Source: Pseudomonadota bacterium (GTDB lineage: Bacteria; Pseudomonadota; Alphaproteobacteria; Acetobacterales; Acetobacteraceae). Taken from it: a stretch of DNA of 64,000 bases. Positions 1 to 64,000 of the stretch are shown one piece after another; positions within the stretch are counted from its first letter, which is position 1; each line of letters begins with the position of its first letter. Both the position numbers and the translations under genes were made by a program. A model generated the notes under the pieces. That model ran no database searches. It was not told where the DNA came from and worked only from the letters and a program-made list of their open reading frames with translations. The stretch lies in the NCBI GenBank assembly GCA_021851785.1, contig JAJZBV010000005.1, forward strand, positions 1-64,000, in the 5' to 3' direction.

Positions 1-825
1 TTCCGCCCGCGCCGCCGCCGTGCGTGCCGCCTCGGCGCGCCCGCCAACCACCACTTCCGCCGCCGCCAGCGCCGCCCGCGCGGTGCCGCGCGCGGCGCTG
101 GCGCGCTGGTGCTGGATCGCGAGCCATTCGGTCTCGGCGGTGCGGATGGCGCCGGAAAGATTGCGATAGCGATTGGCCTGACGCGCCTGGCGCTTCAAAC
201 CTTGCCACTGGGCATCGAGAGTGACGCGCAATTCCTCGGCGCGGGCGAGGTTGGCCTCGGCCGCGCGCAGCTTCAGCTCCGCCTCGTGGCGGCGGGCGTG
301 CAGACCGCTGATGCCGGCGGCTTCCTCGAGGATCGAGCGACGCTCATCGGGGCGGGCATTGACCAGCGCCGCGACCCGCCCCTGGCTCACCATCGCCGAG
401 GCGCGCGCGCCGGAGGCGAGGTCGGCGAACAGGGTTTGCACGTCGCGCGCCCGCGCCTCGCGCCCGTTGATGCGATAGGAACTCCCCGCCTCGCGCTCGA
501 TGCGGCGGGTGATTTCCATCTCCGCCTGCTCATGCCAGGGCGGCGGCGCGCGTCCCCCGGCATCCTCCAGCATCAGCCCCACCTCGGCGAAATTGCGCGA
601 CGGACGATGGGCGGTGCCGGCGAAGATGACATCGTCCATCTCGCCGCCGCGCAGGCTGCGCGCCGAGCTTTCCCCCATCGCCCAGCGCAGCGCCTCGACG
701 ATGTTCGACTTGCCGCAGCCATTGGGCCCGACGATGCCGGTGAGGCCGGGGAGAATGACGAGCGTCGTCGGCTCGGCGAAGCTCTTGAAGCCCGCGATCC
801 TGAGCCTGGCGAAGCTGACCGGCAC
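1..825 (-). CDS. smc: Chromosome segregation protein SMC, N-terminal part (cut by window edge)
   Basis: SMC is the ATPase core of the condensin-like complex that compacts and separates chromosomes. The visible 275 codons give the N-terminal ATPase lobe, with the SMC-type start RLRIAGFKSF and the Walker A motif GPNGCGKS at residues 33-40. SLRGGEMDDVIFAG follows at about residues 57-70, and then the beginning of the Ala/Arg/Glu-rich coiled coil. The start is GTG at 825, behind a GGCGGGA-like ribosome site and 14 bases after the dsbA-like stop. Together with the dsbA-like and dciA-like genes it forms a minus-strand run, a common alphaproteobacterial order. The Walker B, C-motif and hinge lie outside the window. 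Confidence 0.93.
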   Translation of the reverse strand, partial: MPVSFARLRIAGFKSFAEPTTLVILPGLTGIVGPNGCGKSNIVEALRWAMGESSARSLRGGEMDDVIFAGTAHRPSRNFAEVGLMLEDAGGRAPPPWHEQAEMEITRRIEREAGSSYRINGREARARDVQTLFADLASGARASAMVSQGRVAALVNARPDERRSILEEAAGISGLHARRHEAELKLRAAEANLARAEELRVTLDAQWQGLKRQARQANRYRNLSGAIRTAETEWLAIQHQRASAARGTARAALAAAEVVVGGRAEAARTAAARAE

Positions 826-839
826 GTGGCGATCCCGCC

Positions 840-1469
840 CTAGCCGGTGGTCGCGCCGATGAAGGCGCTGAAGGCGGGATAGGTCATCTCGCCGGCATGG
901 GGGCGGCCATTGGCGACGAAGGTCGGCGTCGAATCGACGTGGTATTCGTCCTCCGCCTTCTGCTGGCCGGCGAGGATGAATTGCTCCAGCGCCTTATCCG
1001 CGATGGCGGCGTCGAACGCCGGGCGCGAGAGACCGGCGAGCCCGGCCATCTTGGCGAGTTCCTCGCGCGGGTCGCTCTGGCGGTTGAAGGCCCAGCGATC
1101 CTGGCTCGCGAAGAGGGCGGAGACGAACGGCTCATAGCGGTCGGGGGGCAGCGTGCGCGCGACCATCGCCGCCATCAGGGCGACCCGGTCGAGCGGGAAA
1201 TCGCGGTAGATCATCTGCACCTTGCCGGTCTCGATCAGATCCGCCTTCACCTCGGGCATGGTCTCGCGCGAGAAGGCGGCGCAATGGGTGCAGGTCAAGG
1301 AGAAGAATTCGATCACCTTGATCGGCGCCTGATCCGAGCCAAACGTGCGGGGCGCGAAACGGGGATCGCCGCCGGTCTCATCGGCGCGCGCCGTGGAAGC
1401 GGCGAGAAAAGGCAGCGCGGCCATCTGGCCTGCCACAAGAGCTAGTAGGGGACGACGCTGGATCAGCAT
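840..1469 (-). CDS. DsbA-family periplasmic thiol-disulfide oxidoreductase
   Basis: The 209-residue protein has a Sec-type signal peptide (basic MLIQRR, hydrophobic core, cleavage near ARA-DE) and a thioredoxin fold with a CTHC redox motif in FFSLTCTHCAAF at about residues 57-68. A cis-proline region DSTPTFV follows near residues 184-190. These features place it in the DsbA/DsbG-like family that oxidises or isomerises disulfides in the periplasm. The start ATG at 1469 has an AGGA ribosome site. It lies between the dciA-like gene and smc on the same strand, a conserved alphaproteobacterial neighbourhood whose functional meaning is unclear. A second, different DsbA-like protein is encoded at 28258-29037. 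Confidence 0.92.
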   Translation of the reverse strand: MLIQRRPLLALVAGQMAALPFLAASTARADETGGDPRFAPRTFGSDQAPIKVIEFFSLTCTHCAAFSRETMPEVKADLIETGKVQMIYRDFPLDRVALMAAMVARTLPPDRYEPFVSALFASQDRWAFNRQSDPREELAKMAGLAGLSRPAFDAAIADKALEQFILAGQQKAEDEYHVDSTPTFVANGRPHAGEMTYPAFSAFIGATTG

Positions 1470-1540
1470 GGTTTCCTCAATATGTTGTAGACTACCGTGT
1501 CGGCGGAGAAAAAGTCGAGCCCCTTATCTACCGGCGCTGT

Positions 1541-2080
1541 TTACCGGCGCGCGGCGGCCTGGACGGCGCGGCCGAGGGCGGCGAGGGCATCGCGTAGCGC
1601 AGAGGCGGGAAGCCCGTCCAGGCGCCGCTCGACCGCCGCCGCGATCGCGGGGTCGGCGGGGGGGGCGGCGCAAGCGAGCGGCGGCAGGAGGTTTTGCGCG
1701 AAGCGCAGCCGCTCGACCGCCTTGCGGCCGAGATGGGTGTTGATCCGCTCGATCAGCGCCGGCGCCGTGTGCTGCAATTCGAGCGCGACCGGGCCGGCGC
1801 AGGCGAGCGTCAGCGAGCCGGCGGCGAGCCGGCGCGGCGTCGTCACCTCGGCGAGGCGCGGGCCGACGATCGCCGGCCAGTCGGCGGCGAGCTGGGCGAT
1901 GGCCGGAGCGCGCTTGGCGAAAGCCGGGCGCAGCAGAGGGGCGAGCAGGGCGCCGAGGGGGCGCGGGCCGAAGCCGCGGCGCAGCATCTCCGGCGCCGCG
2001 CCGCCACCGGCTCGAGCGGCCGGGCTCGGCTTGCCGTCCGCTGATCGCCCATGCATAGGAGTCTTCGTGCCCGCCATCAT
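1541..2080 (-). CDS. DUF721 / DciA-like protein
   Basis: This 179-residue protein matches the DUF721 family: a central block around DWPAIVGPRLAEVTTPRRL, followed by SLTLACAGPVALELQH, is typical. DUF721 includes DciA, the replicative-helicase loader of bacteria without DnaC, so a role in loading DnaB is plausible but inferred. The first 50 residues are Ala/Gly/Pro-rich and probably disordered. I chose ATG 2080 because GAAGAGG precedes it closely; a GTG at 2092 is possible. The start overlaps the divergent mutY start by about 14 bases. Downstream on the same strand are the dsbA-like gene and smc. Confidence 0.8.
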   Translation of the reverse strand: MMAGTKTPMHGRSADGKPSPAARAGGGAAPEMLRRGFGPRPLGALLAPLLRPAFAKRAPAIAQLAADWPAIVGPRLAEVTTPRRLAAGSLTLACAGPVALELQHTAPALIERINTHLGRKAVERLRFAQNLLPPLACAAPPADPAIAAAVERRLDGLPASALRDALAALGRAVQAAARR

Positions 2081-3170
2081 GCCCTCTTCCACGCCCCGCT
2101 CTCCGCCCGGTGGCGCCGCGCTCGACTGGTCGGCGCTGCTCGCCTGGTACGACCGCGCGCGGCGATGCTTGCCCTGGCGCGCGGGGCCGGGCGAGACCGC
2201 CGATCCCTATCGGGTCTGGCTCAGCGAGGTCATGCTGCAACAGACCACGGTCGCGGCAGTGATACCCTATTTCGTCCGATTTACCCAGCGCTTCCCGACC
2301 CTGGCAACCCTTGCCGTCGCGCCCGAGGAAGAGGTTTTGCGGCTCTGGGCCGGGCTTGGCTATTACGCCCGCGCCCGCAACCTCCATCGCGCGGCCCGGG
2401 CACTCGCGGCGAGCGGCGCCTTCCCGCGCACGCAAGCGGCCTTACGGCAATTGCCGGGGATCGGCCCCTATACCGCCGCCGCCATCGCCGCCATCGCCTT
2501 CGGCGTGCCGGGGCTGGCCGTTGACGGCAATGTCGCGCGAGTGCTGGCGCGGCTTCTCGCCATCATGACGCCGCTCCCGGGGGCGATGGCGGAAATCGCC
2601 GGCGCGGCCGAAAATCTCGCCGAAGCGACGGCGTTTCGGGCCCGCCCCGGGGACGCGACGCAGGCGCTGTTCGATCTCGGCGCCGGGATTTGCGTCAAAT
2701 CGGCGCCGCGCTGCCCGGATTGTCCGCTCCAGGACGGCTGCGAAGCCCGGCGTCGTGGCCTCGCCAGCGCCTTGCCGCGCCGGGCGGCGAAAGCGCCGCG
2801 GCCGGAACGTTTCGGGGCGCAATTCTGGCTCACCGACGCGCAAGGGGCGGTTTTGCTCCGCCGCCGGCCGGAGCGCGGCCTTTTGGCCGGCATGGTCGAG
2901 CTACCCGGAACCGCCTGGCGCGAAGGCCGGGCCTGGGCCGAGGCGGAAGCGCTCGCCACGGCGCCGCTCAAAGCCGAGTGGCGCAAGATCGGCGCGGTGC
3001 GGCATGTCTTCACCCATTTCGTCGTGTCGCTCGATGTCTATGTCGGCGCGGTCGCGGCGTTTTCAGCCGCCGATCTCGGCGGGTTCGCGCGCCCGGCGGC
3101 GGCTTTGGCCGAGGAGGCGCTGCCCTCGGTGATGCGCAAATGCGTTCGCATGGCGACGGGGTCGGCTTGA
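2067..3170 (+). CDS. mutY: A/G-specific adenine DNA glycosylase MutY
   Basis: MutY removes adenine mispaired with 8-oxoguanine. The 367-residue protein shows the full family pattern: WLSEVMLQQT with catalytic Glu54, the helix-hairpin-helix LPGIGPYTA (129-137), and AVDGNVARV with catalytic Asp153. The 4Fe-4S cluster cysteines are C209-X6-C216-X2-C219-X5-C225. The C-terminal NUDIX-like 8-oxoG recognition domain includes VFTHF. The open frame extends far upstream, but AGGAG at 2057-2061 sits 5 bases before GTG 2067, so this is the preferred start; ATG 2079 is the alternative. Its stop overlaps the next ATG by one base (TGATG), so it is probably cotranscribed with the MFS gene. Confidence 0.95.
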   Translation: MPAIMPSSTPRSPPGGAALDWSALLAWYDRARRCLPWRAGPGETADPYRVWLSEVMLQQTTVAAVIPYFVRFTQRFPTLATLAVAPEEEVLRLWAGLGYYARARNLHRAARALAASGAFPRTQAALRQLPGIGPYTAAAIAAIAFGVPGLAVDGNVARVLARLLAIMTPLPGAMAEIAGAAENLAEATAFRARPGDATQALFDLGAGICVKSAPRCPDCPLQDGCEARRRGLASALPRRAAKAPRPERFGAQFWLTDAQGAVLLRRRPERGLLAGMVELPGTAWREGRAWAEAEALATAPLKAEWRKIGAVRHVFTHFVVSLDVYVGAVAAFSAADLGGFARPAAALAEEALPSVMRKCVRMATGSA

Positions 3171-4393
3171 TGCGCGAGCGCAAGCCGGCGATCGGCTTCG
3201 CCCTCACCCTGCTCGCGATCGATGCGCTCGGCATCGGCCTCGTGATCCCGATCGTGCCGCAACTCGTGCTCGAACTCTCCGGCGGCGATGCCAGCCACGC
3301 CGCCTATTGGGTCGGGCTGCTCGCCACCAGCTTCTCGGCCATGCAGTTCATCTTCTCGCCGATCATCGGCGGTCTGTCGGACCGGTTCGGCCGCCGCCCG
3401 GTGATGCTGCTCTCGGTTCTCGGCCTCGGGATCGATTATCTCATCCTCGCCGCCGCCCCCACGCTCGGCTTCGTCCTGCTCGCGCGCCTGATCGCCGGGG
3501 TGACCACGGCCAATATCTCGGCGGTCACCGCCTATATCTCGGACGTGACCCCGCCCGAGCGGCGCGGCCAGCGTTTCGGGCTGATCGGGGCGATGTTCGG
3601 ATTAGGCTTCGTGCTCGGCCCGGTGGTGGGCGGCGTGCTCGGCGGGATCTGGCTCCGGCTGCCGTTCCTGGCCGCCGCCGGGCTCGCGCTCTGCAACGCG
3701 CTCTATGGTTTTTTCGTGCTCCCGGAATCCCTGCCGAAAGAGCGCCGGCGGGATTTTTCCTGGCGCCGGGCCAACCCGATCGCGGCGCTCTCCGGCCTGC
3801 GCGCCAATCCCCGCGCGCTCCGCCTCGCTTGCGCCTGGAGTGCCACCTGGTTCGGCCTCGGCGCGCTGCAGAGCGCCTTCGTGCTCTCGACCGCGCTCCG
3901 CTTCGGCTGGCACACGATGGCGAACGGGTTCGCGCTGGCGCTGGCCGGGCTGTCGCAGGCGTTGGTGCAGAGCTTTCTCATGCGCCGCATCCTCGACCGG
4001 CTCGGCGAGACATGGACGGCGCTGCTCGGCTGCCTGTTCGCCGCCCTCGCGCAGAGCACCTACGCTTTCGCCGCCGCCGGCTGGATGATCTATCTCGGCG
4101 TCATGATCTCGGCGCTCGGCGCGATCAACACCCCGGCGATCCGCGCCCTGTTCTCCGCCGAGGCCAGCGCCGACCGCCAGGGCGAGGCGCAGGGGGTGCT
4201 CGCCTCGCTCCAGAGCCTGACCGCGATCTTCGCCCCGCTGCTCGGCGCAGCACTGTTCGCGCATTTCACCGCTCCGGGCACAATGGTGTTCTTCCCCGGC
4301 GCGCCGTTCCTGCTCGCCGCGCTCGCCTATCTGCTCGCCGGGGCGCTGCTCGCCGGGCTCGCGGCGGGGACGCGAATGACCCCGGAAATTTAA
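3170..4393 (+). CDS. MFS transporter, TetA/Bcr-like drug:H+ antiporter type
   Basis: The protein has 407 residues and about 12 predicted membrane helices. The motif GGLSDRFGRRPVMLLS after helix 2 is the major facilitator signature A, and the early AIDALGIGLVIPIVPQL resembles the TetA/TCR 1.2 subgroup, which includes tetracycline and multidrug antiporters. LPESL before the central loop is also typical. The substrate cannot be read from sequence, and presence alone does not prove antibiotic resistance. It starts in a TGATG overlap with mutY. It ends in a 4-base convergent overlap with the DUF1491 gene on the other strand (shared TTAA). Confidence 0.9.
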   Translation: MRERKPAIGFALTLLAIDALGIGLVIPIVPQLVLELSGGDASHAAYWVGLLATSFSAMQFIFSPIIGGLSDRFGRRPVMLLSVLGLGIDYLILAAAPTLGFVLLARLIAGVTTANISAVTAYISDVTPPERRGQRFGLIGAMFGLGFVLGPVVGGVLGGIWLRLPFLAAAGLALCNALYGFFVLPESLPKERRRDFSWRRANPIAALSGLRANPRALRLACAWSATWFGLGALQSAFVLSTALRFGWHTMANGFALALAGLSQALVQSFLMRRILDRLGETWTALLGCLFAALAQSTYAFAAAGWMIYLGVMISALGAINTPAIRALFSAEASADRQGEAQGVLASLQSLTAIFAPLLGAALFAHFTAPGTMVFFPGAPFLLAALAYLLAGALLAGLAAGTRMTPEI

Positions 4394-4725
4394 AGAATCT
4401 TAGCCTCGAACGGCGGCAGGAGATCGGGCGCCTCGAACTCGACCACCCAAAGATCGGGATCGAAAGCGACTTGGCGTGCGACATAGGCATCGGCGGCGGA
4501 TTCCGCGACGGCGTCCGGGCCGGTCGCGCGGAGCCAGGCGCTGGTGCCATCGGCGGCGCGGATCTGCGACAGCACGCAAAGCCCGTCGCGCCCGCGGAGG
4601 ACGAGGAGAATGCCGCCGGCATCACGATCGCCACGGCGCAGCAGCGCGCCTGGCCGGCCCGCCGCCGCGCCCCGGCGGAGCGCCATCTGCACCCAGAATT
4701 CCGCTTTGACCCGAGGCTCGCCCAT
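4390..4725 (-). CDS. DUF1491 family protein
   Basis: The 111-residue protein has the DUF1491 layout: KAEFWVQMALRRG at the start, RGDRDAGGILLVLRG in the middle, and DPDLWVVEFEAPD near the end. The family is conserved in Alphaproteobacteria, cytosolic and without known function. ATG 4725 is chosen because a perfect AGGAG lies just upstream; the open frame continues to 4800 without better support. The stop codon overlaps that of the convergent MFS gene by four bases. Confidence 0.82.
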   Translation of the reverse strand: MGEPRVKAEFWVQMALRRGAAAGRPGALLRRGDRDAGGILLVLRGRDGLCVLSQIRAADGTSAWLRATGPDAVAESAADAYVARQVAFDPDLWVVEFEAPDLLPPFEAKIL

Positions 4726-4839
4726 CTTTCTCCTCTGGCCCGCCCTCTGCGCCACGCCGCTTCGCCTGGCAAGAGCGCCGCTTGACCGATCAGGGCGCAT
4801 CGCCGATCAGGCTCCAGTCCCGAGGGAGAGCAAAACCGC

Positions 4840-5529
4840 ATGATCGTGGCGCTGATCGTTGCCGCCGGCCGCGGCAGCCGCATGGCCGGGCCGACCCCGA
4901 AGCAATACCGCCTGCTTGGCGGCGCGGCCGTGCTGCGCCACACCGTGCTCGCTTTTCACCACCATCCGGCGATCGCCCTGACCCAGGTGGTGATCCATCC
5001 CGAGGACGCGCCGCTTTACGCCGAGGCGATGGCCGGGCTCGATCTGCCGCCGGCGGTGATCGGAGGGGCGACGCGCCAGGATTCGGTCCGCCGCGGGATC
5101 GAGGCGGTGGCGGCGCAGGGGCCGGCGCACATCCTCATCCATGACGCCGTCCGCCCCTTCGTCGCCGCGGAGACGATTGCGGCGGTGATCGCGGCGCTCT
5201 CGCGCCATCGCGCGGTGATCGCCGGCCTGCCGGTGGTCGACACGCTCAAGCGCTGTCGCGATGACATCGTCACCGAGACGCTGGACCGCGCCGGGGTGTG
5301 GCGGGCGCAGACGCCGCAGGGCTTTCGTTTCCCCGACATCCTCGCTGCCCATCGGGCGCTCGGCGCGAGCGCCGCCGATCTCACCGATGACAGCCTGGTC
5401 GCCGAACGGGCGGGAATCGCGGTCGCGATGGTTTTGGGGCATGAGGAGGCGTTCAAGATCACCACCGAACCCGATCTCGCGCGGGCCGAGGCGGTTCTGC
5501 GGCGCCGGCGAACAGAGCATGGGCAATGA
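4840..5529 (+). CDS. ispD: 2-C-methyl-D-erythritol 4-phosphate cytidylyltransferase
   Basis: IspD makes CDP-methylerythritol from MEP and CTP in the non-mevalonate isoprenoid pathway. The 229 residues carry all family motifs: IVAAGRGSRM plus PKQY at residues 6-23 (CTP binding), GGATRQDSVRRG, HDAVRPF, WRAQTPQGF and KITTEPDL. The protein stops at normal IspD length, so there is no fused IspF domain, although IspDF fusions are common in Alphaproteobacteria. GGGAG lies upstream of the ATG. The tRNA-Thr gene on the opposite strand begins 16 bases downstream, so the two converge. Confidence 0.95.
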   Translation: MIVALIVAAGRGSRMAGPTPKQYRLLGGAAVLRHTVLAFHHHPAIALTQVVIHPEDAPLYAEAMAGLDLPPAVIGGATRQDSVRRGIEAVAAQGPAHILIHDAVRPFVAAETIAAVIAALSRHRAVIAGLPVVDTLKRCRDDIVTETLDRAGVWRAQTPQGFRFPDILAAHRALGASAADLTDDSLVAERAGIAVAMVLGHEEAFKITTEPDLARAEAVLRRRRTEHGQ

Positions 5530-5545
5530 GAACCGGCCGCGGAAA

Positions 5546-5620
5546 TGGTGCTGCTGGTGAGGATTGAACTCACGGCCTCACCCTTACCAAGGGTGTGCTC
5601 TACCACTGAGCTACAGCAGC
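5546..5620 (-). tRNA. tRNA-Thr (anticodon GGU)
   Basis: On the minus strand a complete cloverleaf can be drawn. The acceptor stem is GCTGCTG/CAGCAGC, the D arm GCTC...GAGC, and the anticodon stem CACCC/GGGTG around loop TTGGTAA with anticodon GGT. The T arm is GTGAG-TTCAATC-CTCAC. The discriminator is A and the 3' CCA is encoded in the DNA. The length is 75 nt with CCA. Confidence 0.96.
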
Positions 5621-5966
5621 GCCGCCGATCCGGCCGTCTCCTAGACGCTTGCCGCCACCGGCGCAACCCTCCCGCGCGCGATGATCGCGATGGCAAGAAA
5701 GTGTGTCCCGCCGCCGGCACGGACGCGAAACGCGCAGCCGGCCGAGGGGCGCATCCTGAACGTGGGCGCTGCTCAGCGTATCTCCGATTCATAGTCATTT
5801 AGATTATCGTTGTAGACTTAAGCTAGATAAAGAAATTTACTTTTCCCGAATAAGTTGATATAGAGGCGCGCGCTGCAAGAGGCGCGAATCGCGCCGGGCC
5901 GGCGTACGGCTCAAGCCTGCATGCACCCCTGTCGGCACCCATCGGCAGCGGCGAATGGAGTTCGGG
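5621..5966. other. Intergenic region between tRNA-Thr and the Hint-repeat gene
   Basis: This 346-base gap holds no convincing gene. The first part has normal high GC. Positions about 5790-5870 are clearly AT-rich compared with the surroundings and contain the promoter-like pair listed separately. The upstream region of tRNA-Thr also lies here. Confidence 0.6.
5836..5864 (+). promoter_or_regulatory. Putative sigma70-type promoter of the Hint-repeat gene
   Basis: TTTACT at 5836-5841 and TATAGA at 5859-5864 are separated by 17 bases, within an AT-rich stretch. The start codon lies about 100 bases downstream. The assignment is from consensus similarity only. Confidence 0.5.
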
Positions 5967-8900
5967 ATGCCGGCCGGAACGAATGACGACTGGATCGGCG
6001 CGAGCGGCGCCTGGAGTGTCGCCGGAAATTGGAGCGGCGGGCCACCGGTTTCGGGTGACAACGCGGTTTTTAGCGCCGCGATCCCGATTTTCGTCACCTA
6101 CGCCACCAGCGACGCGATCGCCGCGCTCAGCGACGCGAGCGATCCCTACGCGACCCTCGATCTCGTCGGCGGCGCGCTCAGCCTCACCGGCGGCGCCTGG
6201 CTCGGCGGCTTCGATCAGGCCGCCGGCAGCCTCGCGCTCGGCGCCGGCACCCTCACGCTGGGCGGCCCGGCGACGCTGGCCGGCGCGATCAGCGGGCCGG
6301 GCGTGATCGACATCACCGGCACCGCCGAGGCGCTGAGCGGACTTGCCGTCAGCGGCGGCGCGACGCTCGATGTCAGCGGCCGGCTCGAGACCTCGGGCGC
6401 GGTCACCCTCGGCGCGGCGAGTTCGGACGCGAGCGCGATCAGCGTCAGTGGCGGCGACCAGTTCGTCATCGCCAACCCGACGACGCTCGCGGGCGAGGGC
6501 ACCGGCGGCCTCTTCAATCGCGGTCTGATCGAACAATTCACCAGCGGCACCAGCGACATCGCCGGCAATCTCACGAATAGCGGCACGCTCGCCGTCGCGC
6601 ATGGCATGCTCGGCCTTTATGGCGGGGCAAGCGCGCTTGCCGGGACGATCAGCGGCGGCGGCGCGCTGGCGATGTTCGGCGGCGCCCAAGTCGCGGTCGG
6701 CGCCGGCGCCGTCGTCACCATCGCCACCTTGGAGGCGCTCAATGCCGGCACCACCCTGACCCTCGATGGCGGGCTCGGCTATGGCGGCGATTTCACCCTC
6801 GGGCCGGGCAGCGGCCTCGCCTTCGCGACCCCGAACGAGACCCTGACGCTTTCGGGCGCGGCCAGCCTCGGCGGGGTGGTCGCCGGCGCGAGTGCGTCGG
6901 CCGCCGACATCGTCAGCATCACCGGCGCCGGCGATCTCAATGGCCTGATCCTGAGCGACGCGACCCTCGCCGACGCCGCGAGCGTCACCATGGACGGGCC
7001 GATGACGCTGGAGGGCGGCGGCAAGATCGCCATCGCCGCCGGGGCGAATTTCACTATTCTCACCGACGCCGCGATCGGCGCCGCCGCCGGCCTGGGCGCG
7101 ATCAGCAATGCCGGCGATTTCGCGAAAACCGGCGGCGATGGCACCAGCTACGTCACCGCCACCTTCAGCAATACCGGCACCCTCGCCGCCGACGCCGGAA
7201 CCCTCGCGCTCGAAGGCGGCGCCGGCAGCCTCGGCGGCGCGCTCGAAGGCGCCGGCACGCTGCTTCTCGCCGGCGGCGGCAGCTTCACCCTCGATAGCGG
7301 CGTCGTCGTCACCGTCGCCGACCTCGCGGTGAGCGGCGCCGGCAGCGAACTCACCCTCGCGACCTCGCTCGCCGATGCCGGCGGTTTTTCCCTCGGACAG
7401 GGGACGACGATCGCGCTCGGCGGCGAAAGCCTGACCCTCGCGGGCAGCCAGATCGCGCTCGATGGCACCCTCGCCGGGCCGGGCACGCTGACGCTTGCGG
7501 GGAGCGCCGACCTTTCCGGCCTGGTCGCCGAAGGAGGCGCGACTCTCGCGGTTTCCGGCGCCGCTGCCGCCGACGGTCCGCTCACCCTCGGCACCGCGAG
7601 CGGCGGGACCGAGCTTCTCGTCGGTGCCGGCGGCTCGCTCACCATCGATGCCGCGGCGCTGATTTCGGGTTCCGGCACGCTGGTCAATGACGGCGTGATC
7701 ACCGCCTGGAACGGCCTCGGCGCCGCCACCATCGCCGCGGCGCTGGTCAATCAGGGCACGCTCGCGCTCGAAGCCGGCACACTCGATCTCACCGGGGCGG
7801 TCAGCAATAGCGGCGAAATTTCGATTGGTGACGGCGCGCTCTCGGTCGCCGGCGGGCTCGCCGGCGGCGGCACGCTGAGCCTCGGCGCCGGGGCCTCCGC
7901 CATCCTCGGCGGCGCGGCGGCGGGGACGATCCATTTCGCCGCCGCCGGCGCCGCCCTCACCCTCGACGCCCTGGCGTCCGTCGCCGCGACGATCTCCGGC
8001 TTCGCCGCCGGCGACACCATCGACCTCGCCAATGTCCAGGCCAACGGATTTTCCTATGGCGGCGGCACGCTGACTCTGACCGACGCCAGCGATGGCGGGC
8101 CGGCGAGCGTGGTCGGCGCGCTCGCTCTGCCGGGGCTTGGCTCGTCTCCCGCGCTCGCCCTCGCCAATGATGGCGCGAACGGCACCGAGATCCTGCTCGC
8201 GCCGGCATCACCGGTGTTCAGCACCCCCTCGGCGGCGATCACGCTCGATAGCTGGAATTGGTCGAGCGGCTGGGCGACCCCGCCCGGAAGCACCGACGAC
8301 GCGATCATTCCCAATGACGGCAGCACCGCCGAGACCATCACCTTCGTCAACAATACCACCGTCGCGGCACTCGCCGGCGGCGATCTGGTGACGCTGCTGC
8401 TCCACGCCGGCACGCTTGCCGTCGATAGCGGTCTCTCCTGGAACGGCGCCCTCACGGTCGATGGCGGCGCGCTCGATCTCCTCTCCGGCGGCACCATCGC
8501 AGGCTCGTTCTCGCTCGCCGCCGGCGATTCCGTGGCACTCGGCGCCAACGTCTTGCAGCTTGGCAGCGCCGACATCGCCGGCACCATCAGCGGCGGCGGC
8601 ACCCTCGATTTCGCGTCGGGCGGGGGCACCATCGCCGCCGGCGCCGCGATCACCACCGGCGGTATCGACATCGCCGATGCGCTGACGCTGCAAACCCCGC
8701 TCGCCTATTCCGGCGATTTCTCCCTCGCCGCCGCCGGCCAGCTCGCGCTCGGCGGCGAGACGCCGACCCTGAGCGGCGAGGCGACGCTCGCCGGCACGCT
8801 CACCGGGGCGGGCAGCCTGATCGTCACCGGCACCGGCGACCTCGCGGGGGCCATCATCGGCGGCGATGCCAGCCTGATCGATAGCGGTACCCTGTTCGAT

Positions 8901-11465
8901 GGCGGCGCGATCACGCTGGGCGCCGGCGGCGCCGGCGATCTCTCGATCACCGCAGGCGCATTGTTCGACAGCCTCGGCGACAATGCCATCGCCGCCGGCG
9001 CCACCGCCGAGATCACCAATGCCGGGATTTTCGAGAAAACCGGCGGCGCCGGGGTCGCGACGATCGCCGCGCCGATCACCAGCACCGGCACCATTCTCGC
9101 CGCCGATGGCGCGCTCCTGTTTACCGGCGCCGGGAGTTTCGCCGGCGAACTCGGCGGCGCCGGCACCATCGCGCTCGCCGGCAACGCGACGCTGGGGAGC
9201 GGGCTTTCCATCACCGCCGGCGCCTTCGCGCTGGACAACGGCGCCGTGGCGACGCTCGCCGGCGCGCTCGATCTCGCCGATAAATTCATCCTCGCCGCCG
9301 GTGCGACGCTCGCCAATGGGAGTGCGGCGCTGACCCTGGCCGGCAACGCGACGCTGGATGGAACGGTGAGCGGTGCCGGCACCATCGCCGTCACCGGCAG
9401 CGCCATCGCCGACGGCCTCGCCATCAGCGGCTCCGAGACCGTCGATCTCTCCGGCACCATCACCCAGGACGGCAATATCGAACTCGGCGCCGGGATCAAC
9501 GATTCTCCGCTGCTCGATATCCAGTCGGGCGGCGTCTTCGCGATCAATGCCGACGCCAATATCAACACCGCCGGCACCGACGCCATCGACAATGCCGGAT
9601 TGCTCGAAAAAACCGCCGGCAACGGCATCAGCTACCTCTATGGCAATCTCAGCAATACCGGCACCATCGCGGTCCAGCGCGGCACGCTCTCGCTCGCCGC
9701 CGGGGCGGCGACGCTGGGCGGCACGCTTGCCGGCGCCGGAACGCTGGCGCTTACCGCCGGCGCGGCGGCGACCAGTGGCAACGCGATCAGCTTCTACACG
9801 CTGACGCCCGGCGTCGCGCTCTCCGTCACCGGACTCGGCGTTCTCGGCGCCGCCGAACTCGTCGCCGCCGCCGGCGGCGGCTATGCCGGCGATTTCACGC
9901 TCGCCGGCGGCGGCACCTTGGCCCCGGACGGCGCCGTTTTCACCCTCTCCGGCGCCGCCTCGCTCGACGGCGCGATCAGCGGCGCCGGCACCGTCGCCGT
10001 CAGCGGCCAAGCCGAAGCGAGCGGGCTCGCCGTCTCGGGCGGCGCGGTGCTCAGCGACACCGGCACAATGCTGCTCGACGGCGCCGCCTCGATCGGGAGC
10101 GCGAGCAGCACCGGCCAGATCGTCGTCGCCTCGGCGGGGACGCTCGAGATCACCGCCGATGCCGCGCTCACCGGCTATAACGCGAATGCCATCAGCAATG
10201 CCGGCGTGGTCGAAAAACTCGCCGGGATCGGGGCCAGCACGCTCTCCGGCGGCATCACCAATACCGGAACGGTGCTCGCGGCGAGCGGCACCATCGACAT
10301 CACCGGGACGCTCACCAACAACGCGCTGATCGAGGCGGCGGGCGGGACCATCGTTCTCGCCAACGCCATGGCCGCGAGCGGCGGCACGAGCGGCTTGGCC
10401 ACGATCGGCGCCGGCGGCGGGCTGGTGCTCGATGGCGCCCTCGCCGGCTCGCAAGGCATCGATTTCACCGCCGCCTCCGGCGTGCTCGCCCTCGCCGATC
10501 CGGGGCAGTTCTTCGGCACCATCGAGGGGTTCGCGAGCGGCGATGTCATCGATCTCACCACCGCCGGCTTCACTCCCGGCGCGGATACGCTGACCTATGG
10601 CAACCACATGCTGAGCCTCAGCGACGCCGGCACGCCGATCGCCGCCCTCGCCATGCCCGGCACCTATGCGGCGAGCGCTTTCCAGCTCTCCAGCGACGGC
10701 GCGAGCGGCACCGATATCACCCTCACGCTACCCTGCTTCGCCGCCGGCACGCGCATCGAAACGCCCGCCGGCGCGGTCGCGGTCGAGGCGTTGGCGGTCG
10801 GGGAGGCGGTTTCGCTCGCGCGCGGGGGGAGCGCGCGGATCATCTGGATCGGCTGGCGCGACATCGATTGCCTGCGCCATAAATATCCGGCGCGCGAGCG
10901 CCCGATCCGCATCGCCGCCCATGCGTTTGCCGATGGCGTGCCGCGGCGCGATATCGTGCTCTCGCCCGATCACGCGGTGTTCGTCGACGGCGTGCTGGTC
11001 CCGGTCAAATTCCTCGTCAACGGCAGCACCATCCGTGAGGAGCCGGTGGCACGGGTGCGCTATTTCCATATCGAACTCGCCGGCCATGACGTGCTGCTGA
11101 GCGAGGGGCTGGCGGTGGAGAGCTATCTCGATACCGGCAACCGCGGTGATTTCGTCAATGCGCGCGAGGCACCGGTGAATGGCGCGCGCGGGGCGGCGGC
11201 ACGCTGCGCGCCGCTCTGCCGATCGGGGAAAAAACTCGCCGCGATCCACGGCCGCCTCGCCCGCCGGGCGCTGGCCGCTCAGCCCGGCAAAACCTCGACG
11301 AAGCTGAGTCCGGCGGCGAGGACTGCGCGCAAATCCGGCAAAGCGAGCGCGATGCAGCCGGCGGTCGGCGCGAAATCCACAGTTGCGACATGGAGGAAAA
11401 TCGCCGAGCCGCGTCCCGGGCGCGGTGGATCATCGTTCCAGCCGAGCACACCGATGATGTCATAG
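5967..11465 (+). CDS. Giant beta-strand-repeat protein with C-terminal Hint domain
   Basis: The protein has 1832 residues. Residues 1-1589 are a low-complexity Gly/Ala/Ser/Thr-rich passenger made of strand-turn repeats such as LSGAASLDGAISGAGTV and NAGVVEKLAG, as in beta-helical adhesins. There are two large modules (about 1-745 and 750-1589). From Cys1590 (PCFAAGTRIETPAG) a Hint domain of the bacterial Hint_2 type follows, with VEALAVGEAVS, IIWIGWRDID, IVLSPDHAVFVDG, VRYFHIEL and ESYLDTGNRGDF. Hint domains can self-cleave peptide bonds; function and partners here are unknown. No signal peptide or autotransporter barrel is visible. ATG 5967 follows TGGAG by 6 bases; ATG 5955 is an alternative. 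The last 62 codons overlap the convergent L,D-transpeptidase gene. Confidence 0.85.
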   Translation: MPAGTNDDWIGASGAWSVAGNWSGGPPVSGDNAVFSAAIPIFVTYATSDAIAALSDASDPYATLDLVGGALSLTGGAWLGGFDQAAGSLALGAGTLTLGGPATLAGAISGPGVIDITGTAEALSGLAVSGGATLDVSGRLETSGAVTLGAASSDASAISVSGGDQFVIANPTTLAGEGTGGLFNRGLIEQFTSGTSDIAGNLTNSGTLAVAHGMLGLYGGASALAGTISGGGALAMFGGAQVAVGAGAVVTIATLEALNAGTTLTLDGGLGYGGDFTLGPGSGLAFATPNETLTLSGAASLGGVVAGASASAADIVSITGAGDLNGLILSDATLADAASVTMDGPMTLEGGGKIAIAAGANFTILTDAAIGAAAGLGAISNAGDFAKTGGDGTSYVTATFSNTGTLAADAGTLALEGGAGSLGGALEGAGTLLLAGGGSFTLDSGVVVTVADLAVSGAGSELTLATSLADAGGFSLGQGTTIALGGESLTLAGSQIALDGTLAGPGTLTLAGSADLSGLVAEGGATLAVSGAAAADGPLTLGTASGGTELLVGAGGSLTIDAAALISGSGTLVNDGVITAWNGLGAATIAAALVNQGTLALEAGTLDLTGAVSNSGEISIGDGALSVAGGLAGGGTLSLGAGASAILGGAAAGTIHFAAAGAALTLDALASVAATISGFAAGDTIDLANVQANGFSYGGGTLTLTDASDGGPASVVGALALPGLGSSPALALANDGANGTEILLAPASPVFSTPSAAITLDSWNWSSGWATPPGSTDDAIIPNDGSTAETITFVNNTTVAALAGGDLVTLLLHAGTLAVDSGLSWNGALTVDGGALDLLSGGTIAGSFSLAAGDSVALGANVLQLGSADIAGTISGGGTLDFASGGGTIAAGAAITTGGIDIADALTLQTPLAYSGDFSLAAAGQLALGGETPTLSGEATLAGTLTGAGSLIVTGTGDLAGAIIGGDASLIDSGTLFDGGAITLGAGGAGDLSITAGALFDSLGDNAIAAGATAEITNAGIFEKTGGAGVATIAAPITSTGTILAADGALLFTGAGSFAGELGGAGTIALAGNATLGSGLSITAGAFALDNGAVATLAGALDLADKFILAAGATLANGSAALTLAGNATLDGTVSGAGTIAVTGSAIADGLAISGSETVDLSGTITQDGNIELGAGINDSPLLDIQSGGVFAINADANINTAGTDAIDNAGLLEKTAGNGISYLYGNLSNTGTIAVQRGTLSLAAGAATLGGTLAGAGTLALTAGAAATSGNAISFYTLTPGVALSVTGLGVLGAAELVAAAGGGYAGDFTLAGGGTLAPDGAVFTLSGAASLDGAISGAGTVAVSGQAEASGLAVSGGAVLSDTGTMLLDGAASIGSASSTGQIVVASAGTLEITADAALTGYNANAISNAGVVEKLAGIGASTLSGGITNTGTVLAASGTIDITGTLTNNALIEAAGGTIVLANAMAASGGTSGLATIGAGGGLVLDGALAGSQGIDFTAASGVLALADPGQFFGTIEGFASGDVIDLTTAGFTPGADTLTYGNHMLSLSDAGTPIAALAMPGTYAASAFQLSSDGASGTDITLTLPCFAAGTRIETPAGAVAVEALAVGEAVSLARGGSARIIWIGWRDIDCLRHKYPARERPIRIAAHAFADGVPRRDIVLSPDHAVFVDGVLVPVKFLVNGSTIREEPVARVRYFHIELAGHDVLLSEGLAVESYLDTGNRGDFVNAREAPVNGARGAAARCAPLCRSGKKLAAIHGRLARRALAAQPGKTSTKLSPAARTARKSGKASAMQPAVGAKSTVATWRKIAEPRPGRGGSSFQPSTPMMS

Positions 11466-11788
11466 AGCCCATCCCGCCGCCACAATTCCTCGTGGCTTGC
11501 GGGATGGGGCAGGCGGATCATGCGGTTATAGGCGGGGTCGGCGGGATCGTCGCACCAGCCATCCGCGGGGGCGATCGGCTCGCGCGGGACCGCGACGCGC
11601 GGGATCGCGACGCGATCGGCGCGGTAGAGCACGCGGCGGAGCGGCAGCAATCCAACCGGCGTCGCGCCATCGCCCTCGCTTTTCTCGGCCCGCACGCCGG
11701 CGCGCCCGAGTGCGGCGCGATATCTCTCCCCCGCGAGCAGGAACACGCCATCAGGGCGGGCCGTCGCGATGCCGTCCGTCCCCGCCAT
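11279..11788 (-). CDS. L,D-transpeptidase (YkuD) family protein
   Basis: The 169-residue protein carries the YkuD catalytic pattern: His133 in IFLHVA and Cys145 in PTAGCIALA. This Cys-His site is used by L,D-transpeptidases that form 3-3 peptidoglycan crosslinks or attach lipoproteins. There is no obvious signal peptide, as in the short YkuD proteins common in Proteobacteria, so the site of action is uncertain. The ATG overlaps the recR stop by one base (TGATG on the minus strand), which suggests translational coupling. Its 3' end overlaps the Hint gene by 187 bases in convergent orientation. Confidence 0.88.
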   Translation of the reverse strand: MAGTDGIATARPDGVFLLAGERYRAALGRAGVRAEKSEGDGATPVGLLPLRRVLYRADRVAIPRVAVPREPIAPADGWCDDPADPAYNRMIRLPHPASHEELWRRDGLYDIIGVLGWNDDPPRPGRGSAIFLHVATVDFAPTAGCIALALPDLRAVLAAGLSFVEVLPG

Positions 11789-12390
11789 CACGGCGCCTCC
11801 TCGTAGCGCCGGGCGCGAAGGGCCTGCGCCAGCGTGCCCTCGTCGAGCGTCTCCAGCGTGCCGCCCATCGGCACGCCTTGGGCGAGGCGGCTGACGGCAA
11901 CCCCGCTCGGGCGCAGCCGGTCGGCGAGCCAATGCATGGTGGTCGCGCCCTCCACCGTCGCCGGCAAGGCGAGAATGACCTCCCGCACCCCGCCAGCCTC
12001 GAGGCGCGCGAGCAGCGGCGCGAGGTTCAAATCCTCCGGCCCGACGCCGCCGAGCGCCGAAAGCAACCCACCCAGCACGTGATAGCGCCCGCGAAAAAGC
12101 CCGCCCCGTTCCATCGCCCAGAGATCGCCCACCCCGTCCACGACGCAGACGAGGCCCGCCTCCCGCCCGGGATCGGCGCAGATCGCGCAGGGATCGACAC
12201 TGTCGAGATTGCCGCACGCCCGGCATTGCCGGATCGCGGCGCCGGCGGCGGCGAGCGCGGTGGCAAGCGGCGCGAGACGCGCCTCCGGCTCGCGCAAGAG
12301 CCACAGCGCCGCCCGCCGCGCGCTGCGCGGGCCAAGCCCGGGAAGCCGCCCGAGCAGCGCGATCAGCCGCGCGATTTCCGGCCCACCCAA
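11788..12390 (-). CDS. recR: Recombination protein RecR
   Basis: RecR acts with RecF and RecO in loading RecA at gaps. The 200-residue length fits the family. PGLGPRSARRAALWLL is the helix-hairpin-helix, and the four zinc ligands are C56, C59, C68 and C71. The Toprim part contains LVCVVDGVGDLWAMER and later ALPATVEGATT. The start is TTG 12390, because GGAG sits 7 bases upstream and translation from here gives the classical N-terminus GGPEIARLIALLGRLPGLG. An upstream extension would read through an AT-rich repeat region. It lies downstream of dnaX-ybaB, the widespread dnaX-ybaB-recR order. Confidence 0.95.
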   Translation of the reverse strand: MGGPEIARLIALLGRLPGLGPRSARRAALWLLREPEARLAPLATALAAAGAAIRQCRACGNLDSVDPCAICADPGREAGLVCVVDGVGDLWAMERGGLFRGRYHVLGGLLSALGGVGPEDLNLAPLLARLEAGGVREVILALPATVEGATTMHWLADRLRPSGVAVSRLAQGVPMGGTLETLDEGTLAQALRARRYEEAP

Positions 12391-12394
12391 GGTC

Positions 12395-12560
12395 AGACTC
12401 CAGAAAATATTGGAAGAAAATCTTCTTTTTCTGAAGAAAAAGAAGCAAGAAGACTTTCTCCCCATTTCCTCGGCGCGGCAGTGCCGAAGGCACTGTCCAG
12501 CGGATAAAAGTTTTTTGGTTCTTTTTTTTCAAAAAAGAACATTTTTTCTGTTTTTTCTTT
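12395..12560. repeat. AT-rich intergenic repeat with three perfect inverted repeats
   Basis: Three hairpins lie between ybaB and recR. CTTCTTTTTC/GAAAAAGAAG is at 12422-12431 and 12436-12445. CAGTGCC/GGCACTG is at 12479-12485 and 12489-12495. GTTCTTTTTT/AAAAAAGAAC is at 12518-12527 and 12531-12540. Long A and T runs surround them. Composition is unlike the flanking high-GC genes. It may act as a terminator or processing site between ybaB and recR, or be a dispersed repeat. Confidence 0.7.
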
Positions 12561-12884
12561 TTAGAACGGCAGCGTCATCCCCGGCGGCAGGTTGATGCCG
12601 CCGGTCAGCGCTTGCATCTCGCCGGCGGTGACGCTTTCCAGCCGGCGTTTGGCATCGGCGTGGGCGGCGATGATGAGATCCTCCAGAACCTCCATCTCGG
12701 CGGGGTCGGCGAGTTTGGGGTCGATTTTGATGCGTTTCATCTCGCCTTTGCCGGTGAGGGTTACGCGCACCATGCCGGCCCCGGATTCGCCCTCGATTTC
12801 CATCCCCTCCAGCCTTGCCTGCATTTCCTGCATTTTCTGCTGCATTTGCGAGGCCTGTTTCATCAGGCCGGCGAGATTTTTCAT
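12561..12884 (-). CDS. YbaB/EbfC family nucleoid-associated protein
   Basis: The 107-residue protein begins [19 protein letters not shown], with a Met/Gln-rich helix. It continues with [18 protein letters not shown] and ends with the family-typical GGINLPPGM. YbaB/EbfC proteins are small DNA-binding dimers. ATG 12884 overlaps the dnaX stop by four bases (ATGA), so translation is probably coupled. recR follows after the AT-rich repeat region. Confidence 0.95.
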
Positions 12885-14719
12885 GCGTCGAACTCCTCGG
12901 GGAAACCCGCCGCGTCATCGCCGGCGGGGTTGGCGGGGTCGAAACCCGGGTCATCGGGATCAAAAACTGGCCTGGCTTCCCCGCCGCCGATGGCCGGCAG
13001 GCCGTAGGCGTCGAGACCGGCGGTATGCACCGCCTCCATGCGGGCGCCGGGAAACGCCGCCATGATCGCCTGGATCAGGGGATGGCGGATTGCTGCCTCG
13101 CGCCGCGCCGCATCCGCGGCCCGCCCCTGTTCGGCGAGCGTCGGCTCGCCCGCGGCCGTCGCGAGCGCGATCGTCCAGCGCCGGCCGCTGGCCTCGGCGA
13201 GCACGGCGGCGAAGCGGGCGGCGAGGTCGCGCGGGAGATCGGCCTCGGGGCGAAGCTCGATCACCGGCGGCGCATAGCGCACGAGATGGACGCCGTGCAG
13301 CAGATGGGCATGGAGGGTTGCCTCGCGCGCCGCCGCGACCAACGCCACCGCCTCGCGAAAGCTTCCCGGCAGCGGCGCCGAAACCGTGCCGCCGCCGATG
13401 ACGGCGCGGGCGCCATCGCCGCCGGAGGGCGATGGCGGGAATGACGGGGCGGGCGGGGCGGCGGCGGGCGCGGTGGCCAGGCGTTGCAGAATTTCCCCCG
13501 GCGGCGGCAGATCGGCGACATGGCAGAGGCGGATCAGCACCATCTCCGCCGCCGCCCGCGCGTCCGGCGCTTGTTCGACCTCGGCGAGACCCTTGAGCAG
13601 CATCTGCCAGGCGCGCGCCAGCACCGGGATCGCAACGCGCACCGCGAGGGCCGCGCCACGCACCCGCTCGGCCTCGGTGAATTCGCTGCTCGCGCGCAAT
13701 TCCGGGATCGTCTTGAGCCGGCTCAGCGTATGGACGAGGGCCAGCAGATCCTGCAAGAGCGTCGCGAAATCGGCGCCGAATTCATGGGCCCGGGCGGTGA
13801 TCGCCAGCATCTCGGGAACCCGCCCGGCGAGCACCGCCTCGATGAGATCGAACACCATCTCGCGATCGGCGAGCCCCAGCATTTCGGCGACACTGGCGGC
13901 GCTGACCCGCCCGCCGGCCGGGGCCTCGGCGATCGCCTGGTCGAGGAGCGAAAGCCCGTCACGCACCGAGCCCTCGGCGGCGCGGGCGATCAGTGCCAGC
14001 GCCTCGGGCTCGGCGGTGAAGCCCTCCAGCCCAATGATGCGCGCAAAATGCGCCGCGAGATCGGCGGCCGCAACGCGCCGGAGATCGAAGCGCTGACAGC
14101 GCGACAGCACGGTGATCGGCACCTTGCGCAATTCGGTGGTGGCGAAGATGAATTTCACGTGCGGCGGCGGCTCCTCCAGGGTTTTGAGGAGCGCGTTGAA
14201 GGCGTTGCGCGACAGCATGTGGACTTCGTCGATGACGAACACCTTGGTGCGCGCCTGGAGCGGGCGAAACCGCGTCGCCTCGATGATCTCGCGCACGTCA
14301 TCGACGCCGGTGCGCGAGGCCGCGTCCATTTCCATGACATCGGGATGGCGGTCGGCGAGAATGGCGCGGCAATCGGCGCATGCGCCGCACGGCGTCGCGG
14401 TCGGGCCGCCTTTGCCGTCGGGGCCGGTGCAGTTGAGGGCGCGGGCGATGATGCGGGCGGTCGTGGTCTTGCCCACACCACGCACGCCGGTCAGCATGAA
14501 GGCATGGGCGACGCGGTTTTGCGCGAACGCATTGCGCAACACCCGGACCATGGTTTCCTGGCCGATCAGATCCTCAAAGAGCGTCGGGCGGTATTTGCGC
14601 GCGAGCACCCGATAGGCGGCGGCCGCGGTGTCCACGGGCGGTGGCGCATCGCCGAACAGCCCCGGCCCCGGCGGGGTCGGCGACGCGGGCGGGGGGGAGG
14701 GGTCGAACAGGCCGGACAT
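12881..14719 (-). CDS. dnaX: DNA polymerase III subunits gamma/tau
   Basis: DnaX is the ATPase of the clamp loader. The 612-residue protein has an N-terminal AAA+ module: RKYRP at 41-45, Walker [11 protein letters not shown] (78-87), zinc ligands C97, C111, C114 and C117, and Walker [11 protein letters not shown] with the sensor region [21 protein letters not shown] Pro/Ala-rich linker and a C-terminal tau-like domain follow. The 30 N-terminal Pro-rich residues are an extension. ATG 14719 is used; the frame is open further upstream into the SRP RNA region, which is not expected to code. It overlaps ybaB by four bases. Confidence 0.95.
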
Positions 14720-14767
14720 GCGCGGGGCGGACCGAGCCGCCGCGGCGGCTTCCCTGACAGGGTTTCG

Positions 14768-14875
14768 GGGTGGGAGGCCGGACCAACGACCCAAGCGGAA
14801 ACTCGTTGCGGCTGCTTCCTTCCGGACCTGACCGGGTTGGCGAGGCGCCCGTCCGCCGCCGACCTCCCGGCACCC
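14768..14875 (-). ncRNA. ffs: Small signal recognition particle RNA (4.5S)
   Basis: Read on the minus strand, the region contains the invariant SRP core GGTCAGGTCCGGAAGGAAGC, the apical domain that binds Ffh. The ends form a long stem: GGGAGGTC (complement of 14861-14868) pairs with GGCCTCCC (complement of 14772-14779). The size of about 108 nt fits the short bacterial type. It lies just upstream of dnaX in the same orientation, as in many Proteobacteria. Exact ends are approximate. Confidence 0.93.
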
Positions 14876-15020
14876 TTATCGCCCAGCGTCGCCGCCGCGG
14901 CAAGGGCTTCGGGGTGCGGCAGGTAGCGCCGCCTTGCCTCGCCCGGCGCGAGGCCGGATACTCACCGCCACCGGCCGGCGAGACCCCGATGGCGAGAAAC
15001 GGCGGCCAGGAGAACCGAGG

Positions 15021-16019
15021 ATGAGCATGAGCAAGAGCGGCTTTCGCGCCCTGGTCGCGCGTGAGAAAGGCGGGCAGCAGACGCTCGCCCTCGAAACCCT
15101 GACCGACGCCGATCTGCCGGCGGCGGACGTCACCGTCGATGTCGAATACTCGTCCTTCAACTACAAGGACGGGCTCGCGCTCGCCGGGCGGAACCGCATT
15201 CTGCGCCACTATCCGATCATTCCGGGGATCGATTTCGCGGGCACCGTCGCCGGCTCCGAAAACCCGCGCTTCCGGCCCGGCGAGCGTGTCGTGCTGACCG
15301 GCTTCGGGGTCGGCGAGAATTGGTCCGGCGGGTTTGCCGAACGCGCCCGGGTCAAGGGCGAGTGGCTGGTCAAGCTGCCCGAGGGCCTCGATTGCCGGCG
15401 AGCGATGGCGATCGGCACCGCCGGGTTCACGGCGATGCTCGCCGTCATGGCGCTGGAGCGCCACGGCATCGCCAAGGGCGGCAATGTCCTGGTGACCGGG
15501 GCGGCGGGCGGGGTTGGCAGCATCGCGGTGCGGCTGCTCTCGCGGCTCGGCTATCAGGTCACGGCGCTGACCGGGCGGGCCACCGAGCGGGCGTTCCTGG
15601 AAGGGCAGGGCGCTATCGCGATCCTCGAACGTGCCGCCTATCAGGCGCCGGGCAAGCCGCTCCAGGCCGAGCGCTGGCAGGGCGCGGTCGATACCGTCGG
15701 CGGCACGATCCTCGCCAATGTGCTGGCGGCGACCGCCTATGGCGGCGCGGTTGCCGCGTGCGGCCTGGCCGGCGGCGCCGATCTGCCGACCAGCGTGTTC
15801 CCCTTCATTCTGCGCGGCGCGGCCCTGCTCGGGATTGATTCCGTGCAATGCCCGCCCGCGCCGCGCGAGGAAGCCTGGCGGCGGCTGGCGCGAGAACTGA
15901 CGGCGGCGGATCTGGCTGCGGTGACCGAAGAGATCGGTCTTGGCGATCTCCCCGCCCGCGCCGAGGCGATCCTCGCCGGGCGGGTGCGTGGGCGCAGCGT
16001 CGTCGATGTGCGGAAATGA
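15021..16019 (+). CDS. Acrylyl-CoA reductase (AcuI/YhdH-type) MDR oxidoreductase
   Basis: The 332-residue protein is a medium-chain dehydrogenase/reductase without zinc ligands. The N-terminal motif YSSFNYKDGLALAGRNRILR and PIIPGIDFAGTV match the YhdH/AcuI group, NADPH-dependent reductases of acrylyl-CoA. The nucleotide-binding loop is VTGAAGGVGSIAVRLL, and VDTVGG follows. ATG 15021 has AGGAG and CCGAGG upstream; ATG 15027 is possible. An M20 peptidase gene follows after 12 bases, so the two are probably cotranscribed. The in vivo substrate is inferred from family only. Confidence 0.88.
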   Translation: MSMSKSGFRALVAREKGGQQTLALETLTDADLPAADVTVDVEYSSFNYKDGLALAGRNRILRHYPIIPGIDFAGTVAGSENPRFRPGERVVLTGFGVGENWSGGFAERARVKGEWLVKLPEGLDCRRAMAIGTAGFTAMLAVMALERHGIAKGGNVLVTGAAGGVGSIAVRLLSRLGYQVTALTGRATERAFLEGQGAIAILERAAYQAPGKPLQAERWQGAVDTVGGTILANVLAATAYGGAVAACGLAGGADLPTSVFPFILRGAALLGIDSVQCPPAPREEAWRRLARELTAADLAAVTEEIGLGDLPARAEAILAGRVRGRSVVDVRK

Positions 16020-16031
16020 GGTGAGGACGGC

Positions 16032-17174
16032 ATGAGCAGCACCCTGGACCCCAACACCCTTCCCTTCGACACGGCGGCGATGCTCGCCGGTCTCAGGCCC
16101 TGGATCGAATGCGAATCGCCGACCTTCGATGCCGTCGCGGTCAATCGCATGATGGCGGTCGCGAGCCGTGATCTCGCGGTGATGGGGGCGAGGATCGAGC
16201 GCATCCCGGGACGGATGGGGTTCGGCGATTGCGTCCGCGCCCATCTGCCGCACCCGCGCGCCGGTGAGCCCGGCATCCTGGTGATGGGACATCTCGATAC
16301 CGTCCACCCGATCGGAACCCTCGCCGACCTGCCCTGGCGCGAAACCGACGGGCGTTGCTACGGCCCCGGCATTCTCGACATGAAGGGCGGCAATTTCCTC
16401 GCCCTCGAAGCGCTCCGGCACTTGGCGAAGGCCGGCGTCACGACGCCGCTTCCGGTCACCGTGCTGCTGACCAGCGACGAGGAGGTGGGCAGCCCGAGTA
16501 CCCGTGATCTCATCGAGGCCGAGGCCGCGCGTCACCGCTTCGTCCTGGTGCCGGAGCCGGGGCGGAGCGATGGCGCCGTGGTCACCGGCCGCTACGCCAT
16601 CGCGCGGTTCCATCTCGAAGCGGTCGGGCGGCCGAGCCATGCCGGCGCGCGGCTCGCCGAGGGGCGTTCGGCGATCCGCCGCATGGCGCAGAAGCTCATC
16701 GAGATCGAGGGCATGACGAACGAGAACTGCACCTTCAGTGTCGGCGTCGTCCATGGTGGGCAGTGGGTGAATTGCGTCGCGACCCGTTGCCACGGCGAGG
16801 CGCTCAGCATGGCCAAGCGCCAGGCCGATCTGGACCACGCGGTCGGCCGCATGCTGGCGCTCTCCGACAGCGCCGATGGCGTCACGTTCACCGTGACACG
16901 CGGCGTCACGCGCCCGGTCTGGGAGCCGGATGACGCGACCCTCGCCCTCTATCGGACGGCGCGCGGCATCGCGCGATCGATCGGCTTTTCGATCGGCCAT
17001 GAGAGCGCCGGCGGCGGCTCGGATGCCAATTTCACCGGCGCGCTCGGCATTCCCTCGCTCGACGGGCTCGGCGCGCTCGGGGACGGGCTCCATACCCTCG
17101 GCGAATATATCGAGATCGACAGTTTGGCCGCACGCGGGAAATTGATGGCCGGGCTGCTCGCGACCCTCTGCTGA
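16032..17174 (+). CDS. M20 family metallopeptidase (glutamate carboxypeptidase-like)
   Basis: The 380-residue protein shows the di-zinc M20 site: GHLDTVHP with His87 and Asp89, GPGILDMKGG with Asp116, TSDEEVGS with Glu150/Glu151, VPEPG with Glu175, and a late His in GDGLHTLGEY. Such enzymes remove C-terminal Glu or cleave related amide bonds, as in carboxypeptidase G2. The substrate is not determined. No signal peptide is seen, so it is probably cytosolic. It follows the acuI-like gene at 12 bases. Confidence 0.88.
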   Translation: MSSTLDPNTLPFDTAAMLAGLRPWIECESPTFDAVAVNRMMAVASRDLAVMGARIERIPGRMGFGDCVRAHLPHPRAGEPGILVMGHLDTVHPIGTLADLPWRETDGRCYGPGILDMKGGNFLALEALRHLAKAGVTTPLPVTVLLTSDEEVGSPSTRDLIEAEAARHRFVLVPEPGRSDGAVVTGRYAIARFHLEAVGRPSHAGARLAEGRSAIRRMAQKLIEIEGMTNENCTFSVGVVHGGQWVNCVATRCHGEALSMAKRQADLDHAVGRMLALSDSADGVTFTVTRGVTRPVWEPDDATLALYRTARGIARSIGFSIGHESAGGGSDANFTGALGIPSLDGLGALGDGLHTLGEYIEIDSLAARGKLMAGLLATLC

Positions 17175-17248
17175 GTCTTGGGTCACTGAGTCTCGGCGCG
17201 CGGCGATCGTTTCGTATTTTTTCACCATTGCCGGGCATTCTGGCGCGC

Positions 17249-18364
17249 ATGCCCAGCCCGCCGCCAGAACTCCTCGTTTCCTATCGGCCAGCGAATTTCC
17301 AGGAACGCGGCCTCGCCGTGCCGTTCACCGCGCCGGCGCTCGCCGGGGCGCGGGTGCGCCTCGGCGGGCGGGAGGCCGGCGGGTTCGAGGTCATCCTTCC
17401 CAACCCCTCCGGCAGCCGCGGCGTTTACATCATGCCCTGGGCGGCGGCGCGGGACACGTTCCGGCCGAGCGTGCATGACCATCTGCTCGCGACCGCGCTC
17501 GGCGCGATGGCGGATTTCACCCCCGCCTCGCTTCGTCGCGCGGCGCATGCCGTCGCCGCTGGCGGGGCGGCGGGGCGGGTCGCGCGGCGGGCGGCGGAAG
17601 CGGCGATGGCGGCCGAGCGCAAGCACGTGCTGCAAACCCATTTCCATCTCCTGCTCGGCTTGATCCGTGCGACCGAGCCGCCCGGTGCCCATCCCCTGCC
17701 CCCGGAACGGGAGGAGCAGGCAAAGCTCGAGCGCCGTGCCGGCGCCGCCGTCCTCCACCTCGCGCGGACGCTCGCCACCACCACCGCAACCATCGCCGGC
17801 TGGATCGAAGCCCTTGCCACCCTGTTCGCGCCGGTCGGTGTCGGCCCCTCGGCACAGGAGGCGTTTCTGCCCCGCCTGCTCGCCGCGTTGACCCGGTTCA
17901 GCAAGGATGTCGAGGATCGCGGCCGGACTGGCGGCGAGGCGTTCACGCCGGCACGCCTCCTCGCGCGTCACGCCGCGACCACCGCGACCTTCACCCGCGC
18001 CGCCTTGGCCGCCGCGGCCGCGCTTCTTGCCGATCCCTTCGCGCTGGCCCGGATGTGGCAAACCGACCGCGCCGCCGTCGCCGCCGCCGTCGTCCGCACC
18101 GATTGGCTGCTCGATGGCTGGGCACAGGTTCTGGTGCTCTGGCAGAACGCCGCCGGCGGCGAGCAAACCGTGCTCGACGAAATCCTCCGCATCGTGCCGC
18201 ATCTGCCGACCGATGTCCTCGGCGATCAGACAAGCGAGGATGAAACCCTGCCCTTGGCGCCCCGCCGCAAGGCCGCCGCGTTTCGCCCGATGACCTGTGC
18301 TGGCGGGATCCTGGCGCGGAACGAGGCGCTCCGTGCCCTGTCGCTCGGTACGCTGGCGGCATGA
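17249..18364 (+). CDS. Protein of unknown function, first gene of an orphan pair
   Basis: I do not recognise this 371-residue protein. The N-terminal 70 residues (LLVSYRPANFQERGLAVPF, GGFEVILPNPSG, GVYIMPW) look like a compact beta-rich domain. The rest is Ala/Leu/Arg-rich and predicted to be helical. No signal peptide, membrane helix or catalytic motif is visible. ATG 17249 is preferred over TTG 17228, with weak support. The stop overlaps the start of the next gene by four bases (ATGA), so the two are translationally coupled. Codon use matches the chromosome, so recent transfer is not indicated. Coding status is supported by frame, length and the coupling. Confidence 0.72.
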   Translation: MPSPPPELLVSYRPANFQERGLAVPFTAPALAGARVRLGGREAGGFEVILPNPSGSRGVYIMPWAAARDTFRPSVHDHLLATALGAMADFTPASLRRAAHAVAAGGAAGRVARRAAEAAMAAERKHVLQTHFHLLLGLIRATEPPGAHPLPPEREEQAKLERRAGAAVLHLARTLATTTATIAGWIEALATLFAPVGVGPSAQEAFLPRLLAALTRFSKDVEDRGRTGGEAFTPARLLARHAATTATFTRAALAAAAALLADPFALARMWQTDRAAVAAAVVRTDWLLDGWAQVLVLWQNAAGGEQTVLDEILRIVPHLPTDVLGDQTSEDETLPLAPRRKAAAFRPMTCAGGILARNEALRALSLGTLAA

Positions 18365-19614
18365 GCGGCGGCGTCTCGACCATCGGGCCGGCCGAGATCA
18401 AGGCGCTGCGCCGCCTGCTCGTCGATGCCCGCGCCGATCAGATCACCCGCGTCGTCGCGATGATCGATTCCCTGCCCGAGCGCGGCGAGGCCGATGATCT
18501 GCTCACCCCGTTCCGCGCCCGCCTGGCCGAAATCAACCCGCCGCGTCCGCTCAATTTCCCCCGCCTCCTGTTCATCCCGATCGATCCGCTCATCGTTCCC
18601 GGGCCACGCTGGCGGCGCGGGACGCTGGGCGTGCCGCGCACCGTGCTCACCCCGCTCGCGCGCCATGTCGGCCGCGCCCTCGCCGAGGACGCCACCGCCA
18701 TCGAGGCGATGATCGCCGGGCGCAGCGTCGCCGACCGGGCGGTGATCCATGCCGCCGGCGCCAAGCTCTGGCCGGCCGCGGCGCGCGTTCTGACCAGCGC
18801 CTCGCCGCCGCCGGACTGGCAGGACGCGACCGGCCTCCCGGTCAGCGACCATGCCGCCATCGCCGGCGCCATCGCGGTCCTCCTCGCCCAGGCCGTCCCG
18901 ATCCAGAGACTGGTCGATGGGCTGAGCGGCGGTGAAGCGCCGGACGACGCCGAAATGGCGCTCCGCGCCATCCTCGCCAGCGCCGCCGAGCGGGGCAGCC
19001 AAGCCCTCGCGGTGATGATCGCGCTCCTCATGAACCGCTTGCCCAGCTTTTCGCGCCTCCCCGAACTCGCCCGCGAAATCGCCGCCGCCCAGGACAAGGA
19101 CGGGCGCATGGCCGCCGAACGCGCGACCGAGCATACCCTGGAGAGCCTGGCAAACAGCCCCGCCATCGCGCTCGCCGCGAACGGCACCGGCGGCCTTGTC
19201 CATGCCGCCGAAACCATCGCTCATGCCACCACCTTGCTCACCGGACTTGCCGAGCAATCCGCGGCGCGCCCCGACCGGCAGCTCCTGATCGACGAATTGC
19301 GCCGCTCGATCGACCGCGCCTGTCGGGATTCCTTCTCTCTCCTGCTCGAACGCCATCTGCTCGCCCCGCTCGCCAGCCTCGCCACCGTCGATGATGACAC
19401 CATCACCGGGCTGGAAGCCGTCGCCCGTGATCTCCGCGCCTTCGAGCAGGCCAGCCGCCAAGCCGGCAGCGGCGAACTCTATGACCGCATCCTGCGTGAC
19501 GCCGGCAAGCGCATCGCCGCGACCGCCCTGCCGCGGATCGACCGCATGCGGCTCGTCGAAATCCTCAATAATTCCGACACCGCGCTGGCCCTGCTCGGCG
19601 CCCGTCCGTCCTGA
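18361..19614 (+). CDS. Protein of unknown function, second gene of an orphan pair
   Basis: This 417-residue protein is largely alpha-helical by composition (many Ala, Leu, Arg, Glu). It has no recognised motif, signal peptide or membrane segment. Segments such as LLVDARADQITRVVAMIDSL and NFPRLLFIPIDPLIVPGPRW near the start could be family landmarks. It begins in an ATGA overlap with the previous unknown gene and ends 59 bases before hisZ, where a separate promoter-like site lies. The pair is probably one unit whose products act together; the function is unknown. A structural scaffold or regulator is as likely as an enzyme. Confidence 0.72.
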   Translation: MSGGVSTIGPAEIKALRRLLVDARADQITRVVAMIDSLPERGEADDLLTPFRARLAEINPPRPLNFPRLLFIPIDPLIVPGPRWRRGTLGVPRTVLTPLARHVGRALAEDATAIEAMIAGRSVADRAVIHAAGAKLWPAAARVLTSASPPPDWQDATGLPVSDHAAIAGAIAVLLAQAVPIQRLVDGLSGGEAPDDAEMALRAILASAAERGSQALAVMIALLMNRLPSFSRLPELAREIAAAQDKDGRMAAERATEHTLESLANSPAIALAANGTGGLVHAAETIAHATTLLTGLAEQSAARPDRQLLIDELRRSIDRACRDSFSLLLERHLLAPLASLATVDDDTITGLEAVARDLRAFEQASRQAGSGELYDRILRDAGKRIAATALPRIDRMRLVEILNNSDTALALLGARPS

Positions 19615-19636
19615 GCGGCGCATCGCGGGCATTACC

Positions 19637-19664
19637 TTGCTTTCGCCCCGGCCGGTGCTATAGC
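19637..19664 (+). promoter_or_regulatory. Putative promoter giving a leaderless hisZ transcript
   Basis: TTGCTT (19637-19642) and TATAGC (19659-19664) are 16 bases apart. The -10 hexamer ends 9 bases before the hisZ ATG, so transcription would begin at or within a few bases of the start codon. No ribosome site precedes hisZ. Confidence 0.5.
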
Positions 19665-19673
19665 CCAGCACCG

Positions 19674-20834
19674 ATGACCGACGATCCCCCCCCGAACCCC
19701 GCTTTGCTGCCGGCGGGTTTGCGCGACGTGCTGCCGCCCGAGGCCGAAACCGAAGCCGCGGCGGTCGAGGCGTTGATGACGGTGTTCGCCGCGCACGGCT
19801 ATCAGCGCGTCAAACCGCCGCTTCTCGAATTCGAGGACAGCCTGCTCGCCGGCACCGGCGGCGCGGTCGCCGACCAGACCTTCCGGCTGATGGACCCGGC
19901 GAGCCACCGGATGATGGCGCTGCGTTCGGATACCACGCCGCAGATCGCCCGCATCGCGACCACGCGGCTCGCCGATGCGCCCCGCCCGCTCCGCCTCTCC
20001 TATGCCGGCCAATGTCTCCGCGTGCGGGCAACCCAACTCGCGCCCGAGCGCCAGATCGCCCAGGCCGGCATCGAGCTGATCGGCGCCGACAGTCCGGCCG
20101 CCGATGCCGAGCTGGTTCTGGTCGCCGCCGAGGCGCTGGCGGCGCTCGGTCTCCGCCGGGTCAGCGTCGATCTCACCGCGCCGCCGCTGATCCCGGCCCT
20201 GCTCGATGACGCTGGCCTCGCCGCGCCGGCGCGAAGCGCGCTCGCCCGCGCGCTCGACCGCAAGGATGCCGCCGCCGTCCAGGCGCTGGCCGGGAAGCTG
20301 GCGCCGACGCTGATCGATCTCCTGCTCGCCGCCGGCGCCGCGGAGCGTGCGCTCCAAGCCCTCCGTGCCGCCGCCCTGCCCGGGCCGGCGCGCGCCCAGG
20401 CGCTTCGGCTCGAGGAAACCGTGGCCGCGATCGCCGCGCGGGCGCCGGGGCTCGGCCTCGCCGGCCTCACCGTGACCGTCGATCCGGTCGAATTCCGCGG
20501 CTATCGCTATCACACCGGCCTCTGCATGACGGTCTACGCCCCCGGCCGCAACGAAGAACTCGGCCGCGGCGGGCGCTATCTCTGCGGGGAAGAACCCGCC
20601 GCCGGCCTTACCTTGCACCCGGACGCGGTGCTGCGCGCGGCGCCGCGGCGCACACCAAGGCGGCGCGTCTACCTGCCGCCGAACGCCGATCCCGAGCGCG
20701 CGCGGGCGCTCCGCGCCGAGGGCTATGCGACCGTCGCGGCGCTGACGGCGGTCGAACCGATCGCCGAGGCGCGCCGCCTCGGCTGCGCCCTGGTGCTGCT
20801 CGCCGACGGCGTGCGGCCGGTTTCTGGAGAGTGA
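19674..20834 (+). CDS. hisZ: ATP phosphoribosyltransferase regulatory subunit HisZ
   Basis: HisZ is a histidyl-tRNA-synthetase-like protein that activates short-form HisG in the first step of histidine synthesis. The 386 residues show the class II synthetase fold landmarks: [13 protein letters not shown] at the start, [16 protein letters not shown], and the motif-2-like [27 protein letters not shown] and the late [10 protein letters not shown] follow. It is not adjacent to hisG, which must be elsewhere. The start lacks a ribosome site and lies at the predicted transcription start. purA follows after four bases. Confidence 0.93.
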
Positions 20835-20838
20835 GACG

Positions 20839-22128
20839 ATGGCCAATGTCGCGGTGATCGGGGCGCAATGGGGCGACGAGGGCAAGGGCAAGGTGGTCGA
20901 TTGGCTGGCCAGCCGCGCCGATATCGTGGTCCGCTTCCAGGGCGGGCACAATGCCGGGCATACGCTGGTGGTCGGCGGAGAGACCTACAAGCTCTCGCTG
21001 CTACCGAGCGGCGTCGTGCGAGGCAAGCTCGGCATCATCGGCAATGGCGTGGTGATCGACCCCGAGGCGCTGCTCGACGAGATCGCCCGCGTCGAAGGGC
21101 AGGGGCTTGCCGTCGGGCCGGATAATCTCCGCGTCGCCGAAAACGCGCCCCTGATCCTGCCGCTGCACGCCGCCCTCGACAAGGCGCGCGAGACGGCGCG
21201 AGGCGAACGCAAGATCGGCACCACCGGGCGCGGCATCGGCCCGGCTTACGAGGACAAGGTGGCGCGGCGGGCGATCAGGGTCTGCGATCTCGCCGAGCCG
21301 GCGACGCTTTCGGCCAAGCTCGACGAATTGCTGCTGCACCACAACACCCTGCTCGCCGGGCTCGGCGCGCCGGTGTTCGACAAGGCCGCTCTGCTCGCGG
21401 CCCTTCTCGCGCTCGCGCCGCGCCTGCTTCCCTTCGCCGAGCCGGTCTGGGAGCGGCTCGATGAGGCGCGCCGCGCCGGGCGGCGGATTTTGTTCGAGGG
21501 CGCGCAGGCGGTGATGCTCGATGTCGATCACGGCACCTACCCCTTCGTCACCTCGTCCAACACCGTCGCGGCGACGGCGGCCTCCGGCGCCGGGGTCGGC
21601 CCCGGCGCGGTCGGGTTCGTGCTCGGCATCGCCAAAGCCTACTCGACCCGCGTCGGCGCCGGCCCGTTCCCGACCGAGCTTGTGGACGCGACCGGGCAGA
21701 TGCTCGGCGATCGCGGCCGCGAATTCGGCACCGTCACCGGGCGGCGGCGGCGCTGCGGCTGGTTTGACGCCGCCCTCGTGCGCCAGGCGGTCAAGGTCGG
21801 CGGCATCCATGGCCTCGCGCTCACCAAGCTCGACGTGCTCGATGGCTTGCCGGAACTGCGCATCAATACCGGCTATCGGATCGGTGACAAAATTTTTTCC
21901 CGGCTGCCCGCCGCCCCTGGCGCGCAAGCCGCGGCAGAGCCGATCTTCGAGACCATCGAAGGCTGGTCGGGCTCGACCCGCGGCGCCCGCTCCTGGGCGG
22001 ATCTGCCGGCGCAGGCGGTGAAATACGTCCGCCGCATCGAGGAACTGGTGGAGGCGCCGGTGACGCTGCTCTCGACCAGCCCGGAGCGCGACGACACCAT
22101 CCTGGTGCGCGACCCGTTCGAGGGGTGA
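20839..22128 (+). CDS. purA: Adenylosuccinate synthetase
   Basis: PurA joins IMP and aspartate using GTP, the first committed AMP step. The 429-residue protein has the P-loop-like [15 protein letters not shown] at residues 8-22, the GGHNAGHT motif at about 36-43, [11 protein letters not shown] in the IMP site, and [19 protein letters not shown] plus [13 protein letters not shown] later. All are in order and the length is standard. It follows hisZ after four bases, and GTGAG lies just upstream of the ATG. The downstream gene converges with a gap of six bases. Confidence 0.97.
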
Positions 22129-22134
22129 GGGGCG

Positions 22135-22578
22135 CTATTCGCGCCCTCCCGTCTCGGCCTCGTCCATCTCCGCTTCCAGGGCCGCGATCTCGGCGTCGCT
22201 GAAGCCGAAATGATGAGCGATCTCATGCACCACGACATTGCGCACGAGAGCGGCGAGATCGACCTCGGTCTCGATCCATTCGAGCAGGATCGGCAAGCGG
22301 TAGAGCAGGATGGTGTCGGGCGGACGGGCGAGATCATCGACGCTTTTTTGGCCGAGCGGCGTGCCGCGATAGAGCCCGGTCAGATCCCAGCCCGCCTCCA
22401 GCTCCATCTCGCGGAGCGTGGCCTCGTCGGGCATGTCCTCGACCATGATCGCAACGCCGTCGAGATGGCGGGAAAGCCGTGGCGGAATGGCGGCCAAGGC
22501 CTGTTCGGCGAGGGCGACGATGACGTCCTCGCCTGGGGGAAAGAGAGGCGTGGGAAAAAGAGGGGTGGGCGCGGCCAT
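22135..22578 (-). CDS. Zinicin-like metallopeptidase family protein
   Basis: The 147-residue protein ends with the zinc-protease motif HEIAHHFGFSD at residues 118-128 (His118, Glu119, His122, Asp128). DTILLYRLPIL lies before it. This is the minimal metallopeptidase family (DUF1025 type, zinicin-like) found in many Proteobacteria and Actinobacteria. Substrates are not known and catalytic activity is inferred from the intact motif. ATG 22578 is used. The stop faces the purA stop across six bases. Confidence 0.87.
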   Translation of the reverse strand: MAAPTPLFPTPLFPPGEDVIVALAEQALAAIPPRLSRHLDGVAIMVEDMPDEATLREMELEAGWDLTGLYRGTPLGQKSVDDLARPPDTILLYRLPILLEWIETEVDLAALVRNVVVHEIAHHFGFSDAEIAALEAEMDEAETGGRE

Positions 22579-22656
22579 GGCGCCATCGGGCCAGAGCCGC
22601 CGAGCGCCGTCAAGGGGAGCGGCCAGCGGAAGGGAGTAGGAAGAATTTGGGAAGAG

Positions 22657-22697
22657 CCAGGGCGCCGCCCTGGACCCGCTGGGGCCAGCGGCCCCAG
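22657..22697. repeat. Two adjacent perfect hairpins between the zinicin-like gene and the CDF gene
   Basis: CCAGGGCG/CGCCCTGG (22657-22664 and 22666-22673, one-base centre) is followed after five bases by CTGGGGCC/GGCCCCAG (22679-22686 and 22690-22697). No T-tract follows, so a simple terminator is unlikely. A dispersed palindromic repeat is the more likely reading. Confidence 0.7.
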
Positions 22698-22788
22698 ACC
22701 CGCATCCTGGAAAAGGAGGCGGTCAGCGCGTGACGCTGCGGCCGGGCTCTGCTAGAGCGCGGCGAGAGGGTCATGGGGTCGCGAGCGC

Positions 22789-23676
22789 ATGGGGCGATAT
22801 AAGGGCGTTGCGCTCGGCAGCATCGCCGTCAGTGTTCCGGTGATCGCCATCAAGGGGCTCGCCTGGTGGCATACCGGCGGTGCGGCGCTGTTTTCGGACG
22901 CGCTGGAGAGCCTGATCCACCCGGCCACCGCACTGCTGACCTTCGGCGCGCTCTGGATCGCCTCGCGCCCGGCCGACAGCAATCACCCGTTCGGCCACGG
23001 CAAGGCGGAATTCTTCGCCGCCGTCATCGAGGGCGGGCTGATCGTCGCCGCTGCCGGGACGATTTTGCAGCACGCCTGGCTGGTCTGGCGCGGCGGGCCG
23101 GTATTGCTCGACCCGATCCTCGGCCTCGCCCTCAATGGCGGCGCGACGCTGCTCAACGGCGCCTGGGGCCTGGTTCTGGTCCGCGCCGGGCGGCGGCTGC
23201 GCTCGCCGGCGTTCAGGGCGGACGGGCTGCATCTCCTCACCGATGTCGCGACCTCGGCCGGCCTTCTCCTCGGCCTCGTGCTCGCCCTCGTCACCGGCGC
23301 CCTCTGGCTCGACCCGCTGCTCGCCGCCGCCACCGCGGTCTATGTCCTGGTCACCGGGTTTTTCCTGATCCGCGCCTCGGTGGACGGGCTGATGGACGCG
23401 GCGCCGAGCCCGGCGGTGGTGGCACGGATCAAGACGCTGGTCGCCGAGCACGCGGCGGGCGCGCTCGAGGTGCATGATCTCCGCACCCGGAACGCCGGGC
23501 AGACGACGTTTTTGCAATTCCATCTCGTTGTACCCGGCGGGATGACGGTTGACGAGGCGCATGCCATCTGCGATCGGATCGAAGCGGCGCTGCGCAACGA
23601 AATGGCCGGGCTGGTCGCCACCATTCATGTCGAACCCGAGAGCAAGGCAAAGCATCACGGCGTGGTCGTGGTCTGA
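22789..23676 (+). CDS. Cation diffusion facilitator (CDF) metal transporter
   Basis: The 295-residue protein has about six membrane helices and the CDF marks. ALFSDALESLIH supplies Asp37 and neighbouring acidic and His residues of the first metal site. NHPFGHGKAEFF (65-76) is the cytosolic signature. GLHLLTDVATS in helix 5 supplies the second His/Asp pair. The C-terminal soluble domain ends with LVATIHVEPESK. CDF proteins export Zn, Fe, Mn, Co or Cd by proton exchange; the metal cannot be assigned from sequence here. A tonB-like gene follows after seven bases. Confidence 0.92.
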   Translation: MGRYKGVALGSIAVSVPVIAIKGLAWWHTGGAALFSDALESLIHPATALLTFGALWIASRPADSNHPFGHGKAEFFAAVIEGGLIVAAAGTILQHAWLVWRGGPVLLDPILGLALNGGATLLNGAWGLVLVRAGRRLRSPAFRADGLHLLTDVATSAGLLLGLVLALVTGALWLDPLLAAATAVYVLVTGFFLIRASVDGLMDAAPSPAVVARIKTLVAEHAAGALEVHDLRTRNAGQTTFLQFHLVVPGGMTVDEAHAICDRIEAALRNEMAGLVATIHVEPESKAKHHGVVVV

Positions 23677-23683
23677 TCCCGCC

Positions 23684-24463
23684 ATGCGCGCCGCCTTGCC
23701 GATCTCACGCCCGGCGGGCGGCGGCGTGAGGCGCGCCTTCGCGGTCTCCGCCGGGGCGCATCTCTTCGTCCTGGCGCTGCTGCTGCTCCGCATCGTGCCT
23801 TTCGGCACGCCGGTCAAGGAGGCGGAACCACCGCTCGCCAAGGTCGAGCTGGTCGTCCAGGACACGCCGACGGTCGGCGACGGTCCGCGCGAGAAGCCGC
23901 AAAAACCGGCGCCAACCCCCGCCGCGCCGATGGCCGAGGCGACGCCGGACGCCAAGGCCGCGGCCCAGCCGACGCCGCCGCTCCCCCCCCTCCCGGAGGC
24001 GGACAAGCCCGATCAGGTGACGCTCCCGAAGACCGAGAAAACCGCCGCCGCCGCCGCCCAAGCCCGCCCGGCGCCGCCGACCCCGCCGGCCCGCCCGAGC
24101 CACGCCGCCCCGGCGGTCAGGCTCGGCCTCGGCGGCGACCCTGGCACCGGCCTCGTCACCGGCCCCAACGTCATCCCCGCCGGGCCCGATTCGACCGTCC
24201 ATAACATCCCCCCCGCCTATCCGGAGGCGGCGGCGATGCTGCATGAGCAGGGGCGGGTCATGCTCCTCGTGCATGTCGCTCCCGACGGCAGCACGGCGGC
24301 GGTGGACGTGGTCGAGAGTTCCGGCTACCTGCTGCTCGATCGCGCAGCACACGACGCGGTGGCGAAATGGCGCTTTCGCCCCGCCACGTCCAACGGCGCG
24401 CCGGTGGCCTCGGAGATGCCGATCGAGATCAATTTCGATCTCGAGAGCAAGCGGGCACGCTAG
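23684..24463 (+). CDS. Energy transducer TonB
   Basis: The 259-residue protein has an N-terminal membrane anchor (AHLFVLALLLLRIVPF), then a long Pro/Ala/Lys-rich periplasmic linker. The C-terminal TonB domain includes IPPAYPEAAAMLHEQGRVML, VESSGYLLLDRAAHDAVAKWRF and EMPIEINFDL. TonB transmits the proton-motive force to outer-membrane receptors. No exbB or exbD is adjacent. ATG 23684 comes soon after the CDF stop. The TAG stop lies inside the left terminal repeat of a palindromic element, so the last residues may have been altered by its insertion. Confidence 0.92.
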   Translation: MRAALPISRPAGGGVRRAFAVSAGAHLFVLALLLLRIVPFGTPVKEAEPPLAKVELVVQDTPTVGDGPREKPQKPAPTPAAPMAEATPDAKAAAQPTPPLPPLPEADKPDQVTLPKTEKTAAAAAQARPAPPTPPARPSHAAPAVRLGLGGDPGTGLVTGPNVIPAGPDSTVHNIPPAYPEAAAMLHEQGRVMLLVHVAPDGSTAAVDVVESSGYLLLDRAAHDAVAKWRFRPATSNGAPVASEMPIEINFDLESKRAR

Positions 24464-24626
24464 CAGGCTGCGGAAAAACTGGATCGGTCGGTCCGACGGC
24501 ACCTTTCCGCGCAGGATTCGTCCAAGGCTTGCAACGATGCAAAAACATCGTTGCTGCACCTTGTCCTTTCCTGCACGAAAATTCGCTCGCCAGACCTCAA
24601 CGACCAGTTTTTCCGCAGCCTGCTAG
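24460..24626. mobile_element. MITE-like palindromic element 1 with 23-bp perfect terminal inverted repeats
   Basis: CTAGCAGGCTGCGGAAAAAC at 24460-24479 (plus TGG to 24482) is repeated perfectly in inverse at 24604-24626, bounding 167 bases. An inner hairpin GCAACGATG/CATCGTTGC lies at 24531-24539 and 24546-24554. No transposase is encoded, so it would be non-autonomous. It begins exactly at the tonB stop codon. Confidence 0.75.
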
Positions 24627-24730
24627 AGCAACATCCGTTCAGACAGAATCATCTGAACGGATTAAGTTGCTCGCCAAAACAAAGAGATAGAGAAATATCC
24701 GTGAGCCAATGCGAACGGATGTTGCTCTAG
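24623..24730. mobile_element. Palindromic element 2 with 18-bp perfect terminal inverted repeats
   Basis: CTAGAGCAACATCCGTTC at 24623-24640 is repeated in inverse at 24713-24730. Its left part also folds alone: ATCCGTTCAGA/TCTGAACGGAT at 24633-24643 and 24652-24662, with GAGCAAC/GTTGCTC outside it. It shares CTAG with element 1. Confidence 0.72.
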
Positions 24731-24830
24731 AGTGGGATGACATCGCCTTCGCTCAGCCATCCCCCTCCAAATCTTTGTTTGATCGCGTGATTCAGGCCTA
24801 AGGCCGATTCCGCCCCCGGTCATCCCGCTC
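24730..24830. repeat. Palindromic element 3, imperfect 12-bp terminal repeats
   Basis: GAGTGGGATGAC at 24730-24741 pairs with GTCATCCCGCTC at 24819-24830 with one mismatch. A GGCCT/AGGCC palindrome lies inside near 24795-24805. It abuts element 2 at CTAG. No coding capacity is seen. Confidence 0.6.
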
Positions 24831-24878
24831 CAGGTGATCGCCCCGCCATCAAATCCAGCCTCCCGGAAGCCGCCGGGG

Positions 24879-25433
24879 TCAGGTCGCGCGCGAGGCGGAT
24901 TCGACCAGGCGCTTGATCGGATCCCAGGCGAAAGCGATCTGCGCCAGCTTCTGGCCGGCGACGCGGGTGTGGCTTTCGGCGACCGCGCGGCCGCCGAGAT
25001 GCTGGTAGAAAAACCGGCTCGGATTGTCGCGCAGCACCCAGAGGAAGACCGAGCGGCAGCCGATCCCCGCGAGATGCGCCGCGGTGGTCGCGAGCAAGAG
25101 CCGGCCGAGCCCGCGCTCGCGCCAGTCATCGAGGATATAGAGAGTTTCAATCTCGCCATCGGCGAGGCCGCTGCCGCGGGTCGCGGTGACGAAGCCGATG
25201 ACGCGCCCGCCGGGCGCCAGGCTGCTGGGCAGGTCGCGGCCCGACGCGGTCAAGACATGGACACTGGCGCCGCCGCGAATGGTGCTGTCGTAATAGGCGG
25301 CCTGACGTGGCACCGAGAGCCGGGCGAGATAGTCATCGGGCAGGATCCCGGGATAGGCGCTGCGCCAGGCGGCGACATGCACCGCGCCGATCGCCGCCGC
25401 ATCGGCCGGGCGGGCGCGGCGGATGGTGATCAC
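24879..25433 (-). CDS. GNAT family N-acetyltransferase
   Basis: The 184-residue protein has the GNAT acetyl-CoA-binding motif in EIETLYILDDWRERGLGRLLLATT and a later SVFLWVLRDNPSRFFYQHLGG. Both are typical for acyltransferases of this superfamily. The substrate (amine, amino acid, protein or drug) cannot be told. The start is GTG 25433, overlapping the rsmB stop by four bases (GTGA), so translation is coupled. It is the last gene of the minus-strand chain ggt-like, mini-ORF, rsmB, GNAT. Confidence 0.88.
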   Translation of the reverse strand: MITIRRARPADAAAIGAVHVAAWRSAYPGILPDDYLARLSVPRQAAYYDSTIRGGASVHVLTASGRDLPSSLAPGGRVIGFVTATRGSGLADGEIETLYILDDWRERGLGRLLLATTAAHLAGIGCRSVFLWVLRDNPSRFFYQHLGGRAVAESHTRVAGQKLAQIAFAWDPIKRLVESASRAT

Positions 25434-26734
25434 GGAGCGCGCTCCAGCACGGCGGCGAAGAACCCGTCCGTGCCATGGCGGTGCGGGGTCAGGCTGAGAT
25501 AGGGGCCGGTCCCGAGCGGTAACGCCGCCGCTGCCCCGAAAGGCCAGATATCGGCGAGCCTGCGGGCGGCGAATTCCCCGTGATGGGTGAGAAATGTAGA
25601 CACCTGCGCCTCGTTCTCCTCGGCCAGCAGCGAGCAGGTAGCGTAGACGAGACGCCCCCCCTTGCGCACCAATTTTGCGGCCTGGGTGAGAATTTCCTGC
25701 TGGCGTTGGATCAGTTCCTGGAGATCCTCGGGCCTGAGGGTGCGGCGCGCGTCAGGGTTGCGCCGCCAGGTGCCGGTGCCGGTGCAGGGCGCATCGACGA
25801 AAACCCGGTCGAACCCGCCGAGATGGCGTTTGACCCATTTATCGCCGGGGACCAGCAGATGGCGCTCGACATTATGAACCCCGGCGCGCCGCAGCCGCTT
25901 GAGCGCGCCTTCCAGGCGTGGCGCCGAGACGTCACAGGCGACGAGATGGCCGCGATTGTCCATCATCATCGCCATCGCGAGCGTCTTGCCGCCGGCGCCG
26001 GCGCAGAAATCGACCACCCGCATCCCCGGACGGGCATCGGCCAGCGCCGCGGCGAGCTGGCTGCCCTCGTCCTGGATTTCCACCCAACCGTCACGAAACG
26101 GCGCCGCCGCGGTGATCGGCGGCCGGCCGGCAACCCGCAGCCCCCAGGGGGAGAGGGGTGTCGGTTCGGCGATGATCCCGGCGGCCGCGAGCGCGGCCTT
26201 GGCGGTCTCTCGCGTCGTCTTGAGCAGATTGACGCGAAGATCGAGGGCGGCGGGGCGGGCGAGGGCGGCCAACTCATCGGCGAGATCGGCGCCGAAGCGC
26301 GTGGCGAGGAGGGGGGAAAGGAAATCCGGCACCTCGTTATGCACCGCATCGGGCATGCGCGGATGCGCGAGCGTGTGGCCGGAAAGCCGCGTCAAAATCG
26401 CCCGCTCGCCCTCATCGAGCGCCATCGGCGCATAGCGGCCGCCGGAAAACAGCGCTTCCACCGCGGCCAGCGAGGTGCCGGTGAGCAGCATCAGCGCGCC
26501 GAGACGGAGCCGCGGACTCGCGGCGCCGCGGTCGCCGCCGAGCCACCAATCGAGCCGGCGCCAGGCGCGGAGCACTGCCCAGACGTGTTCGGAGACCGCG
26601 CGCCGGTCGCTCGCGCCGATGAAGCGGCGGGCGCGGAAGAAATCGCTCGCGACGGCATCGGCGGGCTTCCTTGGCGTCTCCGCGATGTCGGTGAGCAGTT
26701 CGATCGCGCTTGCCAGGCGGGCGGCGGGGGTCAC
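25430..26734 (-). CDS. RsmB/NOP family RNA (cytosine-5) methyltransferase
   Basis: The 434-residue protein matches the Sun/RsmB group, which methylates C967 of 16S rRNA in E. coli. The N-terminal NusB-like helical domain is followed by the SAM loop VVDFCAGAGGKTLAMA. The two family cysteines are in DAPCTGTGTWRRNPD and YATCSLLAEENE. GTG 26734 gives the start TPAARLASAIELLTDIAET, which matches the expected N-terminus. The open frame continues to 26815 without support. The GTG overlaps the stop of an 11-codon ORF by four bases. Confidence 0.9.
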   Translation of the reverse strand: MTPAARLASAIELLTDIAETPRKPADAVASDFFRARRFIGASDRRAVSEHVWAVLRAWRRLDWWLGGDRGAASPRLRLGALMLLTGTSLAAVEALFSGGRYAPMALDEGERAILTRLSGHTLAHPRMPDAVHNEVPDFLSPLLATRFGADLADELAALARPAALDLRVNLLKTTRETAKAALAAAGIIAEPTPLSPWGLRVAGRPPITAAAPFRDGWVEIQDEGSQLAAALADARPGMRVVDFCAGAGGKTLAMAMMMDNRGHLVACDVSAPRLEGALKRLRRAGVHNVERHLLVPGDKWVKRHLGGFDRVFVDAPCTGTGTWRRNPDARRTLRPEDLQELIQRQQEILTQAAKLVRKGGRLVYATCSLLAEENEAQVSTFLTHHGEFAARRLADIWPFGAAAALPLGTGPYLSLTPHRHGTDGFFAAVLERAP

Positions 26735-26766
26735 GCGAGGGCGTCGCGGGCGGCGTCGGTCATCAT
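26731..26766 (-). CDS. 11-codon ORF linking the GGT-like gene and rsmB
   Basis: The ORF MMTDAARDALA starts with ATG overlapping the GGT-like stop (ATGA). It ends with TGA overlapping the rsmB GTG (GTGA). A GGAAAGAGAG ribosome-site-like stretch precedes it. It may be a coupling or leader peptide rather than a functional protein. It is too short to prove as a gene. Confidence 0.4.
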   Translation of the reverse strand: MMTDAARDALA

Positions 26767-28259
26767 TTCTCTCTTTCCATCTCGACTTTTTCCTGGTCGT
26801 CACCGCCGGTGGCAAGGCCGTTGAGGCGCGGATCGGCTTGCCAGGCGCAGAATTTCTCCGCCCCCGGCAGGCCCGCCGAGCAGGCGGCGATATTGGCGCG
26901 GCCGGGCTCGGGGACCGGGGCGGGCAGGAATCGCGGCGTCTCGCCTTTTTTCAATTTCGGCTTTGCCGGCATGCTCAGCGCCTCGGCAAGGGCGGCGGCG
27001 GTGGCCAGCGGGGCACCTTCCTGCCCCGACGCCGCGACCGCGGCACGAAAGCCGAAGCGCGCCGGGGTGAAGGCGATCGCGGCGGAGAGCAGCGGCGGCG
27101 GCCACGCCTTGGGCGAGGCGGCGAGCACGAGCCCGGTGCCGCGCGCGATCCGCCCGATGCCGAACAGATTGCCCATGGTGACATCGCAGGCGACCGCACC
27201 CCCCTTGCGGTCGAGGGCGACGAAACCGGTCGAGGCCGGGAGCGGCGGCAGGCTCGCGGTGCTGCCGGGGGGGGTCGAAAGCAGGGTTTTCGCGTCGCCG
27301 CCCGCTTGCCGGTAGCGCGCCGCGACGGCGAGGGCGATGGCCTTGGCGCCGCTCACGTCCTGCGCATTATGCACGAACGCCTGGAACGCGGCGGCGGCGG
27401 CGAGCCCGCCATCGGCCGGCAGCGGCAGGAAGGCGATCTCCTCATCGCCGCCGTCATGATCTCTGGGCCAGCCCGGGATGATGATCGGCGTGGCGACGCC
27501 GGCCCGCGCTTTGGCGAGATCGGCGGCGGTGATCGGGCTGCCGGCGTTGGCGGAGGCGCGCTCCAGGCGTTCGGCCAAGGCGCCGCCATAGAGGTCGTTG
27601 ACGCCATTGATGCGGATTTCGGCGAAGGTGGTGCCGAGATCGGGCTGCATCAGCGTCGTCCCCTCGGTGAGCGGGCCGCCGGTGATCGAGGCGAAGGCGC
27701 GGGCGGCGCCGGGATCGAGGGTCAGCGCCTGACCGACGACCTTGAGATCGCGCGCGAGCGCGGTCGAGACCGGGACGCCAAACCGCGCCAGCCCTTCCGC
27801 CGGCTGGATCAGATTGGCGATGGTGCGGGTGCCGTGGCGGGCTTGCAGCGTGAGCAGGCCGCGCAGCAGCATCGGCACCGCCGCCGGGCGATCGGTTCCC
27901 GCGCTCTCCGCCGGCTGGGGGAGGAACATGATCGCCTCGGGCGTCTTGGCCGGCGGGAAATAGGCGAGACAGGCGCCGCCGCCGCCGAGCCCGGCACGCG
28001 ACGGCAGCGTGACGGCCAGCGTCAGCGCCATCGTGGTCGCGGCATCGGCGGCATTGCCGCCTTCCGAGAGCACCTCCCGCGCTTCCAGGGCGGCGCGCGG
28101 CTCATCGGCGATCACCGCGCCGAGAAAGCCGATGACATAGCCCGGCGTGCCAGGGGGCGGCCCGCCGAAAAAGAACCGCTGGGTCTGCTTGCAGCCCGCG
28201 AGTGGCAGCGCGAGCGCCAGCAAGACGGCCGGGAGCACCCGCGCTATCATGGATCGCAT
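26763..28259 (-). CDS. Gamma-glutamyltransferase-like lipoprotein
   Basis: The 498-residue protein begins with a lipoprotein signal: LALPLAGC with the modified Cys at residue 23. The body resembles gamma-glutamyltransferase: GAVIADEPRAALEAREVLSEGGNAADAA, AGLGGGGACLAYF and, near residue 343, STGFVALDRKGG. In GGT the nucleophile is the first Thr of a TTH-F/Y motif. Here that position reads Ser343, followed by Thr344, and the His is Gly, so normal autoprocessing is doubtful. The start is ATG 28259, or 28250. It heads a four-member overlapping chain and diverges from the dsbA-like gene, with which it shares CATG. Confidence 0.8.
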   Translation of the reverse strand: MRSMIARVLPAVLLALALPLAGCKQTQRFFFGGPPPGTPGYVIGFLGAVIADEPRAALEAREVLSEGGNAADAATTMALTLAVTLPSRAGLGGGGACLAYFPPAKTPEAIMFLPQPAESAGTDRPAAVPMLLRGLLTLQARHGTRTIANLIQPAEGLARFGVPVSTALARDLKVVGQALTLDPGAARAFASITGGPLTEGTTLMQPDLGTTFAEIRINGVNDLYGGALAERLERASANAGSPITAADLAKARAGVATPIIIPGWPRDHDGGDEEIAFLPLPADGGLAAAAAFQAFVHNAQDVSGAKAIALAVAARYRQAGGDAKTLLSTPPGSTASLPPLPASTGFVALDRKGGAVACDVTMGNLFGIGRIARGTGLVLAASPKAWPPPLLSAAIAFTPARFGFRAAVAASGQEGAPLATAAALAEALSMPAKPKLKKGETPRFLPAPVPEPGRANIAACSAGLPGAEKFCAWQADPRLNGLATGGDDQEKVEMEREK

Positions 28260-29037
28260 GAGGTCATCGTCTCGTCATTCCCCATGCCGGCGCACACGGA
28301 TCGGGCGGCGGCAACTGCTTACTTGTGGCATTGCTCTGGCGTTGCCCGCAACGTCTCGTGCGGATGATGCCGGCGAAGGCGCGATCAGTTCGGCCGAAGG
28401 GGCGGCGATCCTCGATCTGTTGCGGCAATCGCCGCGCGCCGACCCGGCGGCGTTGCAGGCGGCGCTCTCGCGCATCGAGCGTGAGGCGCTGGCGCGGGCG
28501 CAAACGGCGCGGCGGGCGGCCATCCTCGCCGCCGGCACCCGCCTCTATGGCGATTCCCGCGACGCGGTCGCCGGCAATCCCGAGGGGCACACGGTGCTGG
28601 TCGAATTTTACGATGTCCGATGCCCTTATTGCCGGGCGATGGTGGCGATGCTGGCGCGGATGCTGGCCGCCGATCCGGCGCTCCGCCTGGTGCTGAAGGA
28701 ATGGCCGATTCTGGGGCCGGTGAGTGAAATCGCCGCCCGCGCTTTGCTCGCCGCCCGGCCGCAAGGGCGGTATTTTCCGCTGCGGGCGCGGCTGATGGCG
28801 GGGCCGGCGCCGCAGAGCGAGGCGGCGGTCGCGGCGGCGGCGGCGGCGGTGGGGCTCGACGGGCCCGCCCTCAGCCGCGCCATGGCGGACCCGGCGATCA
28901 CCGCCCAGCTTGCCGCGACCCGGGCCTTGGCCGCCGATCTCGGCCTGATCGGCACGCCGAGCTTCATCGCCGGGGGCGATGTGCTGGCCGGCGCCGTCGG
29001 CGAGGCGGAACTCCGCGACGCCCTCGCGGGTTCGTAA
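28258..29037 (+). CDS. DsbA/Com1-like periplasmic thioredoxin-fold protein
   Basis: The 259-residue protein has an N-terminal export signal with a twin-arginine-like RRQLLTCGIALALP and a cleavage site near SRA-DD. An Ala-rich helical prodomain of about 70 residues follows. The thioredoxin domain then shows EFYDVRCPYCRAM with the redox motif C122-P-Y-C125 and the cis-Pro loop GTPSFI near the C-terminus. The layout resembles the DsbA family ScsC/BdbD/Com1 type. ATG 28258 is used; ATG 28249 is in frame three codons upstream. The start region overlaps that of the divergent GGT-like gene. Confidence 0.87.
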   Translation: MRSSSRHSPCRRTRIGRRQLLTCGIALALPATSRADDAGEGAISSAEGAAILDLLRQSPRADPAALQAALSRIEREALARAQTARRAAILAAGTRLYGDSRDAVAGNPEGHTVLVEFYDVRCPYCRAMVAMLARMLAADPALRLVLKEWPILGPVSEIAARALLAARPQGRYFPLRARLMAGPAPQSEAAVAAAAAAVGLDGPALSRAMADPAITAQLAATRALAADLGLIGTPSFIAGGDVLAGAVGEAELRDALAGS

Positions 29038-29058
29038 GCATGCTTGCTGGCCGGTCCC

Positions 29059-29094
29059 GGCTTTGCGAAAAGCGTGGGCTTTGTGAAAAGCGGG
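29059..29094 (+). repeat. Two tandem 18-bp repeats with small hairpins
   Basis: GGCTTTGCGAAAAGCGTG (29059-29076) is followed by GGCTTTGTGAAAAGCGGG (29077-29094). Each can form GCTTT/AAAGC. They lie between the dsbA-like gene and the small basic-protein gene, 20 bases before its start. Confidence 0.65.
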
Positions 29095-29113
29095 GCAGAG
29101 CGGAGGTGAGGCG

Positions 29114-29404
29114 ATGACGAAACAGGCGGGAATCACAGCGGCGGGACAGAAGGCGCGGGGCGTGAGCGAGGCGGATGCGGAGGGGTTGAGCCCCGGCCAG
29201 CGCGCCTATGAAGCGCGGCGGGCGGCGAAAGCGGGGATGAGTCTCGATAAATGGCTTGCTCACAAGGCGCGCGAAGACGCCCTTGCCGCCAAGGCGGCGG
29301 TGGCCAAGACGCAGGGGACGAAATCCGCGAAGCCAGCCAAGGCGGCCAAGCAGGGATTTTTCGCCCGGCTTCTGGAGCGCGCCCAGCGTCCGCTCGGCTC
29401 CTGA
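29114..29404 (+). CDS. Small basic protein of unknown function
   Basis: The 96-residue protein is rich in Ala and Lys, with an AKTQGTKSAKPAKAAKQ tail, and has no signal peptide. It does not match a family I recognise. GGAGG sits just upstream of the ATG, which supports translation. The short region LSPGQRAYEARRAAKAGMSL may be the conserved part. The stop overlaps the CTG that may begin the next gene. Confidence 0.65.
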   Translation: MTKQAGITAAGQKARGVSEADAEGLSPGQRAYEARRAAKAGMSLDKWLAHKAREDALAAKAAVAKTQGTKSAKPAKAAKQGFFARLLERAQRPLGS

Positions 29405-30396
29405 GCGCGCCCATTGCCAGCGCGGGGCTTCTCGCCGCGCACGCCGATTGGAGTGTCGCGGCGGGCAAGCGCTGGCTGTGCCGGGCGCGGCGCGAGGGGG
29501 CGGGCTGGCGGGTTTTCGCCCCCGAACCGGTGGCCGACGCGGCCGCTTTGCCGGCGCGGCTAGTGGCGGAATCGGGCGGCGCGCCGGTGGCGCTCGGGGT
29601 TGATTTTCCGCTGGGATTGCCGCGCGCCTATGTCGTCCGCCATCTCGCCGGGCGGTTTCGCGATTTCCCCGATTTTCTCCGAAATATCAATAATTTTCCC
29701 GAATTTTTCGAGGTCAATCAAAGCCTCGCGACGGTCGCGCCGGAGCGGCCTTTCTATCCCGCGCGCGGCATGCGCGGGATGACGCGCGCGGCGCATGCGG
29801 CGGCACTCGGGCTCGCTGGTGCCGCCGACCTCAGCCGGGCGTGTGACCGCGCCACCGCCGAGCGTCCGGCCGGCGCGCCGCTGTTCTGGACGCTTGGCGC
29901 CAATCAGACCGGCAAGGCGGCGATCCATGCCTGGCCGGCGCTGCTGATCACGCCGCATCCTGGGCTTCGCCTCTGGCCGTTCGCCGGCCCGCTGGGGCGG
30001 CTGCTCGCGCCCGGGCGGGTGGTGATCGCCGAGACCTACCCCGCCGAGGCGCTGCGCCAACTCGGCATCGGGCGGTTTGGCTCCAAGCGCCGCCAGGGCG
30101 ACCGCGCGGCGCTGGCCGAAGCGCTGCGGTCGGCGCTCGCCGGGCTCGGCGCCGCGGCGACGCCGGAACTCGCGGCGGCGATCCGGCAAGGCTTCGGCGC
30201 GGACGCCGCCGGCGAGGATCGGTTCGATTGCGTTCTCGGTTTGCTGTCCGTGCTCGGCGTCCTCGCCGGCCGCCGCCCCGACGCGCCGCCGTCCGATCCC
30301 TGGCTGACCACCTGGGAAGGGTGGGTGCTCGGCCAGACGGCGGCGCCGCGCGCGGTTACGCCGGGCGGGCGAGGCGGGGGATCAGGAACGGCGTGA
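29401..30396 (+). CDS. DUF429-like protein (start uncertain)
   Basis: The reading frame has a conserved-looking core: AAHADWSVAAGKRW, ALGVDFPLGLPRAY, FFEVNQSLA, VIAETYPAEALRQLG and EDRFDCVLGLLSVLG. These resemble DUF429-like predicted nucleases of the RNase H-like fold, with acidic residues in GVDFPLG, AETYP and DRFDC. The family call is moderate. No ATG lies close before the first conserved block. CTG 29401 overlaps the previous stop (CTGA) and is my best guess; ATG 29251 would overlap the previous gene for about 150 bases. The 3' end overlaps the next convergent gene by 41 bases. Confidence 0.68.
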   Translation: MSAPIASAGLLAAHADWSVAAGKRWLCRARREGAGWRVFAPEPVADAAALPARLVAESGGAPVALGVDFPLGLPRAYVVRHLAGRFRDFPDFLRNINNFPEFFEVNQSLATVAPERPFYPARGMRGMTRAAHAAALGLAGAADLSRACDRATAERPAGAPLFWTLGANQTGKAAIHAWPALLITPHPGLRLWPFAGPLGRLLAPGRVVIAETYPAEALRQLGIGRFGSKRRQGDRAALAEALRSALAGLGAAATPELAAAIRQGFGADAAGEDRFDCVLGLLSVLGVLAGRRPDAPPSDPWLTTWEGWVLGQTAAPRAVTPGGRGGGSGTA

Positions 30397-30793
30397 TGAG
30401 GCCGACGCCGATGCCCCAGAAGCCGTTGATCAGCAGCGAATCGATCCACGGGATCAGGGCGAAGCCGAAGCCGATCGGCAGCCCCTTGATCGCGGTGACG
30501 ACGAACAAGCCGACCAAGGCGGCGATGATGCCAAGGCCGAGACCGCTGAGCCACAGCGGACGCGGCAGCGAAGGCAGCGCCAGCCCGAACACCGCGCCAT
30601 AAAGTCCGCCCCAGAAGCAGAGGCTGATTATTTTCGGCACCCCGAGCGGCGTGGTCGGCGCCATCGGGAAGGGCGGCGGCATCATGCCGAGCGTGTGCAG
30701 CACCGCCCACATCGCCTGATGGAAAATGAGGGTCGAAAGCACCGCGGCGATGAAGCCAAGGGCGGCGCGGGCCGGCCAGCCGGGGCTAGTCAT
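30356..30793 (-). CDS. Small integral membrane protein of unknown function
   Basis: The 145-residue protein has about four hydrophobic helices: [19 protein letters not shown], a central [34 protein letters not shown] and a C-terminal [24 protein letters not shown] precedes ATG 30793. No family is recognised. It converges with and overlaps the DUF429-like gene by 41 bases, and diverges from the rplK promoter region. Confidence 0.72.
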
Positions 30794-30826
30794 GGCGTTT
30801 CCTTTCCTGTCATGCGGAAATACCGC

Positions 30827-30855
30827 TGGACTTGTGAGCGGGCATTCGATATGTG
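30827..30855 (+). promoter_or_regulatory. Possible rplK operon promoter
   Basis: TGGACT (30827-30832) and TATGTG (30850-30855) are 17 bases apart, leaving a leader of about 150 bases before rplK. The match is weak at both hexamers. Confidence 0.35.
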
Positions 30856-31013
30856 CCCGCCTTCATCTGGAACGCGGGAGGCCGGGCGCGCCCGGCCGCT
30901 TGTACCGCGGTCCCTTGGTGTTTTGTCTGGGCAGTGCGGCGTTGGGGCGCCGCTTCGCCCGGAGCGTTCGTCTCGACATTTGGCCTCGCTTCGAGGTGCG
31001 GAGAACCAGGGAT

Positions 31014-31448
31014 ATGGCGAAGAAGATCACCGGCTACATCAAATTGCAAATCCCGGCGGGGAAAGCCAATCCCTCGCCGCCGGTCGGCCCGGCGCTCGGC
31101 CAGCGCGGCTTGAACATCATGCAATTCTGCAAGGAATTCAACGCCGCGACCCAGACGATGGAGCCCGGGATGCCGGTGCCGGTGGTGATCACCGCGTATG
31201 GCGACCGCACGTTCAGCTTCATCATGAAATCGCCGCCCAATACCTATTTCCTGAAGCGGGCGGCGAAGATCGAGAAGGGATCGCCGACGGTCGGCAAGGG
31301 CGGCGCGGTCGGGCGGGTGACGATGAGCCAGCTCCGCGAGATCGCCGCGCAGAAGATTCAGGACACCAACGCCAATGACATCGAAGGCCTGGTGCGGATG
31401 CTGATCGGCTCGGCCCGCTCGATGGGTCTCACCGTGGTGGAGGGCTGA
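31014..31448 (+). CDS. rplK: 50S ribosomal protein L11
   Basis: L11 forms the GTPase-associated stalk base with L10 and L7/L12. The 144 residues include the classic [20 protein letters not shown], the hinge [12 protein letters not shown] and the C-terminal RNA-binding domain ending [13 protein letters not shown] 31014 follows an AGGG site. It is the first gene of rplK-rplA-rplJ-rplL-rpoB-rpoC. The usual upstream genes nusG and secE are not adjacent here. Confidence 0.97.
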
Positions 31449-31451
31449 GCG

Positions 31452-32144
31452 ATGGCGCATAACAAGCGGCTGCGCGCGGCCTATGCGGCGATCGTGGCGA
31501 ACAAGCCTTATCCGCTCGACGAGGCGGTCCGGCTGGTCAAGGCCAATGCCCGCGCCAAGTTCGACGAGACGGTGGAAGTGGCGATGAATCTCGGCATCGA
31601 CCCGCGCCACGCCGACCAGATGGTGCGCGGCCTGGTCAGCCTCCCGAACGGCACCGGCAAGACGCTCCGGGTCGCGGTGTTTGCTCGCGGCGCCAAGGCC
31701 GAGGAAGCGTTGGCGGCGGGTGCGGATGTGGTCGGGGCCGAGGATCTGGCGGAGAAGGTGCAGGGCGGCGAGATCGCGTTCGACCGCTGCATCGCGACCC
31801 CGGATATGATGGCGCTGGTCGGGCGGCTCGGCAAAATCCTCGGCCCGCGCGGGCTGATGCCGAACCCCAAGCTCGGCACCGTGACGATGGACGTGAAGGG
31901 CGCGGTCACCGCCGCCAAATCCGGCCAGGTCGAGTTCCGCGCCGAAAAGGCCGGGATCGTTCATGCCGGAGTCGGCAAGGCGAGTTTCCCCGAGGACAAG
32001 CTCCTTGAAAACATCCGCGCCTTCGTCGATGCCATCCAGAAGGCGAAGCCGACCGGCGCCAAGGGCACCTATGTCCAGAAGGTCGCGCTGAGTTCGACGA
32101 TGGGGGCCGGCATCCGGGTCGATATCGCTTCGATCGCGCCCTGA
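31452..32144 (+). CDS. rplA: 50S ribosomal protein L1
   Basis: L1 forms the mobile stalk near the E site. The 230 residues show [40 protein letters not shown], the signature [20 protein letters not shown] and [13 protein letters not shown]. Length is standard. It begins three bases after the rplK stop. In E. coli L1 represses its own operon by binding the rplK leader; no specific site could be assigned here. Confidence 0.97.
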
Positions 32145-32451
32145 GGGGAGAAAGAGATACGCCGGCCTTGCGCCGGCGGGCAGGGTGGCGGGTTTTCGCC
32201 CGCCGTCCGAACCTGTCCGAGACCGCACGTGATCCCCGGGCGCCTTGACCGGCGTTGGGGATCTTAAGGGGCCGAGTGCCCGCGCGCGGGAGACGGGGAA
32301 GCCCGGGAGGCTGGCGGCATGGTCCGGCGGCGCGCCCTGGCGGTTCCGTATGCAAGGGACAGGCGAACCGGACCGTGGGGGTGATCTCCGCGGTTCTGAG
32401 GGCAACCCGGCCCGGCGCGCGCTTGCGCCGGACCAGAACCAGGAGACTTGT
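32145..32451 (+). promoter_or_regulatory. rplJ leader with several inverted repeats (possible L10 leader)
   Basis: This 307-base gap holds no gene. It contains GCCGGC/GCCGGC around 32162-32179 and GGCGGG/CCCGCC around 32188-32205, plus further GC-rich inverted repeats. Its position before rplJ matches the L10-L12 autoregulatory leader of other bacteria. Assignment rests on position and hairpins only. Confidence 0.5.
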
Positions 32452-32970
32452 GTGGACCGTACGGAGAAGCGGGAATTCGTTGCCTCGCTCGCCGCGGTAT
32501 TCGCCGATACGTCGATGGTGGTGGTCACCCGCAATAGCGGGCTGACGGTCGCCGAAGTGACGGATCTGCGGCGCCGGATGCGAGCGGCGGGGGCGCAATT
32601 CAAGGTCGCGAAGAACCGGCTGGCTCTGCGCGCCTTGGAGGGGACCCAATTCGACGGCATCGCCAAGCTGCTGAAGGGGCCGACCGCGCTCGCGTGGTCG
32701 GCTGATCCGGTGGCGGTGGCGAAGGCGGCCGTCGAGTTCGCCAAGACCAACGAGAAGCTGGTGGTGCTGGGCGGTGCGCTCGGATCGCGGACGCTGGATG
32801 CGGCCGGGATACGCGCATTGGCCGAGTTGCCGTCGCTGGAGACGCTGCGGGCGCAACTGCTGGGGCTGATCAATGCCCCGGCGACGCGCATCGCCGGCGT
32901 TCTGCAGGCGCCGGCGGGCCAGCTCGCGCGGGTTTTCGGGGCCTATGCCAAGACCGCCGAGGCGGCTTGA
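32452..32970 (+). CDS. rplJ: 50S ribosomal protein L10
   Basis: L10 carries the L7/L12 dimers of the stalk. The 172 residues begin [19 protein letters not shown] and contain [19 protein letters not shown] and [16 protein letters not shown]. The Ala-rich C-terminal helix [15 protein letters not shown] is the L12-binding tail. GTG 32452 is the start because AGGAG lies six bases upstream; the frame is open earlier but only in the leader. rplL follows after 74 bases. Confidence 0.96.
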
Positions 32971-33044
32971 TCGCAACCCAACAGGATCGCCCCCAAGGGG
33001 CTTGCACGCAACCGAATAGGGCTTATAAATAGGAGATTGGGATT

Positions 33045-33419
33045 ATGGCTGAACTGGCGAAGTTGGTAGAGGAGCTATCGAGCCTCACGGTGCTCGAGGC
33101 TGCCGAGCTGTCGAAGCTTCTCGAGGAGAAGTGGGGCGTTTCTGCGGCTGCTCCGGTGGCGATGGCCGCGCCGGTGGCCGCCGCTGCCGCGGCTCCGGTC
33201 GAGGAGCAGACCGAATTCACCGTCATCCTGGCCAAGGCCGGAGAGAAGAAAATCAACGTCATCAAGGAGATCCGCGCGATCACCGGGCTTGGCCTGAAAG
33301 AAGCCAAGGATCTCGTCGAGGGGGCCCCGAAGACCGTCAAGGAAGGGGTCAACAAGGACGAGGCGGAGAAGCTGCGGAAGATTCTGGAAGAGCAGGGCGC
33401 GACTGTCGAGATCAAGTAG
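33045..33419 (+). CDS. rplL: 50S ribosomal protein L7/L12
   Basis: The 124-residue protein has the N-terminal dimerisation helices ([28 protein letters not shown]), an Ala/Pro/Val hinge, and the conserved globular domain. That domain contains [20 protein letters not shown] and [20 protein letters not shown]. It recruits translation factors to the ribosome. GGAGATTGGGATT precedes the ATG. It is followed by a stem-loop and repeats before rpoB. Confidence 0.97.
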
Positions 33420-33454
33420 CGCGAAGGGGCGTCATCCCCGGCATCCTTGGGGTC

Positions 33455-33482
33455 AGGCGGAGATCGGGTGCGATCTCTGCCT
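33455..33482 (+). promoter_or_regulatory. Stem-loop between rplL and rpoB
   Basis: AGGCGGAGATCG (33455-33466) pairs with CGATCTCTGCCT (33471-33482) with one G-U and a GGTG loop. A pyrimidine-rich stretch follows. It sits where E. coli has its attenuator and RNase III site between rplL and rpoB. The role is inferred by position. Confidence 0.5.
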
Positions 33483-33557
33483 GTCTTCCTGTTGTCGGGG
33501 GTGATGACGATTGCGGCGGACGCCGGCGCGAAACGCCGGGCCGGGCGTGGCGTCAAG

Positions 33558-33629
33558 GCGAGATGAAGACCCGGGACGAGACAAAGGCCCGGGGCGGAAT
33601 AAGGGCCCGGGGCGAGATGAGGACGGGCT
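33558..33629 (+). repeat. Four degenerate 18-bp tandem repeats before rpoB
   Basis: Units start at 33558, 33576, 33594 and 33612 and share a purine-rich half followed by CCCGGG (the fourth is incomplete). They fill much of the spacer before rpoB and could form alternative CCCGGG pairings. No protein-coding role is apparent. Confidence 0.65.
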
Positions 33630-33705
33630 GGATAGGGCGTCCCTCGGGCCTATTCCGGGGCGCGCGGCGGCGAATCTGCCGCATTGGCGATCTTGAGGAC
33701 AGGGC

Positions 33706-37893
<4,188 letters not shown>

Positions 37894-37972
37894 CGACGGC
37901 GTTTCCCAGCGGCTTTCCGGAAAAGCTTCCCCTTGGCAACACCCGCGCCGCGGCGCGGGTCGAGCGGAGTGA

Positions 37973-42145
<4,173 letters not shown>

Positions 42146-42167
42146 GGCGGGGGGATTGGCGGAGATC

Positions 42168-42197
42168 AGACCGGGGCATCGTCCCCGGTCTTTTTTT
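42168..42197 (+). terminator. Rho-independent terminator after rpoC
   Basis: AGACCGGGG (42168-42176) and CCCCGGTCT (42183-42191) form a perfect nine-pair stem with loop CATCGT, followed by a run of T to 42197. It is the clearest intrinsic terminator in the window. Confidence 0.92.
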
Positions 42198-42263
42198 GCC
42201 CGGTCTATTTTTTCAGGGGTCTTTTTTCATGCCCGGCGACTTTTGTGCCACACTGGCCGGGCC

Positions 42264-42905
42264 ATGACGTATTCTCCCCTCATCGCGGCGTTCCTGGGCG
42301 GCGCGATCTATATCCTGATCCCGGGGCCGGCTTTTCTCGCCTTGCTCGCGCTCGGCGCCGCGGCGGGGCGGCGTGCGGCGTTGCGGTTCGCGGTCGGCAA
42401 TTTCGCCGGCGATCTGATGTGGAACGGTCTCGCGCTGCTGGCGCTGATCGGGGCGCGGGAGGTCGGCGCCGGGGTGTTCGCCGCGCTCGACCTCATCTCC
42501 GGGCTCTATCTTGGCTGGCTGGGTGCCCGCGCGCTCGGGGTGGGGCCGCCGGCCCGGCCGGCGATGGTGCCGCGGCGGGCGCTGCTGCGCGGCGTTGCCT
42601 TTGGCCTCACCAACCCCAAAGGCTATCCGGTCGCGGTCGCGACCTTTGCCGCGCTGCTCTCGGGCCGGCCGGGCGGGCTCGGCTTTGCCCATCTGCCGGT
42701 GCTTTTCGCGCTGGTGGCGGGGGGTATCGCCGGGGCCGATCTGCTGCTGGTCGCGGTGGTCGGCTTGCGGCCATTCCGCCTTTTCCACGCTCGCTACCAG
42801 CTTTGGCTTACCCGCGGGGCGGGCGTTTTGTTTCTCGGATTTGGCGTCCATGCGCTCTATCTCGGCGGTCATGCCTTCCTGACCGGCCGCCGCCGCGGCA
42901 GGTGA
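42264..42905 (+). CDS. LysE family amino-acid exporter-like protein
   Basis: The 213-residue protein has about six membrane helices and the LysE/RhtB family opening [33 protein letters not shown]. The central RGVAFGLTNPKGYPVAVATF contains the family-typical NPK. Members export amino acids such as lysine, homoserine or threonine; the substrate is unknown here. ATG 42264 lies 66 bases after the rpoC terminator. It is the only non-translation gene within the otherwise continuous transcription and translation block. Confidence 0.87.
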   Translation: MTYSPLIAAFLGGAIYILIPGPAFLALLALGAAAGRRAALRFAVGNFAGDLMWNGLALLALIGAREVGAGVFAALDLISGLYLGWLGARALGVGPPARPAMVPRRALLRGVAFGLTNPKGYPVAVATFAALLSGRPGGLGFAHLPVLFALVAGGIAGADLLLVAVVGLRPFRLFHARYQLWLTRGAGVLFLGFGVHALYLGGHAFLTGRRRGR

Positions 42906-43242
42906 GCGCCACTGGCCGCGAGACGGCGTGCGGCGGGCGATGCTTTTTTGATGGTGCGGCGCTTGACTTGGCGCGGCGCGCCTCGTAGGTTCCGCGCCCT
43001 CAGCCGACCTCTCCGACGAGAGGGCGGTCGTTACTCGCAGGCAGCAAGGTCCGCGGCGCCGCAGTTGGTGGTTTCCACCCGCTTCTCAGGCCGCAGGCAC
43101 GCTTCTTCCGCAGGTCGGGGTTCCCCCGGTCGCTGCGGGGGTGTGGTATGAGGGCTGCGCTGCGATATTTGGCGTGCGTCGTTTGGGGTGGCTGGCCGGG
43201 GTTCGGGTCGGGGCTCCTTTGTTGGGATTGGAAAAGAGGTCT
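42906..43242. other. Upstream region of the rpsL operon
   Basis: The 337 bases between the lysE-like gene and rpsL contain a promoter-like pair (listed) and a leader of about 250 bases with GC-rich inverted repeats. No gene is supported, although short frames are open. Confidence 0.6.
42963..42991 (+). promoter_or_regulatory. Putative sigma70-type promoter of the rpsL operon
   Basis: TTGACT (42963-42968) and TAGGTT (42986-42991) are 17 bases apart. The -35 matches consensus in five of six positions. The position fits a promoter for rpsL-rpsG-tuf and the S10 genes. Confidence 0.6.
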
Positions 43243-43614
43243 ATGCCGACCATCAACCAGTTGATCGCCAAGGGGCGCGAGCCGCGCGGCAAGCGCAACA
43301 AAGTTCCTGCGCTGCAGGGCTGCCCGCAGAAGCGTGGCGTTTGCACGCGTGTCTATACGACGACGCCGAAGAAGCCGAACTCGGCCTTGCGCAAGGTGGC
43401 GAAAGTGCGACTGACCAATGGCTATGAGGTGGTGAGCTACATCCCCGGCGAGGGGCATAATTTGCAGGAGCATAGCGTGGTCTTGATCCGCGGCGGGCGC
43501 GTCAAGGATTTGCCCGGCGTGCGTTATCACATTCTGCGCGGCGTGCTCGACACTCAAGGCATCGCCAAGCGTCGCCAGCGCCGCTCGCTCTACGGCGCCA
43601 AGCGGCCGAAGTGA
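43243..43614 (+). CDS. rpsL: 30S ribosomal protein S12
   Basis: S12 helps decoding at the A site. The 123 residues begin [20 protein letters not shown] and contain [15 protein letters not shown] and [20 protein letters not shown]. The streptomycin-related lysines (here Lys43 and Lys88) are wild type. GAAAAGAGGT precedes ATG 43243; the longer open frame to 43141 is not supported. rpsG follows after 13 bases. Confidence 0.98.
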
Positions 43615-43627
43615 CGGGAGAGAAGCG

Positions 43628-44104
43628 ATGAGTCGCCGCCACCGCGCCGTCAAGCGCGAAACCCTGCCGGATGCGAAGTTCGGCGACGCCGTGATCGCGC
43701 GTTTCATGAACGCGCTGATGTATAATGGCAAGAAATCGGTCGCCGAGGGCATCGTCTATGGCGCTCTCGACGTCATGAAGCGGCGCGGCGGGGCGAATGC
43801 CGATCCGGTGCGCATGTTTCACGAGGCGCTGGACAATGTGAAGCCGGCGGTGGAAGTGCGTTCGCGCCGGGTCGGCGGCGCCACCTACCAGGTGCCGGTC
43901 GAGGTTCGCACCGAGCGGCGTCAGGCGCTGGCGATCCGCTGGATCATCGACGCCGCCCGCAAGCGCGGCGAGCACACCATGGAAGACCGGCTCTCCAACG
44001 AATTGTTGGACGCCGTGAACAACCGTGGCGCGGCGGTGAAGAAACGTGAAGACACCCATCGGATGGCGGAAGCGAACAAGGCTTTCAGCCATTACCGCTG
44101 GTAA
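43628..44104 (+). CDS. rpsG: 30S ribosomal protein S7
   Basis: S7 nucleates the 3' domain of 16S rRNA. The 158 residues show [59 protein letters not shown] and a C-terminal [12 protein letters not shown]. Length is normal. The next gene is tuf after 58 bases, without fusA between. Confidence 0.98.
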
Positions 44105-44162
44105 TCAGGCAACCCTATCCCCGACGAACTTCTGAGCCATACCGGGCACGGAGAACAAGACG

Positions 44163-45353
<1,191 letters not shown>

Positions 45354-45392
45354 GGTCGCGATCGAGCGAAAACGTAGAGCTGGAACGAACCC

Positions 45393-45701
45393 ATGGACAA
45401 CCAGAATATCCGCATCCGCCTGAAGGCGTATGATCACCGCGTGCTCGATAACAGCACGAAGGAGATCGTGAACACGGCCAAGCGCACAGGCGCGCGCGTT
45501 CGTGGGCCAATCCCGTTGCCGACCCATATCGAGCGGTTCACGGTGAACCGCTCGCCGCACGTCGACAAGAAAAGCCGCGAGCAGTTCGAGATCCGTACCC
45601 ATCGCCGCCTTCTCGATATCGTCGAACCCACGCCGCAGACAGTCGATGCCCTGATGAAGCTCGACCTCGCTGCCGGCGTGGATGTCGAGATCAAAATCTG
45701 A
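45393..45701 (+). CDS. rpsJ: 30S ribosomal protein S10
   Basis: The 102-residue protein has [40 protein letters not shown] and [17 protein letters not shown]. It is a 3' domain protein of the 30S subunit and also NusE in antitermination. It opens the S10 operon and is preceded by tuf. The rplC gene follows after 24 bases. Confidence 0.98.
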
Positions 45702-45725
45702 AGCATCTGATCTGAAGAAAGCGTC

Positions 45726-46400
45726 ATGCGCACCGGATTATTGGCAAGAAAGCTGGGGATGACCCGGTTGTTCAAGGACGACGGCACCCATGTGCCGGTC
45801 ACCGTTCTGCATCTCGACGAGGTGCAGGTGGTGTCCGTGCGCAACCTCGAGCGGGACGGCTACACGGCAGTGCAGCTTGGTTTCGGCCGCGCCAAGGTGA
45901 AGAATGTCAGCAAGCCCAATCGCGGCCATTTCGCCGCGGCCAAGGTCGAGCCGAAGCAAAAACTGGTGGAATTCCGGGTTGCGCCGGATGCCGTGCTCGA
46001 TCCGGGGGCGACGCTTTCAGCGGCGCATTTCGCGATCGGGCAGAAGGTCGATGTCTCTGGCACGTCCAAGGGCAAGGGCTTTGCGGGCGCGATGAAGCGA
46101 TGGAATTTCCGTGGCTTGGAGGCGAGTCACGGTGTTTCCATCAGCCATCGCAGCCACGGCTCGACCGGTAATCGCCAGGATCCGGGCAAGACTTTCAAGA
46201 ACAAGAAGATGGCCGGCCATCTCGGAGACGAGCGGGTAACCACGCTCAATGTCGAGGTCGCGCATGTCGATGCCGAGCGCGGCCTGATCATGGTCAAGGG
46301 CGCGGTGCCGGGGAGCAAGGGGTCTTTCGTTCTGGTGCGTGATGCGATCAAGCGTCCGCGTCCGGCGGATGCGCCCTATCCGGCGGCGTTGGCGGGCTGA
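45726..46400 (+). CDS. rplC: 50S ribosomal protein L3
   Basis: L3 is one of the first 50S assembly proteins and reaches the peptidyl transferase centre. The 224 residues contain [39 protein letters not shown] and the conserved [15 protein letters not shown]. It ends with an AKRP-rich tail. rplD follows in the S10 order with a gap of 10 bases. Confidence 0.97.
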
Positions 46401-46410
46401 GGGGCGGGTG

Positions 46411-47037
46411 ATGGAAATCGAGATCAGAACGCTGGACAACGCCGCGGTCGGCAACACCGAACTCAATGAGGCGGTGTTTGGCGCCGCACCTCGCGAAGAC
46501 ATCATGGCGCGGGTGGTGCATTGGCAGTTGGCCAGGCGCCGTGCCGGCACGCATGCCGTGAAGGGGATGGGTGAGGTCTCGGGCACGACGCGCAAGCCCT
46601 ATAAGCAGAAGGGCACCGGGCGCGCTCGCCAGGGCAGCTTGCGGGCGCCGCAATTCCGCACCGGCGGGGTGGTGCATGGCCCGGTGGCGCGAGATCACGG
46701 CTATGATTTGCCGAAGAAGGTGCGCCGCCTCGGGCTGATCTCGGCGCTTTCGAAGAAGCGCGCCGAGGGCAAGCTGGTGGTGCTCGATAGCGCCGGCGGC
46801 GGCAAGACCAAGGATCTGGTGGGGAAATTGAAGACCCTGGGCTGGCGCTCGGCGCTGATTGTCGACCATGAGGTCGATAGCGGATTTCTCCGCGCCAGCC
46901 GCAACGTGCCCGGGATCGACGTGCTGCCTTCGCTCGGCGCCAATGTTTACGACATTCTGCGCCATGACGTGCTCGCCATCACCGCGGCCGGGATCGCCGC
47001 CTTGACCGAGCGGCTGACGCGGGAGATCGTGCGATGA
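46411..47037 (+). CDS. rplD: 50S ribosomal protein L4
   Basis: L4 lines the peptide tunnel and in E. coli represses the S10 operon. The 208 residues contain the loop [20 protein letters not shown] followed by [15 protein letters not shown] 46411 has AGGGGCGGG upstream; GTG 46408 directly before is an alternative. The stop overlaps the rplW start by four bases (ATGA). Confidence 0.96.
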
Positions 47038-47381
47038 CGTCGCCTTACAAACTTGGCCAGTCGGCGCGCAAGCGCGCGGCGACCCTGTCGCGCGAGGAGA
47101 TGTATCGCATCATCCGGAGCCCGGTGGTGACCGAGAAGGCGACGATGCTCGGCGAGCGCCACCAGATGGCGTTCCGCGTCGTCGCCGAGGCGACCAAGCC
47201 GGAGATCAAGGCCGCGATCGAGGGGCTGTTCGGTGTCAAGGTGACGGCGGTGAATACGCTGGTGACCAAGGGTAAGACCAAACGCTTCCGCGGCCGGCCT
47301 GGGCGGCGGAGCGATGTGAAGAAGGCCTATGTGACGCTCGCCGAAGGTCAGACCATCGATCTGACCGCTGGTCTCGCGTGA
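47034..47381 (+). CDS. rplW: 50S ribosomal protein L23
   Basis: L23 sits at the tunnel exit and binds trigger factor and SRP. The 115 residues have an N-terminal extension of about 20 residues before the usual [37 protein letters not shown] and [20 protein letters not shown] follow. It starts in ATGA overlap with rplD, which supports this start and therefore the extension. Confidence 0.96.
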
Positions 47382-47391
47382 AGGATCGACC

Positions 47392-48225
47392 ATGGCGCTG
47401 AAAAATTTCAATCCGGTTACGGCGAGCCTGCGCGGCACCATTCTCGTCGATCGCGGCGAGCTGTGGAAGGGAAAGCCGGTCAAGGCGCTGACGCGCGGCA
47501 AGACCGGCACCGGCGGGCGCAACAATCATGGCCATATCACCTCGCGATTTCGCGGTGGCGGCCATAAGCAGACCTATCGCCTGGTGGATTTCCGGCGGCG
47601 CAAATTCGACGTGCCGGCGGTGGTCGAGCGGCTGGAATATGACCCCAACCGCTCCGCGTTTCTCGCGCTGATCAAGTATCAGGACGGCGAACTCGCCTAT
47701 ATCCTCGCGCCGCAGCGGCTGCGGGTCGGCGATGCCGTGGTTTCCGGCTCTCGGGTCGATATCAAGCCCGGCAATGCGATGCCGATGGCGGCGATTCCGG
47801 TGGGCACCATCATCCACAATATCGAGATGAAGCCCGGCGCGGGCGGCAAGATCGCGCGCGCCGCCGGCACCTTCGCCCAGCTCGTCGGCAAGGATTCGGG
47901 TTACGCCCAGGTCAAGCTGATGTCGGGCGAGTTGCGCATGGTGCGCGCGGAATGCATGGCGAGTATCGGCGCCGTCTCCAATCCCGACAACGCGAACGCC
48001 CATATCGGCAAGGCCGGGCGGCAGCGCTGGCTCGGGCGGCGGCCACATAATCGCGGCGTGGTGATGAACCCGGTCGATCATCCGCATGGCGGCGGCGAGG
48101 GTCGCACCTCCGGCGGCCGTCATCCGGTGACGCCGTGGGGCAAGCCGACCAAGGGTTACAAGACACGCGGAAACAAGCGCACGGACAAGCTGATTATCCG
48201 CCGGCGCAACAAGGGGAAGGGCTGA
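47392..48225 (+). CDS. rplB: 50S ribosomal protein L2
   Basis: L2 is needed for peptidyl transferase assembly. The 277-residue protein shows [39 protein letters not shown] and the catalytic-site neighbourhood [20 protein letters not shown] with the conserved His. It ends with a basic tail. rpsS begins four bases later. Confidence 0.98.
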
Positions 48226-48229
48226 ACCG

Positions 48230-48508
48230 ATGGCTCGCTCCGTCTGGAAAGGGCCGTTCGTTGACGGCTATCTCCTCAACAAGGCCGATGCCGTGCGGGC
48301 GTCGGGCCGCAACGAGATCATCAAGATCTGGTCGCGCCGCTCGACCATTCTGCCGCAATTCGTCGGGCTGACCTTTGGCGTCTATAACGGCCGCAAATTC
48401 TTGCCGGTGCAGGTCAACGAGAACATGGTCGGGCACAAATTCGGCGAATTCTCGCCGACCCGCACCTTCACCGGGCATTCGGCCGACAAGAAGGCAAAGC
48501 GGGGCTGA
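48230..48508 (+). CDS. rpsS: 30S ribosomal protein S19
   Basis: The 92 residues include [32 protein letters not shown] and [20 protein letters not shown], the full S19 pattern. S19 contacts S13 in the 30S head. The rplV ATG begins one base after this stop (TGAGATG). Confidence 0.98.
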
Positions 48509-48509
48509 G

Positions 48510-48929
48510 ATGAGCAAGCCGAAGCATGAACGCCGACTGGACGCCAGCGAGGCGGAAGCGGTGATGCGCAATTTGCGTGTCAGCCCGCGCAAGCTCAATC
48601 TCGTTGCCGGGCTCATTCGCAATCGGCCGGCGGCGCAAGCGGTCGCGACGCTGACCTTTAGCAAGCGGCGTATCGCTGGTGACGTGAAGAAAGTGCTGCA
48701 AAGCGCGATCGCCAATGCCGAGAATAATCACTCGCTCGACGTCGACCGGCTGATCGTCACGCGCGCCGAGGTGGGGCGTGCGGTGGTGATGCGGCGTTTC
48801 CAGGCGCGCGGCCGCGGCCGTTCGGCGCGGGTGGAGAAATGGTTCAGCCATCTGCGCATCGTCGTCACGGAACTCCCCGAGATCGCGGAGACGAGTGCGG
48901 CGCAGACTGATGAGGGAGGGGCAGCGTAG
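48510..48929 (+). CDS. rplV: 50S ribosomal protein L22
   Basis: L22 lines the exit tunnel next to L4. The 139 residues carry [40 protein letters not shown] and the beta-hairpin [16 protein letters not shown]. An acidic C-terminal tail of about 20 residues is longer than in E. coli. ATG 48510 is chosen; the open frame from 48375 covers rpsS. Confidence 0.97.
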
Positions 48930-48932
48930 CCG

Positions 48933-49610
48933 ATGGGACACAAGGTCAATCCGATCGGGCTCCGGCTCGGCATCAATCGGACATGGGATAGCCGTTGGTA
49001 CGCCGGCGCCGATTATGCGCGTCTGCTGCATGAGGACATGCGGCTGCGGGAACGGCTGCGGAGCAAGCTGCATGCCGCCGGCGTTTCGCGGGTGGTCATC
49101 GAGCGGCCGGCGAAGAAGCCGCGGGTGACGATTTATGCCGCGCGGCCGGGGGTGGTGATCGGGCGCAAGGGCCAGGACATCGATGCGCTGCGCAAGGATC
49201 TCACCACCATGGCGAAAGCCGAGGTGACGCTCAATATCGTCGAAATCAGGAAGCCCGAGATCGACGCGACGCTGGTTGCGGAAAACATCGCCCAGCAACT
49301 TGAACGGCGTGTCGCGTTCCGCCGCGCCATGAAGCGCGCGGTGCAATCGGCGATGCGGCTTGGCGCACAGGGCATTCGCATCAACTGCGGCGGCCGTCTC
49401 GGTGGCGCCGAGATCGCGCGCATGGAGTGGTATCGCGAAGGTCGCGTGCCGTTGCACACGCTGCGCGCGGATATTGATTACGGCACTGCCACCGCCAAGA
49501 CCACTTATGGCACCTGCGGGGTGAAAGTGTGGATTTTTAAAGGTGAAATCCTGGCTCATGATCCGATGGCGCAAGACCGGCGCGCCGCGGAGCAGGCCCC
49601 GCAGCGCTGA
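48933..49610 (+). CDS. rpsC: 30S ribosomal protein S3
   Basis: S3 forms part of the mRNA entry. The 225 residues begin [20 protein letters not shown], contain the KH motif [17 protein letters not shown] and [20 protein letters not shown]. An Ala/Arg-rich tail ends the protein. It is three bases after the rplV stop. Confidence 0.98.
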
Positions 49611-49622
49611 GGATCACGAAGG

Positions 49623-50039
49623 ATGCTTTCTCCCAAGCGCACCAATTACCGCAAGGCCCACAAGGGGCGCATCCATGGCCTCGCCAAGGGTGGCACGACG
49701 TTGAATTTCGGCGCCTTTGGCTTGAAGGCGATGGAGCCCGAGCGGATCACCGCGCGCCAGATCGAAGCGGCGCGGCGTGCCATCACCCGCGCCATGAAGC
49801 GCGCCGGACGTGTCTGGATCAGGATTTTCCCCGATGTTCCGGTTTCGCGCAAACCCGCCGAGGTGCGCATGGGGTCGGGTAAGGGGGCGCCGGAATTCTG
49901 GGTCTGCCGGGTCAAGCCGGGGCGGATCATGTTCGAGATCGATGGCGTGGCGCCGGATCTGGCGCGCGAGGCGCTTGATCTCGGCGCGGCCAAGCTGCCG
50001 ATCAAGACCAAGTTCGTCACCCGGATGGGGGATGCCTGA
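49623..50039 (+). CDS. rplP: 50S ribosomal protein L16
   Basis: The 138-residue protein begins [20 protein letters not shown] and contains [20 protein letters not shown] and [20 protein letters not shown]. These are the conserved L16 blocks near the A site. The rpmC gene starts one base after its stop. Confidence 0.98.
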
Positions 50040-50040
50040 G

Positions 50041-50250
50041 ATGAGCAAGGCGCGTGACATCCGCACCAAGACCCCGGACGAACTGGCGAGCTTGCTGCTC
50101 GATCTCAGCAAGGAGCGGTTCAATCTTCGTTTCCAGCGCGCGACCGGCCAGCAAGAAGGCACGGCGCGGATGCGCGCGGTGCGGCGAGAGATCGCGCGGG
50201 TCAAGACAATCCTGGCGGAGAAGCAACGTCTTCCCGCCGTGCAATCCTGA
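50041..50250 (+). CDS. rpmC: 50S ribosomal protein L29
   Basis: The 69-residue two-helix protein reads [20 protein letters not shown] and [20 protein letters not shown], the normal L29 layout at the tunnel exit. ATG 50041 follows the rplP stop by one base; the longer open frame lies inside rplP. Confidence 0.97.
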
Positions 50251-50263
50251 GAGGCGAGCGCGT

Positions 50264-50530
50264 ATGCCGAAGCGCATCCTGACTGGCCGCGTGGCGAGCG
50301 ACAAGATGGACAAGACCGTGACGGTGCTTGTCGATCGGCGCGTCATGCACCCGCTTTATAAGAAGTTCATACGCCGTTCGAAGAAATACGCGGCGCATGA
50401 CGAAAACAACCTGTGCAAGGCTGGCGATCTCGTGCGCATCATCGAATGCCCGCCGATCAGCAAGCGCAAGACCTGGCTGGTGATCGAGCGCAACGGCGAG
50501 ACCCTCGCCGGCGCCGAGACCCAGGTTTGA
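50264..50530 (+). CDS. rpsQ: 30S ribosomal protein S17
   Basis: The 88 residues include [39 protein letters not shown] and the signature [19 protein letters not shown]17 is a 5' domain rRNA-binding protein. ATG 50264 lies 13 bases after rpmC. Confidence 0.97.
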
Positions 50531-50540
50531 GGAGCGGAGC

Positions 50541-50909
50541 ATGATCCATCCCGAAACCAATCTCGAGGTCGCCGATAATTCCGGCGCCCGTCGCGTGCAA
50601 TGCATCAAGGTGCTCGGCGGCTCGAAGCGCAAGACCGCCTCGGTCGGCGACGTCATCGTCGTTTCCATCAAAGAGGCGATCCCGCGCGGCAAGGTGAAAA
50701 AAGGCGACGTGCATCAGGCGGTGATCGTGCGCACGTCTTTTCCGGTGCGCCGCGCCGATGGCAGCGCGATCCGTTTCGATCGCAACGCCGCGGTGCTGAT
50801 CAACAAGCAGCAGGAGCCGATCGGCACCCGCATTTTCGGCCCGGTGGTGCGCGAGTTGCGCGCCAAACGCTTCATGAAGATCATTTCGCTCGCGCCGGAG
50901 GTGCTGTGA
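50541..50909 (+). CDS. rplN: 50S ribosomal protein L14
   Basis: The 122-residue protein shows [20 protein letters not shown], the core [20 protein letters not shown] and [20 protein letters not shown]. These are the standard L14 motifs. It opens the spc operon. Its stop overlaps the rplX ATG by one base (TGATG). Confidence 0.98.
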
Positions 50910-51229
50910 TGGCGGCGCGGATCAAGAAAGGCGACAAGGTCGCGGTGATCAGCGGCGCGGCCAAGGGTGGGCGCGGCGAAGTACTGCGCGTGCTGCCGCG
51001 GGAGAACCGGGCGGTGGTGCAAGGGCTGGCGATGGTCAAGCGCCACCTCAAGCCGCGCGGCATGGGCCAGCCCGGCGGCATCGAACGGCGCGAGGCGGCG
51101 ATCCATTTGTCCAACCTGATGCTCATCGACCCCAAAACCGACCAACCGACGCGGGTCGGCTTCCGGGTTTTGGAGGACGGGCGCAAGGTGCGGGTCGCGA
51201 AAGCCAGCGGCCAGGTCATCGAGAATTGA
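50909..51229 (+). CDS. rplX: 50S ribosomal protein L24
   Basis: The 106 residues begin [20 protein letters not shown], which is the KOW motif, and continue with [20 protein letters not shown] and [20 protein letters not shown]24 starts 50S assembly. Translation is coupled to rplN by TGATG. Confidence 0.97.
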
Positions 51230-51239
51230 GGGGAACGGC

Positions 51240-51803
51240 ATGAGCGAGACGGAAAATCGGCCGCTGCCGCGCCTGCTGCGGCGCTATCGCGAGGAGTTGC
51301 GCGCCAAGCTGCAAGCGGAATTCAACTACAGGAATCCGATGCAGGTGCCGCGGCTTGAGAAGATCGTCATCAACATGGGGGTTGGCGAGGCGACCGCCGA
51401 TCAAAAGAAGCTCGACGCGGCGGTGGCGGAGTTGACGATGATCGCTGGACAGAAGGCGGTGAAGACCATCGCCAAGAAAGCGATCGCCGGCTTCAAGATC
51501 CGCAAGGGCCTGCCGATCGGCTGCAAGGTGACGCTGCGCCGCACGCAAATGTATGAGTTCCTCGACCGGTTGACCACCATCGCGATGCCAAGGGTGCGCG
51601 ATTTCCGTGGGATCGCCGGCAAGGGCTTCGACGGGCGCGGGAATTTCGCGATGGGAATGCGCGAGCAGATCGTGTTCCCGGAGATCAACTACGACAAGGT
51701 CGATGCCGTGCGCGGCATGGACATCGTCTTCGTGACCACGGCGCGCACCGACGCGGAAGCGAAAGCCCTGCTCAAGGGCTTCGATCTTCCGTTCGCGGCG
51801 TGA
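51240..51803 (+). CDS. rplE: 50S ribosomal protein L5
   Basis: L5 binds 5S rRNA. The 187-residue protein contains [60 protein letters not shown] and [19 protein letters not shown], all conserved. The next gene rpsN starts after 85 bases. Confidence 0.98.
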
Positions 51804-51888
51804 GCGGCGGGGTTTTGGGATTACGGGATTTTTTGGAAAACCGTTGGGTGCTCGATCGCCCGACAGGTTCCGGAGGATAGAGATCGAC

Positions 51889-52194
51889 ATGGCCAAGCTT
51901 TCCGCGGTCAATCGCAATAAACGGCGCGAGCAGATGGCAGAGCGTGATCACGCCAAGCGCAAGGCGCTAAAGGCGACGGTAATGGATCGCACGCGCCCGG
52001 TGGAAGATCGCTTCGAGGCCTCTCTCAAGCTTGCGCAATTGCCGCGTAACGGCGCTGTCGGGCGGGTGCGGTTGCGCTGTGAGCTGACCGGGCGGTCGCG
52101 TGGCAATTACCGCAAGTTCAAGCTTTGCCGCATCGCTTTGCGCGACCTTGCCAGCGCCGGACAGATTCCGGGGCTGGTCAAGGCGAGCTGGTAG
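51889..52194 (+). CDS. rpsN: 30S ribosomal protein S14
   Basis: The 101-residue protein is the long zinc-free form of S14: it has no CxxC pairs. [20 protein letters not shown] followed by [18 protein letters not shown] is the conserved end. ATG 51889 follows GGAGGATAGAG. It lies in normal spc order between rplE and rpsH. Confidence 0.97.
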
Positions 52195-52207
52195 TAGAGG
52201 AGCGATC

Positions 52208-52606
52208 ATGGCGCTTTCCGATCCGCTCGGCGATATGCTGACCCGTATCCGCAACGCGCAGCGTTCGCGGCATAGCGTTTGTGTTGCGCCGGCCTCACAT
52301 CTGCGGGCCAATGTGCTTGAGGTGCTGAAACGCGAAGGCTTCATCCGCGGCTTTTCCGCCGAGGAACTGCGGCCGGGTGTCGCGCGGCTGCGCATCGAAC
52401 TGAAATACAATGAGGGCGAGCCGGTGATCAAGGAAATCACCCGGATCTCCCGGCCTGGCCGACGGGTTTATTCCAAGATCAGGGAGTTGCCCAAGGTCTA
52501 TGCCGGGCTTGGCATTTCCATTCTGTCCACGCCGCGTGGCGTGCTCAGCGATGCCGAGGCGCGCGCCGCCAATGTTGGCGGCGAAGTTCTCTGTCGCGTG
52601 TTCTGA
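52208..52606 (+). CDS. rpsH: 30S ribosomal protein S8
   Basis: S8 binds the central domain of 16S rRNA and in E. coli represses the spc operon. The 132 residues contain [39 protein letters not shown] and [19 protein letters not shown], the conserved C-terminal signature. AGGAGCGATC precedes the ATG. Confidence 0.98.
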
Positions 52607-52617
52607 GGGAGGGACGC

Positions 52618-53151
52618 ATGTCGCGCGTAGGCAAATATCCCGTGCCCATTCCGGACGGCGTGCAGGTGGCGATCGCCGGTCGCAGCTTGTCGGCGAAAGG
52701 CAGGCTTGGCGAATTGCGGCTCGATCTCGCCGACGATGTCGAGGTCAAGATCGAGGACAAGATGGTGATGGTCGCGCCGCGTGATGGCGAGCGGCGGGCG
52801 CGCATGATGTGGGGCACGACCCGGGCGCTGGTTGCGAACATGGTGCGCGGTGTCTCGGCAGGCTATGAGCGCAGCATGGAGATCACCGGCACCGGCTTTC
52901 GCGCCGCCGTGCAGGGCCAGAACCTAGTCATCAACCTCGGCTTTTCCCACGATGTCGTCTATCCCATTCCACAGGGGATCAAGATTTCCTGTGAGAAGCC
53001 GACATCGATCAAGGTCGAGGGCATCGATAAGCGCTTGGTTGGCCAGGTGGCGGCCGAGATCCGCGGCTACCGCCCGCCCGAGCCCTACAAGGGCAAGGGG
53101 GTGCGCTATACCGACGAGGTCATCCGGCGCAAAGAGGGTAAGAAGAAGTAA
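52618..53151 (+). CDS. rplF: 50S ribosomal protein L6
   Basis: The 177 residues show [40 protein letters not shown] and the C-terminal signature [21 protein letters not shown]6 lies near the sarcin-ricin loop. Its stop overlaps the rplR ATG by one base (TAATG). Confidence 0.98.
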
Positions 53152-53513
53152 TGAGTGCCAAGCAGGATCTTCAGGCGCGCCGGCGCGAGCGCCTGCGTTT
53201 CCAACTGCGCCATAAAAGTGGCGGACGTCTGCGCTTGTCGGTGTTTCGCTCGGGCAGGCACATCTATGCGCAGGTGATCGATGACGAGGCCGGGCGCACC
53301 CTGGCCGCGGCGTCGAGCCTGGAGCCCGCGCTGCGCAAGGAACTCGCGACCGGCGCTGACAAGGCGGCGGCGGCGGTGGTCGGCAAGCTGCTCGCTGAGC
53401 GCGCGCTGGCGGCCGGGATCAAGGCGGTCGTGTTTGATCGCGGCGCCTATTTCTATCATGGCCGCGTCAAGGCGCTGGCCGAGGCGGCCCGCGAAGGCGG
53501 GCTTGCCTTCTGA
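53151..53513 (+). CDS. rplR: 50S ribosomal protein L18
   Basis: L18 binds 5S rRNA. The 120-residue protein contains [39 protein letters not shown] and [20 protein letters not shown], the conserved end. It is translationally coupled to rplF. rpsE follows after 11 bases. Confidence 0.97.
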
Positions 53514-53524
53514 GGGAACGAAGC

Positions 53525-54103
53525 ATGGCACGGGAACCGAGGGAAGGCCGCGGCCGCGAGCGCAATCGAGAGCGCGAGGGCGGTGACGATCTGATGGACA
53601 AGCTGGTGTCCATCAATCGCGTGGCCAAAGTGGTCAAGGGCGGGCGGCGTTTCGCCTTTGCCGCCCTGGTCGTGGTTGGCGACCAGAAGGGCCGCGTCGG
53701 CTACGGCGCTGGCAAGGCGCGCGAGGTGCCGGAGGCGATCCGCAAGGCGACTGAACGCGCCAAGCGGACCATGATCCGGGTGCCGATGCGCGAGGGTCGC
53801 ACGCTGCATCACGATGTCGAGGGGCGCTTCGGCGCCGGTGCGGTGGTGCTGCGCTCGGCGCCGGCCGGCACCGGGATCATCGCCGGTGGCCCGCTCCGCG
53901 CGGTGTTCGAGACGCTCGGTCTCGGTGATGTGGTCGCCAAGAGCCTTGGCAGCCGCAATCCGCATAACATGGTCAAGGCGACCTTCGCCGCGCTCCAGCG
54001 CTGCACCAACCCGCGCAGCGTCGCGCAGCGGCGCGGCAAGAAGGTTTCCGATCTGCTCGGGCGGCGCGAGGCGCCGGCGGCACAGGAGGCGGCCGATGCC
54101 TAA
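53525..54103 (+). CDS. rpsE: 30S ribosomal protein S5
   Basis: S5 affects accuracy and mRNA helicase activity. The 192 residues have an Arg/Glu-rich N-terminal extension of about 20 residues before [40 protein letters not shown] and [20 protein letters not shown] follow. Residues at the spectinomycin loop (VKGGRR) look normal. The 3' end overlaps rpmD by eight bases. Confidence 0.97.
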
Positions 54104-54314
54104 GATGCTGCGGGTGACCCAGATCGCCTCCGCCGCCGGGCGCAAGCCGGGCCAGCGCGAGACCCTGATCGGGCTTGGGCTCAACAAGCTGCACCGTTCC
54201 CGCATCGTGCCGGACACGCCCAGCGCGCGCGGCATGATCCGGAAAGTGGCGCATCTCATCACGGTGACCGATCTTCCGGAGACGTCGCCAGCGGCCGAGG
54301 AGGGCGCGCGGTAA
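54096..54314 (+). CDS. rpmD: 50S ribosomal protein L30
   Basis: The 72-residue protein contains [20 protein letters not shown] followed by [20 protein letters not shown], the standard L30 motif, and an acidic tail. ATG 54096 lies inside the end of rpsE, with GGAGG just upstream. The stop overlaps the rplO ATG by one base (TAATG). Confidence 0.96.
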
Positions 54315-54808
54315 TGCTTCTCAATGAATTGCGTGACAACCCCGGCGCGCGCCGGCGCTCAAAGCGGCTCGGCCGCGGTATCGGCTCGGGCAAGGGCAAG
54401 ACGTCCGGCAAGGGCGTCAAGGGGCAAAAGGCGCGCGAAGGTGTGGCGCTGAACGGGTTCGAGGGCGGCCAGCTGCCGATCTATCGGCGTCTGCCCAAGC
54501 GCGGATTCGTCAATATTTTTCGTAAAATATATGCGCCGCTCAATCTCGGCGCGTTGCAAAAGGCGATCAGCGAGGGGCGGATCGACGCGACCCAGCCGAT
54601 CACCGAGGCGTTGCTGGCCGCGGCCGGGCTGGTGCGCACCCGCGGCACGGCCGGGGTTCGGTTACTTGCCGAGGGCACGATCACCCAGGCGGTGACCATC
54701 AAGGTCTCCGGTGCTTCGGCGGCGGCGATGCAGCGCGTCACGGAAGCCGGCGGGCAGGTCGAGGTCAGTGTCCCCGCGCGCCGCGACGAGGCGGCGGAGT
54801 CGCGCTGA
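54314..54808 (+). CDS. rplO: 50S ribosomal protein L15
   Basis: The 164 residues begin [20 protein letters not shown], continue with the Gly/Lys-rich [37 protein letters not shown] and [20 protein letters not shown]15 is a late 50S assembly protein. A gap of 201 bases with a hairpin separates it from secY. Confidence 0.97.
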
Positions 54809-54929
54809 GGCGGGATTCGCGTCACGCCCATTGGCGTTGCGGGTTGCGAGACGATGCGCGGAAAAGCGCCCCCAGGCTCATCCCCACAGCTTGCGGGGTT
54901 CTGCTATGATCGGCGCGGGCTTGCCTCAG

Positions 54930-54947
54930 GTGCCCCTGACGGGGCAC
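54930..54947. promoter_or_regulatory. Perfect hairpin upstream of secY
   Basis: GTGCCCC (54930-54936) and GGGGCAC (54941-54947) pair perfectly around TGAC, in the 201-base rplO-secY gap, about 60 bases before secY. There is no T-tract. It could be an attenuator, processing or protein-binding site. Confidence 0.45.
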
Positions 54948-55009
54948 ACTTCCACGTGAGCGCCGACCGGCGACGATGATCAAGGGGCGGGCATGATAAG
55001 GAAAAACGC

Positions 55010-56353
55010 ATGGCGTCGGCAGCCGAGCAATTAGCGTCCAGCCTCAATCTCGGCGTACTCGCCAAGGCGACCGAACTCAAAAAGCGCATCTGGTTCACCC
55101 TCGGCGCGCTGATCGTCTATCGCGTCGGCACCTATATTCCGTTGCCTGGGGTCGATACCTCGGTGATGGGCGAACTCATGGCCCAGCATGGCGGCGGCAT
55201 TCTCGGCATGTTCGACATGTTCACCGGCGGCGCCTTGCGGCGGATGACGGTGTTTGCCCTCAACATCATGCCCTATATCAGCGCCAGCATCATCGTCCAA
55301 TTGATGTCGGCGGCGCTGCCGTCGCTCGAAGCCCTCAAGAAGGAGGGCGAGAGCGGGCGGAAGAAGATGAACCAATATACCCGCTATCTCACCGTGGTGA
55401 TCGCCATGTTCCAAGCCTATGGCATCACTTTGGGGCTGGAGAGCATGCGCGGCAGTTTCGGCCCGGCGGTGATCGATCCCGGCTGGTTCTTCCGCCTGAG
55501 CGCGGTGGTGACGCTGGTCGGGGGCACGATGTTCCTGATGTGGATCGGCGAGCAGATCACCGCGCGCGGCATCGGCAATGGCATCAGCCTGATCATCTTC
55601 TCCGGCATCGTCGCCAATCTGCCGCATGCGCTGGCGAGCCTGCTCGAACTCGGGCGAACCGGGGCGCTGTCGCCGGTGTTCATCGTCGGTTTCATGATCA
55701 TCGCCGTCCTGGTGATCGGCTTCATCGTGTTCATGGAGCGGGCACATCGGCGCGTCGTGGTGCAATACCCGAAGCGCCAGGTGGGCAGCCGCATGTTCGG
55801 TGGCGATTCGACGCATATGCCGCTCAAGCTCAACACCGCCGGCGTCATTCCGCCGATTTTCGCGAGTTCCATCCTGCTCATTCCCGCCACCATCGCCGGA
55901 TTTTCGCATGGTGGAGGGCCGGTCTGGGTGAACTGGATCGTGAGCCAGCTCGCCCACGGCCAGCCGCTTTATATGGCGCTCTATGCCGCCCTGATCATTT
56001 TCTTTGCCTATTTCTATACCGCGGTGGTGTTCAATCCGCAGGAGACCGCCGACAACCTCAAAAAATATGGCGGCTTCATCCCCGGCATCCGGCCCGGCAA
56101 TGCGACGGCCGAGTATTTCGATTATATTCTGACGCGGCTGACCACCATCGGCGCGATTTATGTCGCGGCGGTCTGTCTCCTGCCGGAAATTCTGATCAGC
56201 CATTATGGCGTGCCGTTCTATTTCGGCGGCACCAGCCTGATGATCATCGTCTCGGTGACGATGGACACCATCACCCAGATCCAGTCGCACCTCCTCGCCC
56301 ATCAATATGAGGGGCTCATCCGCAAGGCGCGGGTGCGCGGACGGGTGCGCTGA
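55010..56353 (+). CDS. secY: Protein translocase channel subunit SecY
   Basis: SecY is the channel of the general secretion translocon. The 447-residue protein has ten predicted membrane helices and the family blocks [59 protein letters not shown] and the cytosolic loop [33 protein letters not shown] near the C-terminus is also conserved. It begins 201 bases after rplO and overlaps adk by one base (TGATG). Confidence 0.98.
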
Positions 56354-57042
56354 TGGCGGCCGGAGGGGGGCTCAACCTCATTCTGCTCGGCCCGCCGGGC
56401 GCCGGGAAAGGCACCCAGGCCAAGCGCCTCGAAGAGCAACACGGCATCGCCCAAATCTCCACCGGAGACATGCTGCGCAGCGAGGTCGCCGCCGGGAGCG
56501 CGATCGGGCGGAAGGCGAAAGCGATCATGGCGGCCGGCGAGTTGGTGCCGGATGAAATCATCATCGCCATGCTCTCGGCGCGGATCGCGCGGCCGGATTG
56601 CACGAGCGGCTTCATTCTGGACGGTTTTCCCCGCACCGTGCCGCAGGCCGAGGCGCTGGACGTCATGCTCGGCGAACACGGGCTGACGCTGAGCGCGGTG
56701 ATCGAACTCAAGGTCGACGATGCGGCGCTGATCGAGCGCATTGCCGGGCGTTTCACCTGCGCCACCTGCGGCGCGGGCTATCATGATGTTTTCAAGCCGC
56801 CGAAAATACCTGGCCACTGTGATGTCTGCGGCGGCACGGCATTCACCCGCCGCGCCGATGACAACCGCGAGACGGTCACCGCCCGGCTCGCCGCCTATCA
56901 TCGCCAGACGGCGCCGATCTTGCCTTACTATGCGGCGCAGGAGCGGCTCCACAGCGTTGACGGCATGGCCGGGATCGAGGATGTGACGGCGGCCGTGGAG
57001 CGGGTTTTGGATGGGCTCGGCGGCGATGTCACGAAAAAATGA
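56353..57042 (+). CDS. adk: Adenylate kinase
   Basis: Adk interconverts ATP, AMP and ADP. The 229-residue protein has the P-loop [10 protein letters not shown] at residues 13-22, [17 protein letters not shown] and the LID domain. Here the LID keeps four cysteines, C136, C139, C156 and C159, a structural zinc site absent in E. coli. It is translationally coupled to secY by TGATG, as in the typical secY-adk order. A promoter-like site begins just after its stop. Confidence 0.97.
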
Positions 57043-57052
57043 TCGCACAAGA

Positions 57053-57080
57053 TTGACACTCGCGTGTCAGCCTGTATAGT
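57053..57080 (+). promoter_or_regulatory. Strong sigma70-type promoter of rpsM-rpsK-rpoA-rplQ
   Basis: TTGACA (57053-57058) matches the -35 consensus exactly. TATAGT (57075-57080) matches the -10 in five of six positions, with a 16-base spacer. It lies right after adk and leaves a leader of about 160 bases before rpsM. Confidence 0.8.
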
Positions 57081-57248
57081 GCGCGCCTCGCATGTCGCCC
57101 CGACGAATGGGGTGTGGCTTTTTGCGGGGAAAGACAAGGCGGAAAAACAGGCGACCTGAGCGCTTTAGCGCGGCAGGGCGTTGGTTCGTTTTTTGCGGGT
57201 TCGAGTTGTGTCGGCCGCAATCGGCCGGCTGGTGAGGAGTGAAGAAGC

Positions 57249-57626
57249 GTGGCGCGCATTGCCGGGGTGAATATTCCAACCAATAAGCGGGTAACGATAG
57301 GGCTTCGCTATATTTACGGGATTGGCCCGACCAAGGCCGCCGCGATCTGCACTGCGCTCGGCATCCCGGACGAGCGCCGCGTCAATCAGCTCAGTGACGA
57401 CGAAGTCCTGCGCATCCGTGAGCTGATCGATCGCGAATACCGCGTCGAAGGCGACCTACGCCGTGAAGTGGCGATGAATATCAAGCGTTTGATGGATCTC
57501 GGCTGCTATCGTGGCCTTCGTCATCGTCGCGGCCTGCCGGTGCGCGGCCAGCGCACCCATACCAATGCCCGCACACGCAAAGGCAAGGCGGTTGCCATCG
57601 CTGGTAAAAAGAAAGTGACGAAGTAG
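57249..57626 (+). CDS. rpsM: 30S ribosomal protein S13
   Basis: S13 contacts tRNA and S19 in the 30S head. The 125 residues begin [20 protein letters not shown] and include [14 protein letters not shown] and [20 protein letters not shown], the signature near the C-terminus. The start is GTG 57249, behind GGTGAGGAG. It opens the alpha operon, with a separate promoter upstream. Confidence 0.98.
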
Positions 57627-57696
57627 TTCTTTGTCCACGATCTGGCTCACCATCATCCTTGCCATCACCCAATAGACGACCGACAGGACGAAATTC

Positions 57697-58092
57697 ATGG
57701 CCAAGCCCGCCCAGGCCGCGCGCCCGCGCAAGAAAGAACGCAAGAACATTACATCCGGCGTTGCTCATGTCGCGGCGACCTTCAACAACACCATGGTGAC
57801 CATCACCGATTCCCAGGGCAACGCGATCGCGTGGTCCTCGGCGGGGAGCCAGGGTTTCAAGGGCAGCCGGAAATCGACGCCCTATGCCGCGCAGGTGGCC
57901 GCGGAAGAAGCGGGGCGCAAGGCGCGCGAGCACGGCATGGAGACCTTGGAGATCGAGGTCAGCGGTCCGGGCTCGGGGCGCGAAAGTGCTCTCCGCGCGC
58001 TGCAGGCGGTCGGCTTTGCCATCACCGCCATCCGTGACACGACCGCCATTCCGCATAATGGCTGCCGTCCGCGCAAGCGGCGTCGCGTCTGA
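57697..58092 (+). CDS. rpsK: 30S ribosomal protein S11
   Basis: The 131-residue protein shows [40 protein letters not shown] and the end [18 protein letters not shown] with [19 protein letters not shown]11 forms part of the platform near the E site. It is followed by rpoA after 95 bases. Confidence 0.98.
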
Positions 58093-58187
58093 TCGTCGCC
58101 TCTGGTCGGGATCTCGGGTCGAGATGTCCGGCGGAGGGGGCAAAGTTCCGCGCTTTCGCGAGCGCATTCATTGCAGATGAGGCAAGC

Positions 58188-59207
58188 GTGGTCATCCAGA
58201 GAAACTGGCAATCGCTGATCAAGCCGGAGAAGCTGGAAGTTGAGTCCGGCGCGGTTCCTTCTTGTGTTGCAACGATCATCGCCGAGCCGCTCGAGCGTGG
58301 CTTCGGCATGACGCTCGGCAACGCCATCCGTCGCATCCTGCTCTCGTCGTTGCAGGGTGCCGCGGTGACCTCGGTGCAGATCGACGGCGTGCTGCATGAA
58401 TTCAGCAGCATTCCCGGCGTGCGCGAAGATGTCACCGATATCGTGCTCAACATCAAGCAGCTTGGGCTCCGCATGCATGGCGAGGGCCCGAAGCGCATGG
58501 TGCTCTCGGCGACGGGGCCGGGCGAGGTCAAGGCCGGGCAAATTCAGACCGGGCATGACATTGACATCATGAACCGCGATCTCGTCATCTGCACCCTCGA
58601 CGACGGCGCCAAGCTCGGTATCGAATTCACCGTCGAACTCGGCAAAGGTTATATCGCGGCAAGCCAGAATCGCGAGGAAGACAGCCCCATCGGACTCATT
58701 CCGGTGGATGCGATCTTCTCGCCGGTGCGGCGGGTTTCCTACAAGGTCGAGCCGACGCGCGTCGGCCAGGTGACGGATTATGATCGCCTGCTGCTCACGG
58801 TGGAGACCAATGGCGCCGTGACCCCGGAGGATTCGGTGGCGCTCGCCGCGCGCATTTTGCAGGATCAGCTCCAGCTCTTCATCAATTTCGACGAGCCGCA
58901 GCACATTCGTGCCGATGAGCCGCAGGATAATCTGCCGTTCAACCGCAATATGCTGCGCAAGGTGGATGAACTCGAACTCTCCGTCCGTAGCGCCAATTGC
59001 TTGAAGAACGACAATATCATCTATATCGGCGATCTCGTGCAGAAGAGCGAGCAGGAGATGCTGCGGACGCCGAATTTCGGCCGCAAATCGCTGAACGAGA
59101 TCAAGGAAGTGCTCACGACCATGGGGCTCTCCCTTGGCATGACGGTGCCGGGTTGGCCACCAGAGAATATCGAAGACATGGCCAAGCGGCTCGACGAGCC
59201 GTTCTGA
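58188..59207 (+). CDS. rpoA: DNA-directed RNA polymerase subunit alpha
   Basis: The 339-residue protein has the N-terminal assembly domain with [20 protein letters not shown] and the C-terminal DNA- and activator-binding domain with [20 protein letters not shown] and [12 protein letters not shown]. It starts with GTG 58188. Together with rpoB and rpoC in this window all core subunits except omega are encoded. rplQ follows after 19 bases. Confidence 0.98.
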
Positions 59208-59226
59208 GCCCGCGGGGAGAAAGACC

Positions 59227-59658
59227 ATGCGTCACGGGATCGCCGGCCGTAAGCTTGGCGTGACTTCGAGCCATCGCCTCGCCATGTTCCGCAACATGGC
59301 GGTGGCGCTGCTCAAGCATGAGCAGATCACGACAACGCTGCCCAAGGCCAAGGAATTGCGCCCGGTCGCGGAGAAGCTCATCAGCTTGGGCAAGCGCGGC
59401 GGTTTGCATGCGCGCCGTCTTGCTTTCGCCGAATTGCGCGACCAGAAAATTGTCGCAAAACTATTTACCGCGCTCGCGGATCGCTACAAATCACGTGCCG
59501 GTGGCTATACCCGCGTCTTGAAGGCCGGGATGCGCCACGGTGACGCCGCTTCGATGGCGGTGATCGAGCTGGTTGATCGCGATCCCACGGCCAAAGGCCA
59601 GGATAGCGGTCCGCGGCAGGTGAGCGATGACGACGCCGCTCCCGCGGCGGAGACCTGA
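59227..59658 (+). CDS. rplQ: 50S ribosomal protein L17
   Basis: The 143-residue protein begins [20 protein letters not shown], continues [20 protein letters not shown] and has the usual helix [19 protein letters not shown]. The C-terminal 30 residues are an acidic extension. It is the last gene of the ribosomal block. No clear terminator follows. Confidence 0.97.
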
Positions 59659-59773
59659 AGACGCGAAATTCGGCATGATGCCACGAGGGTTGCCTGCTTC
59701 AAGCTGACGAGGTGCGCGTGTGCCTCTGCGGCGCCAAACCGCCCCTCCCCGTCATGAATACGGGCGGGTTGTG

Positions 59774-59863
59774 GGATGGGTGGCCGAGCGGTTTAAGGCA
59801 GCGGTCTTGAAAACCGCCATACGTGCAAGCGTATCGTGGGTTCGAATCCCACCCCATCCGCCA
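59774..59863 (+). tRNA. tRNA-Ser (anticodon UGA)
   Basis: The acceptor stem is GGATGGG/CCCATCC with discriminator G and encoded CCA. The anticodon stem CGGT.../...ACCG surrounds CTTGAAA with anticodon TGA. A long variable arm (TACG/CGTA) marks it as class II. The T arm is GTGGG-TTCGAAT-CCCAC. Length is 90 nt with CCA. Confidence 0.97.
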
Positions 59864-59982
59864 CTTCAGAACGGAACTGCGAACGCCGGGCGAAGGCGGT
59901 GGTAGCCGCCACCATCGATCGGAGTCGAAAAAGAACTCCCCCCTGGGCGCCGGATCGTGAGCGCGCCACCAGGCGCCTCGTT

Positions 59983-61158
59983 TCATGCCGCCAGCGCGGC
60001 CACCGCGGCATCGAGGGCGCCAGTGCCGTGTGGGATGCCGGCGCGTTGCAGGCTCATTTCCACGGCGGCGAGGGTCCCCATCACCATTGCCTCGTTGAGG
60101 TCGCCGAGATGGCCGATGCGGAAGACCTTGCCGCCGAGCGCGCCGAGGCCGCCGCCGAGCGAGACGTTGAAGCGCTCGCGCGCGATGGTGCGCACCGCTT
60201 CGGCGTCGAACCCGTCGGGCATCAGGAGGGTGGTGACGGAATCCGATAACCGTTCAGGATTGAGGCAATAAAGCGCGGGGCCGTGATTGCCCGACCAGGC
60301 GCGGACCGCAGCGCGCACCGCGTCGGCGAGGCGGTGGTGACGGGAGAAGACGTTTTCCAGCCCCTCCTCCTCGATCAGGCGGAGCGATTCACGCAGGCCA
60401 TAGAAGAACGTCACCGGAACCGTGCCCATGAAGCTCTTGTGCGGGCGGCCCAGCATCGCTGTCCAGTCGAAATAGCCGCGCGCGAGTCCGGTCTCGCGAT
60501 GCGCCGCCATGCCGCGCTCGGAAACCGCGGTGAAGCTCATCCCGGCGGGCAGCATCAGCCCCTTCTGACTGCCGCCGACCACGGCATCCACCCCCCATTC
60601 GCTCATACGGAAATCGAAGCTGCCGAGCGAGGAGATGGTATCGGCGAGGAACAGCGCCGAATGCCGCGCGGCGTCGATCGCGGCGCGAATGGCGGGAAGC
60701 GGAAGGCAAAGCCCGGTCGAGGTCTCGTTATGGACGGCGCAGACGGCGCGGATCGTCCCCTTGGTATCGGCCCGGAGCGCTTTTTCGATCGCCGCGATCT
60801 CGGCGCCGCGCCGCCAATCGGCGGCGACGGTCTCGACGACGAGGCCGAGCCGCGCCGCCATTGCCGCCCAGGCTTCCGAGAAATAGCCCGAAGCGATCAT
60901 CAGCAGCCGGTCGCCGGGAGAGAAGAGATTGACCAGCGTCGCATCCCAGGCGCCATGGCCGGAGGCGGTATAGAGGAATAATTCGCCGCTGTCCTGGCGC
61001 AAAACCCGCCGCAGCCCGGCGCGGCCGGCTTCATAGACGGCGAAGAACGCCGGGTCGTTGAAATCGACCGAGGCATGGGCGGTCGCCAGCAGGACGCTAT
61101 CGGGGATGTTGGTCGGCCCGGGATTGGCGAAGAAATGGCGGCCGCGCGGCGGAATCAT
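59983..61158 (-). CDS. Class V aminotransferase (serine/alanine-glyoxylate aminotransferase-like)
   Basis: The 391-residue PLP enzyme begins FFANPGPTNIPDSVLLA. It has AVHNETSTG (substrate and cofactor area), ADTISSLGSFDFRMSEWGVD and GGSQKGLMLPAG with Lys199 as the Schiff-base lysine. These fit serine-glyoxylate or alanine-glyoxylate aminotransferases. The exact donor amino acid is not certain. ATG 61158 is used; an AGGAG lies ten bases upstream, a wide spacing. Confidence 0.88.
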   Translation of the reverse strand: MIPPRGRHFFANPGPTNIPDSVLLATAHASVDFNDPAFFAVYEAGRAGLRRVLRQDSGELFLYTASGHGAWDATLVNLFSPGDRLLMIASGYFSEAWAAMAARLGLVVETVAADWRRGAEIAAIEKALRADTKGTIRAVCAVHNETSTGLCLPLPAIRAAIDAARHSALFLADTISSLGSFDFRMSEWGVDAVVGGSQKGLMLPAGMSFTAVSERGMAAHRETGLARGYFDWTAMLGRPHKSFMGTVPVTFFYGLRESLRLIEEEGLENVFSRHHRLADAVRAAVRAWSGNHGPALYCLNPERLSDSVTTLLMPDGFDAEAVRTIARERFNVSLGGGLGALGGKVFRIGHLGDLNEAMVMGTLAAVEMSLQRAGIPHGTGALDAAVAALAA

Positions 61159-61520
61159 GGCGTATGCACTCCTGTTGTCGCGCCCGCGCGCGAGATCCTG
61201 GATCACGGCAACGCGCTGGTTTTTCAGTGCCGCTTTTTTCCGCGTGCGGTCAAGGGCCGGCCGGCGTATCGCGCAATCCCGTCGCCCCCCCCCTGTCCGC
61301 GTGACCAGGTGAACCGCCAGCTTCGTGCCATATGGCCGAATGCGCTGTGGTTTCCGATTTCACCTATGTCACGACGGAACCGGTTGCGCTTACCCTGCCC
61401 GATACCCCCGAACGGCGTATCCTCCCGCCCAGGGGGGTGAGGAACCCACTGCAGCCCCCCCCGTGACCTGTCTTCACGGCAAAATTCGGCCCCTTCCAAA
61501 AACCGCGCGGAGCCGTGAGG
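61159..61520. other. Intergenic region between the aminotransferase and PEBP genes
   Basis: The 362 bases hold no convincing gene. Homopolymer C runs and a GC-rich imperfect hairpin around 61420-61440 are visible. The aminotransferase promoter should lie here, but no good consensus pair was found. Confidence 0.5.
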
Positions 61521-62081
61521 TCAGCGCCCGTAAAGCCCGGTGAGGGTCGCTGAGGCGATGGTGTGGAAATGCAGGTTGAAGCCGACCACCGCCGCCGTCG
61601 TGTCCTTGTTCAGCGGTAATTTATCCACATCGAGCGCGTGCAGCGTGATGATGTAGTGATGCGGCTTGTCACCCGGCGGCGGGCAGGGGCCGCCATAGCC
61701 GGCGATGCCGTAATCGGTGCGGCTTTGGGTTGCGCCGCGCGGCAGGCGGTTGTGATGCGCATCGCCGGCGTTCTTGGCGAGCTGCGTGGCTTTGGCCGGG
61801 ATATTGAACACCACCCAGTGCCAGAAGCCGCTGCCGGTCGGCGCGTCAGGGTCATAGATGGTGAGCGCGTAGCTCTTGGTGTTGGCCGGCGCGTCCGACC
61901 AGGAAAGGCGTGGCGAGAGGTTCTGGCCGGTGCAGCCGAAGCTGTTGAACACCTGCTCATTCTGGATCGTCGCGCCTTCGGGGATATCGGGGCTGGTGAG
62001 GGTGAAACCGTCGGCCCGCGCCGCCCCCGCGATGCCGAGCGAAGCCGCCAACGCCGCCGCCATGATCGGAAATTTGCTCAC
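61521..62081 (-). CDS. YbhB/YbcL-type PEBP family protein, periplasmic
   Basis: The 186-residue protein has a Sec signal peptide (MSKFPIMAAALAASLGIAGA, cleavage near ARA-DG). The phosphatidylethanolamine-binding-protein-like fold follows: GCTGQNLSPRLSWSDAP, the conserved DPDAPTGSGFWHWVVFNIP, and GYGGPCPPPGDKPHHYIITL. Bacterial members (YbhB, YbcL) are of unclear function. The gene lies 36 bases upstream of the AMP-ligase stop on the same strand order. Confidence 0.92.
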   Translation of the reverse strand: MSKFPIMAAALAASLGIAGAARADGFTLTSPDIPEGATIQNEQVFNSFGCTGQNLSPRLSWSDAPANTKSYALTIYDPDAPTGSGFWHWVVFNIPAKATQLAKNAGDAHHNRLPRGATQSRTDYGIAGYGGPCPPPGDKPHHYIITLHALDVDKLPLNKDTTAAVVGFNLHFHTIASATLTGLYGR

Positions 62082-62117
62082 GTTTCTTGTCCCCCAGCAA
62101 TGGTTTGATATGAAAGT

Positions 62118-63689
62118 TTAGCCATTGGCGGGCGGTCTGGCAATCGCCTCACGCAATGTCCGCTTGAGCAGCTTGCCATTGGCGTTACGCGGCAGCGGCT
62201 CGGTCGCGAAACTGATACTCTCCGGCCGCTTGTAATCGGCGAGCAAGGGGGCGCAATGGGCCGCGAGGTCGGCGGCGCTGGCGCTGGCGCCGTCACGGAG
62301 GCGAACGAAAGCGTGGACCCGCTCGCCGAGCACCGGGCAGGGCCGCGCCACCGCCGCCGCCTCGATCACCTCGGGATGGGCGATGAGGGCGTTTTCCACC
62401 TCGACCGAAAACACCTTGTGGCCGCCGCGATTGATCATATCCTTGCCGCGATCGCGGATGTGGACGAAACCCTCGCCGTCGATCACCCCGAGATCGCCGG
62501 AATGCCAGAATCCGGCGGTGAAATTCTCCGCCGTCGCCGCCGCGTCCTGCCAGTAGCCGGGCACCACCATCGGCCCCTGGATCCAGATTTCGCCGATCTC
62601 TCCCCGCGGCACCTCGCGCCCGTGCTCGTCCATCACCATGATTTCGCCGCAGGTAACGGAAAGGCCGACGCTTGCGGCGTGCTCGGCCGTCGCACTCGCG
62701 GGAAGAAACGTCGCCGGCGAGGTGGTCTCGGTCGCGCCATAGCCGTTGATCAGGCGAAGATGCGCAAGTGTCGCCGCGAGCCTGGCGATCACCGCTTCCG
62801 GCATCGGCGCGCCGCCAAATGCGCCGATACGCCAGGCACCGAGATCGCGGGCGGCGAAATCGGGCTCCAGCAGCAACAGCGCATACATCGCCGGAACCAG
62901 GATGGTGTAGGTGAGGCGCTCGCGCTCGGCGAGATCGAGAAAGGCGCCGGCCTTGAATTCGGGCAGCACGATGAGCGCGCCGGCGGCATGGATGGTGGTT
63001 GCGATCACCGGCACGATGCCGGTGACATGCGCCATCGGCACCGCGGCCATGACACGCTCGCCAGGGCCGAGGTCGAGCGCCATCAGGCAATGCAGCACCG
63101 AATGGACGATCCCGAAATGGGTGAGCATCGCCCCTTTCGGCCGCCCGGTGGTGCCCGAGGTGTAAAGCAGCATCGCGACGTCCTCCTCGCCGACCGGCGC
63201 GTCGGTCTCGCACACGCCGGGGCCGGCGAGATCGGCGAAGCGGCTCACCGGGATGCGATGGCGAAGCGCCGGCACCTCCTCCGGCGCCGGCAGCAGGGGC
63301 GCGAGAAGATCCTCGAACACGCACAGCACGGCGCCGCAATGGCCGAGCAGATAGGCAAGGCCCGGGCGCTGCTCACGGATCGAAAGCGGCACCGCGATGG
63401 CGCCGAGCCGGGTGATCGCAAACAGCAGGATCACGAACTCGGCGCGGTTGCCGAGCAGCATCGCCACCCGGTCGCCGGCCCCGACGCCGCGCGCCGCCAA
63501 CCCCGCCGCCACCTCGCCGACCCGCCGCAAAAGCGCGCGATAGGTGAGCCGGGTCGCGCCATCGATCAGCGCCTCGCCGTCCGGGTTGCGCGCGACCGCG
63601 CCTTCGAGCAGCGCCGAGAGACTGGCCGGGCGCTGTTCGAAGCAACGCATGACGCGGTCGCCGTAATGGCGTTCGAACCTGGTTGTCAT
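62118..63689 (-). CDS. AMP-dependent acyl-CoA synthetase/ligase family protein
   Basis: The 523-residue ANL-superfamily enzyme shows the ATP loop MLLYTSGTTGRPKGAML, INGYGATETT, the hinge region SGDLGVIDGEGFVHIRDRGK and the C-terminal catalytic-lysine block LPRNANGKLLKRTL. It activates a carboxylate as an acyl-AMP and usually transfers it to CoA. The acid is unknown; long- or medium-chain fatty acids or a similar compound are likely. ATG 63689 has GGGGAGGAC upstream. It is 34 bases downstream of the SDH-like gene stop on the same strand. Confidence 0.92.
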   Translation of the reverse strand: MTTRFERHYGDRVMRCFEQRPASLSALLEGAVARNPDGEALIDGATRLTYRALLRRVGEVAAGLAARGVGAGDRVAMLLGNRAEFVILLFAITRLGAIAVPLSIREQRPGLAYLLGHCGAVLCVFEDLLAPLLPAPEEVPALRHRIPVSRFADLAGPGVCETDAPVGEEDVAMLLYTSGTTGRPKGAMLTHFGIVHSVLHCLMALDLGPGERVMAAVPMAHVTGIVPVIATTIHAAGALIVLPEFKAGAFLDLAERERLTYTILVPAMYALLLLEPDFAARDLGAWRIGAFGGAPMPEAVIARLAATLAHLRLINGYGATETTSPATFLPASATAEHAASVGLSVTCGEIMVMDEHGREVPRGEIGEIWIQGPMVVPGYWQDAAATAENFTAGFWHSGDLGVIDGEGFVHIRDRGKDMINRGGHKVFSVEVENALIAHPEVIEAAAVARPCPVLGERVHAFVRLRDGASASAADLAAHCAPLLADYKRPESISFATEPLPRNANGKLLKRTLREAIARPPANG

Positions 63690-63723
63690 CGCGTCCTCCC
63701 CAAACTCGACGATCGCCGCTGGA

Positions 63724-64000
63724 TCAGGGTTTTTGTCGCGGCACCGGCAGATATTCGACATTGCCGCCCCGGGCCTGCATCGGCTGCGGGTAGAGATCCA
63801 TCAATTGCAGCACATCCTCGGGCATATCGGTGCTGACCGGAAGACCGAGCGCTTTCGCCTCGGCGGCGGAAATCGGGTAGTCATGGGTCCAGGTGCCGGT
63901 GGCGAGGGTCTCGGCGATGCGTTTCGCTTCGGTCTCGGGAAGACGATGGGCGAGCAGTTCCTCTGCCGTTGCTTTCACCTGGGCGATCGCCTTGCGCCCG
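63724..64000 (-). CDS. SDH (ClpP-class) serine protease-like protein, C-terminal part (cut by edge)
   Basis: The visible 91 residues include WTHDYPISAAEAKALGLPVS and DMPEDVLQLMDLYPQPMQAR, ending with VEYLPVPRQKP. This matches the C-terminus of the serine dehydrogenase proteinase (SDH_sah) family, related to ClpP-type proteases. The catalytic Ser/Lys part is outside the window, so activity cannot be judged. It precedes the AMP-ligase gene by 34 bases and is probably cotranscribed. Confidence 0.7.
   Translation of the reverse strand, partial: GRKAIAQVKATAEELLAHRLPETEAKRIAETLATGTWTHDYPISAAEAKALGLPVSTDMPEDVLQLMDLYPQPMQARGGNVEYLPVPRQKP

Follow-up and report, generated by a model that had tools for sequence, protein, structure and literature searches.

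A stretch of 64,000 nucleotides (the window) carries a giant gene (5967..11465, + strand) whose protein of 1,832 residues consists of a passenger of 1,589 residues of beta-helix-type repeats, a Hint_2 domain opening at Cys1590 and a conserved tail. The gene was delimited, the fold modelled and the conserved residues counted by computation: the protein has no recognisable secretion signal, its Hint domain lacks the terminal His-Asn of inteins, and the same Hint tail is carried by many other passengers. We favour, tentatively and at somewhat below an even chance, the reading that this is a type I-secreted beta-helix protein with an intact self-cleaving Hint_2 domain that releases the passenger. 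Taken separately, self-cleavage at Cys1590 is slightly favoured over its absence, and type I-like export is an evenly balanced proposition. The Hint_2 family is known (Pfam) and seemingly little studied, and the giant protein is a new member of it. The more interesting point is the pattern across the family, in which a Hint tail with Glu-Ser/Thr is attached to many proteins of extracellular type that have no recognisable signal.

The open reading frame has its upstream-most ATG at 5955 and a second in-frame ATG at 5967, the former adding four residues. The orthologous proteins start where ATG 5967 lies (their first residue aligns there, in M-x-x-x-x-D-D-W, with matches from residue 1), so ATG 5967, the start given in a first-pass annotation of the sequence, is the likelier one. 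Cys1 of the Hint domain is residue 1590 counted from 5967 and 1594 counted from 5955. GC content by codon position (0.67/0.60/0.87) shows that the gene codes. Orthologues are present in all five other same-genus genomes searched, with 57–83% identity to the first 531 residues (one of the five, at a contig end, matched over residues 378–531 only), and none was found in the remaining 24 of the 30 genomes searched. They keep the start and domain architecture of the giant protein, and two of their contigs belong to metagenome-assembled genomes. Judged from the loci that have names, the wider group of Hint_2 loci belongs to the Acetobacteraceae.

To the left of the giant gene lie ispD and a tRNA-Thr gene (5546–5620, minus strand); to the right, in opposite orientation, lie a ykuD-type L,D-transpeptidase gene and recR. 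By open reading frame coordinates, the giant gene runs at its 3' end into the end of the ykuD-type gene (minus strand), the two sharing 11279..11465. A manual comparison of the coordinates places the wobble positions of both genes on the same nucleotides there, and the pattern of variation therefore cannot tell which strand is under selection in the overlap. The overlapping tail of the giant gene is kept in four orthologues.

The first-pass annotation had described about 1,590 residues of beta-strand repeats; the 1,589 residues ahead of Cys1590 contain two related halves. Residues 77–744 align with residues 913–1586 at 38% identity (E = 2.8e-61), from which we drew a first module of about residues 1–790 (5967..8336, + strand; limit set by hand) and a second of about residues 791–1589 (8337..10733, + strand). 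We modelled the last 270 residues of the second module together with the Hint domain. These 270 residues were predicted as a beta-helix with moderate confidence (pLDDT 58–93 by blocks of ten), the fold for which the first-pass annotation had proposed a structure prediction, and they superpose on solved beta-helix adhesins. Model residues 4–268 match the A-domain of yeast Awp1 (7o9q; Z 20.8, 245 residues, 2.7 A) and the bacterial passengers of TibA (Z 13.8) and Ag43b (Z 13.2). The model thus supports a putative adhesin-like surface protein; a shared fold alone gives no function. The closest PDB-listed structures to the window beta-helix are A-domains of yeast cell-wall adhesins, and the fungal family Hyphal_reg_CWP also matches the passengers of 3 of 65 bacterial relatives. 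A sequence search of the PDB with the first 578 residues as the query returned nothing up to E 1. Close to the Hint domain, an IEGFASGDVI motif begins 71 residues before Cys1 (10521..10550, + strand); similar motifs precede the Hint domain in 21 of 80 aligned rows, where shuffled sequences would give 0.31.

Residues 1589–1723 (10731..11135, + strand; residues 1593–1727 when counted from 5955) match Hint_2 (PF13403) at 147.8 bits against a cut-off of 28.4, in agreement with the Hint_2-type domain that had been annotated at Cys1590. In the model, the Hint part reaches pLDDT values of 89–98 by blocks of ten and superposes on bacterial intein-like (BIL), Vint, Hedgehog and intein structures with Z 10.8–12.8 over 111–126 residues. 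The BIL structure 2lwy (Z 12.8, 116 aligned residues, 2.2 A) and Hedgehog 1at0 (Z 11.2, 114 aligned residues, 2.6 A) are among them. Cys1 (10734..10736, + strand; Cys271 of the model), the predicted nucleophile of an N-S acyl shift, is preceded by Pro1589 and opens the aligned range for many superposed entries, lying against residue 1 of several inteins and residue 258 of Hedgehog. For several inteins the range ends with Ser1719 (model Ser400) against chain residue 125 (gp41-1), 145 (MchDnaB-1) or 440 (RecA), which we take to be their terminal Asn; the title of the MchDnaB-1 entry, N145AA, also suggests this for residue 145. Glu1718-Ser1719 (11118..11123, + strand) thus stands where an intein has its terminal His-Asn. 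Because the aligned ranges fix end points only, residues lying between these were equated by motif; in this way S-P-D-H (residues 1666–1669; 10962..10973, + strand) was assigned as the counterpart of intein block-B T-x-x-H (block names as in the available portion of PMC4031507).

We surveyed these residues in Hint relatives with an HMM built from a hand-picked alignment (A1; 26 sequences from 32 rows, in which the window took the place of its own locus copy). Invariance of Cys1 in A1, and in two larger alignments described below (A3 and A4), arises partly from how the rows were extracted; the HMM survey, its model built from A1, applied no selection on Cys1. It yielded 61 rows, or 58 without three duplicates. 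Glu followed by Ser or Thr occupies the place of the intein His-Asn in 61 of 61 rows, and Cys1 is present in 54 of the 58 unique ones. The exceptions are a frame-broken paralogue from the same genome and, in a second bacterial family (f23, which by inference is probably the Rhodobacteraceae), three relatives in which Thr, Thr and Ala replace Cys1. In those three, two of which look like close kin, the block-B His is replaced as well (by Gln, Gln and Ala). Among the 54 rows with Cys1, the HMM alignment lacks the block-B His once, and there the letters still hold S-R-N-H, so that it is probably lost in none of them. A third His is near-invariant, like Cys1 and S-x-x-H, and the window domain retains further His residues.

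The three relatives that match the Hint profile while lacking both Cys1 and the block-B His (L150, L153 and L163) are natural inactive copies, and those in L150 and L153 adjoin seemingly active Hint copies. The genome of the window has four Hint_2 paralogues, among which the one at L037 6721–7803 (C26) appears broken at the start of the Hint domain, by a frame change or an assembly error.

The Hint domain of the giant protein has dN/dS values of 0.27, 0.31 and 0.40 against three orthologues, which indicates purifying selection; the passenger gives 0.36, 0.35 and 0.51 against the same three. The first-pass annotation had named a degenerate Hint domain as the case that would overturn it. Judging from its residues, the domain does not look degenerate: almost every relative surveyed retains the active-site residues, and the three in which Cys1 is replaced have lost the block-B His too. 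The same observations bear on the idea that the Hint fold is a stable C-terminal module for recognition or export that cleaves seldom or never in the cell. Such a module would sit well with the few relatives that keep the domain though its catalytic residues are gone, and with Pro immediately before Cys1 in 37 of 80 rows, the window protein included. Against it stand the near-invariance of Cys1, S-x-x-H and the third His, the joint loss of Cys1 with the block-B His and the sharp constraint at the −1 position, and we consider it unlikely.

The −1 constraint was counted over 78 relatives, that is, the 80 rows of A3 minus two orthologues. Pro or Ala precedes Cys1 in 70 of them, where 17% would be expected from the upstream composition, and variability rises to background by position −3. 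A scissile bond under selection would give such a pattern; structural constraint beside the fold, together with sequence kinship, could contribute. In inteins, Pro at −1 is a poor residue for N-terminal cleavage. For our preferred reading, then, the Pro at −1 argues against one part, as do the missing operon links and a fragmented HlyB in one genome (below) against others.

That reading runs as follows. The giant protein would be a beta-helix adhesin-like surface protein whose export bypasses Sec and probably uses a type I machine, with Hint_2 as an intact, single-turnover self-processing domain on the C-terminal side of the passenger. The peptide bond between Pro1589 and Cys1590 would become a thioester by an N-S acyl shift, a first step that stays plausible. 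An outside nucleophile, most simply water, would then break the thioester and release the passenger from the Hint domain and tail after export. We infer the type I route, the cleavage, its timing and the acyl acceptor alike. Hint_2 would neither splice nor cut on its own C-terminal side, because the His-Asn needed for this is replaced by Glu-Ser/Thr throughout the family; ordinary splicing with C-terminal cleavage is unlikely for the Hint domain of the giant protein.

What follows the Hint domain was examined in the two larger alignments. A3 has 80 rows (87 rows and the window, minus nine and L109, plus the orthologue copies L065 and L066) and A4 has 52 (57 rows minus six, plus one from L088); the invariance of ES, L, D, G and R in both is partly by construction, through the pattern used to fetch the rows. 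The tail (11136..11462, + strand) consists of a CAPL region with a predicted helix, followed by a low-confidence extension. The CAPL motif and the helix (model residues 436–452), which come after ESYLDTGNR, are common to the relatives, and the Cys of the motif (Cys1747; 11205..11207, + strand) is present in 72 of 80 rows. Many relatives (57 of 87 rows have more than 150 residues left from ES onwards) go on into an additional domain in which a WRWTDG motif is frequent. This domain, of about 130 residues in L088 10034–11095 and other long relatives, matched nothing in Pfam or NCBIfam in the two examples scanned, and that of one long relative was modelled confidently (residues 201–320 at pLDDT 90–98). 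The window protein and its orthologues are without it; their frame runs on against ykuD on the other strand. The first-pass annotation was right that the C-terminus after ESYLDTGNR is unlike an intein C-extein; the segment is a tail kept across the family rather than a peculiarity of this gene.

A tail conserved in place and motif also speaks for Hedgehog-like ligation. In this reading a molecule of the envelope would attack the Cys1590 thioester through an amine or a hydroxyl group, so that the passenger becomes covalently anchored by its new C-terminus, with the tail recognising the acceptor. The available portion of PMC2362128 describes a region for sterol or adduct recognition behind the Hint domain in Hedgehog and its nematode relatives, and Hint_2 sits behind domains that NCBI names choice-of-anchor. 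Against this, the tails differ between the two bacterial families, and a hopanoid can be rejected as the general acceptor. A hopene cyclase match is missing from at least 13 of 156 Hint-positive genomes (a lower bound, since the comparison with the Hint-positive list covered 20 of the 24 genomes that lack such a match), including genomes that are 99–100% complete and have 4–8 Hint_2 matches, and neither of the two f23 genomes tested gave one. We regard ligation of this kind as having a minor chance. A related reading, in which Hint_2 is a one-piece, self-processing C-terminal sorting tag for surface proteins without signal peptides that couples type I-like export and the Cys1 thioester to a hand-over of the passenger's new C-terminus to an envelope acceptor by Glu-Ser/Thr and the tail, is rather speculative and quite unlikely.

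The composition of the region behind the Hint domain also bears on a polymorphic-toxin arrangement, in which Hint would free a C-terminal toxin. Other HINT domains have been proposed to act so, according to the part of PMC3482391 available. In the relatives aligned, the post-Hint segment consists of a conserved tail, either by itself or followed by a single recurring domain, rather than a series of changing cassettes, and no toxin domain was matched in the three proteins scanned (P0001, P0002 and P0003), so that we give this arrangement hardly any credence.

We return to release of the passenger after type I-like export, and to the evidence on the route. The first-pass annotation had seen neither a signal peptide nor a C-terminal barrel, and both observations hold. 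By a crude score (threshold 2.0), one relative among the 76 with an uncut 5' end starts like a signal peptide, and no Sec signal was recognisable in the window protein. The score is a weak test: three controls, exported proteins chosen by eye, reach 2.61, 2.01 and 1.99, so that one is missed at this threshold. Searches of Pfam and NCBIfam with the window passenger revealed no autotransporter barrel and no other family up to E 1, Hint_2 being the only Pfam match in the window protein at that limit, and no RTX match was found. A Sec-dependent route, in which the signal was overlooked and the protein is an autotransporter or is secreted by a two-partner system, would fit the resemblance of the beta-helix to the passengers of TibA and Ag43, the AIDA matches in 3 of 65 passengers and, at 7 of 90 loci, a cluster of TPR/GT9-like proteins (one example scanned). 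With no barrel, next to no signal-like starts and the same module placed behind serralysin and RTX arrays, we judge it improbable.

TPR proteins recur near some Hint_2 genes in two clusters, at 7 and 6 of 90 loci (L073, L075, L078, L083, L087, L103, L113 and L116). One example of each cluster was scanned, giving a heptosyltransferase-like (GT9) domain and a sulfotransferase domain.

As to the type I or type V partner that the first-pass annotation proposed to look for, the genome of the window has an HlyB/HlyD-like pair, and no type I genes were seen among the neighbours of the giant gene. In this pair, an HlyD-like gene over its cut-off adjoins an HlyB-like gene (573 bits, below the cut-off of 726). 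The pair lies at L064 3808–9570 (C19) and is followed by a repeat protein that looks Sel1-like by eye. HlyB of this type occurs at 2 of 80 loci, with other genes in between (flanks of at most 10 kb, often shorter). No conserved operon partner of Hint_2 genes was found at the loci compared, where the largest clusters of neighbours look by eye like open reading frames antisense to the Hint genes. HlyD matches are present in 200 of 200 genomes of the bacterial family, so the presence of type I genes does not discriminate. The single-contig genome G126 has 12 Hint_2 matches, an HlyB-like match in two pieces (C1:67869–69781), a best HlyD match of 1e-34 and no PrtD match at 1e-60.

Hint_2 matches occur in 156 of 200 genomes of the same bacterial family, often several per genome. 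Over the class, 7 of 240 genomes exceed the cut-off, three of them from this family. The idea that Hint_2 replaces the exosortase system was not supported: exosortase was found in 56 of the 156 Hint-positive genomes and in 19 of 44 Hint-negative ones.

To see what the tail is attached to, we scanned the passengers of 65 of 93 Hint open reading frames with Pfam and NCBIfam, the others having been dropped by length limits, as duplicates or, in three cases, for a Cys pattern that did not fit. Adhesin families comprise AIDA (three passengers) and the fungal-type Hyphal_reg_CWP (three). GDSL lipases and RTX were each matched twice, and serralysin (M10/M10_C), subtilase, trypsin-like, GH17, GH64 and GH113 domains once each. 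Further matches are to choice-of-anchor L, ELWxxDGT repeats and cadherin- and Ig-like domains; many passengers match nothing, and a few matches are weak and without clear meaning. Most of the recognised kinds would be expected to work outside the cytoplasm. Type I secretion is the textbook route of serralysin and RTX proteins, and in the serralysin relative the Hint domain follows in the same frame. In the second family, f23, 4 of 23 Hint_2 rows carry at least seven RTX motifs. Hint (PF13403) and RTX domains are over-represented in fast-responding Rhodobacteraceae, according to the available text of PMC12487129.

A literature search on Hint domains in the Acetobacteraceae, Rhodobacter, secretion and RTX, in which subscription papers mostly fell outside coverage, returned no account of Hint_2 function. 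If Hint_2 releases or anchors such diverse extracellular enzymes and adhesins, it would give surface proteins exported without Sec a self-contained step of maturation, and members with short passengers and an intact-looking active site would offer ready-made material for the long-open question of what stand-alone bacterial Hint domains do. The sorting-tag reading, if true, would make it a bacterial, Hedgehog-like counterpart of sortase and exosortase anchoring, used by two alphaproteobacterial families whose genomes hold from several to many copies.

Compared with known systems, the giant protein belongs to the Hint_2 family (PF13403) and differs from it in nothing fundamental; its passenger is of beta-helix type, duplicated and very long, and it is without the extra C-terminal domain that many relatives have. 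RTX repeats and linked ABC/MFP genes are common, not obligatory, in type I substrates. Like RTX and serralysin proteins, the giant protein has no recognisable signal peptide, and some of its relatives carry serralysin or RTX segments before the Hint domain; unlike them, the window protein is without RTX and has a Hint module at its C-terminal end. From autotransporters it differs in having no C-terminal beta-barrel. With the HINT peptidases of polymorphic toxins it shares the proposed self-processing of a large exported protein by Hint, without a toxin cassette behind the domain; the routes given for those toxins in the portion of PMC3482391 available are T2SS, T5SS, T7SS and TcdB/TcaC, with type I not in that list.

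Within the Hint superfamily, the giant protein has both Cys1 and the block-B T/S-x-x-H (C, S and H), and it departs from inteins in that Glu-Ser replaces the C-terminal His-Asn. With the Hedgehog autoprocessing domain it shares the fold (1at0, Z 11.2), Cys1, the C-terminal place and a segment behind the Hint domain; its conserved tail lies where Hedgehog has its region for sterol or adduct recognition. BIL domains, type B especially, come nearer, with the same fold (2lwy, Z 12.8), Cys1 and no His-Asn; type B BILs were reportedly first described from Rhodobacter. In the available portion of PMC4031507, type A is defined with a C-terminal His-Asn, which the giant protein lacks, and type B domains, which have no block G, cleave without splicing. 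The Hint domain of the giant protein likewise has no intein-like block G. It is distinguished from BILs by Glu-Ser/Thr at this place (61 of 61 rows) and by its position near the end of a large passenger. Going by the published description, the behaviour of type B BILs comes closest.
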